Assembly: GCA_029547805.1 (NCBI GenBank) | Contig: JAKPOP010000003.1 | Coordinates: 434,001-498,000, forward strand | DNA length: 64,000 nucleotides | Direction of reading: 5' to 3' | From: Deltaproteobacteria bacterium | GTDB lineage: Bacteria; Myxococcota_A; UBA9042; DTJE01 | Notes under the pieces: generated by a model | Database searches by the model: none | What the model was told of the DNA's origin: nothing | What the model saw: only the letters and a program-made list of their open reading frames with translations | Part shown: positions 1 to 64,000 of the stretch, piece by piece | How positions within the stretch are numbered: the first letter of the stretch is position 1 | Layout: every line of letters starts with the position of its first letter | Program-made: the position numbers and the translations under genes

Positions 1-291
1 TCCCAGTCGGTGCGACTGCCGGTGGAGGGGCGGCTGACGCGGGTCCGGATCGACCCCGAGGGGGCCACGCTGGAGCGGGTCCGCAGCGCGCTGCCGGGGG
101 ACATGGACCTGTCAGGAGAGGTGGACGGCATCGACCTGGTGTACGCCGCCTGGGCCCAGGGGGGATCCTTCGGCTACACGGACAACTTCCTGCCGTCGGT
201 GGACTTCGACGGGAACGCGGTGGTGGACCAGCGGGACCTGGCGGTGGTGACGGACCACTTCGGGGAGACGCTGGCGGGAGGTGCCCGATGA
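1..291 (+). CDS. C-terminal fragment of a secreted protein with a dockerin-like module
   Basis: The frame is open from the left edge, so the N terminus lies outside the window. The visible 96 residues end in two dockerin-type calcium loops, at about residues 34-46 (D-M-D-L-S-G-E-V-D-G-I-D-L) and 68-80 (D-F-D-G-N-A-V-V-D-Q-R-D-L), separated by a linker as in type I dockerins. The stretch before them ('VRIDPEG') could be the end of an enzyme domain, but too little is visible to name it. The stop codon overlaps the ATG of the next gene (ATGA), so the two are probably translated together. That next gene encodes a cohesin-like lipoprotein, the natural partner of a dockerin. The dockerin reading is seen in the sequence; the partnership is inferred. 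Confidence 0.7.
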   Translation, partial: SQSVRLPVEGRLTRVRIDPEGATLERVRSALPGDMDLSGEVDGIDLVYAAWAQGGSFGYTDNFLPSVDFDGNAVVDQRDLAVVTDHFGETLAGGAR

Positions 292-965
292 CGACGCTGC
301 GTCACGTGGCGGTGGGGGCGGCCCTGGTGATGGGCCTCGGGTGCGACACCGGCGGCACGGTGGGGATCCCGGCCGATACGGGCCGGGCCGACTGGCTCCC
401 CTGGGTCGAGGACGTGCCGGACATCCCGGCGGGTGATGCGGAGCCGGAGATCCACGACAGCGCGCCGACCGACGGCTCGGGGACGGACGGGCCCGCGGCC
501 TCCGACGAGGGACCCGGGGGGGCCCGGGACGCGGTGCTGCCGGCGGAGTACGTGCCGGCCCGGTCGATGCGCTTCCGGATGGCGGGTCGCGAGGACGGAG
601 ACCTGGTCGTCGAGGTGGTGGGACGGGACTTCACGGGGGTCTTCGGGATCGCGCTGCGGGTCGAGTGGGACCCGGCCCTGGCGACGCTGGTGTCGGCGGC
701 TCCCGGCACGGCCCTGGACAGTGCCGGAGAGACCGTCGGGGCGGCGGCGGAGGTCCGGCCCGGGTCCCTGGCCGTGGGCCTGGCCCTGGCGACCTACACC
801 GACGCCGCCGACTGGTCCGGGGACCGGGTCGTGGCGACGCTGCGCCTGCGTCCCACCGGGACCGGGCCGATCCCGCTGTCCTTCCTGGAGGTCCGATCCC
901 TCGTCTTCGATGGCGGTCTGAACCGCCAGACGGTCACGTGGCTTCCGGCGGTGGCCTGGCCCTGA
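288..965 (+). CDS. Lipoprotein with a cohesin-like domain
   Basis: A 225-residue protein. Residues 1-19 form a lipoprotein signal ending in 'GLGC' with the acylated Cys at 19. An acidic Asp/Pro/Thr-rich linker runs to about residue 95. Residues ~97-225 look like a cohesin/carbohydrate-binding-fold beta sandwich: a 'GDLVVEVVGRDFTGVFG' strand pattern, 'WDPALATLVSA', and a late 'VVATLRLRPTGTGPIPLSF'. It overlaps the dockerin-bearing gene by 4 bp. A membrane-anchored cohesin could hold that partner at the cell surface. No cellulase or other polysaccharidase is seen nearby in the window. Domain assignment is from strand pattern only; another immunoglobulin-like fold is the main alternative. Confidence 0.65.
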   Translation: MTTLRHVAVGAALVMGLGCDTGGTVGIPADTGRADWLPWVEDVPDIPAGDAEPEIHDSAPTDGSGTDGPAASDEGPGGARDAVLPAEYVPARSMRFRMAGREDGDLVVEVVGRDFTGVFGIALRVEWDPALATLVSAAPGTALDSAGETVGAAAEVRPGSLAVGLALATYTDAADWSGDRVVATLRLRPTGTGPIPLSFLEVRSLVFDGGLNRQTVTWLPAVAWP

Positions 966-995
966 CCGGGAAGCCCCGGAGGGCGCCGCCAAGAT

Positions 996-3056
996 TCAGA
1001 GGCGAGTCTTCCGGAGGACCTGGATCCCTTTCCGGGCCGCGGTGATCAGCGGCGCCGCCGAGAGAGGCTCCCCGACGGCCCCCTGCATCCAGACCTGGGG
1101 CGGCAGCCGACCCTGCACGCACATCCGCTCCATCTCGGGTGCCAGGGCCCGGCCGCCCTCCAGGAACTGTTCGATCTGGAACTGGATCAGGTGCCCCAAA
1201 GGATAGTCCGGGAGGTAGAGACCGTAGGCGATCAGGTGGCTGTAGATGGCCAGCACGGGGCTGTCCCGGACGCCCAGCACCGGGGCGTAGTAGCGGTTCC
1301 AGAGGTCCACGGCCAGGGACACCACGGCCTCCCGCAGTTGATCGGGGGTGGCATCGGGATGGGCGTAGAGCCATCGCCAGGCCAGCATGTCCAGCAGGCC
1401 GACGCCGGCGATCTCGAAGGTCATCCAGTAGGTGTCCACGGCCCGCAGCGCCCGGGTCTTCGCGTCGGGCTCCCCGAGTCCCAGCACCTGCATGTCCCGG
1501 TCCTGAAACAGGAAGGCGAAGGCCTCGGTGAAGGCGGTGTTGGGGACGCCGGCCATCAGGACGTGGTCCACCCGGTTCAGCGTGAAGACCTGCTCGACGC
1601 AGTGCCCCAGTTCGTGCATCGCGATGTTGAAGCCCTTGTAGTCCATGCCCTCCTTCGGCACCCGGGTCCGGAGATGGGCCGAGTCGGTCCGCATCCCGGC
1701 CCCCATCGCGTGGCCGGCGCCCCGGGCGGGGTCCACCGCGATGTGGTCCGACAGGAAGCGGGCGGTGTCGGGGGTGAACCCGAGGCCCTCCAGCAGCGCC
1801 GGGAGCCCCTGGGCGAAGGACTCGAGGGTGGGATACCGCTGCCGGACCATCCGGTCCAGCGTGGCCGGGTCGTAGGTGCTCCGGGCCTTGAAGCCGTCGT
1901 ACCAGATGTCGAAGGGCTCCAGGGGACGGCCCAGGCGCTGGCGGATCAGGGCCGCCACGTCCCGGGCCACCGGGGCCGACAGGACGTCCCGGAGCAGGCC
2001 CTCGACGACCTCTTCCGGGAGTTCCCGGTCCCAGAGGAAGCGCCGGGCGATGTGGGTGGGATAGCGGGGGCTGTGGCGGTCCTGGCCCCGCTCGGCCTGG
2101 AAGACCTGAAGCCACTTCCGGTAGCGCCGGTCCGGCTCCCGATCCGCGGCGGTCCAGTCCCCTCCGGGGAAACGGACCCGGTTGCCGGTCGGGTCCCACA
2201 GGACCTCGGTCCCGGCGACCACGGCCTCCGGGACCTCCTGCCGGATGATGCGCTCCATGACCCGGTAGATCAGGCGCTGGCCCTCCAGGTTGGCCTTGGG
2301 GTCGTTGTAGAGGGCCTTGATGTGGTCCCGGAGACCCCAGTGGCTGATGAGCGTGGGACCACCGGGGAACAGGTGGCGCCCGTCGGGGGTCACCAGGGCC
2401 GCCAGGGGGATGTTGTACCGGGCGATGTAGTCCTCGGCCTCGGCGTAGGCCCGGGTGGCCGCCGCCTTTGCGTCGCCAGGAATCCGCAGCGCCATGCCCT
2501 GGATCAGCCGGACGGCGGCCCACTGGCGCCGAGTCAGGTTCCCGGCCCGGACCGGTTCCACCTGGGGGAAGTTCAGCAGCGCCACAAAGGCGATCCGGGT
2601 CCGGTAGAGGTCCTCCGAGAGGTGGTCGAAGGGATTCAGGGAGGCCAGCAGCAGGTCCACCGGGAGGGTCTGGAAGAGGTCCAGGTCCACCGGCTCCCGC
2701 AGGGTCCGGGTCAGGGCCACGGCGTGGCCGTTCAGGGCCTCGAAGGACCGCTCCAGGCGGTCCAGCAGCAGGTCCACCGCCGCCGGATCCGCCAGGAACT
2801 GCTCCTGGCAGAAGGACCGGAATGCCTCGGCATCACCGTCCTCGGCCCGCCAGGCCCGGGCCACCTGGGTGACGCCCTGCCGGGCCCGGGCCTCGACCTG
2901 GGGCCCGTGGGCCTCCACCAGGGCCCGGACCACCCGATCCTGCACCGCGTCGGAGATTGTCGGGTTCACCGGTTCCATCCTCTCCTCTCCCTGGGCCCCG
3001 GCCGGCCGGACCACCAGCCACAGGCCGACCACACAGGCCACCAGACGTGTTGCCAT
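996..3056 (-). CDS. Secreted zinc metallopeptidase with HExxH motif
   Basis: A 686-residue protein that starts at the ATG with a GGGAGGAAGG ribosome site just upstream; a longer in-frame extension looks non-coding. Residues 1-21 are a signal peptide ending 'PAGAQG'. The zinc-binding helix 'MHELGHCVEQ' lies in the C-terminal half and is followed by 'NTAFTEAFAFLFQDRDM', where the Glu after the HExxH helix fits the third ligand of a gluzincin. The surrounding helical sequence most resembles large M3/M2-like oligopeptidases, but I cannot place the family. It probably acts in the periplasm or outside the cell. The gene converges on the cohesin-like gene with a 30-bp gap. Confidence 0.7.
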   Translation of the reverse strand: MATRLVACVVGLWLVVRPAGAQGEERMEPVNPTISDAVQDRVVRALVEAHGPQVEARARQGVTQVARAWRAEDGDAEAFRSFCQEQFLADPAAVDLLLDRLERSFEALNGHAVALTRTLREPVDLDLFQTLPVDLLLASLNPFDHLSEDLYRTRIAFVALLNFPQVEPVRAGNLTRRQWAAVRLIQGMALRIPGDAKAAATRAYAEAEDYIARYNIPLAALVTPDGRHLFPGGPTLISHWGLRDHIKALYNDPKANLEGQRLIYRVMERIIRQEVPEAVVAGTEVLWDPTGNRVRFPGGDWTAADREPDRRYRKWLQVFQAERGQDRHSPRYPTHIARRFLWDRELPEEVVEGLLRDVLSAPVARDVAALIRQRLGRPLEPFDIWYDGFKARSTYDPATLDRMVRQRYPTLESFAQGLPALLEGLGFTPDTARFLSDHIAVDPARGAGHAMGAGMRTDSAHLRTRVPKEGMDYKGFNIAMHELGHCVEQVFTLNRVDHVLMAGVPNTAFTEAFAFLFQDRDMQVLGLGEPDAKTRALRAVDTYWMTFEIAGVGLLDMLAWRWLYAHPDATPDQLREAVVSLAVDLWNRYYAPVLGVRDSPVLAIYSHLIAYGLYLPDYPLGHLIQFQIEQFLEGGRALAPEMERMCVQGRLPPQVWMQGAVGEPLSAAPLITAARKGIQVLRKTRL

Positions 3057-3123
3057 GAACCTTCCTCCCTGGGTCTTCCCGCCGGAGAATCCCGTCCTCC
3101 CTCGAGGTCGCCCGGGCCAGGCC

Positions 3124-4284
3124 TCAGGGGTGATAGAGGCCGTAGTGGATCCGGGCGGCGGCCCGGACGGCCGCGTTCTGGTAGTCCGTCGGCCGGACCT
3201 CGACATGATAGAGGATGCCGTTGTCGCCGGGCTCGTTCTTGGCCCCTTCGTTCACGTAGGCATACCAGAAGGTGTAGCCCTGGCCGTTCTCCTCGGGATG
3301 GAAGATGCTGACCGGCGAGGGGATCAACTGGAAGGGGAACCAGCCCCACCCGGTGCCGAAGGTCACGTCCACCGGCGGCGTCAGGTTGCTGCGGGCCTTG
3401 TCGTCGTCGGCGAATCGCAGTTCCAGCAGCATCTGGGCATGGCGCATCTTGTCGGCGTCCCACTCGCCGGAACAATCGGAGGTGCTGAGGTCGAAGGCCT
3501 CCCCGCCGGGGGCCACGACGCCGACGGCCTGGATCGTGTTCCAGTCGCCGGAGGTCGGGTCGCCGCAACTCCGGGAACCCGACAGACCGCCGCTCAGCGG
3601 AAAGTCGGGGGTCTCGTACTTCACCAGGCCCATCGTCGGGTGCATCCAGACGGTCCCCCGGACCTTCATGCCCTTCACGGCATCCAGGATCCAGTGGCCC
3701 TCCCCTTCCGTCAGGACCGCCTCGCCCTCATAGACCTCGACGCCGGCCACGGTGCCCAGTCGCGTCTCCACCACGGCGTCGGTGCTGGTCTTGGTCCAGG
3801 TCACGGTTCCCGCGGCGCGGATCTCCGGCTGGCCGACGATCTGGACCGTTCCCGAGACCGGAGTCGTCTGGGTCTGGCCCACCGGCACCGTGTCCGGATC
3901 GATGGCGATGGGGGTGTCCAGCGTGACCACGTAGTCCTTGTGCCGGGTGTCCCCCGGGGGATAGACCACGTCGCCACCGGCGACCACGATGCGTCGCCCC
4001 TCGGAGGCGACGCCGAAGACGTGGGCCACCTTGGTCCCCTCGGGCTTCGGGTAGGTGATCTCGTACTTCTCCCAGGTCTGTCCGTTGAAGTCGGTCTCGC
4101 CGACGAACCGGACCTGGGCCGTCACCTCCCCTCCGTCGGTCACCTGCACCTGGTAGGTCGCCTGGGTGTCCCGCCCCGGGGGGTCCAGGGGCCTCTTCAC
4201 GTCCTCGGAGGACCCCCCGCAGGCCGCAGCGAGGGCTGCCAATGACAGGGACAGGAACGAGAGACGGAAACGGATGGTCTTCAT
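3124..4284 (-). CDS. Lipoprotein of unknown function
   Basis: A 386-residue protein with a clear lipoprotein signal: MKTIRFRLSFLSLSLAALAAAC, the Cys being residue 22, then a Gly/Ser tether. The rest is predicted beta-rich without a family I recognise. It contains conserved-looking Cys in 'SRSCGDPTSGDW' and 'DCSGEW', and a Trp/Phe-rich segment near the C terminus ('GTGWGWFPFQLIP', 'GYTFWYAYV'). The ATG has a GGAGG site 11 nt upstream, and a good promoter lies at 4314-4342. The gene sits upstream of the secreted peptidase on the same strand (67-bp gap), so they may be co-transcribed. Confidence 0.65.
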   Translation of the reverse strand: MKTIRFRLSFLSLSLAALAAACGGSSEDVKRPLDPPGRDTQATYQVQVTDGGEVTAQVRFVGETDFNGQTWEKYEITYPKPEGTKVAHVFGVASEGRRIVVAGGDVVYPPGDTRHKDYVVTLDTPIAIDPDTVPVGQTQTTPVSGTVQIVGQPEIRAAGTVTWTKTSTDAVVETRLGTVAGVEVYEGEAVLTEGEGHWILDAVKGMKVRGTVWMHPTMGLVKYETPDFPLSGGLSGSRSCGDPTSGDWNTIQAVGVVAPGGEAFDLSTSDCSGEWDADKMRHAQMLLELRFADDDKARSNLTPPVDVTFGTGWGWFPFQLIPSPVSIFHPEENGQGYTFWYAYVNEGAKNEPGDNGILYHVEVRPTDYQNAAVRAAARIHYGLYHP

Positions 4285-4313
4285 GCGCCTCGTGCCTCCA
4301 GATGGACGGGCTG

Positions 4314-4342
4314 ATCCTAGCACCCGGAAGGGGGGCGGACAA
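4314..4342 (-). promoter_or_regulatory. Sigma-70-type promoter for the 4284 lipoprotein gene
   Basis: On the minus strand TTGTCC (4337-4342) is separated by 17 bp from TAGGAT (4314-4319). The -10 is preceded by TGC, giving the extended form TGCTAGGAT. The expected transcript start leaves a leader of about 20 nt containing the GGAGG site. Confidence 0.5.
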
Positions 4343-4412
4343 CCGAAGGGCGCCGGTCGGCCCAGGTCCTGGGAGTGACCGGCGACGCCTTCCCGGACCG
4401 GGTCCCGCGGCA

Positions 4413-4418
4413 TACAAT
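4413..4418 (+). promoter_or_regulatory. Possible -10 element upstream of the DMT transporter
   Basis: TACAAT matches the consensus at five of six bases in an otherwise GC-only stretch. There is no convincing -35; TTCCCG lies 17 bp upstream. The implied start near 4425 favours a translation start downstream of 4436. Confidence 0.35.
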
Positions 4419-4459
4419 CCGCTCCCCCGGGGTCCGTGGGCCGCACCGTCGGAGGCGCC

Positions 4460-5368
4460 TTGCGCGAACACGTGGGCGAGATGGCCGCCATCGCGACGGC
4501 GATCTGCTGGACCGTGTCGGCGGTCTCGTTCCAGGCGGCCTCGACCCGCCTCGGGTCGATGGTGGTCAACTGGGTCCGTCTCGTGATGGGCCTGTGCTTC
4601 CTGACCCTGCTGGGGCTGGTCCTCCACGGGAGCCTGCTGCCCTCGGCGCCGCCGGAGGCCTGGGCCTTCCTGGGAATGTCGGGGGTCATCGGCTTCGTGG
4701 TGGGGGACCTGGCCCTCTTCCGGGCCTTCGTGCTGGTCGGCGCCCGGGTGTCGATGCTGGTCATGTGCCTGGCCCCGCCGATGACGGCGGCGCTGGGCTG
4801 GGCCTTCCTGGGGGAGCACCTGTCCCTGGGCCAGGCGGCGGGCATGGCGCTGACGGTCGGGGGCGTGGCCTGGACCGTGCTGGAACGGCCACCGAACCGG
4901 GACGGGACCCCGACCGATCGGGCACCACCCCGACACCGGATCGCCGGCCTGCTGCTGGCGGGGATCGGGGCCCTGGGGCAGGCCGGGGGCCTGATCTTCA
5001 GCAAGATGGGCATGGCGTCCTTCCCGGACCCCTTCGGGGCGACCCAGATCCGGGTGCTGGCCGGGATCGGGGGCTTCTCGTCCCTCTTCTTCGCGGCCCG
5101 GTGGTGGGGCCACGTCGCCGCCACCCGGCGACAACCCCGGGCCCTGGGCATCACCCTGCTGGGGTCCTTCTTCGGGCCCTTCCTGGGGGTGTCCCTGTCG
5201 CTGCTGGCGGTCCATCGCACCGAGGCGGGAGTCGCCTCGGCGTTGATGTCCATCGTGCCGGTCCTGCTGATCCCGGTGTCGATGGTGGTGTTCCGGGAGC
5301 GGGTCTCCCCCCGGTCGGCCCTGGGCACGGTGGTGGCCGTCGCCGGGGTCGTGGTGCTGTTCCGGTAG
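4460..5368 (+). CDS. DMT/EamA-family membrane transporter
   Basis: About 302 residues with ten predicted membrane helices arranged as two EamA repeats of roughly 140 residues. The repeats are joined by a short charged linker (around 'RDGTPTDRAPPRHR'). The 'PPMTAALGWAFLGEHLS' and 'VPVLLIPVSMVVFRERVS' segments at the ends of the repeats are the usual EamA signatures. The family exports or imports small metabolites such as amino acids, nucleosides or sugars; the substrate cannot be predicted. I chose TTG 4460 because GGAGG (4451-4455) sits just before it and a -10-like TACAAT at 4413 would leave too short a leader for the alternative GTG at 4436; GTG 4472 and ATG 4481 are also possible. Confidence 0.85.
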   Translation: MREHVGEMAAIATAICWTVSAVSFQAASTRLGSMVVNWVRLVMGLCFLTLLGLVLHGSLLPSAPPEAWAFLGMSGVIGFVVGDLALFRAFVLVGARVSMLVMCLAPPMTAALGWAFLGEHLSLGQAAGMALTVGGVAWTVLERPPNRDGTPTDRAPPRHRIAGLLLAGIGALGQAGGLIFSKMGMASFPDPFGATQIRVLAGIGGFSSLFFAARWWGHVAATRRQPRALGITLLGSFFGPFLGVSLSLLAVHRTEAGVASALMSIVPVLLIPVSMVVFRERVSPRSALGTVVAVAGVVVLFR

Positions 5369-5436
5369 CCGCCCTCCGGGCCGATAGGGGTATGCTCACG
5401 GGCGTCGGCCCCCTGGTGCCCGATGCGGAGGTCCCG

Positions 5437-6444
5437 GTGTCGCCCCTGGTCAGCGTCGTGATGCCCTGCCGAGATGCGGAGACGACGGTGGGCCCCGCGG
5501 TCCGGTGCCTGCTGGCGCAGACCCTCGGGGACCTGGAGGTGCTGCTGATCGACGACGGGTCCCGGGACCGGTCGGTGCTGGCGGCCCGGGAGGCCGCCGA
5601 TGGGGACCCACGCCTGCGGGTCCTGCCCCGTCCTCGGGAGGGCCTGGTGGCGGCCCTCAACGCGGGCCTCGAGGCGGCCCGGGGAACCTTCGTGGCCCGG
5701 ATGGATGCCGACGACCTGGCCCCGGCGGACCGCCTGGAGCGGCAGGTGGCCTGGGCGGACCGGCACCCGGACTGGTGGGTGATCGGGGGCCTCGTGCAGT
5801 GCTTTCCCCGGGAGGAGATGACCGAGGGGATGCGCCGCTACGAGGACTGGCTCAACGGGGTCCGGTCCCCCGAGGAGGTCCGGCGGGACCTCTTCGTCGA
5901 GTCCCCCCTGGCCCATCCCTCGGTGATCTACCGGCGGGACCGGGTCCTGGGCATCGGGGGATACCGCGACGGGGACTTCCCGGAGGACTACGACCTCTGG
6001 CTGCGGGTCTTCGAGGCCGGGGGGCCGATGGGGAAGTGCGACGCCCTGGTGCTCCAGTGGCGCGACCGGCCCGACCGGGCCACCCGGACCGACCCCCGCT
6101 ACGGGCCCGAGGCCTTCCGGCGACTGAAGGCCGAGGTCCTGGCCCGGACCTTCCTGCGGGGCGGGGCCTGCCAGGTCTGGGGCGCCGGTCCCGAGGGGCG
6201 ACGGTGGCGGCGGGTGCTCCGGGAGAGCGGGGTGACGGTGCGGCGGTTCTTCGACATCGACCCCCGGAAGGTGGGCCGACGCCTGGGTCATGGCGAGCCG
6301 GTCCTCCCCATCGAGGACCTTCCCCGGTGGCGGGACTGCCCGCTGCTGGTGGCCGTCGGGGCCCCGGGGGCCCGGGACCAGGTCCGGGGTCACCTGCAGC
6401 GGCTGGGGTGGGTCGAGACGGTGGACTTCCGGTGCGTCCAGTGA
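5437..6444 (+). CDS. Family 2 glycosyltransferase
   Basis: About 335 residues. The N-terminal GT-A domain shows 'SVVMPCRDAETTV', the nucleotide-binding 'VLLIDDGSRDRS', the metal-binding 'ARMDADD' (DxD), and the acceptor-side 'FPEDYDLWLRVFEAGG' where the ED pair is the catalytic-base motif. A C-terminal segment of about 110 residues ('CQVWGAGPEGRRWRRVL...FFDIDPRKVGRR') resembles a small nucleotide-binding fold often appended to such enzymes. GTG 5437 has GGAGGT five bases upstream and gives the usual family N terminus; ATG 5392 would add 15 residues. It transfers a sugar from a nucleotide sugar to an unknown acceptor, and follows the transporter by 68 bp. Confidence 0.85.
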   Translation: MSPLVSVVMPCRDAETTVGPAVRCLLAQTLGDLEVLLIDDGSRDRSVLAAREAADGDPRLRVLPRPREGLVAALNAGLEAARGTFVARMDADDLAPADRLERQVAWADRHPDWWVIGGLVQCFPREEMTEGMRRYEDWLNGVRSPEEVRRDLFVESPLAHPSVIYRRDRVLGIGGYRDGDFPEDYDLWLRVFEAGGPMGKCDALVLQWRDRPDRATRTDPRYGPEAFRRLKAEVLARTFLRGGACQVWGAGPEGRRWRRVLRESGVTVRRFFDIDPRKVGRRLGHGEPVLPIEDLPRWRDCPLLVAVGAPGARDQVRGHLQRLGWVETVDFRCVQ

Positions 6445-6474
6445 ACCGGGCCCGGTGACGGGCGGAGGGCGGCG

Positions 6475-7494
6475 ATGGCCACGGCCCTGGACTTCCTGCT
6501 GGTCGGCACGCCCGGCTGGGAGGTGGTGGCCCGGGTTCGGGACCTTCCGGCCCGGGACATGGGGCCGCTTCGGGAGGCCCTGCCCTGGATCGAGGAGGCC
6601 GACGAGGTCGTCGAGGGACCCGGGGGATCGGCAGTGGTCACGGCGACCCACCTGGCCCGCCTGGGGCGGTCCGTCGCCGTGCTGGGGGCCCTCGGGGATG
6701 ACGAGCCGGGGCGCCGCGTGGCCCGCTGGCTGGCCCTGCGAGGGGTGCTCCTGCCCTGCCCTCCGTCGGAGGGTCGAGCAACCAAGCGGACGGCGGTTCT
6801 GGTCCACCGGGACTCTGGCCGGGTGGCCTTCTTCGCGGAGGTTCCCCGGCGAATGGCCCCACCGCCGAGGATCGAGGACCTGGCGCCGGACGTCCGGGGC
6901 CCCGGGACCTGGGTCCACCTGGACCACCTGTCGCCCCTGGCCGAGGCGGTCGTGCAGGGCCCCCTGGCCGGGGCCTCCCTGGACCTCCACGACCCTCCTC
7001 GTCGGGCACCCTCCCTGGCCCGCCTGCGGCGGCTGTTGCCGCGCCTGAACCTCGTTCAGATCCGCCGGTCGGCCCTGGAGGGCCTTGCACCATGGCTGGA
7101 GGATCCCCAACGAACGTCGCTGTCAGGTCCCAACCCGGCAAACCCGGCGGCGGGTCCTTGCCCCGGACTCCCGGCAGGACCCCGTCCAGAGGGTTCCTCC
7201 CTGGAGGACCTGGCCCGGGCCCTGGCCCGTCAGGGTCCCCTGGTCGTGGTCACCGAGGGCCATCGGGGCGCCCGCTGGTTCCACGCCGACGGGTCCTCCG
7301 GCTCCATTCCCCCCTCGCCCGTTCCGCGGCTGGTGGACCCCACCGGGGCCGGCGACGCCTTCGCCGCCGTCCTGATCGACGGCCTGTCCCAGGGGCTTCC
7401 GCCGTCCCGGACCGGCGCCCGGGCCGCCCAGGCCGCCGCCCGGGCCTGCACCCTCCTCGGCCCCTGGGGACCGTCACCGATCTCCACCCCCTGA
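6475..7494 (+). CDS. PfkB/ribokinase-family carbohydrate kinase
   Basis: A 339-residue protein. Early residues carry the family's Gly-rich substrate motif ('VVEGPGGSAVVTATHLARLG'). The C-terminal signature 'DPTGAGDAFAAVLIDGL' provides the anion hole and catalytic Asp. 'VVVTEGHRGARWF' precedes it as in other members. A low-complexity Pro/Gly insert sits at about residues 218-240. The family phosphorylates sugars or nucleosides with ATP; the substrate is unknown. ATG 6475 has GGAGG seven bases upstream. It is the last gene of the plus-strand run with the transporter and glycosyltransferase, which suggests a sugar-related task for that group. Confidence 0.8.
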   Translation: MATALDFLLVGTPGWEVVARVRDLPARDMGPLREALPWIEEADEVVEGPGGSAVVTATHLARLGRSVAVLGALGDDEPGRRVARWLALRGVLLPCPPSEGRATKRTAVLVHRDSGRVAFFAEVPRRMAPPPRIEDLAPDVRGPGTWVHLDHLSPLAEAVVQGPLAGASLDLHDPPRRAPSLARLRRLLPRLNLVQIRRSALEGLAPWLEDPQRTSLSGPNPANPAAGPCPGLPAGPRPEGSSLEDLARALARQGPLVVVTEGHRGARWFHADGSSGSIPPSPVPRLVDPTGAGDAFAAVLIDGLSQGLPPSRTGARAAQAAARACTLLGPWGPSPISTP

Positions 7495-7763
7495 CCTCTT
7501 GTTTTCGGATGTCTTTCCGTCGTCTGCCCAACCCTGCCGAGACATGGCGTGGAGTCCTCTCCGAGTCCCTCCTCTCTGTCTCCCGGGGGTGCGGTGGTGG
7601 TCCTCTGCCCGGCAGACAAGACCGCGCCCCCGCCTCGGACGGTCGGGTTTCGATGGCTTCCCTGGACCGTGGACTCCGGAGCACGCCCGTCGGCGCAGAT
7701 CGTCCAGGAAGCCTGGTCGCAATCACCACAAGCGGTCAGGTCGTGTCATTCGGTGACTGTCCC
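7495..7763. other. Intergenic gap between convergent genes
   Basis: I see no convincing gene, repeat or clear hairpin in these 269 bases. The base composition is less extreme than in the flanking genes. Confidence 0.5.
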
Positions 7764-8273
7764 TCACGATTCGTCGTCCGGGGGAACGTCGTGGGGCAGG
7801 CGCTGGAAGCCCTCCCGGAAGAGGACCAGGATGGCGCCCTCGAGGGCCTCCCGGACCACCCCGAGTCCGTGGACCTTGTGGGCAATCAGGTCGTCGGGAA
7901 GATAGGAGCGATGCGGGTCATAGGGTCTGGCCTTCCAGGCCTGGGCATCCCGGGTCGCCTCCTCCCACAGGGCACGGGCCACGGCCTCGGGACTCTCGTC
8001 CAGGGTTCTGGAGGGGGAGACGCCCTTCCGGGGCCCGGTCCCGGTGTGCTTCTGGGCGAGCCGCATCACGCGCTGCATCTGCCGGGCCCGAGCCTGCTCC
8101 GGGGGGATCGGCGGCTTGTAGTCCTGGAAGTGCCGACAGGTCCGACACTGGACCTTCGCAATGGACCCGTCGGCGTTCATCGCCGCGACCGAGGCGTCGA
8201 GGTTCAGTCGGCAGTAGCGGCACCGAATCTCGACGATGTCCCCCAGTTCGGGAGCCTTCCCCCCTCCGTCCAT
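7764..8273 (-). CDS. Zinc-ribbon protein with C-terminal Tudor-like segment
   Basis: A 169-residue protein. Residues ~17-48 hold two CxxC knuckles ('CRYC' and 'CRTC', 26 residues apart), a likely zinc ribbon. The C-terminal ~40 residues ('LIAHKVHGLGVVREALEGAILVLFREGFQRLPHD') follow the 'H-x-x-x-G-x-G-x-V ... V-x-F' pattern of small SH3/Tudor-like domains seen in DUF3553 and at the end of UvrD-type helicases. Such proteins often touch nucleic acids or the transcription machinery; the actual role is unknown. ATG 8273 follows GGAGGCCGGA and lies 21 bp after the stop of the YjbQ gene, so the two form an operon. Confidence 0.65.
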   Translation of the reverse strand: MDGGGKAPELGDIVEIRCRYCRLNLDASVAAMNADGSIAKVQCRTCRHFQDYKPPIPPEQARARQMQRVMRLAQKHTGTGPRKGVSPSRTLDESPEAVARALWEEATRDAQAWKARPYDPHRSYLPDDLIAHKVHGLGVVREALEGAILVLFREGFQRLPHDVPPDDES

Positions 8274-8294
8274 TCCGGCCTCCTGGCAATCCCT

Positions 8295-8717
8295 TCAGCG
8301 GGTCGCGCCGTCCGCCTCCGCCCGGCCCGGAAGAACCGTCAGCCAGACCTCCCGGTTCCGAGGCCCGTCCCACTCCATCAGCAACACCCGCTGCCAGGTC
8401 CCCAGCACCAGCCGCCCCTCCTCGATGGGCACGAGGACCTGGCACCCCGCCAGGGCGCTCTTCAGGTGCGCCGGCGAGTTCCCCTCTCCGTGGCGATACG
8501 GCAGGTCCGGCGGCGCAAGCCTCCCAAATACCATCCGAACGTCCCGGATCACGTCGGGGTCGTGCCCCTCGTTGATCAGGACCCCGGCGGTGGTATGTGG
8601 GCAGTGGACCAGCAAGGCCCCCTCCCGGACCCCCGACCGGACCGCCTCCTCCTGGAGCCGCCCCGTCAGGTCGACCGCATCCTCGGTCCCGGAGGTCCGA
8701 ATCGAGAGCCGCTTCAT
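8295..8717 (-). CDS. yjbQ: YjbQ/UPF0047 family protein
   Basis: A 140-residue protein of the usual family length. It shows the signature 'LLVHCPHTTAGVLINEG' and, later, 'HGEGNSPAHLKSALAG' and 'VLGTWQRVLLMEWDGPRNREVWL'. The conserved His and Glu residues of these motifs form the family's metal-binding site. Members have weak thiamine-phosphate synthase activity, but the true role is unsettled. ATG 8717 has a GGAGG site upstream, and an extended -10 (TGCTAGACT) lies at 8742-8750. It is the first gene of a two-gene unit with the zinc-ribbon protein. Confidence 0.9.
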   Translation of the reverse strand: MKRLSIRTSGTEDAVDLTGRLQEEAVRSGVREGALLVHCPHTTAGVLINEGHDPDVIRDVRMVFGRLAPPDLPYRHGEGNSPAHLKSALAGCQVLVPIEEGRLVLGTWQRVLLMEWDGPRNREVWLTVLPGRAEADGATR

Positions 8718-8741
8718 CTCCGCCTCCCGCCACTCGGGCGC

Positions 8742-8750
8742 AGTCTAGCA
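8742..8750 (-). promoter_or_regulatory. Extended -10 promoter element for yjbQ
   Basis: TGCTAGACT on the minus strand, 25 bp before the ATG; no good -35 is visible. The same word, with small changes, recurs before three other genes in the window. Confidence 0.4.
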
Positions 8751-8942
8751 CAACGCGGCCGCGGGACCGGTGACCACCGCGTTCCCCCACCATCCCCCGC
8801 AACAGGCCAGGGGCTTCCGGCGGGGAAGCACGTCGCGTCCCGTGGGCGGCACCCGGGGAGCAGCAAGGTCCTTCCCCTCTTTCCGTCGAGGGAATCCTGG
8901 CGGGGCTGGGAAGGGCGCTCGTTTCGGGCTACCATCGATGTC

Positions 8943-9413
8943 GTGGCGACGACCTCCCCGCTTCGGCGTCTGCTCCGGACCCTGACCACCGAGGTCTCGA
9001 ACGCCCTGGACCGGAACCTGCTGGACCGTTCCCGCCGCGGAGACGCCCGGATGGCCCTGCTCCAGGCCTGGGTCGCCCTGAACGCCCCCGCCAGGGACGC
9101 TCCCGTTGCCCCGCTGGTCCGCTGGACCCGGCACCTCGACGCCCTGCTGGCCCCGGTCCCAGGGCCTTTGCGGCTCTCCTTCGAACCGCTGCAGACCCGC
9201 CTGGATCGGCGCCTGGAGGGACCGCGGCGTTCGCTGGTCGATCGCCTGGAGTCCCTGGATCGATCGGTCCAGGAACTCGCCAGACGCACGGAAAGCATGG
9301 TAGAACACGCCGAGCGCACGGCCCGGGGGATCGGCCGGGAGGCCCCGAAGACGACGGGGACCGGATCGGGCGCCCGGGAACCCCTGGAACTGGTCTGGGG
9401 CGAGGAGGAGTGA
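8943..9413 (+). CDS. Small helical protein of unknown function
   Basis: Up to 156 residues from GTG 8943; ATG 9051, with GGAG nine bases upstream, would give 120 residues. I kept the longer form because the extra N-terminal stretch keeps good helical coding character, but GTG 8943 has no ribosome site. The protein is all-helical with Leu/Arg heptad-like runs ('RLDRRLEGPRRSLVDRLESLDRSVQELARRTESM'), suggesting a coiled coil. No family is recognised; a phasin-like or cell-envelope coiled-coil protein is possible. It ends in GAGGAGGAGTGA, which supplies a strong ribosome site for the membrane protein starting at the next base. Confidence 0.5.
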   Translation: MATTSPLRRLLRTLTTEVSNALDRNLLDRSRRGDARMALLQAWVALNAPARDAPVAPLVRWTRHLDALLAPVPGPLRLSFEPLQTRLDRRLEGPRRSLVDRLESLDRSVQELARRTESMVEHAERTARGIGREAPKTTGTGSGAREPLELVWGEEE

Positions 9414-9701
9414 ATGGAGGACCAGAAGCAGGCCGACGGACCCGAGACCATGGAGGAGCGAGCGGCCCGGGAGGCGGCTGCCCAGGCGATGGTGCCCCAC
9501 GATCAGAGGGACTTCCGGCGCGTGGGACTCGTGATCCTCTGCGCCGGCATCCCCCTGGACCTGATCGCCTGGCACTTCTCCGGTCAGTCGTCGCCCCAGG
9601 ACCTCCATGCGGCGCTGTTCTTCGCCTTCGGAGGCCTCCTGCTCCACGCCGTCGGTGGCGTGATCGCCTTCCGGGCCTTCTTCGGGTCCCCCAGGGGCTG
9701 A
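9414..9701 (+). CDS. Small two-helix membrane protein
   Basis: A 95-residue protein. A charged cytoplasmic N terminus of about 38 residues is followed by two membrane helices, ~39-58 ('VGLVILCAGIPLDLIAWHF') and ~66-88 ('LHAALFFAFGGLLLHAVGG'). No family is recognised. The ATG is directly after the stop of the helical protein, with its GAGGAGGAG ribosome site inside that gene's last codons, so the pair is translationally coupled and probably works together. Confidence 0.6.
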   Translation: MEDQKQADGPETMEERAAREAAAQAMVPHDQRDFRRVGLVILCAGIPLDLIAWHFSGQSSPQDLHAALFFAFGGLLLHAVGGVIAFRAFFGSPRG

Positions 9702-9715
9702 CCCCGATGGACGGA

Positions 9716-9729
9716 CCCTGGCGCCAGGG
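9716..9729. terminator. Palindrome between convergent genes
   Basis: CCCTGGCGCCAGGG is a perfect 14-bp palindrome in the 39-bp gap between the small membrane protein gene and the kinase gene. As RNA it can fold to a 5-bp GC stem. No U-run follows, so the terminator role is inferred from position. Confidence 0.4.
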
Positions 9730-9740
9730 GCCCGTGGAAC

Positions 9741-11336
9741 TCAGGGCCCCGGGCCCGTCTGGGCCGTGAGGTCCACCCCCAGCGTCTCGGCCCGACCGGC
9801 CTCCACCCGAATCATCCGCCGGACCTCTCCCAGGGAGGGATGGACGAATCGGACCCGATGATCGCCCGCCGGGACCTCCAGGTCCCGGATCGGCGTCCGC
9901 CCGAGGGCCCGGTCATCCAGGTAGACGTCGGCCCAGGGCATCGCGTTCAGGGACAGGCGGCCGCTCGAGTCCTCCCCCGGGACAGCGCCCCGGGATTCGC
10001 GACGTCCTCGGATTGCCGCCGTGCGGCCCTCCGGCGGCAGGGAATCGACAGCGTGCACCGGCTTCGGAGCCGGCACCGCCCCCGAAGCCGCAGGTCCCCC
10101 GGCGGCAGGTCCCTCGACCAGGGTTCCCCCGGGTCCGGCACTGGAGTCCGAGGCCTTCCCGACCTCCGGCTCCTGCGGGGCCGGGGCTCCCGGTTCCGGC
10201 ATCCCGGGGAGATCCGGGGGGCGCAACGGCGGGGTCTGCCCCAGGACGGCCTCCCCGGGCTGCGACGGCCCGTTTCCCTCCGCACCCGACAGCCATCGGA
10301 GACCCGCTGCGCCGATCACCGCCAACAAGAGCACGCCGATGGCCCCGGCGATCGCCCGACGCCCCACGCCGCGCCACTTCGGGGGCGGTTCCAGGCGGGT
10401 CCCCTGGGTGCGGGTGGCGTCCGACCGGCCGGGAACCGCGACCTGGACCCGGGTCGGCGGCTCGCCGGTCGCCCTTGCCAGGCCGGCGCCCTCCCGGAGG
10501 GCCTCCCCGAATTCCCGAATCGTGGCGTAGCGCTCCTCCGGGATCGGGGACAGGGCCCGCCAGATCACCTCCCGCACCGCCGGGGGGACCCGCCGGCCCG
10601 TGTCCTGAAAGTCCATCCCCTCGGGGCGCCCGCTGATCCGGGCCATCCCGCCTCCCTCCTCCCAGGGGGGAAAGGCCTTGCGCAGGGCGATCATCTCGAA
10701 GGCCACCAGGCCCAGGGCATACTGGTCGCTCCCGGGGGCCGCGGGCCGTCCCAGGGCCACCTCCGGCGCCAGGTACTCGGGGGTGCCCACCACCATGCCG
10801 CTGCGGGTCAGTCCCTCCAGGTCCGGATGGGCCCGGAGGTCCGCCCGGAGGATGCCGAAGTCGATCACCTTGAGGCGCTCCCGGCGCCCCCCGCAGTCCG
10901 CCACAAAGAGGTTCGAGGGCTTCACGTCGCGGTGCACGATGCCCCGGGCATGGGCCTCCCAGAGGCCCTCCGAGGCCTGGGAGATCCACTCCACGATCCG
11001 GCTCAGGGAGACGACCTCCCGGCGCCGGAAGAAGTCCAGCAACGTGCGCCCCTCCAGGTACTCCATCACCAGCACCAGGTCGCCGTCGGGGTCCACGTCG
11101 AAGTCGTGACAGGTCACCACGTGGGGATGGGCGATGCCGGCCAGCAGCCGCGCCTCCCTGCGGAAGCGCTCCCGGATCGAAGGTTCCTCCCGCCGCCCGG
11201 GGCGGAGGAACTTCACCGCGACCACCCGGTCCAGAGAGAGTTGCCGCGCCTTCCAGACCTGGCCGAAGCCCCCCTCGGCCACCAGGGACTCCAGCCGGTA
11301 TCGCCCCAGCACCGTCTCGCCGACGACTCCCCGCAT
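9741..11336 (-). CDS. Membrane-anchored Ser/Thr protein kinase with PEGA domain
   Basis: A 531-residue protein. Residues ~12-275 are a eukaryote-type kinase: Gly-loop 'VAEGGFGQVWKA', ATP-anchoring Lys in 'VAVKFLRPG', catalytic loop 'HRDVKPSN', 'DFG' and 'APE', all intact. A single membrane helix at ~325-345 ('AIAGAIGVLLLAVIGAAGL') follows a basic stretch, then a long Pro/Gly/Ala linker. A C-terminal PEGA-like repeat of ~65 residues ('SLNAMPWADVYLDDRALGRTPIRDLEVPAGDHRVRFVHP') would sit outside the membrane. It likely senses an envelope signal and phosphorylates cytoplasmic targets. The ATG follows GAGGACCGGG; an extended -10 lies at 11421-11429. Confidence 0.92.
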   Translation of the reverse strand: MRGVVGETVLGRYRLESLVAEGGFGQVWKARQLSLDRVVAVKFLRPGRREEPSIRERFRREARLLAGIAHPHVVTCHDFDVDPDGDLVLVMEYLEGRTLLDFFRRREVVSLSRIVEWISQASEGLWEAHARGIVHRDVKPSNLFVADCGGRRERLKVIDFGILRADLRAHPDLEGLTRSGMVVGTPEYLAPEVALGRPAAPGSDQYALGLVAFEMIALRKAFPPWEEGGGMARISGRPEGMDFQDTGRRVPPAVREVIWRALSPIPEERYATIREFGEALREGAGLARATGEPPTRVQVAVPGRSDATRTQGTRLEPPPKWRGVGRRAIAGAIGVLLLAVIGAAGLRWLSGAEGNGPSQPGEAVLGQTPPLRPPDLPGMPEPGAPAPQEPEVGKASDSSAGPGGTLVEGPAAGGPAASGAVPAPKPVHAVDSLPPEGRTAAIRGRRESRGAVPGEDSSGRLSLNAMPWADVYLDDRALGRTPIRDLEVPAGDHRVRFVHPSLGEVRRMIRVEAGRAETLGVDLTAQTGPGP

Positions 11337-11420
11337 CCCGGTCCTCGGCCAATCACCTGGAAATCCCAGGCTCTTCCAGCGGTTCAGGAGCCCGACTGGA
11401 ATGCCCCGGGGGGCTTCTGC

Positions 11421-11429
11421 ATTCTAGCA
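11421..11429 (-). promoter_or_regulatory. Extended -10 promoter element for the PEGA kinase gene
   Basis: TGCTAGAAT (minus strand) matches the extended -10 with five of six core bases. It overlaps the TAG stop codon of the upstream TlpA-like gene (11424-11426), so the promoter sits across the gene end. The leader would be about 75-80 nt. Confidence 0.45.
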
Positions 11430-12041
11430 GAGGATGGGGGCCTCACGGCAGGTGCTCCGGGGAGTGTTTCCTCCTCCTTCTGGATCCCCCAGTCCCCCAT
11501 CCTCCCTCCGGGGCCCTGCCTCCTCCCCTCTTCGACCGGCCCGCTCCGCTTCCCGGAGCGCCCGGCCCACCCCCAGGGCCCCCTCCCCCGAGTAGAGGAC
11601 CCGGCCGTCGGCTCCCACGACCACCGCCGAGGGCAGCACCCGCACGCCGTAGGATCGAAGGGTCCCCCCGGCCCCGCCGCCCGTCGGCAGGCGCAGTTGT
11701 CGCCGGGAGAGCCAGGCACCCAGCGCCCGAGGGTCCTCGTCGCTGAGAAGCAGCACCTGCAGGCCGGGGTTCCGATCCACCGCCCGCTGGACCTCCGGCA
11801 ACTCCTTCTGGCAGACGCCACACCAGGTGGCGAAGAAGACCAGCACCACGGGTCGGTTCTGGTAGTCCGTCAACCGGTGCACCCCGGCCCCCGGGGTCTC
11901 GGCCCCCGGGACCTCGAAGGAAACCGCCGGCGATCCGGCCTCGGGAAGCGTGGAGGAGCATCCCCCGCTTCCGGACCGGACCAGCCAGACCACCACCACT
12001 CCCAGGGCCAGCCACCGGATCGCCTGTCTCCACCCCGTCAT
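11424..12041 (-). CDS. TlpA-like membrane-tethered thiol-disulfide protein
   Basis: A 205-residue protein. An N-terminal hydrophobic segment (residues ~9-20) ends near 'GSGGC', so it may be a lipoprotein or simply membrane-anchored. The thioredoxin-like domain has the redox motif 'FFATWCGVCQKELPEVQ' (Cys-Gly-Val-Cys) and the cis-Pro region 'GVRVLPSAVVVGADGRVLYS'. TlpA/ResA-type proteins reduce disulfides in the periplasm, for instance during cytochrome maturation. The last ~40 residues are low-complexity and charged. ATG 12041 follows a G-rich ribosome site. It is divergent from a DsbA-like gene, which suggests a shared role in periplasmic thiol chemistry. Confidence 0.8.
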   Translation of the reverse strand: MTGWRQAIRWLALGVVVVWLVRSGSGGCSSTLPEAGSPAVSFEVPGAETPGAGVHRLTDYQNRPVVLVFFATWCGVCQKELPEVQRAVDRNPGLQVLLLSDEDPRALGAWLSRRQLRLPTGGGAGGTLRSYGVRVLPSAVVVGADGRVLYSGEGALGVGRALREAERAGRRGEEAGPRREDGGLGDPEGGGNTPRSTCREAPILC

Positions 12042-12195
12042 GTCCCCCCCCCCGCACGCCCCCCGGCCCCTGCCCGCTGTCCAGGCCGAGCCTCCCCTTC
12101 CTGATCCCGCCATCAGCCCCGGGCAGCCCGTCGTCTGCTTGATTCCAGGGCTCCGTGCATGATAAGCATCGTCGGCTCGCCGGGGAGGTGGCTCG

Positions 12196-13089
12196 ATGAA
12201 ACTGCAGACGGTCCTGGTCCTCCTGGTGCTCGTGGCCGCGGGATTCTTCGCCCTGGGACGGCTCACCGCCCCCCGTTCGGAGTCCCCGACCCAGGCCGCC
12301 CCCGCTCCCCAGGCCGCAGCCCCGGTGGCCCCCCGCCCCGCCCCCCAGGTCCAGCCCCCGGCACCGCCCCCGGCGGCCCCGGAGGTCTTCCGGGTGGACA
12401 ACGCCCCGGTTCGGCCGCCGCCGCCTCCCCCCTGGACGCCGCCCCCGGGCACCCAGCCGGCGAAGGACCCCAGCCCCTCGAAGGGGCCCGTCGATGCCCC
12501 GGTGATCCTGCTGGAGGTCTCGGACTTCCAGTGCCCGGTCTGTCGCCGGGCCTACGAGCCCCTGAGGGCCATCGCAGACCAGATGCCCGGAACGGTGCGG
12601 CTCGTCTTCAAGCACAATCCGCTGGACATGCACCGGAATGCCCTCAACGCCGCCGCGGCGGCCATGGCGGCCGCACGGCAGGGGAAGTTCGACGCCTTCG
12701 CCGACTGGGCCTTCCAGAACCAGTCCTCGCTGGACGAGACCTCGCTGCTCAGCGCCGCCCAGTCCCTGGGGCTGGACATGGACCGGTTCCGCAAGGACTA
12801 CAACGACCCCTCCCTTCGGATGCGCGCGAAGGCCGAGGGGAACGCGGCGGCGAGCCTGGGTGCCCAGGGGACCCCGTCGTTCTTCATCAACGGACAGATG
12901 CAGGTGGGTTGGGCCTCCTACGAGGCCATCGTGCAGATGGTCCAGCGGGAGGCCGAGGCGGTCCGGGGCCTGACGGCCACGGGGATGTCGGTCCGGGAGG
13001 CCCGGATCCAGCGGGTCCGGTCCCACCTGAAGGACCAGGCCGAGGCCTTCCTGGCCTCTCCGCTGGCCGTGGAATTCCAGAAGCCTTGA
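12196..13089 (+). CDS. DsbA-family thiol oxidoreductase
   Basis: A 297-residue protein with a signal-anchor at residues 5-24 and a Pro/Ala-rich tether to about residue 95. The DsbA-like domain has the active site 'VSDFQCPVCRRAYEPL' (Cys-Pro-Val-Cys), the inserted helical region, and the cis-Pro motif 'GAQGTPSFFINGQMQVG'. It acts in the periplasm as an oxidase or isomerase of disulfides. The ATG follows GGGGAGGTGGCTCG. An extra C-terminal helical segment of about 40 residues follows the fold. It is divergent from the TlpA-like gene; lon follows 76 bp downstream. Confidence 0.88.
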   Translation: MKLQTVLVLLVLVAAGFFALGRLTAPRSESPTQAAPAPQAAAPVAPRPAPQVQPPAPPPAAPEVFRVDNAPVRPPPPPPWTPPPGTQPAKDPSPSKGPVDAPVILLEVSDFQCPVCRRAYEPLRAIADQMPGTVRLVFKHNPLDMHRNALNAAAAAMAAARQGKFDAFADWAFQNQSSLDETSLLSAAQSLGLDMDRFRKDYNDPSLRMRAKAEGNAAASLGAQGTPSFFINGQMQVGWASYEAIVQMVQREAEAVRGLTATGMSVREARIQRVRSHLKDQAEAFLASPLAVEFQKP

Positions 13090-13165
13090 TCCAGGCCCTC
13101 CCAGTGCCCATGTTGGGGAGGCTCCGGCCCGACCGGGGCCATCGACTCGGAACCAGTGAGGAACC

Positions 13166-15679
13166 ATGACGAACAGACCTCAGAAACCCGACCCCGAGAC
13201 CGAGGGCCTCGCCACGGTGAAGGCGATGCCCATCCTGCCCCTTCGAAACTCGGTGCTGTTCCCGGGGCTCGTGATGCCCCTGGTGATCGGCCGCGAGAAG
13301 ACCCTGCGCCTGCTGGATGCCGTGAACGGCAAGGACGAGGTCATCGGCGTCCTGACCCAGAAGGACAAGGACATCAACGACCCAGGGCCCGATGACCTGT
13401 ACTCCATCGGGACCACGGCCCGCATCCTGCGCATCGTCCGGGAGCGGGAGCAGGGAGTGGACATCGTCGTCCAGGGCATCCAGCGCTTCGAGGTGGTGCA
13501 GTTCGTCCAGAAGGCGCCGTTCCTGGCCGCCGAGGTGCGGTTGATCCCGGAAGAGGACCAGCGCACCGTGGAGACCGAGGCCTTGATGAAGACCCTCAAG
13601 GCGGTCACCCAGGAGGTCCTCAAACTGGTCCCGGAGATCCCCAACAGCGCCACCGAGATGGTGGACCAGGTCCAGTCCCCGTCCCGTCTCGTCTTCCTGA
13701 TCGCGTCGAACCTCCCCATCACCACGGAGGAGAAGATCCAGATCCTGTCGATGACGGACGTCGCCGCCGCGATGCGGACCGCCCTGAAGATCCTCCACCA
13801 TCACCTGGAGGTGTTGAAGGTCACCCAGAAGATCAACACCGAGGTGAAGGGGGAACTGAACAAGAGCCAGCGGGAATACCTGCTCCGGCAGCAGTTGAAG
13901 GCGATCCAGAAGGAACTGGGGGACCTGGAGGACGAGGGGGATGTCCTGGACGAACTCCAGGAGAAGATCCACCAGATGAAACTCCCCGAGGAGGTCCTCA
14001 AGATCGCCGAAAAGGAACTGCGGCGCCTGAGGGCCATCCAGCCGTCGTCTCCGGAATACACGGTGGCCCGGACCTACCTGGACTGGATCACGGACCTCCC
14101 CTGGGGCAAGACCACGACGGACAACCTGGACGTGGTCCATGCGCGGCAGGTCCTGGACGAGGACCACTACGACCTGGACAAGGTGAAGAAGCGGATCCTG
14201 GAGTACCTGGCCGTCAGCAAACTGCGGAACAACCTCCGGGGGCCAATCCTGTGCCTGGTGGGACCGCCGGGGGTGGGCAAGACCTCCCTGGGGCAGTCGG
14301 TGGCCCGGGCCCTGGGACGGAAGTTCATCCACGTGAGCCTTGGCGGCGTCCGGGACGAGGCGGAGATCCGGGGGCACCGGCGGACCTACATCGGGGCCCT
14401 GCCGGGCAAGATCATCCAGAGCCTCAAGCGGGCCGAGAGCCAGAATCCCGTCTTCATGATGGACGAGATCGACAAACTGGGACGGGACTGGCGGGGCGAT
14501 CCCACCTCGGCCCTGCTGGAGGTGCTGGACCCGGAGCAGAACCACTCGTTCATGGACCACTACCTGGACGTCCCCTTTGACCTGTCGCAGATCCTGTTCA
14601 TCACGACGGCGAACGTGACCGACACGATTCCCCCGCCGCTGCTGGACCGGATGGAACTGCTGGAACTCCCCGGCTACACCCCCGAGGAGAAGATCGCCAT
14701 CGCCCGGCGCCACCTGATCCCGAAGCAGGAGAAGGAGCACGGGCTCCCGGAAGGCGTCTTTTCCATGTCCGACCAGATGCTGCTCTACGCCATCGATCAC
14801 TGGACTCGGGAGGCCGGGGTCCGGAACCTGGAGAGGACCATCGCGGGCATCTGCCGTGGCATCGCCGTGAAGATCGTCGAGGGCACCTGGCAGCAGCGCG
14901 ACATCGACGAGGAGATGCTCCGGGAGTTCCTGGGGCCGGAGCAATACCAGCCCGAGACGGTGGAGCGGACCGAGACGGCGGGAGTCGCGACGGGGCTGGC
15001 CTGGACGGCCACGGGTGGCGAGATCCTCTTCGTCGAGGCGACCCGGATGAGCGGCAAGGGGCGGTTGAAACTGACCGGGCAGCTGGGAGACGTGATGAAG
15101 GAGTCGGCCCAGATCGCCCTGTCGTTCCTGGAGTCCAACGCCCTGGCCTTCGGACTCGATGCCGGGACCTTCGAGAGCGCGGACCTGCACATCCACGTCC
15201 CCGCGGGCGCCATCCCGAAGGACGGGCCGTCCGCGGGGGTCACGATGTTCACGGCGCTCTACTCCCTGATGACGGGCCGCCGGGTGCGGTCCGACACCGC
15301 GATGACGGGCGAGATCACCCTCCGGGGGCTGGTGCTTCCTGTCGGGGGGATCAAGAACAAGGTCCTGGCGGCCCAGCGCGGGGGGATCCGCAGGGTCGTG
15401 CTCCCGGAGCGGAACCAGAAGGACCTCACGGAGATCCCGGAGCAGGTCCGCCGGGAGATGGAGTTCGTCTTCGTGCGCCGGGTCGAGGACCTGCTGGAGG
15501 CGGTGATCGAGCACCCCGAGGGGGAGGCCCTGGTCCATGCGCCGCTGCAGGTGCCCGTGAGCGACCTGGCTCCGACCCCCTCCCGAACTGGACCCGCCAC
15601 CCCGGACGACGAGGAGGAGGCGCCGGCTCCCCCTCCCCGGGAGGAGCCCGACGACCTCCCGGAGCGGCCCACCGTGTGA
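13166..15679 (+). CDS. lon: ATP-dependent protease La (Lon)
   Basis: An 837-residue protein of normal Lon length. An N-terminal substrate-binding domain (~20-220, starting 'MPILPLRNSVLFPGLVMPL') and a coiled-coil region are followed by the AAA+ module with Walker A 'GPPGVGKTS' near residue 366 and Walker B 'VFMMDEIDKLG'. The proteolytic domain carries the catalytic Ser in 'KDGPSAGVTM' (~687) and Lys in 'IKNKVLAA' (~730). A ~45-residue acidic, Pro-rich tail ('DDEEEAPAPPP') extends past the usual end. It degrades misfolded and regulatory proteins in the cytoplasm. ATG 13166 has GAGGAACC upstream. It heads a plus-strand block of quality-control genes. Confidence 0.97.
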   Translation: MTNRPQKPDPETEGLATVKAMPILPLRNSVLFPGLVMPLVIGREKTLRLLDAVNGKDEVIGVLTQKDKDINDPGPDDLYSIGTTARILRIVREREQGVDIVVQGIQRFEVVQFVQKAPFLAAEVRLIPEEDQRTVETEALMKTLKAVTQEVLKLVPEIPNSATEMVDQVQSPSRLVFLIASNLPITTEEKIQILSMTDVAAAMRTALKILHHHLEVLKVTQKINTEVKGELNKSQREYLLRQQLKAIQKELGDLEDEGDVLDELQEKIHQMKLPEEVLKIAEKELRRLRAIQPSSPEYTVARTYLDWITDLPWGKTTTDNLDVVHARQVLDEDHYDLDKVKKRILEYLAVSKLRNNLRGPILCLVGPPGVGKTSLGQSVARALGRKFIHVSLGGVRDEAEIRGHRRTYIGALPGKIIQSLKRAESQNPVFMMDEIDKLGRDWRGDPTSALLEVLDPEQNHSFMDHYLDVPFDLSQILFITTANVTDTIPPPLLDRMELLELPGYTPEEKIAIARRHLIPKQEKEHGLPEGVFSMSDQMLLYAIDHWTREAGVRNLERTIAGICRGIAVKIVEGTWQQRDIDEEMLREFLGPEQYQPETVERTETAGVATGLAWTATGGEILFVEATRMSGKGRLKLTGQLGDVMKESAQIALSFLESNALAFGLDAGTFESADLHIHVPAGAIPKDGPSAGVTMFTALYSLMTGRRVRSDTAMTGEITLRGLVLPVGGIKNKVLAAQRGGIRRVVLPERNQKDLTEIPEQVRREMEFVFVRRVEDLLEAVIEHPEGEALVHAPLQVPVSDLAPTPSRTGPATPDDEEEAPAPPPREEPDDLPERPTV

Positions 15680-15704
15680 CCCAGACGTGAACCGCCCGAT
15701 GGGG

Positions 15705-15734
15705 TTGTGTTCCCGCCGGGAATCGGCAGACAAT
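15705..15734 (+). promoter_or_regulatory. Possible promoter before the M29-USP fusion gene
   Basis: TTGTGT (15705-15710), an 18-bp spacer and GACAAT (15729-15734) precede ATG 15764. The match is partial; the stretch is the only AT-bearing part of the gap after lon. Confidence 0.3.
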
Positions 15735-15763
15735 GAGGGAGTCGGCACGGAAGGAGCACTCCC

Positions 15764-17221
15764 ATGGACGAAGTCTTGCTGCGCAATGCCCTGGCGGCCC
15801 TGAGGCAGGTCCTGGAACTGCGGGCAGGAGAGAACGCCCTGGTGGTCACGGACCAGGGGACCCGGATGGTCGGCGAGGCGTTCCGGACGGCCGCCGAGGA
15901 CCTGGGGGCCCGGACGGCCTGGTACGTCCTCCCGGAGGAACAACGACCCCTGACCGACCTCCCGGAGGACCTGGCGGCGCTGATCCCCGACGTGGACGTG
16001 GCCGTGACGTGCTTCACGGGCCGGGCCGAGGAGACGCCCTTCCGAGTTGCCCTGCTGCGGGGACTCATGCGGGTGGCCCGGCGGGTCGGACACGCCCCGG
16101 GGATCACCGAGGCGATGCTCCGGGAAGGACCGATGCAGGTGGACTACGATGCCCTGGCCATGGCGGCCAACGACCTGATGGACCGCCTGGAGGGGGCGGC
16201 ATCGGTGCACATCCAGGCCCCGGGAGGCACGGACCTGACATTGGGGATCGAGGGGCGCCCCTTCGCGACGGACACGCTGGTGGCCGACGGCCACTGGGGC
16301 AATCTCCCCTGCGGCGAGATCTGGTGCGCACCGGTGGAGGATGCGGCCGAGGGAGTGCTGGTCTGCGACGGGTCCATCGGGGACCTGGGGGCGGTCCCGG
16401 CCCCCGTGAGGATGCGCATCTCCCAGGGCCAGGTCACGGAGGTCCAGTGTGCCGACGAGGCCTTCGCTGCCCGGGTCCGAGAGGTGATCTCGGTGGACCC
16501 CGGGGCCTCCCGGATCGGGGAGTTCGGAATCGGCCTGAATCCCGGCGCCCGGGTCACGGGCAACCTGCTCGAGGATGAGAAGGCGCTGCGCACCATCCAC
16601 ATCGCCTTCGGCAACAACACCGACATGGGAGGGGGTCAGAACACCTCGAAGACCCATCGGGACTTCCTGGTGCTGGCGCCGACCCTGGAGGTCACCTTCC
16701 GGGACGGGCGCACGGAACGGGTCATGGTGGGCGGGGAGATCGTCCCCCGGAACCGCCCCCGAAACGCCGCGGAGCCCCACCGATTCCATCACCTGCTGGT
16801 GGCCGTGGACTACTCGGAGGCCTCGGTGGAGGCGCTGCGGCTTGCGGACCACATCGCCCGGCGCGATGACGCCCGCCTCACCGTGTGCCATGTCCTCCCG
16901 ATGCCGGCGATGGTGAGCCCCCTGTTCCCCCACTACGTGGCGATGCCCGACACGGAGACTCATCGCGCCAACGAACTGAACGCGGCGGCGCGGCTGGAAC
17001 AACTGGTGCGGGAGAACACCCCTCGGAGCCCCGAGGCCTACCAGATCCTGGTCCTGTGGGGGGATGCGGCGGTCCGGATCATCGAGGCGGCGGAGCAGAA
17101 GGGGGCCGACCTGCTCGTGATCGCGAACCGGGGCACGGGGGGACTCGCGCGGTGGGCGCTGGGGAGCGTCGCGGCCCACGTGGCGGCCCATGCCCGATGC
17201 CCGGTCCTGCTGGTCCGGTGA
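15764..17221 (+). CDS. M29 aminopeptidase fused to a universal stress protein domain
   Basis: A 485-residue protein. Residues 1-~340 match M29 (AmpS/AmpT-type) metalloaminopeptidases. The expected metal ligands are visible in order: Glu in 'PCGEIWCAPVED', Glu in 'RIGEFGIGLNP', His in 'TIHIAFGNN', and His and Asp in 'SKTHRDFLV'. Residues ~345-485 are a complete UspA-like domain: 'HHLLVAVDYSEASVEALRLADHIA' at its start and the nucleotide-binding pattern 'VIANRGTGGLARWALGSVAAHVAAHARCPVLLV' at its end. M29 enzymes are normally stand-alone, so the fusion is unusual. GGAAGGAGCACTCCC precedes the ATG. Neighbours lon, nfeD and slipin suggest a role in peptide clearance under stress; this is inference. 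Confidence 0.85.
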   Translation: MDEVLLRNALAALRQVLELRAGENALVVTDQGTRMVGEAFRTAAEDLGARTAWYVLPEEQRPLTDLPEDLAALIPDVDVAVTCFTGRAEETPFRVALLRGLMRVARRVGHAPGITEAMLREGPMQVDYDALAMAANDLMDRLEGAASVHIQAPGGTDLTLGIEGRPFATDTLVADGHWGNLPCGEIWCAPVEDAAEGVLVCDGSIGDLGAVPAPVRMRISQGQVTEVQCADEAFAARVREVISVDPGASRIGEFGIGLNPGARVTGNLLEDEKALRTIHIAFGNNTDMGGGQNTSKTHRDFLVLAPTLEVTFRDGRTERVMVGGEIVPRNRPRNAAEPHRFHHLLVAVDYSEASVEALRLADHIARRDDARLTVCHVLPMPAMVSPLFPHYVAMPDTETHRANELNAAARLEQLVRENTPRSPEAYQILVLWGDAAVRIIEAAEQKGADLLVIANRGTGGLARWALGSVAAHVAAHARCPVLLVR

Positions 17222-17237
17222 ATCCCCGGGAGAAGCC

Positions 17238-18635
17238 ATGACGTCACGGTCGTCGATGCTGGGAATCCCGCTGGCCATCGCCCTGTCCCTGGTGACGGTG
17301 CCGGCCCGGGGTGCGGTCCACCGGGTGGTGCTGGATGGGACCATCGACCCCATCCACGCGGAATACGTCGGGCGGGCGATGGACCTGGCCGAACGGGAGT
17401 CCTCCCGCCTGATCCTGATCCGCCTGGATACCCCCGGGGGGCTCGTGGACGCGATGGAGGACATCCTGCGACGCGTGCTCTCGTCCCGGATCCCGGTGGC
17501 GATCTACGTGGGGCCACCGGGGGCGAAGGCGGCGTCGGCTGGCTTCTTCCTGCTGGTGTCGGCCGACGTGGCGGCGATGGCCCCGGGGACCCGCACCGGC
17601 GCCGCCCACCCGATCCTGTCCATCGGGGGCTTCATGCCCCTCCAGGAACCGGCCCCCCCCTCCCAGGACCCGAAACCCGACGAGGCCCAGAGCCAGGAGA
17701 AGGCCCCGGCACCCCCGAAAGGGAGCCAGACCGACATCCTGATGCAGAAGGTCACCAACGACATCCAGGCCTTCCTGCGGGACGTGACGACCCGGCGCGG
17801 GCGCAACCCTGAAGAGGCCGCGAAGGCCGTGGCCGAGTCCCGATCGTTCAGCGCCACCGAGGCCCTGGATGCGGGCCTGATCGACCTGGTGGTGGGCAGC
17901 GAGGCGGACCTCCTGCGGCAACTGGAAGGGCGGGAGGTCCGGCGCCTGGACGGGAGCGTGACGACGCTGTCGGTCGTGGACCAGCCCATCGTGGACGTCC
18001 CGATGACGCTCCGGGAGCGGGTGCTGTCGGTCCTGGTGAACCCCAACGTGGCCTTCCTGATGGCCATCGTGGGCGCGCTGCTGATCTACGTCGAGATCAC
18101 CCACGCCGGGCTGGTCCTCCCTGGCGTGATCGGGGGACTGCTGCTGCTGATGGCCGTGGCGGGATTCTCGTTCCTGCCGATCTCGGTCACGGGCCTGCTG
18201 CTGGTCCTGGCGGCCCTGGGCCTCTTCGTGGCCGAAGTGCTGGTGTCATCCTTCGGACTGCTGGGCCTGCTGGGCGTCGTGGCCCTGGCCCTGGGAGGCA
18301 TCATGCTGGTGGACGTCCCCGATCCGGAGTTCCGGGTGGCCCCCGCCATCGCGATCTCGGCGGCGCTGGCCTTCGGCCTGCTGGTGGTGTTCCTGGGAAC
18401 CCTGGCCGTGAGGGCGATGCGAAAGCGCGTCACGACCGGGTCCGAAGGGATGATCGGGGAGGAGGGCGTCGTCGTGACGGACCCCCATCCTGAGGGGCGT
18501 GTGCAGGTCCGGGGCGAGTACTGGCGGGCCGTGTCCCCGATGTCGCTGGCTCCGGGGACGCGGGTCCGCTGCGTGGGCATGGAGGGGCTGACGATCCGCG
18601 TGGAGCCCCTGGATCCGGAGTCGAGGAAGGCCTGA
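17238..18635 (+). CDS. nfeD: NfeD-family membrane-bound serine protease, long form
   Basis: A 465-residue protein. A signal peptide (residues 1-25) leads a ClpP-like domain (~27-250) with 'LDTPGGLVDAMEDIL' and the catalytic-site region 'GAKAASAGFFLLVSADVAAMAPGTRTGAAHP', where the Ser in 'ASAG' is the likely nucleophile. An Ala/Pro/Lys-rich insert is at ~140-170. Four to five membrane helices (~275-400) and a C-terminal OB-fold 'GEEGVVVTDPHPEGRVQVRGEYWRA' complete the long NfeD architecture. The family cleaves stomatin-like proteins and works with them in the membrane. Its partner slipin is directly downstream (39-bp gap). ATG 17238 follows GGGAGAAGCC. Confidence 0.93.
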   Translation: MTSRSSMLGIPLAIALSLVTVPARGAVHRVVLDGTIDPIHAEYVGRAMDLAERESSRLILIRLDTPGGLVDAMEDILRRVLSSRIPVAIYVGPPGAKAASAGFFLLVSADVAAMAPGTRTGAAHPILSIGGFMPLQEPAPPSQDPKPDEAQSQEKAPAPPKGSQTDILMQKVTNDIQAFLRDVTTRRGRNPEEAAKAVAESRSFSATEALDAGLIDLVVGSEADLLRQLEGREVRRLDGSVTTLSVVDQPIVDVPMTLRERVLSVLVNPNVAFLMAIVGALLIYVEITHAGLVLPGVIGGLLLLMAVAGFSFLPISVTGLLLVLAALGLFVAEVLVSSFGLLGLLGVVALALGGIMLVDVPDPEFRVAPAIAISAALAFGLLVVFLGTLAVRAMRKRVTTGSEGMIGEEGVVVTDPHPEGRVQVRGEYWRAVSPMSLAPGTRVRCVGMEGLTIRVEPLDPESRKA

Positions 18636-18674
18636 CGGCGGGAGGTTCCTGGCGGGACCTCCGAGGAGGTGACG

Positions 18675-19439
18675 ATGGACCTGGTGAGCCTGGTGCTGGG
18701 GAACGGAGTGGCCGTGGTGATCGGGCTGGTGGTGATCTACCTGTTCAGCGCGGTCCACATCCTGCGCGAGTACGAGCGGGGCGTCGTCTTCCGGCTGGGA
18801 CGACTGCTGGATCGCCCGAAGGGGCCGGGGCTGATCTTCATCTTCTGGCCCATCGACCGGTTGATCAAGGTGGACCTCCGGACCATCACGATGGACGTGC
18901 CGCCCCAGGACATCGTGACCCGGGACAACGTGACGACCCGGGTCAACGCGGTGGCCTATTTCCGGGTGGTGGACGCGGCCCGGGCGATCACCGAGGTCGA
19001 GAACTACCTCTACGCGACATCCCAGTTGGCCCAGACGACCCTGCGATCGGTCCTGGGCGAGGTGGACCTGGACGAGTTGCTGAGCCAGCGCGAGAAACTG
19101 AACCAGCGGCTCCAGGAGATCCTGGATCGGCACACCGACGCCTGGGGCATCAAGGTGTCGCTGGTGGAGATGAAGCAGGTGGACCTCCCGGAGGAGATGC
19201 GCCGCGCCCTGGCGAAGCAGGCCGAGGCCGAGCGGGAGAAGCGGGCGAAGATCATCCACGCCGAGGGGGAACTCCAGGCATCCCAGAAACTCTCGGAGGC
19301 ATCGGTGATCCTGGCCAAGGAACCCGTGGCGGTGCAGTTGCGCTACCTCCAGACCCTGACCGAGATCGGGACCGAGAAGAACACCACGGTGGTCTTCCCC
19401 ATCCCGGTGGACCTGCTGTCGATCTTCCAGAAGAAGTGA
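18675..19439 (+). CDS. Slipin: stomatin-like SPFH/band 7 membrane protein
   Basis: A 254-residue protein. One N-terminal membrane helix (~6-27) is followed by an SPFH domain: '[13 protein letters not shown]', '[37 protein letters not shown]', '[12 protein letters not shown]', '[18 protein letters not shown]'. A charged helical region ('[20 protein letters not shown]') comes next, and a short C terminus. Slipins form membrane scaffolds and are paired with NfeD in many genomes, as here. ATG 18675 is the start because GAGGAGG lies five bases before it; GTG 18669 overlaps that site. It ends 12 bp before a strong hairpin shared with the converging receiver gene. Confidence 0.95.
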
Positions 19440-19450
19440 CGGCGGCCGGA

Positions 19451-19477
19451 GGCCCGGGTCATCCCCGGACCCGGGCC
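19451..19477. terminator. Bidirectional hairpin between slipin and receiver genes
   Basis: A perfect 10-bp inverted repeat, GGCCCGGGTC and GACCCGGGCC, with a 7-base loop. The stop codon of the minus-strand receiver gene (19459-19461) lies within it. No U-run follows on either side; the role is inferred from its place at a convergent junction. Confidence 0.6.
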
Positions 19478-20058
19478 ACGACCTCCCGGAGCACGTTCAT
19501 CGTGAAGGGCTTGATCAGCACCGGGCGGCCGGTCCGCTGCAGGAAGTCCTGGATGCCCGGGTCCACGACGCCCCCCGTGACGAAGAAGACCCGTTCCGTC
19601 AGTTCCGGTCGGGTCTCCTGGAGCATCTCGAAGATCGATCGCCCCCCGTGGTCCCCCCCCAGGGAGACGTCCAGGCAGATGACGTCGTAGGTTCCCTCCA
19701 GCAGGAGTTGCACGGCCTGCTCCACCGTCTGGGCCGTCTCGACCTCGTAGTCCCGGCCCAGGACCTCGGACTCCAGTTTCAGCAGGACGGTCTGGTCCTC
19801 GACCAGCAGCACCTTGCCCCGGCTCGTGGTGACCGGTGCGGGGCGGTTCTCGTGCTGGCGCTGGAAGTCCTGGATCTCGTCCACGATCGCGTCGGTCTGG
19901 CGTTGGAGGTCCTCCATCAGGAGTCGGGCCTGGGCGGGCAGGTCCGGAACGCGTCGCAGGCGCATGAGGATCTCGAGGTTGGCAGTCATCAGGTTCGCGA
20001 GCCGGTGGTGGAAGGACCAGACGGCCTGCTGGTAGGAGGGGTTGTTTCCGTCTTCCAT
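19459..20058 (-). CDS. Response regulator receiver protein with an orphan histidine-box helix
   Basis: A 199-residue protein. Residues ~82-199 are a receiver domain: acidic pair in 'KVLLVEDQTVLLKL', phospho-acceptor Asp in 'YDVICLDVSLGG', Thr in 'FFVTGGV', Lys in 'VLIKPFTMNVL'. The first ~75 residues are helical and begin 'WSFHHRLANLMTANLEILMRL', which looks like the H-box of a histidine kinase dimerisation helix, but no ATPase domain follows. It could be a phosphorelay intermediate in which one chain carries both phospho-sites. ATG 20058 was chosen; GTG 20064 is in frame. No output domain is present. Confidence 0.8.
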   Translation of the reverse strand: MEDGNNPSYQQAVWSFHHRLANLMTANLEILMRLRRVPDLPAQARLLMEDLQRQTDAIVDEIQDFQRQHENRPAPVTTSRGKVLLVEDQTVLLKLESEVLGRDYEVETAQTVEQAVQLLLEGTYDVICLDVSLGGDHGGRSIFEMLQETRPELTERVFFVTGGVVDPGIQDFLQRTGRPVLIKPFTMNVLREVVARVRG

Positions 20059-20110
20059 CTGCACAGCACCGGGAAGGACGGCGCAAACCTACCGGAAAGT
20101 GCCCGGGGGA

Positions 20111-21031
20111 TCAAGCGCGGGGATGGGTCTTTCGATACACCTGCTGCAGGTGACCACGACTGACGTGGGTGTAGATCTCGGTGGTCCCGATGTCGGCGTG
20201 CCCGAGCATCTCCTGGACGCTCCGGAGGTCAGCGCCGCCCTCCAGCAGGTGGGTCGCGAAGGAGTGGCGCAACTTGTGCGGGGACAGGCGCTTCACGATG
20301 CCCCCCTGGATGCCGTAGTTCCGGAGATTCCGGTAGAACCCCTGGCGGGTCAGCACGGTGCCCCGCGCAGTGAGGAACAGCGGATCCCGGAGGGGACGCC
20401 GTCCCCGCGCCCGGCGTCGCCACAGGTCCAGCCAGGCCGGACGCACGTCCCGGAGCCAGGTCTCCAGGGCCTCCCGGCACGGTTCCGAGATGGGGACGAG
20501 GCGCTCCTTGTTGCCCTTGCCCCGAACCCGCACGAAGTCCGAGGCAAGCTGGACGTCGCCGACCTCCAGCCCCAGGGCCTCGCTGATCCGCAGTCCCGAC
20601 CCGTAGAGGAGTTCCAGGATCGCCCGGTCCCGAATCCCCTGGGGACTCTCCAGGGAGGGGGCCTCCAGGAGCGCCTCCATGTCGGCCTGGTTCAGCACCA
20701 CCGGCAGCCGGGAGGTGTAGCGGGGGATCTCGATGTCCGCCATCGGGTTCACCGACACCACGCCCGACTCCATTCCCCAGCGGAACCACTGGCGCAGCAC
20801 CACCACCGCCTGGGCGAGGCTCCGGGGAGCAATCCCCTGGGCCCTCCGGTGGGCGAGGAAGTCCTCGATGTCGGCAGAACGGACCTGCGAAAGGGCGATC
20901 CCCTCCTGGTTCCGGGAGGCCAGGAAGGTCGTCCAGGCGGACAGGACCCGGGCATAGGCGGCCCGACTGTTCGGAGCAAGCCCCCGCTGGACCTCCAGGT
21001 GGAAGAGGAAGGCGTCGATCTCCCGGTCCAC
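20111..21031 (-). CDS. Tyrosine recombinase, XerC/XerD type
   Basis: About 306 residues, the family's usual length. The N-terminal SAM-like core-binding domain runs to ~110. The catalytic domain has Arg in 'GSGLRISEALGLEVGD', Lys in 'GKGNKERLVPIS', 'SPHKLRHSFATHLLEGGADLRSVQEMLGHADIGTTEIYTHVS' (His-x-x-Arg, His and nucleophilic Tyr). All six catalytic positions are present, so it should be active. The long C-terminal match is the standard dimer-resolving Xer form rather than a phage integrase. GTG 21031 has GGAGG five bases upstream and gives the normal N terminus; an upstream TTG at 21091 would add 20 residues. No dif-like site was seen nearby. Confidence 0.9.
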   Translation of the reverse strand: MDREIDAFLFHLEVQRGLAPNSRAAYARVLSAWTTFLASRNQEGIALSQVRSADIEDFLAHRRAQGIAPRSLAQAVVVLRQWFRWGMESGVVSVNPMADIEIPRYTSRLPVVLNQADMEALLEAPSLESPQGIRDRAILELLYGSGLRISEALGLEVGDVQLASDFVRVRGKGNKERLVPISEPCREALETWLRDVRPAWLDLWRRRARGRRPLRDPLFLTARGTVLTRQGFYRNLRNYGIQGGIVKRLSPHKLRHSFATHLLEGGADLRSVQEMLGHADIGTTEIYTHVSRGHLQQVYRKTHPRA

Positions 21032-21098
21032 GACCGCCTCCAGGACAGGCCGACCGATGGCAGTATCCCGCCAGGAAACCGCCAGGGGCAAGGAGCCG

Positions 21099-22916
21099 TC
21101 ATCCCCCGAGGGAGGCCCGAATCGCCCGGAGCATCCGGTCCCGGGGCGCCATCGTGAGGGCGAGGTCCAGCAGTTGTCTCGCGGCTCCCAGGGCCCCCTG
21201 GCCCGCCAGCCACCCGGCCGAGGTGGCCAGATGGCGCAGGATCACCCGGCGCGTCTCCACGCCGAGGGTCGGCCCTCCCAGGGCAAGGCCCTCGATCACC
21301 GCGAGGTGATCCCGGACCCGCTGTTCCAGGGGCCGGGAATCGGCCACCGGCAGCACCTGGAAGGACCACCCCTCGAAGGAGACGTCCTGCAGGGGGACCG
21401 AGAGGTCGTCGGAGGCCTGGATCCGCACGGGCCTCTCCATGGCCAGGTCCCGGACGAGGTCCCACCGGATCACCCCCTCCAGCAGGAAGGCCGAGCAGAG
21501 GGGCGCCAGGGACCGGTCCCGGCGGGCCACCTCGGAGGCATACCATCCGCCTCCCCGGGCCCGGGAGTAGAGGCTCTGCTGCACCTGCGTCACATCGGGT
21601 CGGGCTCCCTCGACGACCTGGGAGGCCATCATCCCGAAGTGAACCGGGTAGTGGGACGGCATCCAGACCGACCGGGGCGGCAGGTCGCGCCAGATGGCCT
21701 CGGTCACCTCCCGGAGGTCCTCCCCGGCGACCTCCCGGGCCAGGGCCTCCCGATGCCCCGAGGTCCACCAGGCCGCCAGGGGACACAGGATTGCCGTCAC
21801 CGCCAGGGCCCCTGTCCACCGGGGTCCACGGGAGGCCCGGATCCTCCCCAGGAGGGCCCCCAGACCTCCCCCGGCCAGGGCCGCCAGTCCCGCGATGGCG
21901 GGCAGGAAATAGCCGTGGTCGTCGGCGTTCGAGGGGTCCAGGATGCCCATCGCCACCTTGGAGGGCAGGTTCCCCAGCACCAGGAGGACCAGGACCAGCA
22001 CGGGACGGCGGGCCCCCCATCGGAAGAGGCCCCAGGCCCCGAGGGCGGCCACCAGCAGGTTGGGCGGCGAGAGGGCGTCCATCCAGAGGCCCAGGGCGAG
22101 GGCCGCATTCCCGTGCCAGGTGGCGTGGGCCGCCTCGTATCCTCCCAGGGACCCGGCGAAGACCTTCGCCGAGACATACCAGAGGATGCCGTCCCAGGAA
22201 GAGGTCGCGGTCCAGGCGGGCCAGGCCGACCGGACACCCCGGACCAGGAGATAGCCGTGGACACCCACGAGCACGAGGGTCCCCACGATGACCGGGACCC
22301 GGAGGCGCCGCCACGACTGGATCGGGCCCAGGGCCACGAAGAAGGCCGGGAAGGCCAGCAGCACGAGCAGGTGGTGGTTCCCCAGGCCCAGGGCGACGAT
22401 CACGGCCGAGGCGGTCCAGGCCCGGACATCCCCGGGGGATCGCCCCAGCACCCAGAGGGCCGCCAGCGTGGCGGCGCAGGAGGCCGTGTAGACCTCCAGC
22501 GACAGGGCCTGAAGCATCGACGACCCGCCCAGGGCGAAGACCAGTCCCCCGATCATCCCCCCGAGGGCCGCCTCCCCCTCCCCTGCCCCGGCCCGTCGGG
22601 CCGCGTCCCGGCCCAGCAGCGAGACCAGGGCCGCCGACAGCGCCCCGAACAGCAACGAGACCAGGTTCCCCCGAAAGGCGATGCTCCCCAGGGGCAGCCC
22701 CAGCACCGACCGGAGGGCCAGCAGGAACGAGGGGTGACCCGGGGGATGGGGCAGGCCCAGGGCCCAGCCGGCCGCCAGGAACTCCGGGGCATCGAGCCAC
22801 TGGACGCTCCCGGGCAGGTAGGCCAGGCCCGGCAGGATCACCGCCAGGGGCGGAACCCACGGGGCCCAGCATCGGGCCGGAATCCCGCTCCCCGTGCCGT
22901 TCCCCGTGTTACCCAT
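21099..22916 (-). CDS. DUF2723 membrane protein, putative glycosyltransferase
   Basis: A 605-residue protein with about ten membrane helices in the first 400 residues and a soluble C-terminal domain of ~200 residues. The N terminus carries the DUF2723 signature: 'YLPGSVQWLDAPEFLAAGWALGLPHPPGHPSFLL', with the Asp-x-x-Glu pair and the HPPG turn, then 'RGNLVSLLFGALSAALV'. The family is related to membrane O-glycosyltransferases of the GT-C fold that use lipid-linked sugars. The ATG overlaps the stop of the CYTH gene by one base (TGATG), so translation is coupled. Why it is coupled to a triphosphate-binding protein and a kinase is unknown. Confidence 0.85.
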   Translation of the reverse strand: MGNTGNGTGSGIPARCWAPWVPPLAVILPGLAYLPGSVQWLDAPEFLAAGWALGLPHPPGHPSFLLALRSVLGLPLGSIAFRGNLVSLLFGALSAALVSLLGRDAARRAGAGEGEAALGGMIGGLVFALGGSSMLQALSLEVYTASCAATLAALWVLGRSPGDVRAWTASAVIVALGLGNHHLLVLLAFPAFFVALGPIQSWRRLRVPVIVGTLVLVGVHGYLLVRGVRSAWPAWTATSSWDGILWYVSAKVFAGSLGGYEAAHATWHGNAALALGLWMDALSPPNLLVAALGAWGLFRWGARRPVLVLVLLVLGNLPSKVAMGILDPSNADDHGYFLPAIAGLAALAGGGLGALLGRIRASRGPRWTGALAVTAILCPLAAWWTSGHREALAREVAGEDLREVTEAIWRDLPPRSVWMPSHYPVHFGMMASQVVEGARPDVTQVQQSLYSRARGGGWYASEVARRDRSLAPLCSAFLLEGVIRWDLVRDLAMERPVRIQASDDLSVPLQDVSFEGWSFQVLPVADSRPLEQRVRDHLAVIEGLALGGPTLGVETRRVILRHLATSAGWLAGQGALGAARQLLDLALTMAPRDRMLRAIRASLGG

Positions 22917-23677
22917 CAGTCCCCTGCGGCTCCCTCGGGCCCCCGGTCCGTCCCGGGCACCACCCAGCCCTCGGGCGACTCCCAGCCCGCCGGCATGCAA
23001 CCCGCCGGGTCCCCTTCCGGGATCGGGAAGTCCCTCGGGCCACGGTGGCGGAAGGCCCGGGCATGCTTCGTCTGTCGCTGGGGCCGCAGGCGGACCCCCG
23101 CCAGGCGCCCGTAATGAGCGATGGCCTGCCGGGCCAGGCCCGGGTCGTCGTGCTCCGCCTCGACCTCGTAGTCCCGGAACCCGTCCGGGAAGACCGTCTC
23201 GTCCACCTCGATGGTCACGTGGAACGGGGTGTCGCAGATGGCACGGCGGGTCAGGGACCAGAGGGTCACCCGCAGGGGTCGCGCCCCGGCAAGTTCCCGG
23301 ACCGGTCCGAACTCCGGAAATGCCCGGAGGTCCAGATCCTCCTGGCATCGGACCCACCGGACCGCCCGGTCCCGAGGGACCGGGATCTCGATCTCCTCGG
23401 CCCGAAAGGTGCCATGGCGCTGATCCCGGCGGACCTTCCAGGTGAGGCGGGCGTGATCCGGAGTCACGCGCACCCGGAGGCTCGCGCCCCGGGCGGCGAA
23501 GTCCCCCTCGGGAGTGTCCAGGTAGCAGTTCAGTTGCATCCCCCAGCGCCGCGGGGGGGGCAGCACGGCCAGGAGCCGCAGCAGGTCCTCCCGGCCCTGA
23601 ATCGCCATCTTGACCTCGGTCTCGACCGGGACCGGGCGAGAGGCGGCAGGGACCGCCCCGGGATCACGACTGTCCAT
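22916..23677 (-). CDS. CYTH-domain protein (triphosphate tunnel metalloenzyme superfamily)
   Basis: A 253-residue protein. The hallmark ExExK motif is at residues ~19-23 ('VETEVK'), followed by 'CYLDTPEGDFAARGASLRVRV', 'LTWKVRR', and acidic strand pairs 'EEIEIPVP' and 'VTIEVDETVFPDGFRDYEVEAEH'. These build the eight-stranded tunnel that binds triphosphates such as inorganic triphosphate, ATP or thiamine triphosphate. The start at ATG 23677 is required to include ExExK and lies inside the end of the kinase gene (14-bp overlap). The last ~40 residues are a Pro/Gly-rich tail. Its stop overlaps the DUF2723 start. Substrate unknown; adenylate cyclase activity is possible for some relatives. Confidence 0.88.
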   Translation of the reverse strand: MDSRDPGAVPAASRPVPVETEVKMAIQGREDLLRLLAVLPPPRRWGMQLNCYLDTPEGDFAARGASLRVRVTPDHARLTWKVRRDQRHGTFRAEEIEIPVPRDRAVRWVRCQEDLDLRAFPEFGPVRELAGARPLRVTLWSLTRRAICDTPFHVTIEVDETVFPDGFRDYEVEAEHDDPGLARQAIAHYGRLAGVRLRPQRQTKHARAFRHRGPRDFPIPEGDPAGCMPAGWESPEGWVVPGTDRGPEGAAGD

Positions 23678-24905
23678 GGAAGAACCGCAGCACCAGCAGC
23701 ACGCCGCCGGCCACCAGCAGCAGCAGGGCCACCCACCCGACCCATTTCCACCGGGCGCTGCCGCCGGTGACGACCTCGAAGGGCGGTGTCGTCTCGGTGG
23801 GTTCCCGGTCGAAGATGGGAGGCTCCGGCGCGATCCCCGAGACCGGAGGTCGATGCATCGGGGCAACGGGCGCCGCCTCGCTGGGCGGCGGGGACACCAG
23901 CACCGTCTTCGCCTCCGAGGGATCCGCCGGGACCGGCCGGGGCCGGACCGCATCCCAGGCCTCCTGGAGGGCCTGCCGGGCCTCGGCGGCCGACTGGAAG
24001 CGGTCCTCCCGCTTCTTCTGGAGCAGGCGTTCGACGAAGGCCACGATCGCCGGCGGCAGTCCGGGGACCTTCGCCTGGAGCGGAGGCGGGGGCTGCTGCA
24101 GATGCGCCGTGGCCACTTCCAGCACCGACTCCCCCTCGAAGGGGAGGACCCCGCTGAGCATCTGGTACATCAGGATTCCCAGGGAATAGAGGTCCGACCT
24201 CCCGTCGAGTTCATCGCCCCGAATCTGCTCGGGAGACATGTACTCTGGGGTCCCGAAGACCATGCCCGTGGCGGTCTTGAAACTGGAGATGCCCCCCTCC
24301 CCCGAGGTGTCCCGGATCTTCGCGATGCCGAAGTCCAGCACCTTCACGAAGTCGTGCCGCGACCGCAGGTCCTCGATCATCACGTTTTCCGGCTTCAGGT
24401 CGCGATGCACGACGCCCACCGCATGGGCCTCTTCGAGGGCCTCCAGGATCTGGTCCACGATCCGGACCGTCCGCTCCGGCGACAGCCGGACCTCGTCGGT
24501 CAGGACCCGGCAGAGGTCCCGGCCGGGCAGATACTCCATCGCGATGTAGAAGAGCCCGTCGGCGGTCTGGCCGAAGTCCAGCATCGAGATGGCGTTCGGG
24601 TGGTTGAGGCGGGAGGCGGCCTTGGCCTCCCGGTGGAACCGCTTGACCTGGTCCTCCTCCACCAGCAGGTGCCGATGCAGCACCTTCAATACCACCGGCT
24701 TTCCCAGGGCCAGGTGTTCGGCCAGGTAGATCTTCCCCATCGCGCCGCTGGCAATCCACCGCTTCACCGAATACTTGTCCGCAATGACCCGACCGACCAG
24801 GGGGTCCTGGGGCTTCTGGTCCTCTGAGGCCAGTTTGCCCCCGCAGAAGGGGCAGAACCTCGACCCGTCAGGTGCTTCCTTGCGGCATGCGGGGCATGCA
24901 GTCAC
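23664..24905 (-). CDS. Ser/Thr protein kinase with N-terminal zinc ribbon and C-terminal membrane helix
   Basis: A 413-residue protein. Residues 4-23 hold two CxxC pairs ('CPAC', 'CPFC'), a zinc ribbon. The kinase domain follows (~40-300): 'IASGAMGKIYLAEH' loop, Lys in 'PVVLKVLHRH', catalytic 'HRDLKPEN', 'DFGIAKI', 'SPEQIRGDELDGRSDLYSLG'. A Pro-rich linker leads to a single membrane helix at ~390-408 ('WVGWVALLLLVAGGVLLVLRFF') with only a few residues outside, so the kinase is membrane-tethered with no sensor domain beyond it. GTG 24905 has GGGAG eight bases upstream. The CYTH gene starts within its last codons. The divergent FHA gene may encode a phospho-Thr reader of its products. Confidence 0.93.
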   Translation of the reverse strand: MTACPACRKEAPDGSRFCPFCGGKLASEDQKPQDPLVGRVIADKYSVKRWIASGAMGKIYLAEHLALGKPVVLKVLHRHLLVEEDQVKRFHREAKAASRLNHPNAISMLDFGQTADGLFYIAMEYLPGRDLCRVLTDEVRLSPERTVRIVDQILEALEEAHAVGVVHRDLKPENVMIEDLRSRHDFVKVLDFGIAKIRDTSGEGGISSFKTATGMVFGTPEYMSPEQIRGDELDGRSDLYSLGILMYQMLSGVLPFEGESVLEVATAHLQQPPPPLQAKVPGLPPAIVAFVERLLQKKREDRFQSAAEARQALQEAWDAVRPRPVPADPSEAKTVLVSPPPSEAAPVAPMHRPPVSGIAPEPPIFDREPTETTPPFEVVTGGSARWKWVGWVALLLLVAGGVLLVLRFFHGQS

Positions 24906-25004
24906 GGGCGGGACTCCCGAATACGGCTTTCCAATGGTAGACCGGAATGGTAGGATCGGCAAGCCGGCTTCCGGCGAAGTCGTTGAACCCGAAGGGGGAC
25001 GGAG

Positions 25005-25778
25005 ATGATTCGCTGCGTCCACTGTGGAACCGAAAACGAGGAGATCTTCTCCTACTGCCTCAACTGTGGGAAGCCCCTGGAACAGTCCCTGAAGGGGTTC
25101 AAGCCCCGGCAGTCCCCCAGCCGGGGCCCCGGCAGCGTCCTGATCGCGATCCGGAGCGACGGGACCCGGGGCAACGAGATTCCCCTGTCCGACGGCACCA
25201 ACCACCTCGGGCGCACCGGTCCCGAGGTGACCATCCCCGACGACCCCCGGGTCGTGGATCGCCACGCGGTGCTGGAGGTCGGGCGGGACGTCGTGTTCCT
25301 GGAGGACCTGGGAAGCCCCCACGGGACGTGGATCCGGGTGACGGGCCAGCGGACGCTGACCGACGGGGACCAGATCCGCATCGGCCACGCCTTCTTCCAG
25401 GTCGAGCTGAACCCCGCCAAGGCCCCCGCATCGGTGGACGGGGCGGCGCCGCTGGGGTCCCTGGGGGGGCCGACGGAGTTCCATGGACGGTTGCTGCGCC
25501 TGGGGCCCGGCGACGTGGTGATGGAGGCCCATCTCCTCCGGGTCCCGGAGACGACGCTGGGGCGCACCACGGGCGACATCCTGCTGCCCGACGACCCGTT
25601 CGTGTCGTCGCGACATGCGGCCTTCGCCATCAGCGGGGCCTCGTGCCTGCTCAAGGACCAGGGAAGCACCAACGGGTGCTTCCTGCGGGTCCGGGGCCGG
25701 GTGGCGATCCAGGACGGGGACTTTCTGCTGCTGGGGCACCACCTGTTCCAGTTCAAGCAGGTGGTCCGCCCGGCCTGA
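25005..25778 (+). CDS. Double FHA-domain protein with N-terminal zinc ribbon
   Basis: A 257-residue protein. It opens with a zinc ribbon ('CVHCGTENEEIFSYCLNCGK') like that of the divergent kinase. Two FHA domains follow, ~45-130 and ~155-250. Each keeps the phospho-Thr-binding set: 'LGRTGPEVTIPDDPRVVDRHAVL' with 'SPHGTWI', and 'LGRTTGDILLPDDPFVSSRHAAF' with 'STNGCFL'. FHA domains bind phosphothreonine peptides, so this is a plausible adaptor or substrate for the neighbouring kinase. The ATG has a G-rich site ('GGGGGACGGAG') directly upstream. The shared ribbon and head-to-head arrangement suggest a functional pair. Confidence 0.92.
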   Translation: MIRCVHCGTENEEIFSYCLNCGKPLEQSLKGFKPRQSPSRGPGSVLIAIRSDGTRGNEIPLSDGTNHLGRTGPEVTIPDDPRVVDRHAVLEVGRDVVFLEDLGSPHGTWIRVTGQRTLTDGDQIRIGHAFFQVELNPAKAPASVDGAAPLGSLGGPTEFHGRLLRLGPGDVVMEAHLLRVPETTLGRTTGDILLPDDPFVSSRHAAFAISGASCLLKDQGSTNGCFLRVRGRVAIQDGDFLLLGHHLFQFKQVVRPA

Positions 25779-25813
25779 ATGGGGCCCGGGAGGCCTGCAG
25801 GACGACGGGAACC

Positions 25814-25834
25814 GGCGGGGACGTCACGCCCGCC
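25814..25834. terminator. Weak hairpin between FHA and pyrE genes
   Basis: GGCGGG and CCCGCC form a 6-bp stem with a 9-base loop that contains the pyrE stop codon (25824-25826). It is short and could be chance in GC-rich DNA. Confidence 0.3.
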
Positions 25835-26381
25835 CGCGAATCTCCGATGCGGTGAAGAGGGCCTGGACCGGGAGCCCCTGGGCCGCCAGCGCCTCCCGTC
25901 CCCCCTCCTCGCGATCCACCAGGACCAGGGCCCCGGCGGGACGCAGCCCCTCCTCCCGGCACGCCTGCAGGGCCTCCAACAGGGACCCGCCGGTGGTCAG
26001 GACGTCCTCCAGCAGCAGCACCGGCGCCCCTGCCGGGACTCCCCACCGCCCCTCGATCCGGGACCCGGTGCCGTGGCCCTTGGCCTCCTTCCGGACCAGG
26101 AAGCCCGGCAGGCGCTCGCCGACCTCCAGGGCCCGGAGCAGGAAGGCCATCACCAGGGGGTCCGCCCCCAACGTCGGCCCTCCCACGGCCATTACCGGGT
26201 CCATCGTGCGACGGTAGAGGTCATGGAGCAGGATCCCCGACAGGCGGGCCCCGAGGGCCTCCAGGGTCACTCGGCGACAGTCCAGGTAGTAGTCCGAGGT
26301 CTTCCCGGAGCGCAGGACCACCGTCCGGGGCTCGTAGGCGACCCGGGTCAGCAGGTCCAGCAACTCCTCCCGAGGTTCCAC
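25824..26381 (-). CDS. pyrE: Orotate phosphoribosyltransferase
   Basis: A 185-residue protein, close to the family's normal length. The substrate side is 'VLRSGKTSDYYLDCRRVTL', the flexible catalytic loop is 'LVRKEAKGHGTGSRIEG', and the PRPP-binding motif is 'PVLLLEDVLTTGGSLLEALQA'. It makes orotidine 5'-phosphate from orotate and PRPP in pyrimidine synthesis. GTG 26381 has AGGAG six bases upstream. It is the last gene of a unit after three bactofilins (27-bp gap), an unusual neighbour for a nucleotide-synthesis gene. Confidence 0.93.
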   Translation of the reverse strand: MEPREELLDLLTRVAYEPRTVVLRSGKTSDYYLDCRRVTLEALGARLSGILLHDLYRRTMDPVMAVGGPTLGADPLVMAFLLRALEVGERLPGFLVRKEAKGHGTGSRIEGRWGVPAGAPVLLLEDVLTTGGSLLEALQACREEGLRPAGALVLVDREEGGREALAAQGLPVQALFTASEIRGRA

Positions 26382-26408
26382 GTCAGACTCCTGGCTCGCG
26401 GTCCGTGG

Positions 26409-26954
26409 TCAGTTCTCGCCGGGCTCCGGGTCCAGCGGCAGTTCCCGGACCGGCTCGTTCCGGGTCGCCCCGGATCGGGGAGTCGCCCGGGGGGCCGGCT
26501 GGGTCGAGGTCGTCCCCGACCGGGTGGCGCTGCCTCCTCTCCGGGTGGCGCCGGCCGAGGCGCCGGTCGTCGCCGCGGGACGGGGGGTCCGGGAAGGGGC
26601 CGGGGTCGCGGCCCTCGACGGCCGCGTGCCGTCCATGGCCACCCGGCCCCGGACGGCGCCTCCTTCCAGCATCACCAGGGCCGGAGCCGCCAGGTCCCCC
26701 AGCACCGTCCCCGTCTCGGTGATCTCCAGGCGCTTCTCGGCAACGGCGGTTCCCTCCAGGCGTCCCGCGATGACCACGAAGGCCGCCTCCACCTGCCCCA
26801 GGACCAGCCCCCCCTCCTCGATGACCACCGAGGCAGTCGAACGCACCGTGCCTTCGAGCCTCCCGAGGACGAAGACGTCCTCCTCGGCCTCGACGTCCCC
26901 GATCACTCGAGTCGCTGGCCCGATCTCCGTCTTGGACCCGTCCTGTCCCGCCAT
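26409..26954 (-). CDS. Bactofilin with long disordered tail
   Basis: A 181-residue protein. Residues ~10-110 are a bactofilin beta-helix built from repeated 'G-x-(V/L)-x-G-x-(V/L)' rungs, for instance 'VIGDVEAEEDVFVLGRLEGTVRSTASVVIEEGGLVLGQVEA'. A ~70-residue tail rich in Arg, Ala, Pro, Thr and Ser follows. Bactofilins polymerise without nucleotide into cytoskeletal filaments that shape the cell or place other proteins. The tail could mediate partner binding. It is third of three consecutive bactofilins, 3 bp after the second. Confidence 0.88.
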   Translation of the reverse strand: MAGQDGSKTEIGPATRVIGDVEAEEDVFVLGRLEGTVRSTASVVIEEGGLVLGQVEAAFVVIAGRLEGTAVAEKRLEITETGTVLGDLAAPALVMLEGGAVRGRVAMDGTRPSRAATPAPSRTPRPAATTGASAGATRRGGSATRSGTTSTQPAPRATPRSGATRNEPVRELPLDPEPGEN

Positions 26955-26957
26955 CGG

Positions 26958-27281
26958 TCACCTCTCCTGGAAGTCCATCTCCACCCGGCCCCGGAATACG
27001 GCCCCCTCGGAAATCAGGATCCTGGGGGTCTTCACGTCGCCCAGCATCTGAGCCCCTGCGAGGATCTCCACCCGCCGGGTCCCCGTGACGGTCCCCTCGA
27101 CGATGCCCAGGACCCGGACCTCGGTCCCCTGGACCTCCCGCGAGACCCGCCCCGAAGCCTCGATGCGCACGGGGGCGTCGGGGCGGATGGTCCCCTCGAC
27201 ACGCCCCTCCACCACGACGGGGTCCTCCCCGAGGATGCGTCCTCGAACCAGGGTCCTGGACCCGATCACCGTGTCACTCAT
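26958..27281 (-). CDS. Bactofilin, minimal
   Basis: A 107-residue protein that is almost only the bactofilin beta-helix: 'TLVRGRILGEDPVVVEGRVEGTIRPDAPVRIEASGRV', then 'VRVLGIVEGTVTGTRRVEILAGAQMLGDVKTPRILISEGAVFRGRVEM'. It ends right after the domain. ATG 27281 lies inside the end of the first bactofilin gene (8-bp overlap); GTG 27290 is an alternative start. It probably co-polymerises or alternates with its neighbours. Confidence 0.88.
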   Translation of the reverse strand: MSDTVIGSRTLVRGRILGEDPVVVEGRVEGTIRPDAPVRIEASGRVSREVQGTEVRVLGIVEGTVTGTRRVEILAGAQMLGDVKTPRILISEGAVFRGRVEMDFQER

Positions 27282-27627
27282 GGCCGCCACCCGCCTGCGA
27301 GGGGCCCACCTCCATCTCCAGCGTGCCGTTCAGCACCGCCCCCTCCTCGATGATCACCCGGGGCGCCGTGAGGGTCCCCTGGACCTGGCATCCTGGGTCG
27401 AGGCGGACCCACTCGGAGGCCCGGACCTCCCCCTCCAGCCGACCGGCGACCTGGACCACGGGGGCCTCGACGGTCCCCTTCACGAGGCCCTCCGGGGCCA
27501 CCGTCGCCTCGGCCTCCAGCCGCAACTCTCCCTCCAGGGTCCCGGCGATGGTCAGCGGCGCATCGCCCGAGACCTCCCCCCGGACCACGATGCCGGTCCC
27601 GATGATGGCGGTTCCCTCGGATTCCAC
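27274..27627 (-). CDS. Bactofilin
   Basis: A 117-residue protein with a bactofilin beta-helix across nearly its full length ('IGTGIVVRGEVSGDAPLTIAGTLEGELRLEAEATVAPEGLVKGTVEAPVVQVAGRLEGEV'). A short Gly-rich C terminus follows ('SQAGGGHE'). GTG 27627 has GGGGGAGGA five bases upstream. It is the first gene of the bactofilin-pyrE unit, with a promoter at 27657-27686 carrying a perfect TTGACA. Confidence 0.88.
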   Translation of the reverse strand: MESEGTAIIGTGIVVRGEVSGDAPLTIAGTLEGELRLEAEATVAPEGLVKGTVEAPVVQVAGRLEGEVRASEWVRLDPGCQVQGTLTAPRVIIEEGAVLNGTLEMEVGPSQAGGGHE

Positions 27628-27656
27628 GGAGTCCTCCCCCGCTACAAGCGGCCTGG

Positions 27657-27686
27657 ACGCTAGCCCAACACCCCCTCGGGTGTCAA
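27657..27686 (-). promoter_or_regulatory. Promoter for the bactofilin-pyrE unit
   Basis: A perfect TTGACA (27681-27686) is separated by 18 bp from TAGCGT (27657-27662) on the minus strand. The -10 is poor (three of six). It is the only complete -35 consensus I noticed in a gene start region here. Confidence 0.5.
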
Positions 27687-27768
27687 GGAGCACCGCCCCC
27701 GCGGCCATCCAGCGCGACATCGGCTTCCCTGAAGGCCCGCCACGTCCGAGACGACCGCGAACGACCCC

Positions 27769-28617
27769 TCACCACCGGAGGACCAGACGACGAAGGCCCC
27801 AGGCCAGGAGGGCCAGGCCCGCCGCCACCAGGGCCTGGGCAGGTCCCACCGGCAGGCTCCAGAGGAAGGCCAGCAGGTATCCGAGGAATCCCGAGAGGGC
27901 GCCGGCCCCCAGGGCCACCCACTGGGCCCAGGCCACCGAAGGGGCCAGCGCGATGGCGGCAGTGGCCGGCAGCACCGAGAAGGCAAAGACCGGCAGGGCC
28001 CCGATGACCCGGGTCGCCAGGGAGAGGGAGAGCGTCAGGGAGATCAGCGTGAAGACCTGGAGCCACCGGACCGGAAGCCCCCGGACCGCCGCCGCCTCGG
28101 GTCGGAAGAGGGCCAGACGCAACCCCCGGCCCCACCAGACCTGGAAGAGCCACAGGGGCCCCAGGACCAGCACCAGGACCTTCAGGTCCTCGGGCCGGAC
28201 CGCCACCGCCGACCCGAAGAGGAGGGTCTGGACGTCCTGGATCTCCCCGACGACCCGACTTCCGATCACCAGCGTCCCGGCGGCCCCGACCAGGTAGACC
28301 AGGGCCAGGCGCACCTCCCGGCCAAGAAGGCCGCGGTCCCGACCCGCCAGCAGCAGGGCCGCCAGCCCAGTGCAGGCCAGGGCCCCGCCCCAGGGCGAGA
28401 GGGCCATCCCCAGCATCCCGCCGACCCAGAAGGCCGTCACGACGCCGAGTCCGGCGGCCTGGGACAGCGCCGCCGACAGGAAGACCATGCGGCCCAGCAC
28501 CACCGAGACCCCCATCCAGCCCAGCACGGCCCCCGTCACGGTCCCGGCCACCACCGGATCCCGGAACAGGTCCCAGGCCTCGAAGAACTGCGAAAGACTC
28601 GCCGGATCGTCCATCAC
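27769..28617 (-). CDS. znuB: Zinc/manganese ABC transporter permease (ZnuB-like)
   Basis: A 282-residue protein with eight to nine membrane helices and the ABC-3 permease pattern: 'AGTVTGAVLGWMGVSVVLGRMVFLSAALSQAAGLGV', with the usual Leu-Ser-x-x-x-Ser-x-Ala-Gly stretch, 'GSAVAVRPEDL', and 'TRVIGALPVFAFSVLPATAAIAL'. It is the membrane channel of a metal uptake system. The ATG overlaps the ATPase stop by 4 bp. It is the last gene of the metal operon; 141 bp separate it from the bactofilin unit. Confidence 0.92.
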   Translation of the reverse strand: MMDDPASLSQFFEAWDLFRDPVVAGTVTGAVLGWMGVSVVLGRMVFLSAALSQAAGLGVVTAFWVGGMLGMALSPWGGALACTGLAALLLAGRDRGLLGREVRLALVYLVGAAGTLVIGSRVVGEIQDVQTLLFGSAVAVRPEDLKVLVLVLGPLWLFQVWWGRGLRLALFRPEAAAVRGLPVRWLQVFTLISLTLSLSLATRVIGALPVFAFSVLPATAAIALAPSVAWAQWVALGAGALSGFLGYLLAFLWSLPVGPAQALVAAGLALLAWGLRRLVLRW

Positions 28618-29393
28618 GCCTCCTCCCCGAGGGGGCCATCCCCCGAGACCCCTGGACCCAGAAGCCCCTGGACCTCGGGCCGGGCCAGCACCTCCCGCCG
28701 GTCGCCCGCCACGGCGATCCCGGCCCCCCGATCCAGGACCACCAGGCGAGAGGCATGCTCCAGCAGCAGTCCCAGGTGGTGACTGACCACCAGCACCGAC
28801 ACGCCTCGACTGCGGATCAGGTCCGTGAGCAGGTCGAAGACGTCGTGCTCCCCGGCGAAGTCCATCGCCGCGGTGGGCTCATCCAGGACCAGCAGGTCGG
28901 GTTCCGACACCAGGGCGGTGGCCACCTCCACCCGCTGCTTCTGGCCCTCGCTGAGCTGGGCGACGGGCTGGTGGCGGAAATCCCAGGCCCCGACGGCCTC
29001 CAGGGCCTCCCGGATGCGATCCCGCTCCCGGGCGCACCGGAACGGGGCCAGGAAGGACCAGTCCCGGTCCACGCCGTCCCGCACCACGTCCAGCACGCGG
29101 CCCGGCAAGCGGTCCTCCAGATCGCCGCGCTGGGGCACGTAGGCCAGCCGGACCCCCGGTCCCCGCGCCACGAGGCCCGAGATGGGCGGCACCAGGCCCA
29201 GCAGGGTCCGCAGCATCGTCGTCTTGCCGGACCCGTTGGCCCCGATCAGGCCCCAGAACTCCCCCCGCGCAACCTCCAGGGACAAGGCAGGCAACAGGGC
29301 CTGTCCCCGGTATCCAACCTGGAGGTCCCGGACCTCCATCAACGTCTTGTGGTCCATCTGCACCGCTTCCTGCCCGTGATCCGTGCGATCCAT
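28614..29393 (-). CDS. znuC: Zinc/manganese ABC transporter ATPase (ZnuC-like)
   Basis: A 259-residue protein with Walker A 'GANGSGKTTML', Q-loop 'VPQRGDLEDRLP', ABC signature 'QLSEGQKQRVEVATAL', Walker B 'LLVLDEPTAAMD' and H-loop 'VSHHLGLL'. It powers metal import through the adjacent permease. ATG 29393 follows GGGGAGGACC. Residues 1-15 before the domain include 'DRTDHGQEAVQMDH', an unusual but short extension. The gene overlaps znuB by 4 bp. Confidence 0.94.
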   Translation of the reverse strand: MDRTDHGQEAVQMDHKTLMEVRDLQVGYRGQALLPALSLEVARGEFWGLIGANGSGKTTMLRTLLGLVPPISGLVARGPGVRLAYVPQRGDLEDRLPGRVLDVVRDGVDRDWSFLAPFRCARERDRIREALEAVGAWDFRHQPVAQLSEGQKQRVEVATALVSEPDLLVLDEPTAAMDFAGEHDVFDLLTDLIRSRGVSVLVVSHHLGLLLEHASRLVVLDRGAGIAVAGDRREVLARPEVQGLLGPGVSGDGPLGEEA

Positions 29394-29442
29394 GGTCCTC
29401 CCCTTGCGTGATGACCGGATGGTCCTGCCCGCAGGCAGCCTG

Positions 29443-29982
29443 TCACTCCGCCTCCAGTTCCAGCACCAGGGAGACCTGGGTCTGGGGCGTTGGCCCCAGC
29501 CGGATCCGCACCGTCCCCACCTCGACCGGGTAGGCGGCCGCCCAGGCCACCTCGTCGCAGCCGGTGCCGGGGCCTGCCACCACCTCCTCCGACGTGAGCG
29601 ATTGACCATCCACCTCCCGCGTGATCTGGAGGGGGACGTCCTTCGAGAGGGCGACCCACAGCAGGCCGGCCCGGCTCACGGCATAGGACAGGTCCCCTCC
29701 CTGGCCTCCGTCCACCGCCACCAGCGTGGCGTCAAACCGCGTATGCGGCGTCGCCACCGAGGGGGCGCCCGGGTCCCCCGTCGGGGAGGCCCGGACCTCC
29801 TGGGCCGGCCCTTCGGCCATGTGTTCGCAGGCCTCCGACAGGACCTCCCCTTCGTGGTCATGACCCGTCTCCATGGCCCCCAGGTCCGAGGCCGATCCTC
29901 CGGAATGGGAGCATCCCGGTTCGGTGGAGCCCACCACCACCGACCACAGCGCGATCACCCAACGATGGAAGTGCCGATGCAT
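29443..29982 (-). CDS. Lipoprotein with His-rich N-terminal region, in the metal operon
   Basis: A 179-residue protein. The signal sequence begins 'MHRHFHRWVIALWSVVVG' and the likely lipobox Cys is in 'STEPGCSHSGG'. A short acidic/His stretch 'METGHDHEGEVLSEACEHMAEG' (residues ~36-60) could bind metal. The remaining ~110 residues look like one beta-sandwich domain ('DLSYAVSRAGLLWVALSKDVPLQITR'). No family is recognised. GGAGGAAACACG precedes the ATG. It lies between a second lipoprotein gene and znuC, so a role in periplasmic metal capture is likely but unproven. Confidence 0.65.
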   Translation of the reverse strand: MHRHFHRWVIALWSVVVGSTEPGCSHSGGSASDLGAMETGHDHEGEVLSEACEHMAEGPAQEVRASPTGDPGAPSVATPHTRFDATLVAVDGGQGGDLSYAVSRAGLLWVALSKDVPLQITREVDGQSLTSEEVVAGPGTGCDEVAWAAAYPVEVGTVRIRLGPTPQTQVSLVLELEAE

Positions 29983-30045
29983 CGTGTTTCCTCCTATCAG
30001 TGTGCCGGCATCCACCGGCCTGCATGCGTCCCAACAGTTCACGCC

Positions 30046-30897
30046 TTACCGCACCACCTCTCCCTGGACCGTCATGCCGGCGGCCAGGGCCTCCCGGATC
30101 GAGGAACTGGCCCCGGCCAGGTCCCGGAAGTCCCCGTCCTGTGGCAGGGAGGCGAAATCCACCCTGTCCAGCAGGGATTCAGGAATCGACAGGGTCACGG
30201 CCAGGGGCACCCGGAGGGGATGGCCGGGACCGACCGCCTCCGACAGGACGGTCCGGACCTGCACGCTGCCCGTCACGGTGCCACGGAATGGAACTCCCTC
30301 CTCCGGAAGCCGCCGGGACTCCCCGGTCCGGGCGTCAAAGACCTGCCCTTCCAGCGCAACCCCGTCCAGCGCCACCTGGACCCGGGTGAGGCTCCCTTCC
30401 GGCAACGCGCAGTCCTCCGGACAGAGGCCCAGAGGCACGGTCGCCCGGCCCCCGACCGGGACCTCCACCGATGTCTGTTGCCAGGGGATCCGCTGCCAGG
30501 TCTGTTCCGAGGCCCCGGTGGATGCACCCGTGATCTCCTCGTACGGGACCAGCCGTCCGTCGGTGGTGTGGCAGTGGCCTCCATGGCACAGGGTGTAGCC
30601 CTCCGGGGGATGCGCCGGGTCGAAGGCCGTGGTCGCCTCCCCCCCTCCCCCGGACGTGCCCAGGACCTCCAGTTCACCCCCCTGGACGGTCATGGAATCG
30701 ATGCGAACGCGGTAGTCGAGGGCCGTGATCAGGCGACCCGAGGCGTCCTGGCGTCCCGGGGAAGGCACCATGTCGACCTCCAGGGAGGCCTCCAGACGAC
30801 CCCAGGGGTCGCCGGGGGAAAAGGCGCAACCAGCCGGCAACAGAACCACCAGCCAGGCCATGGCCCCGAGGAAACGACGGTCAATGCTGCAGCGCAT
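30046..30897 (-). CDS. Lipoprotein with CHGGHCH motif, in the metal operon
   Basis: A 283-residue protein. Signal 'MAWLVVLLPAGC' gives an acylated Cys at 24. The sequence is beta-rich. It contains 'GYTLCHGGHCHTTDGRLVPYEEI' at ~96-118, a compact Cys/His cluster well suited to binding zinc, and a second Cys pair in 'LGLCPEDCALPEG'. No family is recognised. The ATG lies within the end of the substrate-binding protein gene (17-bp overlap), so the two are coupled. Its job may be to hand metal to the transporter or to sense it. Confidence 0.7.
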   Translation of the reverse strand: MRCSIDRRFLGAMAWLVVLLPAGCAFSPGDPWGRLEASLEVDMVPSPGRQDASGRLITALDYRVRIDSMTVQGGELEVLGTSGGGGEATTAFDPAHPPEGYTLCHGGHCHTTDGRLVPYEEITGASTGASEQTWQRIPWQQTSVEVPVGGRATVPLGLCPEDCALPEGSLTRVQVALDGVALEGQVFDARTGESRRLPEEGVPFRGTVTGSVQVRTVLSEAVGPGHPLRVPLAVTLSIPESLLDRVDFASLPQDGDFRDLAGASSSIREALAAGMTVQGEVVR

Positions 30898-31792
30898 GAA
30901 TCACCCCCCCGGCAACCTGCCGCAGATGGTCCAGCAGGGACTCGCCTCGGGAAAGGTCCACCCCCCCCGGCAGCACCACGACGGTGCCCCCGACCAGGCG
31001 GGCCAGGGTCTGGGAGGTGTTCCGGGGCTGCCAGGTCTCCTGGACGATCACCCGGGCACCGGTGGCCTTCATCGTCGCAAGAACCCGGGCCACGTGTCCC
31101 GGGTCCGGGGGAATGCCGGGCCTGGGCTCGATCGTCGCCACCTCTTCGAGGCCCAGCCACTGGTAGAGGTAGGGAAAGGACCGGTGATAGGACACCACCC
31201 GGCGCTTCTCGACCGGCAGGGCGGCAATTCGGGCCGCCTGTTCCCGCTGGAATGCCTCCAGGGACCCCGCCAGGGTCTCGGCCCGCCGCCCGTACTCCGG
31301 AGCCCCTTCGGGGTCCAGGCGCCCCAGGAACTCCCCCACACCCCGGACCACCCGCTCCAGGGACCGCGCATCGAAGAGGTAGTGGGGATTGCCCCCTGGA
31401 TGAATGTCCCCCTGGGCGCGATCCACCGGAGTGGTCGGCACGTCCAGGCGGGGAATCAGGGTCGAAGCGTCCAGGTAGCCGGGGGCACCGGTCTGGATGC
31501 GACCGTTGCGGGCCTGGGCCTGCAGCGGCGGGAGCCAGCCCACCTCCAGGTCCAGGCCATTGACCACCAGGGCGTCGGCCCGGTTCAGGACCAGGATCAG
31601 GTTGGGCCGCGGGTCCACGTAGTGAGGGTCCTCCTCCGGCGAGGCCAGGACGCTCACCTCCACCCGATCGCCGCCCACCTCCTTCACCACGGCCCCCAAG
31701 GTCGGCAGCGTGGCGGCCACGCGCAGTCGGGCAACGGCCCCCTCCGGGGCCAGGAACGACAGCATCCCAAGGAACACCAGCGTCGCTCTCAT
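30881..31792 (-). CDS. znuA: Zinc/manganese-binding periplasmic protein (ZnuA/TroA type)
   Basis: A 303-residue protein with a signal peptide (residues 1-~21). It follows the cluster-9 binding-protein pattern: 'LRVAATLPTLGAVVKEVGGDRVEVSVLASPEEDPHYVDPRPN' with the first His ligand, 'NGLDLEVGWLPPL', 'GGNPHYLFDARSL' with the second His, 'VVSYHRSFPYLYQWLGLEEV' with the third, and the C-terminal ligand region 'IVQETWQPRNTSQTLARLVGG', where Glu would be the fourth. The His/Asp-rich loop typical of zinc-specific ZnuA is absent, so manganese or iron is also possible. GGAGGGGACG precedes the ATG. Confidence 0.92.
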   Translation of the reverse strand: MRATLVFLGMLSFLAPEGAVARLRVAATLPTLGAVVKEVGGDRVEVSVLASPEEDPHYVDPRPNLILVLNRADALVVNGLDLEVGWLPPLQAQARNGRIQTGAPGYLDASTLIPRLDVPTTPVDRAQGDIHPGGNPHYLFDARSLERVVRGVGEFLGRLDPEGAPEYGRRAETLAGSLEAFQREQAARIAALPVEKRRVVSYHRSFPYLYQWLGLEEVATIEPRPGIPPDPGHVARVLATMKATGARVIVQETWQPRNTSQTLARLVGGTVVVLPGGVDLSRGESLLDHLRQVAGGVIHALQH

Positions 31793-31801
31793 CGTCCCCT
31801 C

Positions 31802-33052
31802 CTAGAAGGTGTGGGCGCCGTGGGCACCCACCGCCAGTTCGAGGTTCAGGATCGCCCCCAGGACCGGCTTCTGGCGCCAGGCCATCCAGTCTCCATTCCC
31901 CTGGAGGCGAATCCGGGAATCATGGGACGGGTAGAAGGTGGCCTGGACCGCCGCCCGCTGCCGGTGGTCGGTCCATTCCGGATCGAGGGGGTCGCCGGGA
32001 AGCCCCGATACGAACTCGTAGCGGACCCCCGTCTCCCAGCGCCGGGTGATCTGCCAGACCATCTGGGCGTATCCCCCGTAGTCCCGCAGCGAGGTCCCCG
32101 GGACCTGCCGGGCCCGGTAGAAGCCCTCGACGGTCCAGGAGAGGGCCATTCGCTCCGGATGTCCCGCGGGGCGATACCGGAGATAGAGGTCCGTTCCGTA
32201 GATCTCGGTCCGGTTGCCGTGGCCGCTGGCGTTGGGCCCCCACTGGCCCGACAGGCCCCAGAGGAGGGACCAGTCCCGGCCAAAGGGGAAGAACTGGCGG
32301 ATGGCCGCCGTGTAGAGGAAGTCGCCAATGCCGTGGATCCCCAGGTCCCGCCCCCCCAGGAAGGACCGGGCGCAGCACTCGCCGGCGGCGTCGGTCATGG
32401 ACGCCGAGACCTCCAGGAACCAGGGAAGCGGCGTGAGCCAGGACAACTCGGCCCCGAGGCCCCGACTTCCCTCACTGCCCAGGAACTTCCCCACGACCAG
32501 GGGTTGATCGACGAAGGACCACTGGTGGGGGTGGGTCCCGTTGATCCGCCCGAACCGCGTCAACATCTGCCCCGCCCTCACCTGGAGCCCCCCGGGCAGG
32601 GACAACGTCTGTCCATAGGCCTCCTCCACCTCGACGCCGAACTGGGAGAAGACCATCGTGCCGACGAACCGGAAGTAGGGGTCCACGTTGGACTGGATGG
32701 CCAGTTCTAGGCCCTGGAAGTTGAACCCGGTCCGGTTCGGGTCATGGCCGCCGATGGTGGCGGGGTCCTGGCTGTACCAGGCCCCGGCGACGTCCAGGAT
32801 GAACGAGAGGTCCAGGGAGATGCCGCCGGCCGCCGTCGGAGCGACGGTCGTCGAGGCGGTCTGCATGGCCGCCGGGGGCATGGCCGCCGGGGGCCTCGCC
32901 GCCGCCCGGTCCGCCCCCAGGGCCTCTTCCAGCGCCCGACGGTCCGCGTCCTCGGGCCCCGGCGATCCGGGGACCTCCTGTGCCAGTGCCCCCCGGGAGA
33001 TCCCGGTCAGGCACAGCATCACGCACGTTCCAATGACTGTCCGAATCCGCAT
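31802..33052 (-). CDS. Outer-membrane beta-barrel protein of the metal operon
   Basis: A 416-residue protein with a signal peptide ('MRIRTVIGTCVMLCLTGISRGALAQ'). A short Pro/Ala region with a direct repeat 'AAMPPAAM' follows. From ~75 onward amphipathic strands alternate as in porins ('FNFQGLELAIQSNVDPYFRFVGTMVF', 'VRAGQMLTRFGRINGTHPHQWSFVDQPLV', 'GYAQMVWQITRRWETGVRYEFVSG'). The last residue is Phe, the usual outer-membrane assembly signal. It probably lets metal or a metal complex across the outer membrane. AAGGAG lies six bases before the ATG, and znuA follows by 9 bp. Confidence 0.82.
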   Translation of the reverse strand: MRIRTVIGTCVMLCLTGISRGALAQEVPGSPGPEDADRRALEEALGADRAAARPPAAMPPAAMQTASTTVAPTAAGGISLDLSFILDVAGAWYSQDPATIGGHDPNRTGFNFQGLELAIQSNVDPYFRFVGTMVFSQFGVEVEEAYGQTLSLPGGLQVRAGQMLTRFGRINGTHPHQWSFVDQPLVVGKFLGSEGSRGLGAELSWLTPLPWFLEVSASMTDAAGECCARSFLGGRDLGIHGIGDFLYTAAIRQFFPFGRDWSLLWGLSGQWGPNASGHGNRTEIYGTDLYLRYRPAGHPERMALSWTVEGFYRARQVPGTSLRDYGGYAQMVWQITRRWETGVRYEFVSGLPGDPLDPEWTDHRQRAAVQATFYPSHDSRIRLQGNGDWMAWRQKPVLGAILNLELAVGAHGAHTF

Positions 33053-33123
33053 GAAGACTCCTTCCCACGGCGGCCCTTCCGGGCCGCCGACCCGCGATTC
33101 CACGATGTCCCGAGGGGATTCGA

Positions 33124-33549
33124 TCAGCCGCAGGGAGGGGAGTGCTTCGGCGCCAGGGCCAGAAGAACCGACCGGGAAGCGGCAGGCTCCGGGGGGGCCA
33201 TCGTCGTGGCCATCCCCGGATCCACCGGGGCCAGGAGCAGGGCCGTCCCCGGAACCAGCGTGTCCCGGGGTCGGTCCTGGACCAGATGGCAGTGCAGATG
33301 GGGTTCGTCGTCTCCGGGCCCTCGCCCGTTGGGGTCCAGGGTCGGGGAGTCCGTTGCGGCATGCCAGTCGGCCACGGGCGGCGCCGCATCGTGCCGATGG
33401 ACCAGTTCCCCGTGCTCGAGGCAGACCCGGTGGGGTTCCAGCACCAGGTGGGCCGACGGGGCCACCATCGCCCACAGGTAGGCCAGCGGCGCCGCAAGCC
33501 TCCAGGACGTGGAATCGAACCGCCGCATGCCGTTGTCCTGTGGTGTCAT
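33124..33549 (-). CDS. Small His/Cys-rich exported protein, candidate metal-binding
   Basis: A 141-residue protein. An N-terminal hydrophobic segment ('APLAYLWAMVAPSAHLVL') could be a signal sequence. It carries 'PHRVCLEHGELVHRHD' and 'DDEPHLHCHLVQD', dense in His and Cys, and ends 'APKHSPPCG'. No family is recognised. ATG 33549 overlaps the ftsH stop by 4 bp (ATGA); the internal ATG 33528, with AGGA upstream, is an alternative. Position at the head of a metal uptake operon fits a metal-binding or metal-sensing role; this is inference. Confidence 0.65.
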   Translation of the reverse strand: MTPQDNGMRRFDSTSWRLAAPLAYLWAMVAPSAHLVLEPHRVCLEHGELVHRHDAAPPVADWHAATDSPTLDPNGRGPGDDEPHLHCHLVQDRPRDTLVPGTALLLAPVDPGMATTMAPPEPAASRSVLLALAPKHSPPCG

Positions 33550-35369
33550 CCCACCGCGGGCTGCATTCCCCCGATCACCCGGTCCACCTCGTCGCCGTCG
33601 AGGGTCTCGTGTTCCAGCAGGGCCTTCGCCAGGGCCTCCAGGGCGCTCCGACGCTCCGTCAAGATCCGGATGGCCTCGTCCTGGGCCGACAGGATCAGCC
33701 GCTTGACCTCCCGGTCGACCCGCTGGGCCGTGGCCTCGCTGATCTCCCGCTGGGAGGTCAGGTCCTTCCCCAGGAAGACCATCTCGCCCACGTGGTCCAT
33801 GTAGATCGGCCCCAGGATCGACATCCCGAACTGGGAGACCATCTTGCGGGCCTGTTCCGTGGCCATCCGGATGTCCTGCCCGGCGCCGCTGCTCTCCTCT
33901 CCGAAGACCAGCATCTCGGCCGACCGTCCTCCCATCAGGATCGCCAGGCGATTGATCAGGTAGGAACGAGACGCGGTGTAGCGGTCCTCGCTGGGCAACT
34001 GCTGGGTCATTCCCAGCGAGAGGCCCCGAGGCACGATCGTGACCTTGTGGATCGGGTCCGCCCCGGGGACCGTCTTCGCGACGATCGTGTGCCCCGCCTC
34101 GTGATAGGCCGTCAGTTCTCGCTCGTGCTCGCTCATCACGATGCTCCGGCGGGCCGCCCCCATGAGGACCTTGTCCTTGGCCTCCTCCAGGTCCGCCATC
34201 GTCACCTGGTCCTGCCCCTTCCGGGCGGCCAGCAGCGCCGCCTCATTGACCAGGTTCTCCAGGTCGGCCCCCACGAAACCGGGCGTCCCCTTCGCCACCA
34301 CGTCGAGCCGCACGTCGTCGGCCAGGGGCACCTTGCGGGAGTGGACAAGCAGGATCGCCTCCCGTCCCTTCACGTCGGGGCTCGGGACCACCACCCGCCG
34401 GTCGAAGCGCCCGGGACGCAGGAGCGCCGGATCCAGCACGTCGGGACGGTTGGTGGCGGCCATGATGATGACCCCGGTGTTCGCCTCAAAGCCGTCCATC
34501 TCGACCAGCAACTGGTTCAGGGTCTGCTCCCGCTCGTCGTGGCCCCCGCCGAGCCCCGCCCCCCGCTGGCGCCCGACGGCGTCGATCTCGTCAATGAAGA
34601 TGATGCACGGCGCCCGCTTCTTGCCCTCCTCGAAGAGGTCGCGCACCCGGGAGGCCCCGACCCCGACGAACATCTCCACGAAGTCGGACCCGCTGATGGA
34701 GAGGAAGGGCACTCCCGCCTCCCCGGCCACCCCGCGGGCCAGCAGGGTCTTGCCGGTCCCGGGAGGCCCCATCAGCAACACGCCCTTGGGAATCCGCCCC
34801 CCCAGTTTCGTGAACCGCTGGGGGTCCTTCAGAAACTCGATGATCTCCTGGAGTTCCTCCTTCGCCTCGTCGATCCCGGCGATGTCCTGGAAGGTGACCT
34901 TGCGGGAACTCTCGCTGAGGACCCGGTGTCGGGACTTCCCAAAACTGAACAGTTTCCCGCCCCCGGACTGGGTCTGTCGCATGAACATCACAAAGAGGAA
35001 CACGAAGAGCAGCATCGGCAGCCATGAGGTCAGGATCGTCACCCAGAGGCCGACCTCCTGACTCTCGTAACTGACCTTGACGCCCCGGGCGATGAGGTCC
35101 TTCTGGAAGTCCTTCAGGTCCCCGACCGTGGTGAAGGCGCTTCCGTCCACGAAGGTGCCCTCCAGCCGCTCCCCCTTGACCCGGACGGCCTCGACCTGGG
35201 TCGGCGGCGGGGGCCCATCGGGAGACTCGGCGGCGGGCAGGGCCTTCGAGATGAACTCGCTGAAGTCGATCTCCTGGCTCTTCTTGCCGCCCCGGGAGTG
35301 CATCAGCACCATCACGAACAGGCCGATGAACAGCAGCCAGATCAGGAACGTCCGCATTCCCTGCTTCAC
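33546..35369 (-). CDS. ftsH: ATP-dependent zinc metalloprotease FtsH
   Basis: A 607-residue protein. Two membrane helices (~5-22 and ~105-125) flank a periplasmic domain with a Pro-rich insert. The AAA+ module has Walker A '[13 protein letters not shown]' near residue 201 and the second-region 'RPGRFDRR'. The protease site is '[10 protein letters not shown]' near 420. It is a membrane-bound hexamer that degrades membrane and cytoplasmic proteins and needs zinc. GTG 35369 has AAGGAG eight bases upstream and gives the usual N terminus ('[13 protein letters not shown]'). A good promoter lies at 35406-35434. Its stop overlaps the first gene of a metal uptake operon, which is unusual for ftsH. Confidence 0.97.
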
Positions 35370-35405
35370 GCTCGCTCTCCTTCTCTCCCGAAAGGGCGCG
35401 ACGGC

Positions 35406-35434
35406 ATGATAATCACCGGCCCCACCCAAGGCAA
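35406..35434 (-). promoter_or_regulatory. Promoter for ftsH and probably the metal operon
   Basis: TTGCCT (35429-35434), a 17-bp spacer and TATCAT (35406-35411) on the minus strand, the best overall match in the window. The -10 is part of TGATAATCA (35407-35415), a 9-bp near-palindrome identical to the centre of the classical Fur box. Flanks do not match a full box. Confidence 0.6.
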
Positions 35435-35485
35435 CGTTCCCCGGGGAGGATGTTCCTGCCGGGCCTGGGACCCCGACCCGGGGGG

Positions 35486-36130
35486 TCAGGGCTCGGCGGC
35501 CCCCATGTCCTCGTGGAAGACGATGCGGTGCAGCGGGAACCGGCGGCGAGGCTCGAGAGGGGGATGGTCCAGGGCCGGAAGCCCCAGGGCCAGCACCACG
35601 ACCGGCACGTAGCGGTCCGGGATGTGAAAGGTCCAGCGCAGGGCCGACTCGTCCAGGGACCCGATCAGTGCCGTCCCCAGGCCCCTCTCCGTCGCCACCA
35701 GCAGCAGCGCCATCGCGGCCATGGAGGCGTCGCGGACCGCCAGCATCATCCGGTCGGCGGAGCGGTCCGGCGGCAGGACACTGGCGAGGCGCTCCCGCAA
35801 CGCCCCCAGGTCCTCCGGGGTCCTCTCGCCGGCCTGGACCTGCCTCTCGGCCTCCCGGAGGGCCTCCCGGTCGGCCTGGAGGTCGCCGCAGACCAGGATC
35901 AGGGCCGAGGCCTCCCGGACCTTTCGGGATCGGCCGGTGCACAGGTAGAGGTCCTCCTTGCGGGCCCGGTCCCGAATGATCAGGAACCGCCAGGGCTGCA
36001 GGTTGTGGTCCGACGGGGACAGGGAGGCCTCCTGCACCAGGTCCTCCAGGGTCTGACGGTCCAGCAGCAGTCCCTCGGGCTCGAAGGCCTGCACGGTGCG
36101 CCGGATCCGGAGGATTTCCCGAACGGTCAT
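35486..36130 (-). CDS. Nitroreductase-family protein
   Basis: A 214-residue protein with the flavin-binding pattern 'ILRIRRTVQAFEPEG', 'SLSPSDHNLQPWRFLIIRDRARKEDL', and 'ASMAAMALLLVATERGLGTALIGSLD'. It probably binds FMN and reduces nitro, quinone or similar compounds with NAD(P)H. A ~35-residue helical insert at ~85-115 ('ADREALREAERQVQAGERTPEDLG') widens the active-site cap. ATG 36130 has GGGGAG upstream. It is 13 bp downstream of the PhoH-like gene, so the two are likely co-transcribed. Confidence 0.88.
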   Translation of the reverse strand: MTVREILRIRRTVQAFEPEGLLLDRQTLEDLVQEASLSPSDHNLQPWRFLIIRDRARKEDLYLCTGRSRKVREASALILVCGDLQADREALREAERQVQAGERTPEDLGALRERLASVLPPDRSADRMMLAVRDASMAAMALLLVATERGLGTALIGSLDESALRWTFHIPDRYVPVVVLALGLPALDHPPLEPRRRFPLHRIVFHEDMGAAEP

Positions 36131-36143
36131 CGCCGTCTCCCCG

Positions 36144-37478
36144 TCACAGAAGGTTCGAGGCCAGTTCGGCCAGTTCCGATCGCTCGCCCTTCTGGAGGGT
36201 CACCGTCGCGGCGATCGGGGTCTGCTTGAAGCGCTCGGCGACGAAGACCAGGCCGTTGTTCACGCTGTCCACGTAGGGATTGTCGATCTGGTAGGGGTCG
36301 CCGGTGAGCACGATCTTGGTGCCGTCCCCCACCCGGGTGATGATGGTCTTCACCTCGTGGGGCGTCAGGTTCTGGGCCTCGTCCACGATCATGTACTGAT
36401 TGGGGATCGACCGGCCCCGGATGTAGGTCAGGGGTTCGACCTCCATGAGCCCCATCTCGATCAACTCCCGGTAGGACCGTCCGCCCCGCCGGTCGGGCTT
36501 CGACAGTCCCATGAGGAACTCCACGTTGTCGTGGATGGGCTGCATCCAGGGGTTCAGTTTCTCCTCGACGTCCCCCGGAAGGTAGCCGATGTCCCTCCCC
36601 AGGGGGAAGATCGGCCGGGAGACCAGCAGGCGCGTGAAGGTCCCCTCCTCGGCCACCTTCTGCAGCCCCGCGGCGATGGCCAGGAGCGTCTTGCCGGTGC
36701 CGGCCTTCCCCACCAGCGTCACCATCTTGATGTCGTCCCGGAGCAGGGCGTCCAGGGCGAAGTGCTGCTCCTTGTTCCGTGGACGGATGCCCCAGACCGG
36801 GTCCTTGAGGTCCACGATCCGCATCAGGCATCCTTCCTTGCGACGGACCCGTACCAGCACCGACTGGGAGGGATTCGCCGGATTTCGAGCCACCAGGTAC
36901 TGGTTCTCGAAGACCTGGGTCCCCTCGGGAATCGGCACGGTCTCGCCCCGGAAGAGGTGCTGGATCTCGTCCCCCGAGAGACCGATCTCCCCGGTGCCCG
37001 TGTAGAGTTCCGTGACGTCCCGCTTCTCCTTGTTGTAGTCCACCGCGTGGAGACCCATCGCCACGGCCCGGATCCGAAGGTTCACGTCCTTCGTGACGAA
37101 GACGACGGGGACCGAGGGCTCCATCTTCCGCAACTCCAGGGCGGTCCCGACGATCATGCGATCCATCAGGTGGGAAAGGCTGATGTCATGGTGGTACGGC
37201 GCCATGTCCTTCAGGTGGTCCGCCGTGGCGAAGAGCACCCGCAGCTTGCCCCCCTCGGGGAGCTCCACGCCCTCCCGGAGGTCGCCGCGCTCCCGAAAGC
37301 GGTCCAGCATCCGGCTCGCCTGCCGGGCGTTGTGCCCCAGTTCCGACAACTCCTTCTTGAAGTTGTCGATCTCCTCGATGACGTAGATGGGGATGCAGAC
37401 ATTGTTGTCGGCGAACCCCAGCAGGGAGTTCGGGTCATGGAGGATCACGTTGGTGTCGAGCACGAAGTTCTTCTTCAT
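36144..37478 (-). CDS. phoH: PIN-PhoH fusion ATPase (PhoH2 type)
   Basis: A 444-residue protein. Residues 1-~150 are a PIN nuclease domain with acidic residues in 'VLDTNVILHDPNSLLGF', 'VIEEIDNFKKE', and 'VTKDVNLRIRA'. Residues ~230-444 are a PhoH/RNA helicase-like ATPase with Walker A '[12 protein letters not shown]' and Walker B 'YMIVDEAQNLTPHEV', then 'VLTGDPYQIDNPY'. PhoH2 proteins unwind and cut RNA. ATG 37478 is preceded by GGGGGATTGG. A short upstream extension to 37511 is not needed. It lies 43 bp after a secreted three-repeat protein gene on the same strand. Confidence 0.93.
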   Translation of the reverse strand: MKKNFVLDTNVILHDPNSLLGFADNNVCIPIYVIEEIDNFKKELSELGHNARQASRMLDRFRERGDLREGVELPEGGKLRVLFATADHLKDMAPYHHDISLSHLMDRMIVGTALELRKMEPSVPVVFVTKDVNLRIRAVAMGLHAVDYNKEKRDVTELYTGTGEIGLSGDEIQHLFRGETVPIPEGTQVFENQYLVARNPANPSQSVLVRVRRKEGCLMRIVDLKDPVWGIRPRNKEQHFALDALLRDDIKMVTLVGKAGTGKTLLAIAAGLQKVAEEGTFTRLLVSRPIFPLGRDIGYLPGDVEEKLNPWMQPIHDNVEFLMGLSKPDRRGGRSYRELIEMGLMEVEPLTYIRGRSIPNQYMIVDEAQNLTPHEVKTIITRVGDGTKIVLTGDPYQIDNPYVDSVNNGLVFVAERFKQTPIAATVTLQKGERSELAELASNLL

Positions 37479-37521
37479 CCAATCCCCCGCCGCCCCGGGC
37501 CCGGGGCGCACCGAACCGCCA

Positions 37522-38400
37522 TCAACGCCCGCACCCGTAATGGATGCGGAAGGTCGCCTGGACGTCCCGCTGGCCCCGGACGAGCCGCTCCATCGTGAGG
37601 CCCGGACGCACCTCGAACTGGTGCAGGCCCGGGGCCACCCTGACCGCGGTCCTGCCGCCGGGGGCCAGGCCCACCACTGGCTGGCCGTCCACCCACAGGG
37701 TCAGATGGAGACCCCCCGCCGGTTCCGGACACTGGTCGGTGGTGTTCTCGAAGGCGACCGGAATGCCCTCGGAGGCCCGGGCCAGGTCCGGCTGGGTGCA
37801 ACCGTAGGCCCAGGTCTCCCCCTCCCGGGGCCTGGCCACCGAGAAGGTCCACTGGCGCCTTCCTCCGACGGCGACATCCACGACGATGGGCCGTTCGGCC
37901 GGAAGCGCCACCTGGCGGGACTCCCCGGGGCCCAGGGTCGCCGCGACGGTCCCCTGGATGCGGAACTCGGCCTCCTCGGGCCGCCCACAGGAGGCCGTCG
38001 TGTTGGTCAACGTCACCCGGACCGCGCCCTTGCCCGGGGCCGTTCCCTCCCCCGGCATCTCCGCCGCCGGTCCCGGTGGCCTCCGGGGGCAGCCGACCTC
38101 CAGGCGAAAGCCCTCCTCCCGGACCCAGATCAGGGTCTCTTCGACCAGGGCCCCGGCGGCGTCTGTGACCAGGATCCGGTGCACCTCCCGGGAGAGCCCC
38201 AGTCCCGCCTCGGCCCCCGACGGCACGGCGATGCGAACCGACTGGCTGCCTCCCGAGACCTGCACCACCAGGTCCCGCCCCTCGCCGCAGGACCCGCTCC
38301 GGTTCGCCACGGTCCCGTTCACCAGGGGAATCTCGGCCCGAACCGCCGGGGCCGCCAGCAGCAACATCGTCGCGATTGCGGTCGGGAGGCGCCTGTCCAC
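37522..38400 (-). CDS. Secreted protein with three Cys-bounded repeats
   Basis: A 292-residue protein with a signal peptide (residues 1-22, ending 'AVRAE'). The mature part consists of three repeats of ~85-90 residues. Each begins with an Asn/Thr-Cys motif ('NRSGSCGEG', 'NTTASCGRP', 'NTTDQCPEP') and ends in a strand closing with Gly-Cys ('LEVGC', 'WAYGC', 'IHYGC'), so each probably holds one disulfide. The repeats look like small beta sandwiches. No family is recognised. GTG 38400 lacks a clear ribosome site; the in-frame ATG at residue 12 would shorten the signal peptide too much. Confidence 0.65.
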   Translation of the reverse strand: MDRRLPTAIATMLLLAAPAVRAEIPLVNGTVANRSGSCGEGRDLVVQVSGGSQSVRIAVPSGAEAGLGLSREVHRILVTDAAGALVEETLIWVREEGFRLEVGCPRRPPGPAAEMPGEGTAPGKGAVRVTLTNTTASCGRPEEAEFRIQGTVAATLGPGESRQVALPAERPIVVDVAVGGRRQWTFSVARPREGETWAYGCTQPDLARASEGIPVAFENTTDQCPEPAGGLHLTLWVDGQPVVGLAPGGRTAVRVAPGLHQFEVRPGLTMERLVRGQRDVQATFRIHYGCGR

Positions 38401-38538
38401 GATCGGGAAGCATAGTCGGCCGACCAGGGCCGAGCAAGGGCAAACCCGGCCCCTCGTGCCCGCCGGCGCGCCGGGCGGATTCCGGGCCTGGCCGCGGTCC
38501 CCACGGCCCCCCCACAGAATGGGGCGCCTCCCTCGTTT

Positions 38539-38552
38539 GACCGGTTCCGGTC
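38539..38552. promoter_or_regulatory. Inverted repeat upstream of the permease promoter
   Basis: GACCGG-TT-CCGGTC, two 6-bp arms, centred about 30 bp upstream of the -35 at 38573. The position would suit an activator site, but short inverted repeats are common in GC-rich DNA. Confidence 0.25.
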
Positions 38553-38572
38553 AGGAACAACCCCTGGGGCCC

Positions 38573-38601
38573 TTGACCTTCCGGTGCCCTGGCAGTAGAG
38601 G
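38573..38601 (+). promoter_or_regulatory. Promoter for the AspT-type permease gene
   Basis: TTGACC (38573-38578), a 17-bp spacer, and TAGAGG (38596-38601), leaving a leader of about 26 nt before ATG 38634. The -35 matches five of six bases, the -10 only three. Confidence 0.45.
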
Positions 38602-38633
38602 CGCATCCGGGCTTCCCGGAACCGGAGAACCCC

Positions 38634-40301
38634 ATGGACTTCCTGGGATTGCACGGCGTCGCAGCGGCCATCCTGACCCTGGCCCTCGTGGTGAGCCTCG
38701 GCCTGGCCCTGGGCCATGTCCGGGTGGCCGGGGTCAGCCTGGGCGTCGGCGGCGTCCTCTTCGTCGGCCTGGCCTTCGGGCACCTGGGACTGGGCCTCCG
38801 GCCGGACCTGCTGGACTTTGTCCGGGACTTCGGACTGATCCTCTTCGTCTATGCCATCGGGATGCAGGTCGGCCACGGGTTCCTGGGAAACCTGCGGAAG
38901 GACGGACTGCGGATGAACTTCCTGGCGGCCGCGGTGGTGCTGCTGGGAACGAGCATTGCGATGTTGCTGGCCTTCCTGGGGGTGCTGGAAGTCCCGGTGG
39001 CCGTGGGACTCCTGTCGGGGGCCGTCACCAATACGCCGAGTCTTGGCGCGGCCCAGCAGGCCCTCTCGGGCCTCCCCTCGGTGCCCCGGGAGGCCTCCCA
39101 GTGGACGGGCATGGCCTACGCCGTGGCCTACCCCTTCGGCATCGTCGGGATCATCGGCACGCTGCTGGTCCTGCGGCGACTCTTCCGGGTGGACGTGAAG
39201 CGGGAGGTGGACCGGTTCCGGCGGGCCCGGAGCGGCGGCGCCGAACCCCTGGTGACCCGGAACATCGAGATCACGAATCCCAACCTGGGGGGACGGACGG
39301 TCAACGAGGCCCTGGAACTGGCCGGCGGAGGGCTCACGGCGAGCCGCCTCTTTCGGGAGGGAACCCAGGAACTGGCGGTTCACGACGCTCCCCTCAAGAC
39401 GGGGGACGTGATCCACGTCATCGGGACCGCCGATCGGGTCGATCGCTTCCGGACCATCGCGGGTCGCTACAGCGACCTGGACCTCCCGCGCCTCCCCAGC
39501 GCCATCTTCATCCGGCGGGTCGTGGTGACCCGAACCTCCATCGTGGACCGCACGCTGGAGGACCTGGCCCTCGAGGACCGCTACGGAGTCATCGTCACCC
39601 GGGTCATCCGGTCCGGCCTCGAGTTCACCCCGCCGCCGGGGCTCCGGATCCAGTTCGGGGACCGCCTCCTGCTGGTCGGGACCGAGGCCACCACCGCCCA
39701 GGCCGCCCGGGAACTGGGGGACTCGGTCCAGAGCCTCGACCGGCCCCACATCATCCCGGTCTTCTTCGGCATCGCCCTGGGAGTCCTCGTCGGCAGCATT
39801 CCCCTGTCCCTGCCGGGCGTCCCGGCCCCGGTGCGCCTGGGCCTGGCCGGCGGCCCCCTGCTGGTGGCCATCGCCCTGTCGCGCTTCGGCCGCATCGGCC
39901 CCTTCCTGTCCTACGTCCCCAATCCGGCCAAGAAGTTGCTCGCGGACCTTGGCATCGCGCTGTTCCTGGGCTGCGTCGGACTCCGGTCGGGGGAGCGGTT
40001 CTGGGAGGTGCTGAGCAGCGGCCAGGGATGGGCCTGGATGGGATGGGGGGCCCTGATCACCCTGGTTCCCATCGTGGTGGTGGGGGTGGCGTCCCGGGCC
40101 CTGTGGGGCCTGGACTTCGTGTCCCTCTGCGGGCTCCTCTCCGGGAGCATGACCGATCCCCCCGCGCTGGCCTACGCGACGGACCTCGTGGGGGACGACA
40201 GCGCCTCGATGGCCTACGCGACGGTCTATCCGATGACGATGCTGCTCCGGGTCCTGCTGGCCCAGGTCATGGTGCTGGTCTTCCTGGGGGGCCACGGCTA
40301 G
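38634..40301 (+). CDS. AspT/YidE-type duplicated permease with two RCK_C domains
   Basis: A 555-residue protein. Two membrane halves of five to six helices flank a cytoplasmic region holding two TrkA-C-like (RCK_C) domains (~205-285 and ~295-375). The duplicated family motif is plain: 'GAVTNTPSLGAAQQAL' in the first half and 'GSMTDPPALAYATDLV' in the second. Relatives include the aspartate:alanine exchanger AspT and Escherichia coli YidE/YbjL; the substrate is unknown. Its TAG stop overlaps the TAG stop of the converging nitrogenase-like gene inside a 16-bp palindrome. Confidence 0.9.
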   Translation: MDFLGLHGVAAAILTLALVVSLGLALGHVRVAGVSLGVGGVLFVGLAFGHLGLGLRPDLLDFVRDFGLILFVYAIGMQVGHGFLGNLRKDGLRMNFLAAAVVLLGTSIAMLLAFLGVLEVPVAVGLLSGAVTNTPSLGAAQQALSGLPSVPREASQWTGMAYAVAYPFGIVGIIGTLLVLRRLFRVDVKREVDRFRRARSGGAEPLVTRNIEITNPNLGGRTVNEALELAGGGLTASRLFREGTQELAVHDAPLKTGDVIHVIGTADRVDRFRTIAGRYSDLDLPRLPSAIFIRRVVVTRTSIVDRTLEDLALEDRYGVIVTRVIRSGLEFTPPPGLRIQFGDRLLLVGTEATTAQAARELGDSVQSLDRPHIIPVFFGIALGVLVGSIPLSLPGVPAPVRLGLAGGPLLVAIALSRFGRIGPFLSYVPNPAKKLLADLGIALFLGCVGLRSGERFWEVLSSGQGWAWMGWGALITLVPIVVVGVASRALWGLDFVSLCGLLSGSMTDPPALAYATDLVGDDSASMAYATVYPMTMLLRVLLAQVMVLVFLGGHG

Positions 40302-40307
40302 CCGTGG
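40292..40307. terminator. 16-bp perfect palindrome shared by two stop codons
   Basis: CCACGGCTAGCCGTGG is self-complementary. The central CTAG supplies the TAG stop of both converging genes (40299-40301 on +, 40298-40300 on -), so the genes overlap tail to tail by four bases. As RNA it folds to a GC-rich stem on either strand and may end both transcripts. A terminator role is inferred. Confidence 0.5.
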
Positions 40308-41602
40308 AGGGAACAGGCGTCCACGAACCGCTGGACCAGCGCCACCGCGCCGTTGAATCCCAGGAAGGGCACCGGGTAGATCCAGTGCTGCCGGGTCGAG
40401 GGATACCCCAGTTCCACCACCGGAATCTTGTGCCGCAGAGGACCGGCCCAGGGGGAGGTGCCCACGACCAGATGCACCGGTCCTCCCCGGGACATCTCCC
40501 GCTCCAGGGCCCGGATGCCCCCGTCCCGGGAGGGAGCGACCAGCAACTCGGGCCGAAGCGTCCCCGGGGCCTCCAGTCGATCCAGGACCGCCTGGAAGGC
40601 CTCCGGGTCCGCGTCCTCCCCGTCCGTGAGGCCCACCAGGGGGACCTGGATGCCCAGTTCGGCCAGCCAGACGGCCACCGCGGCCGCCAGCCGGGTCGGC
40701 AGGAAGACCCCGGCCCGCCGGTCCGCGAGTCGGCGGGCCCCCTGGGCGGCCAGCGGGGCGGCCCGCTGGAGTTCCCTCTCGATGCAGGCCTCCACCCGCT
40801 CGGGAGGCACCCCGGCGGCCTGGCCCGCCTCCCGCAGGAAGGCCATCGTCCCGGCGAAGCCCAGGGGCAGGGAGACGTCGGCCACCTTCCGGCCCCCGGC
40901 TCTGCGATCCAGCGCGGCCCGGGCAAACCGCCCCTCCGGGAGCACGAGCCAGGTCCCGGCCCGGGCGATGCCCTGGAGGACGCCCATCCCCTCCCCCGAC
41001 AGCCACGTGGCGCCCATCCGGAGGCCGATGGCCCGCAGGAGGCGCCGCAGTTCGGCGAAGTTCGCCGGGTGCTCCATCTCGTAGCGGTCGAAGACATAGC
41101 CCACCAGGGCGGCCTCCTCGGGGTCGCCGTTCCCGTCGATGGGAAGGGTCTCGGCCAGGGCCGCCAGGACCCGTCCGTAGCCCCGGGCCACGCTCCCGAT
41201 GGTGCCCGGTGCCCGGACGAGAAGCACGTGGCACGGCAGGCGATTCCTCAGTTCCCGGACCGCCTGCTCCACGTCGAAGGCCGAGAGGTCCACCGCCGCG
41301 TTGGTGCTCACGACGAAGACCTCTGGGCGCCGCCGCTCGTACCAGGTGGTGGCGAACTGCAGCAGGCGTTCCCCGGACCCCTGGATCAGCCGGATGTCGT
41401 CCACGCCGGTCCAGAGGCGCTGGTTGTGGGATTCCTGGAACCAGTCGTGGGAGACCAGTTGCAACTGGGTCTTGAACTTGCATCCCACGGTGGTGTGCAG
41501 CAGCATGACCGCCCCGGGAATGGCGTGCACCGCCAGGAAGACCCCGAAGAGGTCCCCCGAGTCCACGTCTCTCAACTCGAAGGGTTCGATGGGGTCCCTC
41601 AC
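40298..41602 (-). CDS. Nitrogenase component 1-type protein, one-Cys subunit
   Basis: A 434-residue protein of the nitrogenase/DPOR component 1 superfamily. The first-domain pattern 'HAIPGAVMLLHTTVGCKFKT' matches the family's 'vHGp.GC', with Cys at residue 41. The positions equivalent to the other two cluster ligands are Ser15 and Asn101, at spacings (26 and 60) identical to those of the three Cys in its partner. 'DIRLIQGSGERLLQFATTWYERRRPEVFVVSTNAAVDL' follows the conserved second-strand layout. Later Rossmann-like repeats are visible ('PLVGLTDGEDADPEAFQAVL', 'PVVELGYPSTRQHW'). GTG 41602 overlaps the partner's stop (GTGA). The pair probably forms a heterodimer or heterotetramer; the substrate is unknown. 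Confidence 0.78.
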   Translation of the reverse strand: MRDPIEPFELRDVDSGDLFGVFLAVHAIPGAVMLLHTTVGCKFKTQLQLVSHDWFQESHNQRLWTGVDDIRLIQGSGERLLQFATTWYERRRPEVFVVSTNAAVDLSAFDVEQAVRELRNRLPCHVLLVRAPGTIGSVARGYGRVLAALAETLPIDGNGDPEEAALVGYVFDRYEMEHPANFAELRRLLRAIGLRMGATWLSGEGMGVLQGIARAGTWLVLPEGRFARAALDRRAGGRKVADVSLPLGFAGTMAFLREAGQAAGVPPERVEACIERELQRAAPLAAQGARRLADRRAGVFLPTRLAAAVAVWLAELGIQVPLVGLTDGEDADPEAFQAVLDRLEAPGTLRPELLVAPSRDGGIRALEREMSRGGPVHLVVGTSPWAGPLRHKIPVVELGYPSTRQHWIYPVPFLGFNGAVALVQRFVDACSLHG

Positions 41603-42972
41603 CGGCCTCCTCCCGCGTCGCCGCCCCTCCCCTGCCGGACGCCCTCCTCGGCCCGGAGGAAGCGGCCGTAGCGCTGCTGGAACACCGGCGCCCCTTCCGA
41701 GTGGAGCAGGCCCCAGGACCGGATGGCGCCCCACCAGCCCGGCTGCATGCTGCCGAACCGCACCATCGGGACCCCCGCCTCCCGGGCCTGTCCCTCCAGG
41801 AAATCCGGCAGGTAGGCCAGGTCGTAGCGCCCCTCCTCCAGCACCGGCCGCAACACCGCCGGTTCGTAGAAGAGGCGGTAGGGCAGGTCCACCCCCATGG
41901 TCTGGAGGTTGCGCTCGATCCGGCGGTGGACGTCCGGGCGATCCCGCTCCTGGATGACCAGTTCCACCCGAAAGCCCAGTTCCAGGAACAGCGGCAGGTC
42001 CGCCATCCCCTCCTGGGCCAGTTCGTCGGGGCGGAAGTTGTGGTGGGATCCGATGCCGTACGCCAGCGATTTCCCGGCCACGGCCTGGCGCACCTCGGGA
42101 AGGGCCTCCAGGGCCCGGCGCCGCTCCGGGTCCTCCTCGATGGCGGGTCCCGCGTCTCGGTCCATCGCCTGGCCCACCTGGCGCCAGAAGCGATCCGTCG
42201 CCGCCACCCCCATCGGGGAGGCCACCTCCAGGACCCGGTGACCGGGCCGGTCCAGGCGCTTCAGCATCTTCTGGAACAGCGCCCGGTCCGACACCACGGT
42301 GAGCGACCCCTGACCGATCCGGGTCCAGTCGTCCTCGGTGGCACCGACGGGCGCGCACCCCATCAGCCGCAGCCCCATCCGCTCCAGCACCCGGGCCGCC
42401 TCGGCCCGGAAGACCCGGGACTGGAGCCACCGGGACGGAGGCCGGTCGGTCCGGTATCCCACCAGGTTCACCCCCCCTGGGTCCATCTCCCCCGATGCCG
42501 GCAGCAGATCCATCACCGTCCGGGTGACCCAGTCGGAGACCTCGGCCTGGGTCCGCATCCGGAGCCCGCCGGTCCGCAGGCCCCGGATCGGGATGCCGGT
42601 CTCGGCCTCGACCTTGCGACAGGGGGCCTCCAGGTCGGCGCCGATGGTGTCCGCGAGGCAGGTGGAGATCACGACGATTCCCCTGGGCGCCCGTTCCCGG
42701 GCGATCACCCGGAGGGCCTCCTCGAGGCGCCCCTCGGCCCGCCCCTCCATCACCTCCCGCTCCCCCAGGGCCACCGTGAAGAGAGGCCAGGTCTCGAGGT
42801 CCGACACCGGCGGGGTCAGTCGCGGCATCGCCTGGGCGCACTCCCGCTCCCCGAAGACGACCAGGGCCAGGGAGGGGAAGGAACCGGCCATCTGGAACAG
42901 GAAGCCGGTCATCGCGCACCCCGGCTGGGCCAGTTCCCCGGCCTTGCGGGGAGGCGCGGAGGAATCCTTCAT
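41599..42972 (-). CDS. Nitrogenase component 1-type protein, three-Cys subunit
   Basis: A 457-residue protein. Cys19 ('QPGCAMTG'), Cys45 ('FGERECAQ') and Cys105 ('VVISTCLADTIGADLE') stand at spacings 26 and 60, close to the ligand spacing in BchN/ChlN and in nitrogenase subunits, and in the right motifs. 'VALGEREVMEGRAEGRLEEALRVI' matches the family helix after the second ligand. Further domains read 'VNLVGYRTDRPPSRW', 'VLEVASPMGVAATDRFWRQVG', and 'LPYRLFYEPAVLRPVLEEGRYDLAYLPDF'. It lacks the nitrogenase cofactor signatures I could look for. ATG 42972 follows GAGGAG. It lies 25 bp after a peptidoglycan hydrolase gene and at the end of a long gene run. No reductase (NifH/BchL type) is in the window. 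Confidence 0.8.
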   Translation of the reverse strand: MKDSSAPPRKAGELAQPGCAMTGFLFQMAGSFPSLALVVFGERECAQAMPRLTPPVSDLETWPLFTVALGEREVMEGRAEGRLEEALRVIARERAPRGIVVISTCLADTIGADLEAPCRKVEAETGIPIRGLRTGGLRMRTQAEVSDWVTRTVMDLLPASGEMDPGGVNLVGYRTDRPPSRWLQSRVFRAEAARVLERMGLRLMGCAPVGATEDDWTRIGQGSLTVVSDRALFQKMLKRLDRPGHRVLEVASPMGVAATDRFWRQVGQAMDRDAGPAIEEDPERRRALEALPEVRQAVAGKSLAYGIGSHHNFRPDELAQEGMADLPLFLELGFRVELVIQERDRPDVHRRIERNLQTMGVDLPYRLFYEPAVLRPVLEEGRYDLAYLPDFLEGQAREAGVPMVRFGSMQPGWWGAIRSWGLLHSEGAPVFQQRYGRFLRAEEGVRQGRGGDAGGGR

Positions 42973-42997
42973 GGGGCTCCTCTCGGGCCGAAGGCCC

Positions 42998-45313
42998 TCA
43001 GGGCGTCTGCCACTCCCCGTCCCCGGCCATCGAGGACAGGTCATCGACCACCGCAGGCACTCCCTGCTGAATGCCCCCGGCACTCCCCTGCAGGCACCGG
43101 AGGATGTCCTCCAGGGGACGACCGCGGACCGCCGACCGCAGGTAGAGCCACCAGGCCAGGAAATTGACCGGATGGAAGTGGTTCAGGACCCCTTCCTGGC
43201 CCTGGGCGAACCGCAGCCCCAGGTGGCTTGCGACCCGGTCGTCGAGCCAGGTGAACTGGAGCCACCGGGAGGCCTCTCCGGTGAACCAGCGGCTCCAGGG
43301 GCGCACCTCGGACCCCGGGGACTCCTGCAGGACCCCCTCGGACCACGGTTGCTGTTCCAGAAGCGTCCGGGCCCAGTCCACCCAGACGGACCACTCGGAG
43401 ACGTGCCGGACGATGAGCCTCCGGAGGGAAAGCCGGTCCTCCTCGTCGGCGTTCTCGAAGAACGCCCGGATCCGCCGGGCCGAGAGGACCTTCCCGGTCA
43501 GGGGCGCCGGCCGGAGGTCGTCGTCGGCCCCCGGGGGGATCCGTTCCCGAGGATCCCATCCCAGTTGCCGCCACAGCCTCACATCCCGAACCGTCAGGTC
43601 CCGGGCGACGTCCTGGGGCCCCGGCACCAGGTAGCGCCCCGACAGCGACAGGTCCATCGCCTCGGCGTAACGGTCGTCGGCAAAGACCTCCAGGTGCAGC
43701 ACCCGAGGCGGGCTCTCCTCCCCGCCGAACACCCCGGCCTCCCCCAGGACGTCCTCGGGCCCCACCGACAGCCACCGGTCCGGGTCGTTCCAGGGAGAAA
43801 AGAGGGCGACCCACCCCTGCCGCAATGCCACCAGGGGATTCGGGAACTTCTTCGGGTCCGCGGCCTCCAGGCGGCTCCGGAGGACTGGCCGGGCGTCCTG
43901 GGGGTTCGGGTCCGCGGGATATCGGCTCAGGATCTTCTGCATCAGGGGCGTCGGCCGGCGCCAGTCCACCCCGTCCAGGTGCATGTAGAGGCTGAACACG
44001 ACCAGTTCGTTGGGCGGCGGAGGCGCCACCTCGCCCCCGCTGGTCTCGCCGCTCCGATCCCGATCCCGGGTCTCCGGACAGGGCGCCCGGGTCACCGAGG
44101 CCAGCCGGGGCGGCAAGGGGATGCGGTGCCGCAGCACCACGAAGTTGTTGCTCCCGAGGCCCGGGGGAAAGGCGTCGCTCCCGACCAGATGGGCCGCCAC
44201 CAGTTCCCCCTGGAGCATCGGCCGGACCGGCGTGCCGGGCGCACAGGGGACGTGGATGCCCCCGTGCCAGGTCTGGTTCACCCCCACCGGGAAGTAGCCC
44301 CCCTCGCCGAACATCTCGCAGGCCCGGGCGATCATCCGCAGGAAGAGGGCACCCCGGTCCTCGGTCTCCAGGGCCTTCGCCAGATGCACCCGGGCCGGCT
44401 CCCCCTCCTGCAGCACCCGGGCCCGGACCCACTGCCGCTCGGCCTCGCTCTTGGCCACCTGCGAGGGAGACGACACCGAGGGAAGGGCCGGGAAGGTCGC
44501 GTCCTCCTGCCGCAGGCCCGCCAGGATCCGCTGCCAGTCCAGGCCGGGTCCCGGGTCCCACTTCTGGACGTCCGAGTGCCAGTGGCACTGGATCCCGGAG
44601 AACTGGTCCGGCGGCGGGTCCACCAGCACCCGCCGCAGGATCCCGCCGTCCTGGTCCAGGGGGAACACCGGCTGGATCCCCAGTTCGTTCTTCAGGACCC
44701 GAAGCACGGCGATGAGCGCCCGGTACTGCTCGTCGGAATAGGTCCAGGACCGGAAGGTGCCTCCGTTGATCACCTCGTCCTTCGACGGCAGCCCTCCATA
44801 GGGGGCCGTTGCCTCGGGATTGCTCAGGAGGTTCACGGCGGTGTTGTTGAGGTCGAACCCGACGGTGACCGCGTTGAGGCCCGCGGCGTGCCAGGTCATG
44901 TCGGCGATGTCCGCCGCCTGGTACACGGTGCCGTCCCGGTCGATCTGGAAGTGAGAGGACAGCCCGCGCTGCTTGAGGGTCTCGAAGCAGATGCGGGCAC
45001 TGCCGGTGCCGTCATGGTGCAGCACCACCCCCCGGACCACCTTGCGAAGTGCCGCCAGGGCGTTTCCCGAGGGGTCCAGGTCCGCCCAGCCGGCGCCCTG
45101 GAGGCCCAGCACCTTCGGCGGGGCCCCGGCAGGTCGATTCCGGGGTCGCACCAGGGGGACCACGTCCCCGCTCTCATCGGTGGCCTGGAGCGGGGCCACC
45201 TGTCCCCCCAGGCCCTGGTAGAAGGAAAATCCACCCGGGTCCCGGAAGGTCACCACCTTCACCTGGGAGTCCGGCAACGGGAAGGCCTTCCCGGCGATGA
45301 TGATGTCGGCCAT
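42998..45313 (-). CDS. Fused PGRP-type amidase and LytM-like (M23) protein
   Basis: A 771-residue protein without a signal peptide. Residues ~95-260 are an amidase_2/PGRP domain: 'GVVLHHDGTGSARICFETLKQRGLSSHFQIDRDGTVYQ', 'MTWHAAGLNAVTVGFDLNN', and a third-ligand region 'GIQCHWHSDVQKWDPGPGLDW'. Residues ~345-450 resemble an M23/LytM fold ('TWHGGIHVPCAPGTPVRPMLQGELVAAHL ... NNFVVLRHR ... FSLYMHLDG'), but the His-x-x-x-Asp motif reads His-x-x-x-His, so its activity is uncertain. The last ~300 residues are unrecognised. It could be an effector or a wall-remodelling enzyme exported by a dedicated system. It is 12 bp after the VWA gene. Confidence 0.78.
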   Translation of the reverse strand: MADIIIAGKAFPLPDSQVKVVTFRDPGGFSFYQGLGGQVAPLQATDESGDVVPLVRPRNRPAGAPPKVLGLQGAGWADLDPSGNALAALRKVVRGVVLHHDGTGSARICFETLKQRGLSSHFQIDRDGTVYQAADIADMTWHAAGLNAVTVGFDLNNTAVNLLSNPEATAPYGGLPSKDEVINGGTFRSWTYSDEQYRALIAVLRVLKNELGIQPVFPLDQDGGILRRVLVDPPPDQFSGIQCHWHSDVQKWDPGPGLDWQRILAGLRQEDATFPALPSVSSPSQVAKSEAERQWVRARVLQEGEPARVHLAKALETEDRGALFLRMIARACEMFGEGGYFPVGVNQTWHGGIHVPCAPGTPVRPMLQGELVAAHLVGSDAFPPGLGSNNFVVLRHRIPLPPRLASVTRAPCPETRDRDRSGETSGGEVAPPPPNELVVFSLYMHLDGVDWRRPTPLMQKILSRYPADPNPQDARPVLRSRLEAADPKKFPNPLVALRQGWVALFSPWNDPDRWLSVGPEDVLGEAGVFGGEESPPRVLHLEVFADDRYAEAMDLSLSGRYLVPGPQDVARDLTVRDVRLWRQLGWDPRERIPPGADDDLRPAPLTGKVLSARRIRAFFENADEEDRLSLRRLIVRHVSEWSVWVDWARTLLEQQPWSEGVLQESPGSEVRPWSRWFTGEASRWLQFTWLDDRVASHLGLRFAQGQEGVLNHFHPVNFLAWWLYLRSAVRGRPLEDILRCLQGSAGGIQQGVPAVVDDLSSMAGDGEWQTP

Positions 45314-45325
45314 GCCTCCCTCCCG

Positions 45326-46939
45326 TCAGCCCCCAGGGCGTTTGAGCGCCGGCATCTTCGGAGCCGCAGGTCTCTTGGGCATCTTCGGACGGGCGACCTT
45401 CGACACGAGCGCCTTCACCCCCTGGCCCAGGGTCCACAGCAACAGCAGGGCGACCGCGACTGCGGCCACCAGCCCCCCCCACAGCAACGGCGGGCCCCAG
45501 GCATGTCCCAGGCGCCCCAGAACCGCCTTCCGGATGCGGGTCCACGGCCCCTTCCAGAAGGGGTCGCCGGGACCCGCCAGGACCGGGACCCACCGCGATT
45601 CGACGCCGCCCCAGGATGCCATGAGTCGATGGGGGACCCCCACCTCCAGGGATTTCCGGGGCTCCAGCACCGCCTGTCGGGCCAGGGAGGCCGCCAGTCC
45701 CGCCGTCGCATCCTCGAGCGCCGGGAGGTCCGTGGCCTCCCAGTAGCCGCCGCCGGTCCGATAGGCCAGGGCCTTGAGGCGGGACCTCCCCACCGCGTCG
45801 GTGCCCGGCATGGCCAGCACGTGAACCTGGACCTCCAGGGCCCGCGCCAGGGTCACCAGGGTGGTCAGCCGGTCCAGGACCTGCCCCTCGCGGGACCGCA
45901 ACCCCTCGGCCACCTTCGGGATCACGCACTCCATCACGCCCCGGCTGCACCGGGGCGACGCCCCCTCGAGGTCGAACGTCGGTTCCCCCTTCCGGGTCTT
46001 GCAGGCCTCGACCCGGGACTGGCAGCGCCGGGAATGGCGGTCCGCCCCGAGGTCCGGGACCCGGAGGTACCCGTCGCGACCGTCCGAGAGGATCAGCACC
46101 AGGCGCTGGGCGCCGGTCGGCGTGGCGATGGCCAGCCACCGCAGGGCGGCCTCCACGGCCCCATCGGCGAACCGCGGTCCCGTCGACTCCTGGTCCCGTC
46201 CGTCCAGCGGGGTCTGTCCCAGGGCCCGGGCGGCCCGCAGGACCTCCTCGTCCTCCGGGATTCCCAGGAACCTCGGGAACATCCCCTGGGGTGCCGGAAA
46301 CGACAGTCCCTTCCAGGACTCGGCCCCCTGGACCAGGGCGCCGCACTCCCCCTCCGGCGGAGGACTGGAGAAGGGGTCCGCCACGCCCCTCAGGGCGTCC
46401 AGGCAGTCCTGCCGGTCGTTCAGGTCCCCCATCCAGGGCCCCCCGGGGCTCCCCCGGGACACCCAGAGATGGTCCTGGTAGACCAGCAGCCCGACCCGGG
46501 CATCCTTCCGGAGCCCCTGGGCCACGCGCTGGACCAGGTCCCCGATCTGGACCGCCACCTCCCGGGGGACCTCGGCATGGGCCGCCACCACGAAGAGGGC
46601 CGCCTGCTCCACCGGGGCCTCGGCGATGGATCGCAGCCGCCCCCGGAAGCCGGACTCGGGGAAGCCTCCTGCCCGAAACGACCAGTCCGGCTTCGCCCCG
46701 GGCCCCCCGGACCCGTCGCCCCGGGACAGGAACAGCCGGACGCCCGTCTCCACCAGGGAGACGGGGTTCCCTGCATCGTCGATGGCCGATAGGAAGGCCC
46801 GCCAGTCGGAGTGGTTCCGGGCCTGCACCCGATCGATCTTGACCTGGGGCCCCGGCAGGGGACTGGCCACCGGGAGGGACGCCGGTCCAGGGACCAGCCA
46901 CCCCGCGAGGACCAACAGCCACCAGGCCCGCCCCCTCAT
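45326..46939 (-). CDS. VWA-like membrane protein with degenerate MIDAS
   Basis: A 537-residue protein. A signal peptide (residues 1-~25) is followed by a domain with VWA-like strands: 'EQAALFVVAAHAEVPREVAVQIGDLVQRVAQGL' where DxSxS would be expected but is missing, and 'AQRLVLILSDGRDGYLRVPDLG'. Four Cys in 'RRCQSRVEACKTRKG' and 'SPRCSRGVMEC' may form disulfides. One membrane helix at ~490-510 ends in a basic tail with 'PKMP' repeats. VWA proteins accompany MoxR and DUF58, which lie upstream in the same run, so this may be the complex's membrane partner. The ATG was chosen at the signal peptide. Confidence 0.65.
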   Translation of the reverse strand: MRGRAWWLLVLAGWLVPGPASLPVASPLPGPQVKIDRVQARNHSDWRAFLSAIDDAGNPVSLVETGVRLFLSRGDGSGGPGAKPDWSFRAGGFPESGFRGRLRSIAEAPVEQAALFVVAAHAEVPREVAVQIGDLVQRVAQGLRKDARVGLLVYQDHLWVSRGSPGGPWMGDLNDRQDCLDALRGVADPFSSPPPEGECGALVQGAESWKGLSFPAPQGMFPRFLGIPEDEEVLRAARALGQTPLDGRDQESTGPRFADGAVEAALRWLAIATPTGAQRLVLILSDGRDGYLRVPDLGADRHSRRCQSRVEACKTRKGEPTFDLEGASPRCSRGVMECVIPKVAEGLRSREGQVLDRLTTLVTLARALEVQVHVLAMPGTDAVGRSRLKALAYRTGGGYWEATDLPALEDATAGLAASLARQAVLEPRKSLEVGVPHRLMASWGGVESRWVPVLAGPGDPFWKGPWTRIRKAVLGRLGHAWGPPLLWGGLVAAVAVALLLLWTLGQGVKALVSKVARPKMPKRPAAPKMPALKRPGG

Positions 46940-46946
46940 GACGACC

Positions 46947-47315
46947 TCAACAGCCGAAGCGGAAGGGGGCCACCCGGAAGCCCCCGCAGGAGACCTGTCG
47001 CCCTCCTGCCTCCAGCAGGAACTCGTGCTCCCCGGGATCCAGTCCCCCGTCCATCGGCACGCCCACCAGGGCCGTCCCCTCCGGCCGGGCCGTGACCCGC
47101 CGCCGGGATCGCTCCCGGCCGTTGCAGCGATGGACGAACCAGCCCGCCGCCCCGTGCCCCTGCCACCGGACCTCCTCTCCCGGGGCCCCGATGACTCCCC
47201 GGACCCGCCCCGCATCGGCGGCGGCCGCCACCCTGGGGCCCAGGAACCACGCCGCCAGGGCCCACAGCCCTCGGGCCAGGAATCCCCGCCGATCCAGCGC
47301 CGGTGGTCCTTCCAT
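46947..47315 (-). CDS. Small Tat-exported protein of unknown function
   Basis: A 122-residue protein. The N terminus 'DRRGFLARGLWALAAWFLGPRVAAAA' has a twin-arginine motif (RRGFLA) and a hydrophobic core, so it is probably folded before export. The mature ~90 residues look like a small beta domain with Cys residues ('FVHRCNGRE', 'QVSCGGFRV', final 'RFGC'). No family is recognised. A Tat signal often marks a protein that carries a cofactor or a folded partner. GAGGCGG at the end of the pssA gene precedes the ATG; the VWA gene follows by 7 bp. Confidence 0.6.
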   Translation of the reverse strand: MEGPPALDRRGFLARGLWALAAWFLGPRVAAAADAGRVRGVIGAPGEEVRWQGHGAAGWFVHRCNGRERSRRRVTARPEGTALVGVPMDGGLDPGEHEFLLEAGGRQVSCGGFRVAPFRFGC

Positions 47316-47323
47316 GGGCCGCC

Positions 47324-48142
47324 TCACAGGTTCCAGTCCCGGGTGATCTGCCGGATGCGACGCCGGGACTCGGTCGAGATGTCCGTCCACCCGATGAAGA
47401 GGTAGCAGCAGAGCCAGAACAGGGTCCAGTCGAAGGCGAGGTTCCGGGGCAGCCAGTCCAGGAAGACCCCGAAGACCACCGAGAAGGCCACCGAGAACCA
47501 GACGAAGTTCAAGATCACCTTCAGATACCAGGACCACTGGCGGCCATGGTGGCCGATGAAGGGGACGAGGGAGAGGTTCATCGCCCCGAGCAGCAAGAGC
47601 ATCGGGACGCCGACCCAGGCCATCCAGGGGGTCGCCTGGAAGAGGTGCCCGTTCACCAGCGCCACGGTCGTCAGGGCCGAGGCCGGCCTCGGGAACCCGA
47701 TGAAGAAGGCCGGGACGTCCAGGCGACGGACGTTGAACCGGGCGAATCGGATGCAGCCGGAAATGATGGGGATCGCCGCCAGCACCACCGCGATGGCCGC
47801 CTGGATGTCCGGTCGGCCCTCGAGGCCCGGCAGCACCGTGCCTCGCCGATAGGCCAGGTAGACCAGGAAGGCAGGAGCCACGGAATAGGCCACCAGGTCC
47901 GCGACGTTGTCGAACTCGGCACCGAACTTGTTCATCTGCTTCAGGGCCCGGGCGACCACCCCGTCGAAGGAGTCGAAGAAGAAGGCCACCAGGATCCCGA
48001 AGCCGGACCAGAACAGGCAGGTCCGGACCTGTTCCAGGGGCGCGTCTGCCGGCAGCCCCATGCCCTCCATCGCGACCAGCATCGTCGCGATGCCCCCGGA
48101 GATGTTCCCCACCGTCATGAGGTCCTTGGCCTTGAAAAACAT
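47324..48142 (-). CDS. pssA: CDP-alcohol phosphatidyltransferase, PssA-like
   Basis: A 272-residue protein with six to eight membrane helices. The catalytic motif D-G-x2-A-R-x8-G-x3-D-x3-D is perfect in 'DGVVARALKQMNKFGAEFDNVAD' (~59-81). The long early loop and total length fit the phosphatidylserine synthase branch of the family more than the shorter PgsA form. It makes phospholipid head groups from CDP-diacylglycerol in the inner membrane. ATG 48142 overlaps the stop of the nuclease gene (ATGA). The specific head group is inferred. Confidence 0.88.
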   Translation of the reverse strand: MFFKAKDLMTVGNISGGIATMLVAMEGMGLPADAPLEQVRTCLFWSGFGILVAFFFDSFDGVVARALKQMNKFGAEFDNVADLVAYSVAPAFLVYLAYRRGTVLPGLEGRPDIQAAIAVVLAAIPIISGCIRFARFNVRRLDVPAFFIGFPRPASALTTVALVNGHLFQATPWMAWVGVPMLLLLGAMNLSLVPFIGHHGRQWSWYLKVILNFVWFSVAFSVVFGVFLDWLPRNLAFDWTLFWLCCYLFIGWTDISTESRRRIRQITRDWNL

Positions 48143-48705
48143 CAGTTCACCGTCCCTTTCTTGTCTTCGGCATCGGTCATCGGCGCGGGGTCCTGGGTGT
48201 CCTCGTCCCCCGCCAACACTCCCTCGGGGTCCTCGGCGGCCTCGAGGGACTTCAGGAACCCCATCCACTGGCGGCGGGAGGCCTCGGCGACGTCCTGAGG
48301 CTGGGCCTTCCGGAAGACCTCGGTCTTCACGTAGAACGGGGCCCGGGCCAGCAGGCACAGGATCATCGTGTCCGAGGGTCGCGCATCCAGGTCCACCACG
48401 TGGTCCCCCTGGCGGACACGCAACCGGGCGTAGTAGATGTCGTCCCGGAGATCGGTCACCTCCCCCTCGACGACCTCCATCGCGAAGGCCTTCAGCGTCT
48501 CGAAGAACAGGTCGTGGGTCATGGGACGGGGCGGCTCGACGTCCTCCCAGACCATGTCCAGGACCTGGGCCTCCAGGATCCCGATGCGGATCACCAGGGT
48601 CTCCTCCCCCTCCACGGCCCGGAGAATCACCACCGGCCCCTCCTGCTCGTCGGGAACCAGGACCCCCAGGACCTGCATCTCCACCCGTCCCGGACCGCGC
48701 CTCAC
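48142..48705 (-). CDS. Bifunctional nuclease family protein (DUF151)
   Basis: A 187-residue protein. The BFN domain (~15-135) shows 'VLGVLVPDEQEGPVVILRAVEGEETLVIRIGILEAQVLDM', 'PMTHDLFFETLKAFAMEVVEGEVTDLRDDIYYARLRV' and 'VDLDARPSDTMILCLLARAPFYVKTEVF', the family's complete pattern. A ~45-residue acidic tail follows. Members cut DNA and RNA in vitro or act as RNA-polymerase-associated antiterminators; the in vivo role here is unknown. GTG 48705 overlaps the miaB stop (GTGA) and has GGGAGG directly upstream; ATG 48678 is an internal alternative. Confidence 0.9.
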   Translation of the reverse strand: MRRGPGRVEMQVLGVLVPDEQEGPVVILRAVEGEETLVIRIGILEAQVLDMVWEDVEPPRPMTHDLFFETLKAFAMEVVEGEVTDLRDDIYYARLRVRQGDHVVDLDARPSDTMILCLLARAPFYVKTEVFRKAQPQDVAEASRRQWMGFLKSLEAAEDPEGVLAGDEDTQDPAPMTDAEDKKGTVN

Positions 48706-50111
48706 GTCTCCTCCCACTGGACCAGGGTGCCTCGCAGGCTGTGCGCCAGGACCTCGTCCACCCGGACCCGGGCCATCCGGCCCCGGACCTGGTCCGCCGG
48801 GAGGTCCGACCGGAAGTGGACCGGGACGTTGGTCCCGGACCGTCCCTGGACCTCCCCCCGCCGGTCCCCGATGCCCTCCCGGACCCGGGTCGCGTCCCGG
48901 CTCGGTCCCTCGACCAGCACCTCGACCTCCCGTCCCCGGTAGCGGGCCATCCGGGAGGCCGAGATGGCGTCCTGGAGAGACTGGACCTCCGCCAGCCGCA
49001 CGGCCTTCTCGGGCGCCGGGACGTCGTCGGGCCACCGGGCCGCGGCGGTCCCGGGCCGAGGGGAATAGGCGAAACTGAACATGCCGTCGAACCGGGCCTC
49101 CTGGACCAGGGCCAGGGTCGCCTCGAAGTCCTCCCGGGTCTCCCCGGGAAATCCCACGATCACGTCCGTCGACAGGGCGATGTCGGGGCAGGCCCGCCGG
49201 ACGCGTTCCAGCCGCCCCAGGTAATGGGCCACCGTGTAGCCCCGGTGCATGCGCTGCAGCACCGCGTCGGACCCCGCCTGGACCGGAAGATGCAGGTAGG
49301 GCGCCAGGTTCGGCAGTCGGCCGAAGAGGTCCAGCATCCGGTCCTCGGCGTCCGCCGGATGGGAGGTGACGAACCGAAGGCGCCGCAGCCCCGGGATGGC
49401 CGAGACCGTCTCCAGCAGGTCCGCGAACCGGGGATCCCCCGGCAGTCCCCGGCCCCAGGCATTGACGTTCTGCCCCAGCAGCGTGACCTCCCGGACACCT
49501 GCCGCAACGAGCCCCCGAACCTCCCGAACCAGGAGATCCAGTGGCTTGCTGGCCTCCCGTCCCCGAACGAAGGGGACGATGCAATAGGAACAGAAGCGGT
49601 TGCATCCCTTCGTGACGGTGACGAAGGCCGTCGGCCCCGGCTCCGACGACGGATCGACCTCCAGGAAGCGGTAGTCCTCCGGGTCGTCCATCCCGGTCGC
49701 GGCCACGCGGCCCCCCTCGTCCAGTTCCCGGATCATGCGCGGCAGATCCGGGATCCGGTCGGGACCGAAGACCAGGTCCAGCCAGGGAACGCGGTCCAGG
49801 AGGTCCTGGCCGTGCTGCTGGGCGACGCACCCGCAGACCGCCAGGCGCATTCCCGGCCGGAACTCCTTGAGGGGCCGGAGCCGGGCCAGGGTCCCCAGGA
49901 CCTTGTTCTCGGGTCGGGCCCGGACACTGCACGTATTGATCAGGACGAGGTCCGCCCCCGCCGGGTCCGGCGTCTCCCGGTATCCCAGTCCTGCCAGCAC
50001 CTGGACGATCCTCCGACTGTCGTGGACGTTCATCTGGCAGCCGTGGGTGATCACGTGGACGGTCCGGGAGGGCACTTCGCTGGGCGGGTCGGTGGGGGAG
50101 GTCCCGATCAT
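48702..50111 (-). CDS. miaB: tRNA-2-methylthio-N6-dimethylallyladenosine synthase
   Basis: A 469-residue protein of normal length. N-terminal UPF0004 domain with cluster Cys in 'HVITHGCQMNVHDS', 'LINTCSVRARPENK' and 'AVCGCVAQQHG'. The radical SAM core has 'GCNRFCSYCIVPFVRGRE' (C-x3-C-x2-C) and 'EVTLLGQNVNAWG'. A C-terminal TRAM domain ends in 'GRMARVRVDEVLAHSLRGTL'. It adds a methylthio group to A37 of certain tRNAs. ATG 50111 lacks a strong ribosome site but lies 10 bp after the transglutaminase gene, so re-initiation is likely. Confidence 0.95.
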   Translation of the reverse strand: MIGTSPTDPPSEVPSRTVHVITHGCQMNVHDSRRIVQVLAGLGYRETPDPAGADLVLINTCSVRARPENKVLGTLARLRPLKEFRPGMRLAVCGCVAQQHGQDLLDRVPWLDLVFGPDRIPDLPRMIRELDEGGRVAATGMDDPEDYRFLEVDPSSEPGPTAFVTVTKGCNRFCSYCIVPFVRGREASKPLDLLVREVRGLVAAGVREVTLLGQNVNAWGRGLPGDPRFADLLETVSAIPGLRRLRFVTSHPADAEDRMLDLFGRLPNLAPYLHLPVQAGSDAVLQRMHRGYTVAHYLGRLERVRRACPDIALSTDVIVGFPGETREDFEATLALVQEARFDGMFSFAYSPRPGTAAARWPDDVPAPEKAVRLAEVQSLQDAISASRMARYRGREVEVLVEGPSRDATRVREGIGDRRGEVQGRSGTNVPVHFRSDLPADQVRGRMARVRVDEVLAHSLRGTLVQWEET

Positions 50112-50121
50112 GCCCCGGAGA

Positions 50122-52335
50122 CTACTTCCCGTGGTCCCCCCGGTCAAGGGATCGGGGGCCCCGGAGCCGGCGCCTGGACCGGGGCGACGGCAGGTGATCC
50201 AGCAGGTCTCGGACATGCCTTGCCAGGTCTTCGGGGACCGGGGTGAAGGTCCCCCCGAAGGCCCTCTCGACATACCAGCGGGCCAGTTGTCGGGCGGTCT
50301 CCCCCGCCTCGGGGACCTCCCGAGCGACCCGTTCGGCGAACTCCACCTGGGTCTCGGAGACCTCCCGCCGCACGCCCCGGGCCTCCATCGCGGCCCCCAG
50401 GGCACGCCAGGACCGGGCGACGGGGTCGTCGTCGGGCAGCAGTCCCGTCGAGACGCGCCGTCGGTTCCGGACCCGCCACAGGACCAGCCATCCCACCGCC
50501 AGCGTCCCGACCACCCCCAGCAGCCACCGGCCCCAGGGCACCGAACGCAGGGCATCCCGGAGGGCCCGGAGGTCATCCCGGTTCACCGGGGCGCCGAATC
50601 CCGCCCCGCCACGGCGCACCCCGAAGAGGGCCGCCAGGGCCGAGACCTGCTTCTCCAGGTTGTACTCGACGACCCACCGGTACCAGGCCAGTTTCCAGGC
50701 GTCCAGGGCATCGGACACCCCCTTCCACCAGGAGGTGCGGTTGCGCAGTTCCAGGGCCGACGGGGGCGTGGGGTCAAAGGTGACGAATCCCGCCTGGGGA
50801 AAGAAGACCTCGACCCAGGAGTGGGCATCCGCCCGCCGGAGGGCCACATACCCGCCGTAGGGATTGGCCACGCCGCCGTAGAAACCGTTGACGATCCGGG
50901 CCGGTACCCCGGCCAGTCGCAGCAGGACCACCATCGCCGAGGCGAAGTACTCACAGTGTCCCCGCCGGTCCCGGATCAGGAAGTCGGCCAGGGGGTCCTC
51001 CTCGCCGTGGGAGACGTCCAGCGAGTAGGTGAACTCCCGGCGGAGAAACGACTCGACCCGGAGGGCCAGGTCGTAACGACTGGCCGCTCCCCGGGCCAGG
51101 TCATCTGCGAGCCGTCGCACCTCCTCTTTCTGGGGCGGCAGGTCCAGCCAGAGGTCCCGGACCCACGGAGGGTCCGGATCGGTCATCCGGCGCAGGGTCT
51201 CGGGGTCCTCCTGCCGGGGATCGCTCCAGGCCGTGTAGGTGATCGCGACCTGGGGCGGCCCGGTGACGACCACGTCGCCGGCATCGTCGATGAAGAAGCG
51301 CCAGTGGGCCGGACGGAGGGCCTCCATCACGCTGGATGGCCGCTGGAAGGCCAGGATGTCCGGTTCCCCGAAGAGGACCCGGGGCGACCCGGCCATGGGC
51401 TCCAGGTACACCTCCTGCACCCGCAATCCCGTCTCATCGTCGGGAATCGGCTGGCGGGGGTACACGACCATCCGCCCCTTCGCGTCCATGCGCATGGGCC
51501 GCCGCTGCCGGGTGGTCTTGTGCCAGGCCTTGCCGTCATATTGATCCAGGGACTGGCCCTTCATCCGCAACGGCACCTCGGGCGCCCCTCCGGCGACCCG
51601 GACCCGCATCACCACCTCCGGATCCTCGATGAGGGTCCCGAAGTCCCCCAGCCGGACCTCCTCGGAGAACCCCGTCACGGCCATGCCCCGCCGGGACTGC
51701 TGGGCGAAGAACCCGAGGCCCAGTCTGGGAATCGCGAAGAAGAAGACCAGCGAGAACAGGAAGATCGCCACCGTGATGCCGGCGGTGGTCCACAGGAAGG
51801 CCGGCGGCACGATGCCCCTCCGGGCCAGGGCCGTCTCCAGGCTCCGGGGGTCCTCTCCCGGTCCCCCCAGCACCGACTCCACCCCGCTCCGGAGGTTGGC
51901 CAGCAGCAGGCCCACGGTCAGGATCACAACGTAGGGAAGGAGCAGCGCCCCAAAGGACAGGCCGGGGTTCACGACGGCGGCGGCGATCACCATCAGGAAC
52001 GACAAGGCATAGGCCTGCACGAAGTCCGGAGCCCGGGAGAGCAGGAGGGCCTTCCAGGCGGCCAGGAACACGGCATAGAAGATCGCCGCGTAGAGATAGT
52101 CCCCGGACCGGACACCCCAGGCCGCGACCGCCACCCCGACCGCCAGGGCCAGCACGCCGGCCGACCGACGTACCCACCTCAGGGCCGCCCAGGCCCCCAG
52201 GAAGGGGCCGATGCCCATCAGGACGAAGGCAGGAGCCCCGACGGCCCACCCGAACTCCCCGGACAGGAACAGGGCCAGGAAGGCCGTCCAGAGGGTCCCG
52301 GCGGTGACCAGTCGATGGAAGCGATCGAAGGGCAT
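50122..52335 (-). CDS. TgpA-type membrane protein with transglutaminase-like domain
   Basis: A 737-residue protein. Six to seven membrane helices in the first ~215 residues lead to a large periplasmic part. A papain/transglutaminase-like core is at ~415-545 with Cys in 'RRGHCEYFASAMVVLLRLAGVPARIVNGF', His in 'DAHSWVEVFF' and Asp in 'FVTFDPTPPS', all intact. A final helix (~620-640) and a DUF4129-like tail follow. These proteins pair with MoxR and DUF58, exactly as here. The substrate is unknown. ATG 52335 has GGGGAGGGGG upstream. Confidence 0.9.
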   Translation of the reverse strand: MPFDRFHRLVTAGTLWTAFLALFLSGEFGWAVGAPAFVLMGIGPFLGAWAALRWVRRSAGVLALAVGVAVAAWGVRSGDYLYAAIFYAVFLAAWKALLLSRAPDFVQAYALSFLMVIAAAVVNPGLSFGALLLPYVVILTVGLLLANLRSGVESVLGGPGEDPRSLETALARRGIVPPAFLWTTAGITVAIFLFSLVFFFAIPRLGLGFFAQQSRRGMAVTGFSEEVRLGDFGTLIEDPEVVMRVRVAGGAPEVPLRMKGQSLDQYDGKAWHKTTRQRRPMRMDAKGRMVVYPRQPIPDDETGLRVQEVYLEPMAGSPRVLFGEPDILAFQRPSSVMEALRPAHWRFFIDDAGDVVVTGPPQVAITYTAWSDPRQEDPETLRRMTDPDPPWVRDLWLDLPPQKEEVRRLADDLARGAASRYDLALRVESFLRREFTYSLDVSHGEEDPLADFLIRDRRGHCEYFASAMVVLLRLAGVPARIVNGFYGGVANPYGGYVALRRADAHSWVEVFFPQAGFVTFDPTPPSALELRNRTSWWKGVSDALDAWKLAWYRWVVEYNLEKQVSALAALFGVRRGGAGFGAPVNRDDLRALRDALRSVPWGRWLLGVVGTLAVGWLVLWRVRNRRRVSTGLLPDDDPVARSWRALGAAMEARGVRREVSETQVEFAERVAREVPEAGETARQLARWYVERAFGGTFTPVPEDLARHVRDLLDHLPSPRSRRRLRGPRSLDRGDHGK

Positions 52336-52361
52336 CGGGCCCCCTCCCCTCTCCGCCCGAT

Positions 52362-53393
52362 TCACGGACGGACGAAGACCGCCTCGGCCCCCGTCTCCCG
52401 CCGCAGGAACTCGTCCAGGCGGCCCTCGACCCCCGGTGGATTCATCTCCAGGGCCGGAGTCGTCGCCAGGGCATCCAGCAGCCGCATCGCCTGGGCCTCC
52501 CCGGCACCAGGATCCACCACCCCGCTGAGACTCACGAGTCCGACCCGTCGTCCCTGCCGGATCGCCGCGACGGCCAGGGAGGCCGCCTCCTCGATGGCCC
52601 GCTCCAGTCGCTCGTCGCCGTCCCTTCCCGGAGGCACGATGTTGGACAGGGCCACCCAGATCACCGGGGACGCCAGGCGTTCGAACTCCCGCACCAGGGG
52701 GGGGTCCAGTCCCGCCGATCGTCGGTGGGCGATCCACTTGGGCGGGTCTCCCGGGCGGAAGTCCCGGAGCCCCAGGAAATCCCCTCCGGCCCCGGGAAGG
52801 GGGCGGCCTCGTTCCTCCCCGGGCGCGCCGGGCGGAACCTCGGCCCCGGGAACCGCATGGACCCGCGGATGGACCAGCACCCGGGTCGGGGCCGGCAGGA
52901 TCAGGGCCTTCCGGAAGAAGCCGAAGGGGAAGGTGGTCGCCACGACCAGCCCTCGCACCGGGAACTCCCCCCGCCGGGGAAAGGTCAGGCGGACAACCCC
53001 CTCGGCCTCCCCCGAAGGGGGCAGCACCAGGAAGCGGGCCGGGACCACCGCGGCCCCAGGGACGTCGGGCCAGGCCTCCAGGGAATAGGCCGGGCGCCGT
53101 CGGGCCACCGACCGCACCCGGAGGACCACCAGGGTGGTCCCGGCCGCGGTCCCTCGAATCTCGGGCATCGGGTCGCAGCGGATCCCCCGGAGGTTGGTCT
53201 CCGACAGGACCCCGCTGATGACGATCAATGCCAGGGACAGGCCGAAGACGAGGTAGAGCAGGTTGTTCCCGGTGTTGACCGCGGCGATCCCCAGCCCCAC
53301 CGCGACCACGAAGACGACCCGGCCCTCCCGGGTGAAGGACAGTTTCCGAGGGAAGAAGTCACTGCGCCAGACGTAGTTCGCCAGACGGCCCAT
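52362..53393 (-). CDS. DUF58-family protein
   Basis: A 343-residue protein. Two membrane helices near ~30-70 ('VVFVVAVGLGIAAVNTGNNLLYLVFGLSLALIVISGVL') precede a beta-rich domain and a VWA-like DUF58 core with the signature 'FLGLRDFRPGDPPKWIAHRRSA'. The family belongs to MoxR-linked complexes that assemble or activate envelope proteins. ATG 53393 lies 12 bp after the MoxR gene. Confidence 0.9.
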   Translation of the reverse strand: MGRLANYVWRSDFFPRKLSFTREGRVVFVVAVGLGIAAVNTGNNLLYLVFGLSLALIVISGVLSETNLRGIRCDPMPEIRGTAAGTTLVVLRVRSVARRRPAYSLEAWPDVPGAAVVPARFLVLPPSGEAEGVVRLTFPRRGEFPVRGLVVATTFPFGFFRKALILPAPTRVLVHPRVHAVPGAEVPPGAPGEERGRPLPGAGGDFLGLRDFRPGDPPKWIAHRRSAGLDPPLVREFERLASPVIWVALSNIVPPGRDGDERLERAIEEAASLAVAAIRQGRRVGLVSLSGVVDPGAGEAQAMRLLDALATTPALEMNPPGVEGRLDEFLRRETGAEAVFVRP

Positions 53394-53405
53394 GGTCCCC
53401 CCGGG

Positions 53406-54368
53406 TCAGTCGCCGGGGACCGGCGTCCGGGCCAGGAGGTCGGCCAGGACCGCCGAGGCCTCCTCCCGGACCAGGGATCCCTGGACACCTCGACCTCGGG
53501 GCACGACCCGATGGGCGCAGGTGGGCAGCAGCATCGCCTTCACGTCGTCGGCCAGCACGAAGTCCCGCCCCTCCAGCAGGGCCCGGGCCCGGCAGGCCGA
53601 CATGAGGCTCACCGCTCCCCGGGTCGAGATCCCCAGTTCCAGTCCCTCGTGCCGCCGGGTCCGCTCCACCAGGTCCATCACGTAGTCCATCACCGGAGCA
53701 GGAATGGTCACCTCGCCGACATGCCGCTGGGCCTCCAGGATCGCCTCGGGAGTGGTGACCGGCACCACGAGGTCCTCCACCTTGTCCGCGTAGCCGTTCA
53801 CCTCGACGATGCGCCGCTCGGCGTCCCGGGGCGGATAGCCGATGGTGAGCCGCACCAGGAAGCGGTCCATCTGGGACTCGGGCAGGGGGTAGGTCCCGTG
53901 GTGCTCGTGGGGATTCTGGGTCGCGATGACCAGGAAGGGGTCGGGCAGGGGGCGCGACTCCCGGTCGATGGACACCTGGCGCTCGCTCATGGCCTCCAGC
54001 AGTGCCGACTGGGTCCGGGGTCCGGCCCGGTTCACCTCGTCGGCGAGGACCACGTGGGCGAAGATCGGACCGGGATGGAACGTGAAGGTCTCGTTCCTCG
54101 GGGACCAGGTGCTGACCCCGGTGATGTCCGACGGCAACAGGTCCGAGGTGAACTGGATGCGCCGGAAGTCGCCGCCGGTGGCCCGGGCCAGCGCCCGGGC
54201 CAGCACCGTCTTGCCGGCCCCCGGGACGTCCTCCAACAGCACGTGGCCCCGGGCCAGCAGGGCCGTCACCGCGTGGGTGACGACCCCTTCCTTTCCCAGA
54301 AAGACCTTCTCGACCTCCCGAACCACGGCGGCTCCCAACCGGGCCGCCTGCTGAAGCGATGGGCTCAA
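53406..54368 (-). CDS. MoxR-family AAA+ ATPase
   Basis: A 320-residue protein. Walker A 'EDVPGAGKTVLA', Walker B 'HVVLADEVNRAGPRTQSALLEAMSE', sensor 'VIATQNPHEHHGTYPLPESQMDRF' and a C-terminal lid domain are all present. MoxR proteins act as chaperones that activate partner complexes with the help of VWA proteins; DUF58 and the transglutaminase-like protein are adjacent. TTG 54368 is proposed as start: it overlaps the stop of the HEAT gene (TTGA) and has GGGGAG just before it, giving the usual family N terminus. Confidence 0.93.
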   Translation of the reverse strand: MSPSLQQAARLGAAVVREVEKVFLGKEGVVTHAVTALLARGHVLLEDVPGAGKTVLARALARATGGDFRRIQFTSDLLPSDITGVSTWSPRNETFTFHPGPIFAHVVLADEVNRAGPRTQSALLEAMSERQVSIDRESRPLPDPFLVIATQNPHEHHGTYPLPESQMDRFLVRLTIGYPPRDAERRIVEVNGYADKVEDLVVPVTTPEAILEAQRHVGEVTIPAPVMDYVMDLVERTRRHEGLELGISTRGAVSLMSACRARALLEGRDFVLADDVKAMLLPTCAHRVVPRGRGVQGSLVREEASAVLADLLARTPVPGD

Positions 54369-56692
54369 CGACTCCCCTCCCGGACCATGGCTCGCAGCCG
54401 CTCCGCCAGGGCCTTGACCACCCTGGAACCACAGGCGACCTCCGGGAGGAACCCACACCCGTCCCAGGACACCACGGACTCCCGCCCCGGGTCCGCCGCC
54501 GCCCGGGCAAGATAGGCATCCCGGACGTCCGTGGGAAGGCCGACCCCGGGAAGCACCCAGAGAACGTGTCCGGGGGCCTGGCCGTCGGCCGGTTCGGCCT
54601 CGATCCGGGAGGCAATGGCCGCCGCGGCCCCGGAACGCCGGAGGTCCCAGCGAATCCGGAGCGCCTCCCGGGGATCCCCCTTGGGACCGGCCAGGGACCG
54701 AGCAAAGACGCGGGAGAAGGCCTGGTCGAGGACCTCCGGGAGGAAGCGCTGCTGGGTCTCGACCATGGCGGTGATCCAGGGCCGGAAGGGTTCCTCCAGG
54801 CCGTCCCGGAGGGCCCGGTCCAGGTCCTCCGGGCGCCCGGGGAGCGGCGCGGCGATCCCCGCCACCACCGCCACTCGTTCGGGCATCCGGGTCCCGACCC
54901 GCCAGGCCCAGGTCCCCCCGACGCCGGCCGAGACCAGCATCACCCGATCCGCACCCAGGAGGTCGGCCAGGCAACGGACCTGTTCGGGGCTCGCGAGCCC
55001 GGCCTGGGCCTCCGGGCTCTCCCCCTGGACCGACACCAGGGCGACCTGCCCGTCATCGGCCAGGTCCCAGAGCCACGGCTCGGCCCAGGAGAGGTCCATC
55101 CCCGGACCTCCGGGAAGCACCAGCGCGACCGGCCCCTTCTTCCCGAGAACCCGAGCCGTGGCCCCCTCGCAGGCGATCTCCCGGGCCTTCGGGGCCTTTG
55201 GCATCCCGGGCGGTCCGACGTGGCGCACCTTGCCCTTGTGGGGTGCCTGGAGGCCCATCACCCAGGCGGCCCGGTGGGCCTCGGCCGCGACCTCCGGGTC
55301 CTTGTGGGACAGGGCCGACGCCACCGCCGCCGTCTCCGCCTCCCCTCCCAGGAACGCCAGCACCTCGAGGGCCTTGCCGGCCACTGGCGCCTCCTCGTAA
55401 CTGGGCTGCCGCCGCGCCAGGGCCAGCACCGACGAATCCCCCAGGTGCCACGCGACCTCCAGCGCCAGGGCCCGGAGAGAGGGGTCCGGGTCCTCCTCGG
55501 CCAGCTCCCGCACCAGATCCAGCCGGGTCGTGGCCCGGGTCTCCTCCAGGACCAGCAGTCCCGCCCGTCGGATGGCGGGGTCCCCGTCGGAGAGGGCCGC
55601 CCGCAGCGGTTCCTCGATGGCCTCGGCCCCAAAGGAGGCCAGGGCGGTCAACAGCGTCTTCCGGGGAATGGCCCCCCTCCCCTGGAGGAAGCGAATCGCC
55701 AGCGCCTGCCGCCCCTCGGGGGTCCGATGGGTCGTCAGGAAGCGCAGGAGGAACTCCCGGACCCGGGGAGCGGGATGGTCCAGGAGGGGAATGAGGGCCC
55801 CGGTGGGCGCCGGTCCCGAGGCCAGGAGGCATTGCTGGACGCCCACGTTCCGGCCATCCCCGGTCCGGAGGGCGAAGACCAGCCCCTCAAGCCCCGGATC
55901 CCCCATGTCGATCAACAGCCGGCACGCCAGTTCCCGGTCGGCCTCCTCTCCCAGTGCCCGGGTCAGGGACGGGACCGCCTCGGTGCGCTCCCGCCGGGCC
56001 AGTCCCTGGAGGAGGCGAGCCCGAAACTCCGGCGCCTGGTCCCGCCGGGCCAGTTCCTCCCAGGCCTGGACCAGGCAGGCCGCGAGACCCTCGGTGGGCG
56101 CCCCGAGCATCGCATCCAGAGTCAGGTCCCGGAGGTCCCCGTCGCTTCCGAGGACCCAGGGACATCCCAGTCCCGTGTCCACCGGGGTTCCCCGTCGCCG
56201 AACCTCGGTCCACGCGTCCCGGAACACGCCTTGCCAGGAGGCCTCCCGGGCGAGTCCCCGGGCCTCAGAGAGCAGGCGCAGGACCCCGTTGCCGAACTCC
56301 GGGCAGGGGAACCGGGCCCCGTCCCCCCGGAGGGCCACCCGCGTCAGGGCGGGGCGGCGAACCCCCAGTCGGTTCCCCAGGAACACGCACCCCGCCTGCC
56401 CCTGGGCCTCGGCCACCCGGACCACCCGGGAAGCGACCTCGTCATCGTCGGAACGGCCGTCGGTCACTGCCTGGAGCCCCTTCTCCCAGCGTGGAAGGAG
56501 GTCCTTCCGGGAGGTCAGGAATTCCTCGGCCCGAGTCCCCTCCTCTCCGGGGTCCGCCAGGACCTTCAGGGCCTGGTCCGGGGTCCGAAAAGGCCGGGGG
56601 GCCTGGGGAGGCCGTGCCCATGCCATGGTGGCCACACATGCCAGCCACCCGAACGCGGTCACCGTCCCGAACCACCGTGTCGTTGCCATCAT
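54365..56692 (-). CDS. HEAT-repeat protein with C-terminal alpha/beta-hydrolase-like domain
   Basis: A 775-residue protein with a signal peptide (residues 1-~27). The middle (~225-480) is a run of HEAT-like repeats ('ALREALSDGDPAIRRAGLLVLEET', 'LALEVAWHLGDSSVLALARR'). The last ~300 residues resemble an alpha/beta hydrolase: 'VALVLPGGPGMDLSWAEPWLWDLADDGQVALVSVQG' with the oxyanion turn. The nucleophile elbow reads 'VMLVSAGVGGTWAWRVG', where the normal Gly-x-Ser-x-Gly would place Ser at the Gly after Ala, so the site looks inactive. It is the first gene of a 12-gene run and may be a periplasmic scaffold for the MoxR group. Confidence 0.75.
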   Translation of the reverse strand: MMATTRWFGTVTAFGWLACVATMAWARPPQAPRPFRTPDQALKVLADPGEEGTRAEEFLTSRKDLLPRWEKGLQAVTDGRSDDDEVASRVVRVAEAQGQAGCVFLGNRLGVRRPALTRVALRGDGARFPCPEFGNGVLRLLSEARGLAREASWQGVFRDAWTEVRRRGTPVDTGLGCPWVLGSDGDLRDLTLDAMLGAPTEGLAACLVQAWEELARRDQAPEFRARLLQGLARRERTEAVPSLTRALGEEADRELACRLLIDMGDPGLEGLVFALRTGDGRNVGVQQCLLASGPAPTGALIPLLDHPAPRVREFLLRFLTTHRTPEGRQALAIRFLQGRGAIPRKTLLTALASFGAEAIEEPLRAALSDGDPAIRRAGLLVLEETRATTRLDLVRELAEEDPDPSLRALALEVAWHLGDSSVLALARRQPSYEEAPVAGKALEVLAFLGGEAETAAVASALSHKDPEVAAEAHRAAWVMGLQAPHKGKVRHVGPPGMPKAPKAREIACEGATARVLGKKGPVALVLPGGPGMDLSWAEPWLWDLADDGQVALVSVQGESPEAQAGLASPEQVRCLADLLGADRVMLVSAGVGGTWAWRVGTRMPERVAVVAGIAAPLPGRPEDLDRALRDGLEEPFRPWITAMVETQQRFLPEVLDQAFSRVFARSLAGPKGDPREALRIRWDLRRSGAAAAIASRIEAEPADGQAPGHVLWVLPGVGLPTDVRDAYLARAAADPGRESVVSWDGCGFLPEVACGSRVVKALAERLRAMVREGSR

Positions 56693-56749
56693 CAGCCCCC
56701 TCCGTCGGTCTTGCGGCGGCTCCCGGCAGGCGGCGGGCCACCGGGAAGA

Positions 56750-56758
56750 AGTCTAACA
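56750..56758 (-). promoter_or_regulatory. Extended -10 promoter element for the 12-gene run
   Basis: TGTTAGACT on the minus strand, 58 bp before ATG 56692, in the only AT-bearing part of this gap. A -35 is not clear. It is the only good candidate upstream of the long minus-strand series. Confidence 0.4.
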
Positions 56759-56925
56759 CGCGCGGAACGACGCAAAGAAAGGGGAAGAGCGAATCCTGGC
56801 AAGGGGATCCGTGTCAGACAAGGGGAATTCCCGGATCGGACGATGGACGGTTCCCGGCCCCCGTTCCCCCGTTCCACACCCGCACCGGATTGGGGGAGCC
56901 TGTCTCGGACCCCCGGGGCCCGAGG

Positions 56926-57351
56926 CTAGAAGCGGCCTCCACGGTCCCGATCGTGGCCCCGATCCCGGCTCCGGCCTCCCCGGTCCTCGAAGCCCGTGTC
57001 GTAACCGCCGCCGGCGTTGTATCCCCGATCGCCCCCCCGGTCGCCGCCGCGACTGCCTCCGGAGTAGCCGCCCGAGTAGCCGCCGCCGCGGGGACCCCGA
57101 TCCTCCCGGGGCCGGGGCTCATCCACCTTGATGGCCCGCCCGTCGAGAATCGACCCGTCCAGTTCCGCCTTGGCCCGACTCGCAGCCTCCTCCGTGGCGA
57201 AGGTGACGAAGCCGAAGCCCTTGGAACGCCCCGTCGCGCGGTCCATCACCACCGTCGCCTCGACCACCTCTCCGAACCGCTCGCACGCGGCCCGCAGCGA
57301 GGCATCCGTCGTCGCCCATGCCAGCCCACCGAAAAACAGCTTCGTCCCCAT
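56926..57351 (-). CDS. RRM RNA-binding protein with RGG-like tail
   Basis: A 141-residue protein. Residues 1-~80 are one RRM: RNP2 'KLFFGGLAW' and RNP1 'SKGFGFVTF' with the aromatic RNA-stacking residues intact. Residues ~85-141 are Gly/Arg/Tyr/Asp-rich ('GGGYSGGYSGGSRGGDRGG'), like RGG tails of cold-response RNA-binding proteins. It is probably an RNA chaperone. GGGAGGAG precedes the ATG. A ~245-bp gap upstream leaves room for a long 5' leader, as is common for cold-inducible genes, but no specific element was recognised. Confidence 0.95.
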   Translation of the reverse strand: MGTKLFFGGLAWATTDASLRAACERFGEVVEATVVMDRATGRSKGFGFVTFATEEAASRAKAELDGSILDGRAIKVDEPRPREDRGPRGGGYSGGYSGGSRGGDRGGDRGYNAGGGYDTGFEDRGGRSRDRGHDRDRGGRF

Positions 57352-57597
57352 CGAACTCCTCCCAAGAACCCCCGGGAAAACGACCGCCCGGCCGGTCGCC
57401 CGCCCCCTGCGGGCCTGCAGAAGGCCGTCATCCGTGGACCCCGATGCCCGGGGACACGGACAGGCCCAGGAGCCTCTGAACGCACATCCAGCGATTCGAA
57501 GAAAGGACAGGAGAAGTCGTCGGGGACGCGTCCGGAACCAAGGCCTCTGTGCCGCCTCCAGCGATGACTCAAAGGTACGCGGCCTGGGGACTGCCTG

Positions 57598-58392
57598 TCA
57601 AGCCCCATGGGGAGTCGCTCCCCGCAGCGTCGCGATGATCTCCGCCGCGATGGCGACTGCGATCTCTGCCGGGGTCTCCGCGCCGATGTCCAGTCCCACG
57701 GGGCAGTGCACCCGGTCCAGGAGGCCAGCATCCACCCCCTCGGTGGCCAGGATCCCCCAGATCTCGGCCTTCTTGCGCCGGGAGGCCATGAGGCCGATGT
57801 AGGCCACCTTCCTCCCCAGCAGGGCCCGGAGCACCCCCAGGTCGTCCTGGTGCGTGGGGTTCACGATCACGCACAGGTCCCGGGGCCCCAGGGGCATCTC
57901 CCGGGCCAGGACCTCCGGGTCTCCCGGAATGGTCGCCGCCCCTGCCAGACGGTCCCCCCGAAGGAGTTCCTCCCGGCGGTCCACCACGACCCGGTCGAAG
58001 CCCAGGGTGCCCAGGATGCCCTGCAGGGCCGCCCCGACGTGGCCCGCACCGAAGATCACGCACCGGGGATGCACCCCGAAGGGTTCCAGCAGGAACTCCA
58101 TGCGGCCCCCGCAGGCCATGCCGCCCGCCTCCTCGGAACCCAGGTCCCACTCGAATCGCAGGACCTCGGGGTCCTCGAGCAGCCGCCGGGCCCGCTCGAT
58201 CACCCGGCTCTCCACCGCCCCGCCGCCGACGGTTCCCTCGAGGCGACCGTCGGCAGCCACCAGCATCTTGGCCCCGACCTTCCGGGGACTGGACCCCCGG
58301 CTCCCGATCACCGTCGCCACCACGAAGGGCACCCCCTCCCGGACCCACTCGGCCATCGTCCGGAGGACCGCCTCTCCGTCCATCGTCTTCAT
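57598..58392 (-). CDS. XdhC/CoxI-family protein
   Basis: A 264-residue protein. The N-terminal XdhC domain has 'VVATVIGSRGSSPRKVGAKMLVAADGRLEGTVGGGAVE' and 'EEAGGMACGGRMEFLLEPF'. The C-terminal half is a Rossmann domain ('CVIFGAGHVGAALQGILGTLGFDRVVVDRRE') and 'YIGLMASRRKKAEIW'. XdhC proteins insert or sulfurate the molybdenum cofactor of xanthine dehydrogenase-type enzymes. No such enzyme or cofactor gene is in the window, so it acts at a distance or has another role. It is tail to head with the RRM gene. Confidence 0.9.
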   Translation of the reverse strand: MKTMDGEAVLRTMAEWVREGVPFVVATVIGSRGSSPRKVGAKMLVAADGRLEGTVGGGAVESRVIERARRLLEDPEVLRFEWDLGSEEAGGMACGGRMEFLLEPFGVHPRCVIFGAGHVGAALQGILGTLGFDRVVVDRREELLRGDRLAGAATIPGDPEVLAREMPLGPRDLCVIVNPTHQDDLGVLRALLGRKVAYIGLMASRRKKAEIWGILATEGVDAGLLDRVHCPVGLDIGAETPAEIAVAIAAEIIATLRGATPHGA

Positions 58393-58417
58393 CGTGCCTC
58401 CGCCACTGCATCCCCCG

Positions 58418-61400
58418 TCACCGGAGGAAGCCCACCAGATTCACCGAGAAGGCCTCCCGCCGATCCCAGGCCAGGTCCTGGGACCCGAAGGCCCCCATCC
58501 GGAAGCCCGGGGCCCGCACCGCCGTGAGATTCACCCGCAGCGAACCAGCCGGAAGGACCGGCTCCCCCAGCCATGACTCGAGGTCCGGGAGCCCGACCTC
58601 GGCCAATTCCCCGTCGGCGATGACCGACCAGACGGTCCACCCGGAGGCATTGCTGATCAGGGCCTGGAGGTACGAGGCGCCGCCGCCCGTCCCCGCCGAC
58701 AGCGGCGACCAGGCCAGACGGCGGGCGGTCCAGGGGGCCTGGGCGACCGGTTCCTGGATCCAGGGATACCCCAGAAAGCCTGGCAGGGGGAGGAACCGCC
58801 GCCCGGCCAGCAACACCCGTCCTGCGGTGGTCACACCGGCTCGAAGGTCCAGGTCCCTGCGCGGCACCACGACCTCCGTGAAAGACCGACCGTCCCACTG
58901 CAACACCCGTCCTGCCGCCCCGAACAGCCAGGCCCGGTCGGGTCCCACCATCACGGCTCCGGCCAGGTCCGGATTCCCCGGGGCCCGCAGGATGGTCACG
59001 TCCTCGGGTGCGATGCGTAGCAGGATCCCCCCGTCCCCCACTGCCAGACACGTCTCCCGGTCCAGGCAGTTCAGGCCCCGGAGGGTCTCGGTCACGGGCT
59101 GGTCGACCCCGAGGCCTCTGCCCGAGACCCCCCGAAAGACGATTCCCCCGTCTCCGACACCCAGGATCTCTCCACCGGGGAAGCGCCTCAGGGCCCGGAT
59201 GCCCCGGACCGAGGCCGGCAGGGGTTCCCCGACCCAGGCAGCCCCATCCCAGGACCACAGGGATGATCCTCCCCCGACCGAGACTCGGTCCCCCGACTCC
59301 CCCGCCACCGCCACCAGGTCGACCGCCAGGGGCACCTGAAGGTCCCGCACCCCGTCGGTCCGGAGGCGCCGGACCGTGCCCCGGGCCCCCACGAACCACA
59401 GGTCCCCGTCCGAGGCCGCGTGGACGCCCAGGAGCGGGCGGTCCACCCGCAGGGGCCCGGCCTGGAAGGCCACCCCGTCGAACTCCCAGGTGCCCCCCGA
59501 GGCATCGACCGCGATGGCCCTCCCGTCGGGAAGGGGGGCCATCGCGGTGATCTCGGCCAGGGGGGCTGCCACGACCGCCACGCCGCCCCCGGTGTCCTCG
59601 ACGAGCGCCAGGCCTCCGGCGTCCGGCGACGGAGGGGCGAAGGGGGCCACCCGTCGGGCCAGGGCGACGCTGTAAGGCATCCCGTTCGACCCGGTGCCCG
59701 GCGCCGGGGCGGCCGAGGTGGTGACGTAGAAGGCATAGCCCAGACCCCCGAAATCCCCCTCGAAGGACCGAGGCTGCCAGGGGAAGCGGATCCGGTCGCC
59801 CTGGCGCTGCTGCACGTTCAGCATCGGCAACCAGCCATCCTCCCCCAGTTCGTAGGAGGCGATCACGTAGGGAGGGTTCGACCCGTACGGCGCCTCGGGC
59901 AGGGCCCCGGTGGCCAGCACGAACTCCCCGTCGGTCTCCCGGTCCAGGGTCACCACGACCCCCTCGACCCGCCCTGAAGGGCCGCAGGACAGCCGCCGGA
60001 CCAGACCGTCCCGGAGCGTCAGCACTCCCCCGGCCACGGGGTCCGGCGCCAGGAGTCGGCACCAGAGGGCGAAGGTTCCCGACCGCCCGATGACCGAGAA
60101 GTGGCCTCGGGCGTCCGGGGTCCCGCCGGGTCCCGGGTCCGGCCCCCCGCCGTACTGGCTGGTACCGCTCACCTCGCAGCGCACGAAGGGCGTGGTCGTG
60201 AGCCAGGAGGGCTTCACCAGGTACTTCCCGTAGTCCCGGATGCGCCCCTCGACCACGCAGTCGGACCCGGAACCCCCGGTGGCCGGCGGGGGGTCCCCCG
60301 ACTCGGGGGAGCCGACGGGAGACACGTAGAGCGTCGCGTTCCGGCCATCGAAGCCGGCGTAGGTGGCCGCCGAGAACCCCGCCTTCGCCACCGTGAGCAC
60401 CTGGGGCCCCCGCAGGTCGGGGGAGGACAGCGTGACCTGTCCCCGGTCGTCGGTGACCCCGACCCCGCGCCCCTCGGCCCCCAGGAGGGCCAGGGCCCCA
60501 GGAAGTCGGGCCCCGTTGGCCCCGTTGAGCACGGTGACGTTGAGGTCCCCGCGGATGGGGCCTCCCCAGACGCCTCCGCCGGCCAGGCGAGGGTCGAAGT
60601 AGAGGAACGATGCAGGTCCCAGGGCGCCTCCCCCCTTCCCCAGGACCATCAGGGGAACGGGACCCGACTCGGCCGCCCGGGGGGCCCGGACCTCCAGCAG
60701 CCCCGAGTGGACCACCCGGAGCCCCGAGGCCTCGGCATTCCCGAAGAAGACCCGGGTCGTCCCCTCCAGGTTGGCCCCCTGGATGCGCACCCTCGTCCCG
60801 CCGGCCCAGGACCCCGAGTCCGGGTCCGCGTCCCAGAGGACCGGTCCCCCGGGCCAGTCATAGCGATACCCGTCCGGGAGCACCGCTGCCGCGTACCCCT
60901 GCCGGACCACCACGTCGGCGGGCCCGGGACTCCCGGGGGCGACGATGGCCCGGATCCGGTCCTCCCCCAGGACCTCCACCGATCGGGCCGGCAGGGCGCC
61001 GATGCGCACCGCGGCCCCGGGCCGGAACCCGGTTCCCCGAACCAGGACCACCGTGCCGCCCTCCCAGGGGCCATGGTCCGGGTCCGCCGCCAGCACCTGG
61101 AAGGAAGGGTGGCCTGGGAAGGTCTCCCGCTCCCGGTATTGAAAGCCATCGACCAGCCGCGCCCTCTCCGTCCCCCGGAGGACGGTCACCGTGGCCGGAC
61201 CAGGCTCCCCGGGGGGGGTCACGACCAGCAGAGTCCGGTCATCCACCGGCTGCTGTTCCGGGACTCGCCGTCCCCCGAAGAGGACATCCACCGGCTCCGA
61301 CAGGCCGGTCCCCCGGATCACGACCGGGGTGCCCCCCTCGCCGGGACCGGAATCGGGGTCGAGACCGACGATGCCCAGGGTTCCCCGATAGCGGAACCCC

Positions 61401-61936
61401 TCGGCCAGGACCACCGAGGCTCCGTCCTCCCGGGTCACCCGGACGTCCACCGTCCCCGGCGCGCCGGGGGGAACCGTCACGTTGGCGATCCGATCCGAGA
61501 ATACGAAGAGGTCCCACCCCTTCCGGGGCCCGAAAAAGACCTCCATGCCTTCGCGAAATCCCACGCCCCGCAGCGTCACGGTGGTCGCGGCATCCGTGGG
61601 TCCCTCGGCGGGCTCCACGGACACCAGCGCCAGCGATGACGCCGCGGCATCGCCTCCGGAGGCCCCCCGGTCCTCGGCGGGACCCGGGTCCTGGATCCCC
61701 GGATCCTCCGCGGTTCCCCCGGAATCCAGGAAATCGCCGGGAACGGTCCCGGGATCGGCCCGGTGACCGGCCTCGCCGAGGACGTCTCCCCCGGCAGCCT
61801 GGAGGTCCTTCCCGGCATCCCAAGCATCGACGGCCTGCCCGTCCGGGGCCTCCCGGGTGCCGGGGGCGCAGCCAACCAGCAGCGCGATCGCCATCAGCGC
61901 CCCGACCGAGCCCCGTCCTCCCGTCGTCCTGCTCAC
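58418..61936 (-). CDS. Large IPT/TIG-repeat lipoprotein
   Basis: A 1172-residue protein. A lipobox ('MAIALLVGC') is followed by an Asp/Gly/Pro-rich tether. Four IPT/TIG domains of ~85 residues stand in series ('VSVEPAEGPTDAATTVTLRGVGF', 'VGLDPDSGPGEGGTPVVIRGTGL', 'LAADPDHGPWEGGTVVLVRGTGF', 'WDADPDSGSWAGGTRVRIQGANL'). A carboxypeptidase regulatory-like domain then follows ('LNVTVLNGANGARLPGALALLG'), and a C-terminal region with repeated 'GDGGI' and 'W' motifs that may be a beta propeller (~770-1100). It is likely a surface adhesin or receptor. GTG 61936 has a weak ribosome site; the in-frame ATG inside the signal is an alternative. Confidence 0.8.
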   Translation of the reverse strand: MSRTTGGRGSVGALMAIALLVGCAPGTREAPDGQAVDAWDAGKDLQAAGGDVLGEAGHRADPGTVPGDFLDSGGTAEDPGIQDPGPAEDRGASGGDAAASSLALVSVEPAEGPTDAATTVTLRGVGFREGMEVFFGPRKGWDLFVFSDRIANVTVPPGAPGTVDVRVTREDGASVVLAEGFRYRGTLGIVGLDPDSGPGEGGTPVVIRGTGLSEPVDVLFGGRRVPEQQPVDDRTLLVVTPPGEPGPATVTVLRGTERARLVDGFQYRERETFPGHPSFQVLAADPDHGPWEGGTVVLVRGTGFRPGAAVRIGALPARSVEVLGEDRIRAIVAPGSPGPADVVVRQGYAAAVLPDGYRYDWPGGPVLWDADPDSGSWAGGTRVRIQGANLEGTTRVFFGNAEASGLRVVHSGLLEVRAPRAAESGPVPLMVLGKGGGALGPASFLYFDPRLAGGGVWGGPIRGDLNVTVLNGANGARLPGALALLGAEGRGVGVTDDRGQVTLSSPDLRGPQVLTVAKAGFSAATYAGFDGRNATLYVSPVGSPESGDPPPATGGSGSDCVVEGRIRDYGKYLVKPSWLTTTPFVRCEVSGTSQYGGGPDPGPGGTPDARGHFSVIGRSGTFALWCRLLAPDPVAGGVLTLRDGLVRRLSCGPSGRVEGVVVTLDRETDGEFVLATGALPEAPYGSNPPYVIASYELGEDGWLPMLNVQQRQGDRIRFPWQPRSFEGDFGGLGYAFYVTTSAAPAPGTGSNGMPYSVALARRVAPFAPPSPDAGGLALVEDTGGGVAVVAAPLAEITAMAPLPDGRAIAVDASGGTWEFDGVAFQAGPLRVDRPLLGVHAASDGDLWFVGARGTVRRLRTDGVRDLQVPLAVDLVAVAGESGDRVSVGGGSSLWSWDGAAWVGEPLPASVRGIRALRRFPGGEILGVGDGGIVFRGVSGRGLGVDQPVTETLRGLNCLDRETCLAVGDGGILLRIAPEDVTILRAPGNPDLAGAVMVGPDRAWLFGAAGRVLQWDGRSFTEVVVPRRDLDLRAGVTTAGRVLLAGRRFLPLPGFLGYPWIQEPVAQAPWTARRLAWSPLSAGTGGGASYLQALISNASGWTVWSVIADGELAEVGLPDLESWLGEPVLPAGSLRVNLTAVRAPGFRMGAFGSQDLAWDRREAFSVNLVGFLR

Positions 61937-62223
61937 CGGCGTCCCGCCACGGTTCGTGCCATGGGTAGCATACCAGTTGCGGCGTCCCGAGGCGTTCCCG
62001 GCCCATGGATGCCCTGTTCCCGACCCCGATTCCCTGCCCCGCCGTATGCCACTCCGGCGCATGCCCACGGCGAGGGTTCAGCGATGTGTCCAGGCTCCCC
62101 TTCGGCGCGAGTGCATCGGTGCCGCGGAAAACCCCTTGCATCCACCGACGGGAACCCTTACACTGTGGGCGGTTCATGGGCAGGGCCTTGGACCATTTTT
62201 CAGTCTCAGTGGGAGGTTGCACG
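61937..62223. other. Divergent promoter region
   Basis: These 287 bases separate two divergent lipoprotein genes. A candidate promoter for the plus gene is at 62136-62164. For the minus gene TGGTATGCT (61967-61975) resembles an extended -10. No further gene is seen. Confidence 0.45.
62136..62164 (+). promoter_or_regulatory. Promoter for the 62224 lipoprotein gene
   Basis: TTGCAT (62136-62141), a 17-bp spacer, and TACACT (62159-62164). The leader would be about 53 nt and carries GGGAGG before ATG 62224. Confidence 0.45.
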
Positions 62224-63429
62224 ATGAGGAACATGTCTCGGATTCTCGGTTCCCTGCTGATGGCCGTGGCCCTGTTGGGCTACGCGGCCTGCAGCGACGA
62301 CAGCGGCGGCACGGACACCACGACCCCGCAGGACGTCATCCAGGACCAGACGCCCCCGACCGACACCGTGGTCCCGGAGGACACGACGGTGCCGCGGGAC
62401 ACCACCACGGACAACGTCACGCCGCCGACGGACAACGGCGGTACGGACAACGTCACGCCGCCGACGGACAACGGCGGTACCGACACCGTGACGCCCCCGA
62501 CCGACGAGGGCTGCGTGCCCAACTGCGAGGGCCGGGTGTGCGGCAACGACGGCTGCGGCGGCGAGTGCGGCCCTGGCTGCCAGGGGGACGAGGTCTGCAA
62601 CCTCCAGGGTCAGTGCGACCCCACCTGCGTCTGGGAAGACGACAAGCCCACTTCCTGGGGCCCCGGCGCGGTGGTCTCCTCCCTGGCGACCCCCGGTGAC
62701 GCGGCCGTCGTGAAGGCGACCTGCTTCGACTACACCGGCGAGGGCGACGGCGACAACGGCCTGAAGGGCCTGGCGGGCCAGGTCAACGGGCCCCTGAGCG
62801 ACGCCGTGAACGGCGGCAGCATCGCCATCATCTTCGAACTGGCCGGCGTGACCGATTTCGCGAACACCGCGTCCTTCCAGTTGAACGGCCTGCTGGGCGA
62901 GTCCACCCAGACCCCGCCCGCCCTGACCGGCGACTTCTACGTCCAGGAAGACTCCTACGTGAAGGACACCTGCCTGCCCATGATCTACTTCAAGGGCGCG
63001 AGCATCACCGACGGCGTGCTGGCGGCGGGCCCCTCGGAGTTCCGGCTGTCCATCCCCGTGATGGAGGGACTGATCATCGACGCCACCCTGATCCAGGCCC
63101 AGCTGAAGGGCACGATCGCCAACGGCGATGCCACCGACGGCTTCGAGATCACCGGCGGCGTGCTCTCGGGCGTGCTGACCAAGGAAGAACTGCAGAACGC
63201 CCTGGACGCCCTGCAGGCCACCTGCGACGCGTCCCCGGACCCGAAGCCCGATTACTGCGGCTACCTGACGGTCGCCCGGTCCGCGATGGCCCTGCTGTTC
63301 GACCTGCACCAGAACGGCGACGGCACCTTCAGCCCGAAGAGCAAGGAGCTCCCCGGCGACGCCGCCTCGGTCTGCCTGACCTTCGGCGCCTCCAAGGCGA
63401 AGGTGATCGGGTTCCCGCCCGCCAACTGA
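62224..63429 (+). CDS. Abundant-type lipoprotein with repeat linker and Cys-rich module
   Basis: A 401-residue protein. Lipobox 'LLGYAAC' gives acylated Cys23. A Thr/Asp/Pro linker contains a 12-residue repeat (three copies of 'DN/TVTPPTDNGGT'-like units). A Cys-rich module ('EGRVCGNDGCGGECGPGCQGDEVC') follows, then a ~270-residue globular domain of unknown fold ('GGSIAIIFELAGVTDFANTASFQLNGLLGES'). Codon use differs from the neighbours: GGC, GCC, ACC and AAC dominate where others use GGG, CCC and CGG, as in strongly expressed genes. A strong hairpin follows the stop. It is probably a major surface lipoprotein; function unknown. Confidence 0.75.
   Translation: MRNMSRILGSLLMAVALLGYAACSDDSGGTDTTTPQDVIQDQTPPTDTVVPEDTTVPRDTTTDNVTPPTDNGGTDNVTPPTDNGGTDTVTPPTDEGCVPNCEGRVCGNDGCGGECGPGCQGDEVCNLQGQCDPTCVWEDDKPTSWGPGAVVSSLATPGDAAVVKATCFDYTGEGDGDNGLKGLAGQVNGPLSDAVNGGSIAIIFELAGVTDFANTASFQLNGLLGESTQTPPALTGDFYVQEDSYVKDTCLPMIYFKGASITDGVLAAGPSEFRLSIPVMEGLIIDATLIQAQLKGTIANGDATDGFEITGGVLSGVLTKEELQNALDALQATCDASPDPKPDYCGYLTVARSAMALLFDLHQNGDGTFSPKSKELPGDAASVCLTFGASKAKVIGFPPAN
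62410..62517 (+). repeat. 36-bp tandem repeat in the lipoprotein linker
   Basis: Copies at 62410-62445 and 62446-62481 differ at only one base; a diverged third copy starts at 62482. Each encodes 12 linker residues. Near identity at the DNA level suggests recent duplication or ongoing length change. Confidence 0.8.
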
Positions 63430-63442
63430 ACCTTGAGTGAAC

Positions 63443-63469
63443 GGCCCGGGGGCCTCGCGCCCCCGGGTC
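63443..63469 (+). terminator. Terminator hairpin after the lipoprotein gene
   Basis: A 9-bp perfect GC stem (CCCGGGGGC and GCCCCCGGG) with a 5-base loop, extendable by two more pairs including a G-U. It lies 14 bp after the stop and is followed by a pyrimidine-rich stretch. It is the best intrinsic-type terminator in the window. Confidence 0.75.
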
Positions 63470-63492
63470 TCCCCTTCCCTCTCCTCGGCAGT

Positions 63493-63498
63493 TAGAAT
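63493..63498 (+). promoter_or_regulatory. Possible -10 element for the penicillin-binding protein gene
   Basis: TAGAAT matches five of six consensus bases and lies 27 bp before the TTG start, just after the lipoprotein terminator. No -35 is clear. Confidence 0.35.
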
Positions 63499-63524
63499 CC
63501 CGTCGGTCTTTTCGGGAGATCGCC

Positions 63525-64000
63525 TTGCCCGTCCGGCTGGTGGTCCTCAACCCACGGAGCGCCCGGATTCCCGCCCGACTGGGCCGGTTGGTGGCATTCC
63601 TGGCCATGGTGGGTGGCATCGGCGCCATCGAGGCCGCCGGATTCGCCTACCTCTACTTCGCCCGGGACCTCCCGGAGATCCCTCCCTACGAGACCATCCG
63701 TTTCCAGACTGCCTCCCGCATCCTGTCACGCCACGGGATGCCGCTGGCCGAGCACTTCCAGCAACGCCGCTACCTCGTGCCCCGGGAGGCCATCCCCGAG
63801 CGACTGGTCCAGGCGGTGATGGCCTCGGAGGATGCACGCTTCTTTGAGCATCGGGGACTGGACCTCCGGGGGATCGCCCGGGCGATCTGGACCAATCTCC
63901 GGGCCGGAGCGGTCCGGGAGGGCGCCAGCACACTGACCCAGCAGGTGGCCCGCTCCCTGCTGCTGGGGTCCGAGCGGTCCCTCCGTCGCAAGGTCCGGGA
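63525..64000 (+). CDS. Class A penicillin-binding protein, N-terminal part (PBP1a-like)
   Basis: The frame is open to the right edge, so only the first ~158 residues are visible. TTG 63525 is the start, with GGGAG six bases before it. A membrane anchor lies at ~22-45 ('LVAFLAMVGGIGAIEAAGFAYLYF'). The GT51 transglycosylase domain begins with 'EDARFFEHRGLDLRGIARAIWTNLRAG', whose Glu is the catalytic base, and 'EGASTLTQQVARSLLLGSERSLRRKVR'. Class A enzymes polymerise and cross-link peptidoglycan in the periplasm. The transpeptidase domain would lie beyond the edge. Confidence 0.93.
   Translation, partial: MPVRLVVLNPRSARIPARLGRLVAFLAMVGGIGAIEAAGFAYLYFARDLPEIPPYETIRFQTASRILSRHGMPLAEHFQQRRYLVPREAIPERLVQAVMASEDARFFEHRGLDLRGIARAIWTNLRAGAVREGASTLTQQVARSLLLGSERSLRRKVR

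Follow-up and report, generated by a model that had tools for sequence, protein, structure and literature searches.

What kind of enzyme has been joined to a universal stress (Usp) domain at this locus, and what might the Usp domain do there? The gene in question lies in a 64,000-nucleotide stretch of DNA (the window) from a Deltaproteobacteria bacterium of the Myxococcota. The features that frame the question are as follows, with the basis of each in parentheses.

13166 to 15679, + strand: lon, ATP-dependent protease, conserved upstream neighbor (Pfam; synteny)
15751 to 15756, + strand: AAGGAG, a ribosome-binding-like site 7 bases 5' of the ATG (read from the sequence)
15764 to 17221, + strand: fusion gene, 485 amino acids plus stop (open reading frame; two Pfam domains; alignment of 12 full-length proteins)
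15764 to 16744, + strand: M29/NicX-like metalloenzyme domain, residues 1 to 327 (Pfam PF02073; structural alignment of model residues 1 to 330)
16745 to 16783, + strand: variable linker, residues 328 to 340 (low pLDDT at 331 to 337; variable across the 12-protein alignment)
16784 to 17218, + strand: Usp domain, residues 341 to 485 (PF00582; TeaD 3hgm)
17238 to 18635, + strand: nfeD, ClpP-like membrane protease family (Pfam; sequence)
18669 to 19439, + strand: slipin/stomatin, SPFH, Band 7 (Pfam; synteny)

The 485-codon frame is open throughout. Pfam assigned residues 137 to 325 to Peptidase_M29 (E = 1.3e-19; 70.8 bits against a cutoff of 27), a match that spans only positions 194 to 405 of the 406 in the profile; the N-terminal part of the domain was assigned by structure, with model residues 1 to 330 aligning to NicX and AmpT. 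Residues 341 to 485 matched Usp (E = 9.3e-30). The M29-Usp fusion that had been predicted here was thus recovered as two Pfam domains in one uninterrupted reading frame, and its predicted position between lon and nfeD-slipin was borne out by Pfam assignments of the neighbors. For nfeD, the mechanical open reading frame starts at 17190, and an alternative ATG at 17238 gives an N terminus that, judged by eye, resembles a signal peptide. A promoter and terminator scan returned no signal clearly exceeding shuffled sequence. Past slipin, on the opposite strand, are a response-regulator protein gene (19459 to 20064, − strand) and what we take to be a xerD-like recombinase gene (20111 to 21091, − strand), in an order conserved across most relatives. 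A 1,525-amino-acid antisense open frame (12887 to 17464, − strand) runs opposite lon and the fusion gene and is most likely a by-product of the GC content of about 70%.

A frameshift or misassembly merging two adjacent genes could produce such an arrangement, as the original prediction had itself cautioned. We found the full-length fusion protein in 12 of 52 genomes, a search set that includes the window's own genome (G000, G001, G003, and G005 to G013; 45 to 91% identity). Because these homologs carry the same uninterrupted frame, with no internal stop, and nothing spoke in favor of an artifact, we ruled one out and regard it as having almost no chance of being the explanation. Synonymous change dominates even in the linker, where the 13 codons compared with the nearest genome give a Ka of 0.036 and a Ks of 0.717.

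A survey of 377 genomes of the phylum found the full-length fusion in the same 12, which belong to one order-level lineage: 11 of the 13 genomes of the window's family plus the only genome representing a sister family within that order. The possibility that the fusion is widespread, also raised in advance, was not borne out. Within the family, the fusion is absent from G004, which is 82% complete and gave no match, and from G002, which encodes a lone Usp protein between lon and nfeD (L046:5869-6375). This lone Usp shares 64% identity with the Usp part of the fusion in its congener G008 and no more than 43% with the others, so the enzyme half of G002 looks to have been lost secondarily, with the Usp domain kept. 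As judged from substitution rates against the nearest relative, G001, both halves are under strong purifying selection (Ka and Ks of 0.063 and 0.463 for the M29 part and of 0.036 and 0.415 for the Usp part). Over ten more distant pairs, the M29 half was the better conserved, with Ka values of 0.22 to 0.45 versus 0.26 to 0.94 for the Usp half. We thus confirm the fusion as genuine, conserved, and uncommon.

The M29 part has 379 confirmed relatives in a scan of named genomes, and the best 80 of the 379 were analyzed. Among these 80 loci, 11 carried the Usp fusion; their assemblies are all of Myxococcota or "Deltaproteobacteria," and one is titled Anaeromyxobacter dehalogenans. These 11 are the genomes G001, G003, and G005 to G013 and were counted once. 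The other 69 came from Thermoplasmata and other archaea, KSB1, Calditrichota, Ignavibacteria, Treponema, and others, and no Usp was detected within their available flanks. Neither the 377 phylum genomes nor the best 80 of 379 named loci yielded a fusion outside the one lineage, and although 112 of 72,556 plasmid records matched part of the protein, none covered at least 80% of it. In a maximum likelihood tree of 80 rows (79 loci plus the window, with truncated L080 omitted), the 12 fused rows formed one clade (ultrafast bootstrap 99, SH-aLRT 92), in agreement with an earlier quick tree, and a single fusion event therefore explains all of them. Three stand-alone proteins from Myxococcota-class genomes (L081, L086, and L088, from G020, G027, and G030) fell outside the fused clade; another, in G214, is absent from the tree. 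Polyubiquitin chains ranked top in a similarity search, each score adding up eight matches of about 3 bits; we discounted them as chance hits.

The enzyme half had been predicted to be an M29 aminopeptidase retaining all five expected metal ligands. We used the 12-row alignment to build an AlphaFold2 model (mean pLDDT 86.8, pTM 0.68; linker residues 331 to 337 at low confidence). In VIA-align, the modeled enzyme half aligned best to NicX (7cup; Z = 30.9, 3.1 Å, 308 residues), which was likewise the top Foldseek match of the model, followed by AmpT (2ayi; 26.1), AmpS (1zjc; 25.9), PepS (24.5 to 25.2), and CgnE (16.0). With Z scores of 24.5 to 26.1 against 2ayi, 1zjc, 4icq, 4ics, and 4icr, the model has the M29 fold, and its score over 308 residues assigns it to the NicX fold as well. 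The residues that matter for the function of this domain, all placed by alignment, are the following.

16316 to 16318, + strand: E185, predicted metal ligand, aligning with E250 of AmpT-type enzymes
16520 to 16522, + strand: E253, predicted bridging metal ligand, aligning with E316 of AmpT-type enzymes and H265 of NicX
16598 to 16600, + strand: H279, predicted metal ligand, aligning with H345 of AmpT-type enzymes
16619 to 16621, + strand: T286, at the position of the M29 catalytic Tyr, which is absent (also placed by spacing relative to Y315 of Lmo1603)
16655 to 16657, + strand: H298, predicted metal ligand
16661 to 16663, + strand: D300, predicted metal ligand

All five predicted ligands were indeed present, and they are invariant in the 12 full-length fused proteins. 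The EEHYHD set lacks its sixth member, the Tyr: T286 stands in its place, spaced (7 residues past the first His and 12 ahead of the second) like Y315 of Listeria Lmo1603 in the available part of PMC4661694. Across the best 80 of 379 named loci, all five ligands occur in 77 (the exceptions are L081, L088, and truncated L080), whereas the Tyr is present in only 19, from Spirochaetes and two Thermoplasmata, none of them fused; it is absent from the other 61, L080 included. Plasmid-borne relatives have His (Salinigranum) or Asn (Niallia) at the Tyr position. The loci L057 to L104, L143, and L144 make up a wide Tyr-less M29-like subfamily. Two stand-alone Myxococcota-class relatives, each encoded directly after an OPT transporter gene, have altered ligands: H298N and D300E in L043:7159-8142 and H279R in L045:4459-5442.

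In two Listeria M29 enzymes, any single mutation of the six residues, Tyr included, is described as abolishing activity (PMC7023490 and PMC4661694, in the portions available), and the accessible text of PMC10070186 describes the M29-like protein CgnB as having a dinuclear zinc site yet no aminopeptidase activity. With five ligands kept and the Tyr absent, a dinuclear metal site is therefore supported by the alignments, and an aminopeptidase not yet. The M29 fold and the five ligands of the original prediction stand, but the enzyme name is not secured: the domain's subfamily lacks the catalytic Tyr that the tested Listeria enzymes need, and NicX is the closest solved structure. A weaker name, "M29-like metalloenzyme, Tyr-less subfamily," should replace it. 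The window domain shares its fold and five metal ligands with AmpT, AmpS, and PepS but is about 80 residues shorter and lacks the Tyr, and the solved chains of those enzymes carry no Usp domain. The crocagin proteins CgnB (6zsv) and CgnE (6zsu), which also have an M29-derived fold (Z = 15 to 16), are more distant from it; as far as the available sources describe them, they act in RiPP biosynthesis and have no extra domain.

An alternative hypothesis is that the N-terminal domain is a metal-dependent enzyme that is not a peptidase and acts on another small molecule (a heterocycle, an amide, or an acyl-amino acid), as NicX, a 2,5-dihydroxypyridine dioxygenase (7cn3 and 7cup) of similar length, does within the same fold. 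The higher structural score of NicX than of AmpT and the missing Tyr both speak for this hypothesis. The ligands do not: two of the four NicX iron ligands given in the available part of PMC7910607 (H265, S302, H318, and D320) are replaced, H265 by E253 and S302 by A281, with H298 and D300 matching the other two, and all five M29 ligands are kept. By the ligand test, the window protein is therefore not NicX.

Gene neighborhoods bear on the same choice. Lon is directly upstream in 9 of the 12 fused loci, nfeD is downstream in 10 (in L042, by a C-terminal match only), and slipin is present in 9, with the window included in each count; L038 begins just before the fusion gene, and L032 ends within nfeD. 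No lon or nfeD match was found in the available flanks of the 69 unfused loci among the best 80 of 379, many of which end at contig ends. Among unfused Tyr-less loci (L057 to L098), 7 of 40 have a gene for an OPT oligopeptide transporter close to the M29 gene (L057, L062, L074, L081, L084, L088, and L098), and in 6 of the 7 it is upstream on the same strand. Three of these were identified by Pfam (L081, L098, and L088 via its copy L045) and the other four by similarity to those three; the seven are not independent, four falling in one KSB1/Calditrichota/Deferribacteres-type clade and two being Myxococcota class. Melioribacter-type loci L099, L102, L104, and L109 have an OPT gene at about 2 to 4 kb. 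These OPT genes, like the lon/nfeD neighbors, suggest peptides and weigh against a nonpeptidase.

Two other settings speak for a nonpeptidase. In G013 (L040:2769-9288), where the fusion has a different location without lon, an amidohydrolase gene and genes for the three subunits of a molybdenum hydroxylase precede it on the same strand, and a haloarchaeal plasmid relative annotated "aminopeptidase" adjoins AroM, DUF1177, DUF917, racemase, and aspartoacylase genes. The fusion of G006 is also located elsewhere, with neither lon nor nfeD nearby. The search detected no OPT gene close to any of the 11 fused named loci or to the Treponema loci; all 13 genomes checked encode one somewhere. A comparison of gene neighbors common to the archaeal relatives gave no functional lead. 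On balance, we read the neighborhoods as making peptides the likelier substrates, and we treat "aminopeptidase" as a hypothesis favored by lon and by the OPT genes that adjoin 7 of the 40 stand-alone loci. That the domain is not a peptidase at all is a serious alternative, though we doubt it.

The C-terminal domain is a complete Usp domain, as had been predicted. Its nearest folds are TeaD (3hgm; Z = 18.4) and then UspF-type proteins (4r2l and 3fdx; Z = 17 to 18), stand-alone Usps that do not share the fusion to an enzyme. D349, the Asp after the first strand, is present. The nucleotide loop is near canonical:

17123 to 17167, + strand: Usp nucleotide loop, A454-N-R-G457-(9x)-G467-S468

The first Gly of the G-2x-G-9x-G(S/T) motif is Ala here, and the nucleotide-binding pattern, originally called intact, was described slightly too strongly. 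The form A-2x-(G/S)-9x-G(S/T) occurs in 10 of the 12 fused proteins, and the loop is degenerate in the other two (G003 and G009, from L041 and L042, genus g3). The first loop Gly is present in 21 of 26 solved Usps, according to the available part of PMC3673472, and the part of PMC12159084 available indicates that in models the pocket is apparently kept when this residue is Ala or Pro. The sequence makes nucleotide binding by the Usp domain plausible.

A further explanation is that the M29-like half binds peptides but catalyzes weakly or not at all, comparable to CgnB and CgnE, and that the Usp domain does the work, serving the lon-nfeD-slipin cluster as a stress factor. The missing Tyr and the inactivity of CgnB would fit, as would G002, where a stand-alone Usp persists between lon and nfeD. 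A dead module is hard to square with five metal ligands invariant in every fused protein, with an M29 half better conserved than its partner, or with two fused proteins whose Usp loop is the degenerate part. We consider it improbable.

We favor, at roughly even confidence, a single-event fusion in a Myxococcota lineage of a stand-alone Tyr-less M29-like metallohydrolase and a Usp domain that tunes the activity or assembly of a peptide hydrolase. The N-terminal domain would bind two divalent metals and cleave short peptides or peptide-like amides, plausibly ones released by the neighboring Lon, with another group having to replace the missing Tyr. The Usp domain may bind adenine nucleotide, dimerize, or both, and would regulate or assemble the enzyme according to energy state or stress. 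For this explanation we count the two domains in one frame, the conserved fusion with its invariant ligands, the purifying selection on both halves, the single clade, the lon/nfeD setting, the OPT genes near stand-alone relatives, and the TeaD/UspF-type folds nearest the C terminus. Against it, we count T286, the inactivity of CgnB, NicX as the nearest fold, the settings of G013 and G006, the OPT-free fused loci, the degenerate loops of G003 and G009, and the Usp-only state of G002. A bolder version, in which nucleotide binding by the Usp domain gates a distinct Tyr-less M29-like metallohydrolase and thereby ties the final step of Lon-coupled proteolysis to ATP level or stress, seems to us unlikely. 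The original suggestion that peptide breakdown responds to ATP or stress remains a hypothesis.

The combination of an M29-like domain with Usp is a rare, conserved, and apparently new domain architecture. The fusion partners named for Usp domains in the available part of PMC12159084 are kinases, ion exchangers, and permeases. In partly available sources, the histidine kinase KdpD likewise has a Usp domain within a larger protein, as a nucleotide (c-di-AMP) sensor, whereas the window protein is a fusion of the metalloenzyme type. Nor is the fusion already characterized as far as we could find: a search of the titles and abstract openings of mostly open-access papers returned no published description of an M29-Usp fusion.

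Many proteins labeled M29 "aminopeptidase" in databases lack the Tyr required in the tested members, which makes that label questionable. The role of Usp domains is still poorly understood, and a natural fusion of Usp to an enzyme with measurable activity would read out directly what the Usp domain senses. In the gating reading, if true, the direct output of a Usp domain would be an enzyme activity.

Follow-up and report, generated by a model that had tools for sequence, protein, structure and literature searches.

Two adjacent genes, A and B, in the 64,000-nucleotide stretch of DNA analysed here (the window), which comes from an uncultured Myxococcota bacterium, are likely to encode component 1 of an ATP-driven, NifH-dependent, single-cluster reductase of a probably organic substrate. 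The kind of enzyme is known, as is its pattern of three Cys ligands from one chain and one from the other; what is new is the clade, which falls apart from the Nif and Bch clades included in the comparison. It is conserved in bacteria in which no marker of nitrogen fixation (NifB) or of chlorophyll synthesis (BchH) was found. Families in which the reductase gene is variously linked, unlinked or missing constitute a natural control, and this renders the swapping of Fe proteins and the discovery of new substrates directly testable.

The gene pair and its neighbourhood

The pair and the genes flanking it are as follows.

38634..40301, + strand: AspT/TrkA_C-type permease, convergent neighbour (PF06826, 264 bits)
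40298..41602, - strand: gene B, K/N/B-type (beta) component-1 subunit (434 aa, PF00148)
41599..42972, - strand: gene A, D/E/N-type (alpha) component-1 subunit (457 aa, PF00148)
42998..45313, - strand: N-acetylmuramoyl-L-alanine amidase, upstream neighbour (PF01510, 59 bits)

Gene A runs from an ATG at 42972 (with GAGAGGAG upstream) to a stop at 41599, and gene B from a GTG at 41602 to a stop at 40298. They overlap by 4 bp and look translationally coupled. An earlier note on this DNA had described two coupled genes of the component 1 type and suggested an HMM search against PF00148. The description is borne out, its coordinates being exact and both genes matching the family (A 115 bits, B 135 bits) well above the cut-off of 28.6. 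Both genes are under purifying selection, with dN/dS of 0.25 (A) and 0.19 (B) relative to the same-genus orthologues, and identity to orthologues of their own family ranges over 44-85% for A and 48-87% for B.

The amidase is retained beside the pair only in a same-genus relative (G011), where other neighbours differ, and the permease is not conserved beside it outside the genus. Owing to this lack of conserved adjacency, both genes were rejected as parts of the system: the amidase probably does not belong to it, and the permease does not. Beyond the genus, the pair has no conserved neighbour that might serve as a guide to its substrate. Within the window we found neither a NifH-type gene nor a further PF00148 gene, and no relatives of the pair were detected among viral contigs.

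Predicted cluster ligands

Four Cys residues are predicted to hold the cluster, and their codons are listed below with their conservation.

42916..42918, - strand: Cys19 of A, predicted first ligand (22/22 orthologues; aligned with the first Cys of NifE, NifD, BchN and BchY)
42838..42840, - strand: Cys45 of A, predicted second ligand (23/23 orthologues; aligned with the second Cys of NifE, BchN and BchY)
42658..42660, - strand: Cys105 of A, predicted third ligand (24/24 orthologues; aligned with the third Cys of NifE, BchN and BchY)
41480..41482, - strand: Cys41 of B, predicted fourth ligand (26/26 orthologues; aligned with the Cys of NifN and BchZ and the Asp of BchB)

The counts cover 24 orthologues of A and 26 of B, taking only those rows with a residue at the given column. 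The orthologues derive from the window's own family (f1), from f12 and f3 in the same class, and from f23 elsewhere in the phylum, while the reference proteins were drawn from annotated plasmids. On these counts, A has kept three ligands and B one. Position 15 of B (Ser15 in the window) is H, A, S, Y or L among orthologues and position 101 (Asn101 in the window) is S, N, A, T or V; neither is ever Cys, and B can thus vary freely at its two remaining P-cluster positions. His occupies position 15 in 19 of the 26 orthologues, but was rejected as a general ligand since the remainder, the window included, carry S, A, Y or L. The earlier note had placed all six residues correctly, with Cys19, Cys45 and Cys105 in A and Ser15, Cys41 and Asn101 in B; the four Cys prove invariant and the other two positions variable, a pattern that exceeds chance.

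Its view of an all-Cys site as unusual in itself finds no support. The likeness it drew to DPOR is sound, but the exact precedents are COR and NifEN: the same four Cys columns are aligned in NifE/NifN, BchY/BchZ and A/B, and BchB alone has Asp in the column of B Cys41. In agreement with this, the O-cluster of NifEN is bound by three Cys from the alpha and one from the beta subunit (PMC11168457), while the ligands in DPOR are three Cys and one Asp (PMC11423573). Given that NifEN and BchYZ share this ligand set, the pattern alone is not new. Alignment to these two systems suggests that the four Cys of A and B would meet at one site. The P-cluster set of nitrogenases (NifDK, VnfDK, AnfDK), consisting of six Cys with three from each chain, is absent, A and B having three and one.

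Phylogeny and predicted structure

Trees were built with FastTree on the full set and, more carefully, with IQ-TREE on 31 rows, whose references were Nif and Bch proteins. In the latter, all Myxococcota D-type proteins split from NifD, NifE, BchN and BchY (96/93), and all Myxococcota K-type proteins from NifK, NifN, BchB and BchZ (100/99). In each tree a branch with modest support (86/74 and 83/75) separates the pair and its orthologues in f12, f23 and f3 from the remaining rows. Grouping A with NifD/E was rejected (p-AU 0.007), as was grouping B with NifK/N (p-AU 0.0003) or with BchB/BchZ (p-AU 0.001); grouping A with BchN/BchY was not (p-AU 0.11). The phylogeny proposed in the earlier note thus separates the Nif and Bch clades from the pair in both trees, but stops short of rejecting a Bch affinity for A.

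No NCBIfam equivalog comes near its cut-off for either protein. A scores best with BchN (47 bits, cut-off 420) and B with the NifEN fusion model (45 bits, cut-off 1229); BchY (37 against 425), BchZ (21 against 529), NifE (43 against 505) and NifN (38 against 327) fare similarly. With these scores, and with neither subunit falling into a Nif or Bch clade, the characterization of A and B as an uncharacterised nitrogenase-like pair stands. We found no paper in the open literature describing this clade; a paper reportedly deals with nitrogenase paralogues of Elusimicrobia.

Among PDB sequences, the best matches of A are NifE; MarDK also occurs as a PDB match. Single-chain AlphaFold models of good quality (A: pLDDT 83.7, pTM 0.83; B: pLDDT 82.6, pTM 0.85) predict a component 1 fold for both chains. 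Compared with solved structures using VIA-align, the model of A is closest to NifD (Z 27.8) and NifE (Z 27.7), and that of B to BchB (Z 35.4; 3.5 A over 400 residues), AnfK (34.7) and NifN (33.2). Judged from these models, such differences in Z are too small for the assignment of function.

NifH linkage in related families

The sister families provide the most direct indication of an electron donor. In nine f12 genomes (G032, G033, G036, G040, G045, G048, G049, G050 and G051) the pair constitutes the only PF00148 genes, exactly two in number; in G047 one gene of the pair is reported as two PF00148 matches, and G043 carries a gene A with a broken frame. A single NifH occurs in 10 of the 12 f12 genomes with the pair, as opposed to none of the seven with neither the pair nor another such system (Fisher p = 0.0007, a value which overstates independence because the genomes are related). 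The two exceptions are attributable to a contig ending inside B, where H would follow (G051), and to the broken gene A (G043).

NifH adjoins the pair in six of these genomes: it converges with B in G032, G033, G036, G049 and G050, and in G045 the three genes share a strand as A-B-H. In G040, G047 and G048 it is found on a separate contig, and in G048 the contig which starts the pair ends inside B. In f23, G179 holds this pair only together with one lone NifH, while G068 combines two such pairs and an additional PF00148 fragment with a lone NifH. Every complete NifH retains the P-loop and both cluster Cys. A NifH beside the sole pair of f12, and a lone NifH accompanying it in f23, argue that A and B supply component 1 of a reductase which depends on an Fe protein. 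As relatives keep the gene for the electron donor adjoining the pair, A and B very probably form a genuine ATP-driven reductase.

The NifH proteins of f12 form their own clade near true NifH (FastTree 1.0). None of the three in the window's genome falls within it, and the lone f23 NifH is placed elsewhere in the tree, weakly near the type found on contig C13. With such differing clades among f12, f23 and the window's genome, the NifH partner seems replaceable.

NifH genes and paralogues elsewhere in the genomes

The genomes compared are largely metagenome-assembled drafts, and the named ones bear the depositor labels Myxococcota, Myxococcales, Deltaproteobacteria, Anaeromyxobacter or Oligoflexales. 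Other contigs of the window's genome carry three further PF00148 pairs, and the whole-genome search advised in the earlier note retrieved three NifH-type genes, each adjoining another PF00148 pair (contigs C13 and C14). The note's observation that no reductase is nearby is therefore true of the window only: NifH genes lie elsewhere in the same genome, and f12 pairs adjoin one.

Among orthologues of the window's family, no NifH lies directly beside the pair; the linked reductase has been lost in this family. At least one NifH is nonetheless present in 9 of its 10 genomes with the pair, the remaining one (G009, 86% complete) yielding none, and no single NifH class is common to all genomes of the family.

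The radiation around the pair is unusual, with many paralogous component-1 genes. The highest count in one relative is 16 K-type matches (G012). The relatives' paralogues form H-D-K operons that also contain radical SAM genes, and in these operons the D chains retain only two of the three Cys while the Cys of the K chain is shifted by one residue. In the window's genome, two H-D-K operons adjoin each other back to back; next to them are NikR, an ECF/CbiQ transporter, a TonB receptor and a 721-aa protein. A B12-type radical SAM identity was considered for this protein, but it has no Pfam match.

A broader reading, which we offer as a tentative possibility, would make the pair a founding-type member of a nitrogenase-like radiation specific to Myxococcota, in which Fe proteins are shared or exchanged and a series of new substrates is reduced, some of them in a nickel-linked cofactor pathway. 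The nickel-linked part of this reading refers to the NikR, the ECF CbiQ transporter and the large, possible radical-SAM gene beside the paralogues.

Proposed role and alternative explanations

Elimination and architecture together point to an Fe-protein-dependent, single-cluster reductase of a probably unsaturated organic substrate. A and B would form an A2B2 assembly with one putative [4Fe-4S] cluster at each A/B interface, held by Cys19, Cys45 and Cys105 of A and Cys41 of B, residues which are conserved and aligned with known ligands. Electrons would be supplied by a NifH-type Fe protein, encoded beside the pair in f12; in the window's family, this part is probably played in trans by one of the three NifH that other operons encode, a partnership which we infer, as these three lie outside the f12 clade. 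A/B has no second site resembling that of FeMo-co or the L-cluster: the column of the cofactor Cys (NifD Cys287, NifE Cys249, NGR234 numbering) is D or E in f1 and G in f12, and A has no Cys upstream of Cys19. The interface cluster would then pass electrons straight to the bound substrate, as in DPOR and COR.

These residues also bear on whether the pair might be a NifEN-like scaffold, whose O-type cluster with 3+1 Cys would accompany the assembly or carriage of a metallocofactor destined for paralogous H-D-K enzymes encoded elsewhere in the genome. The four-Cys set shared with NifE/NifN, the NifE matches of A in the PDB, the NifN/NifEN models heading the NCBIfam matches of B and the three other H-D-K systems of the genome would all fit such a role. 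We nevertheless regard it as quite improbable, given that the cofactor Cys column is D, E or G, that NifB exceeds its cut-off in none of the 12 genomes holding the pair, and that groupings with NifD/E and NifK/N are rejected. In the sister families, moreover, the genome holds no PF00148 pair other than this one, leaving nothing to assemble for. A relative of DPOR, COR or CfbD acting on a porphyrin, chlorin or corphin intermediate would have the same single-cluster architecture, and both the structural proximity of B to BchB and the unrejected grouping of A with BchN/BchY speak for it. Against this, BchH is missing from all 12 pair-bearing genomes examined, B has G or A in the column of BchB Asp274, the grouping of B with BchB/BchZ is rejected, and the CfbB profile, which in control genomes also matches amidases of the CbiA/CobB type, has no match in the window's genome. 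The absence of BchH from the tested genomes, and of a CfbB/CbiA-type amidase match from the window's own, makes a chlorophyll or F430 intermediate unlikely, and a tetrapyrrole reductase of this kind is, on balance, an unlikely though not negligible explanation. Roles in nitrogen fixation as a nitrogenase, as DPOR or COR, or in F430 synthesis are likewise unlikely; a substrate derived from haem, sirohaem or cobalamin may be involved.

Finally, the loss of the linked NifH throughout the window's family, and the want of any one NifH class in all its genomes, could signify that the pair has been uncoupled from Fe protein there and survives as a relic, or as a moonlighting [4Fe-4S] protein fed by ferredoxin. 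Both genes are, however, intact and under purifying selection with four invariant ligands, nearly all genomes of the family with the pair encode a NifH, and H is kept with the pair in two families (f12 and f23), so that we hold this to be very improbable. An Fe-protein-dependent, single-cluster reductase remains the reading we prefer.

Comparison with known systems

The nitrogenase-like enzymes whose reactions are known are few, namely DPOR, COR, CfbCD, Mar, Isr and NifEN. The Group IV enzymes (Mar, Isr, CfbCD) are likewise non-diazotrophic, Fe-protein-dependent reductases. The four-Cys set of Isr is, however, inverted, with one in D and three in K (PMC11423573), and Mar employs P- and Fe8S9C-type clusters (PMC12552129). 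Both come with a radical SAM gene, whereas none lies beside the window's pair or its f12 and f23 orthologues, and CfbD is a homodimer in contrast to the heterodimeric A/B.

NifEN shares with A/B the 3 Cys + 1 Cys ligand set of a [4Fe-4S] cluster (the O-cluster), A matching NifE and B matching NifN, but it has the L-cluster Cys, NifB and nif genes, all absent here, and the pair forms a separate clade. DPOR (BchLNB) resembles the pair in its Fe protein and in a single interface [4Fe-4S] cluster, as predicted for A/B, and its BchB is structurally nearest to B; it differs in the Asp which serves as fourth ligand in BchB, where A/B have Cys, in the Asp274 column, which is Gly or Ala here, and in a chlorophyll pathway that is absent here. 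COR (BchXYZ) belongs to the bacteriochlorophyll pathway, for which BchH is absent here, its equivalog scores are far below the cut-offs, and B does not group with BchB/BchZ. Like A/B, however, it combines an Fe protein with a heterodimeric component 1, lacks a cofactor Cys, and carries the same four Cys columns, three in BchY and one in BchZ.

Component-1 genes among relatives

The component-1 genes have undergone a lineage-specific radiation, seen in one relative (G012) in which K-type nitrogenase-like matches number up to 16, in 16 places. The loci listed for this radiation are L050, L052, L055, L064, L113-L117, L132 and L134-L140. The other classes found among relatives, by locus (L), genome (G) and contig (C), are:

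L062 (G003:C44), L064 (G012:C4), L171 (G026:C87): second 3+1 Cys class
L127 (G010:C148), L123 (G004:C62), L124 (G005:C265), L119 (G006:C409), L114 (G012:C314): NifH, then a K-like gene
L128 (G010:C45), L131 (G009:C2): D-K-D gene trios

In the five NifH-K loci the N-terminal cluster region of the K-like protein is missing or unalignable, and this protein may possibly be a component-1 chain lacking the cluster. Neither D-K-D trio has an adjoining NifH. A divergent NifH-like gene, with GRGGSGKS replacing GKGGIGKS, was also seen in a plasmid record from Subdoligranulum that carries no gene annotation (L110, OY725846.1:312958-325686).

Paralogous operons in the window's own genome

Two loci of the window's own genome (G000) carry operons of a NifH-type Fe protein gene with D- and K-type genes (H-D-K):

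G000:C13:20001-40000 (L015): H-D-K operon with a radical SAM protein; same type at L063, L066 and L049
G000:C14:66001-86000 (L013): two back-to-back nitrogenase-like H-D-K operons

The radical SAM protein of the first type reaches 980 aa, its own-genome copy having two Radical_SAM stretches; the D chain is extended at its N-terminus and is without the first cluster Cys, and the K-chain Cys falls one residue earlier (GPDC). Adjoining the L013 operons are NikR (PF08753, 115 bits), an ABC ATPase, a CbiQ-type permease, a TonB receptor and a methyltransferase. A 721-aa protein also lies there, read at first as B12-type radical SAM, for which no Pfam match was found. This gene set suggests a nickel-linked cofactor pathway.

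In the window itself, ARAGORN called a tRNA-like gene, probably falsely:

60986-61058, minus: anticodon undefined (cc)

Relatives of the window's pair

A gene A orthologue is frame-broken in G043, of a sister family:

L156 (G043:C250), about 3900-5250: frame-broken gene A

No NifH was found in that genome; co-decay of the system and assembly error are both possible. The second 3+1 Cys class is sister to the window's pair; it comprises a K chain and a D chain whose N-terminus is extended by up to about 500 aa, and in G003 a radical SAM-like gene adjoins it.
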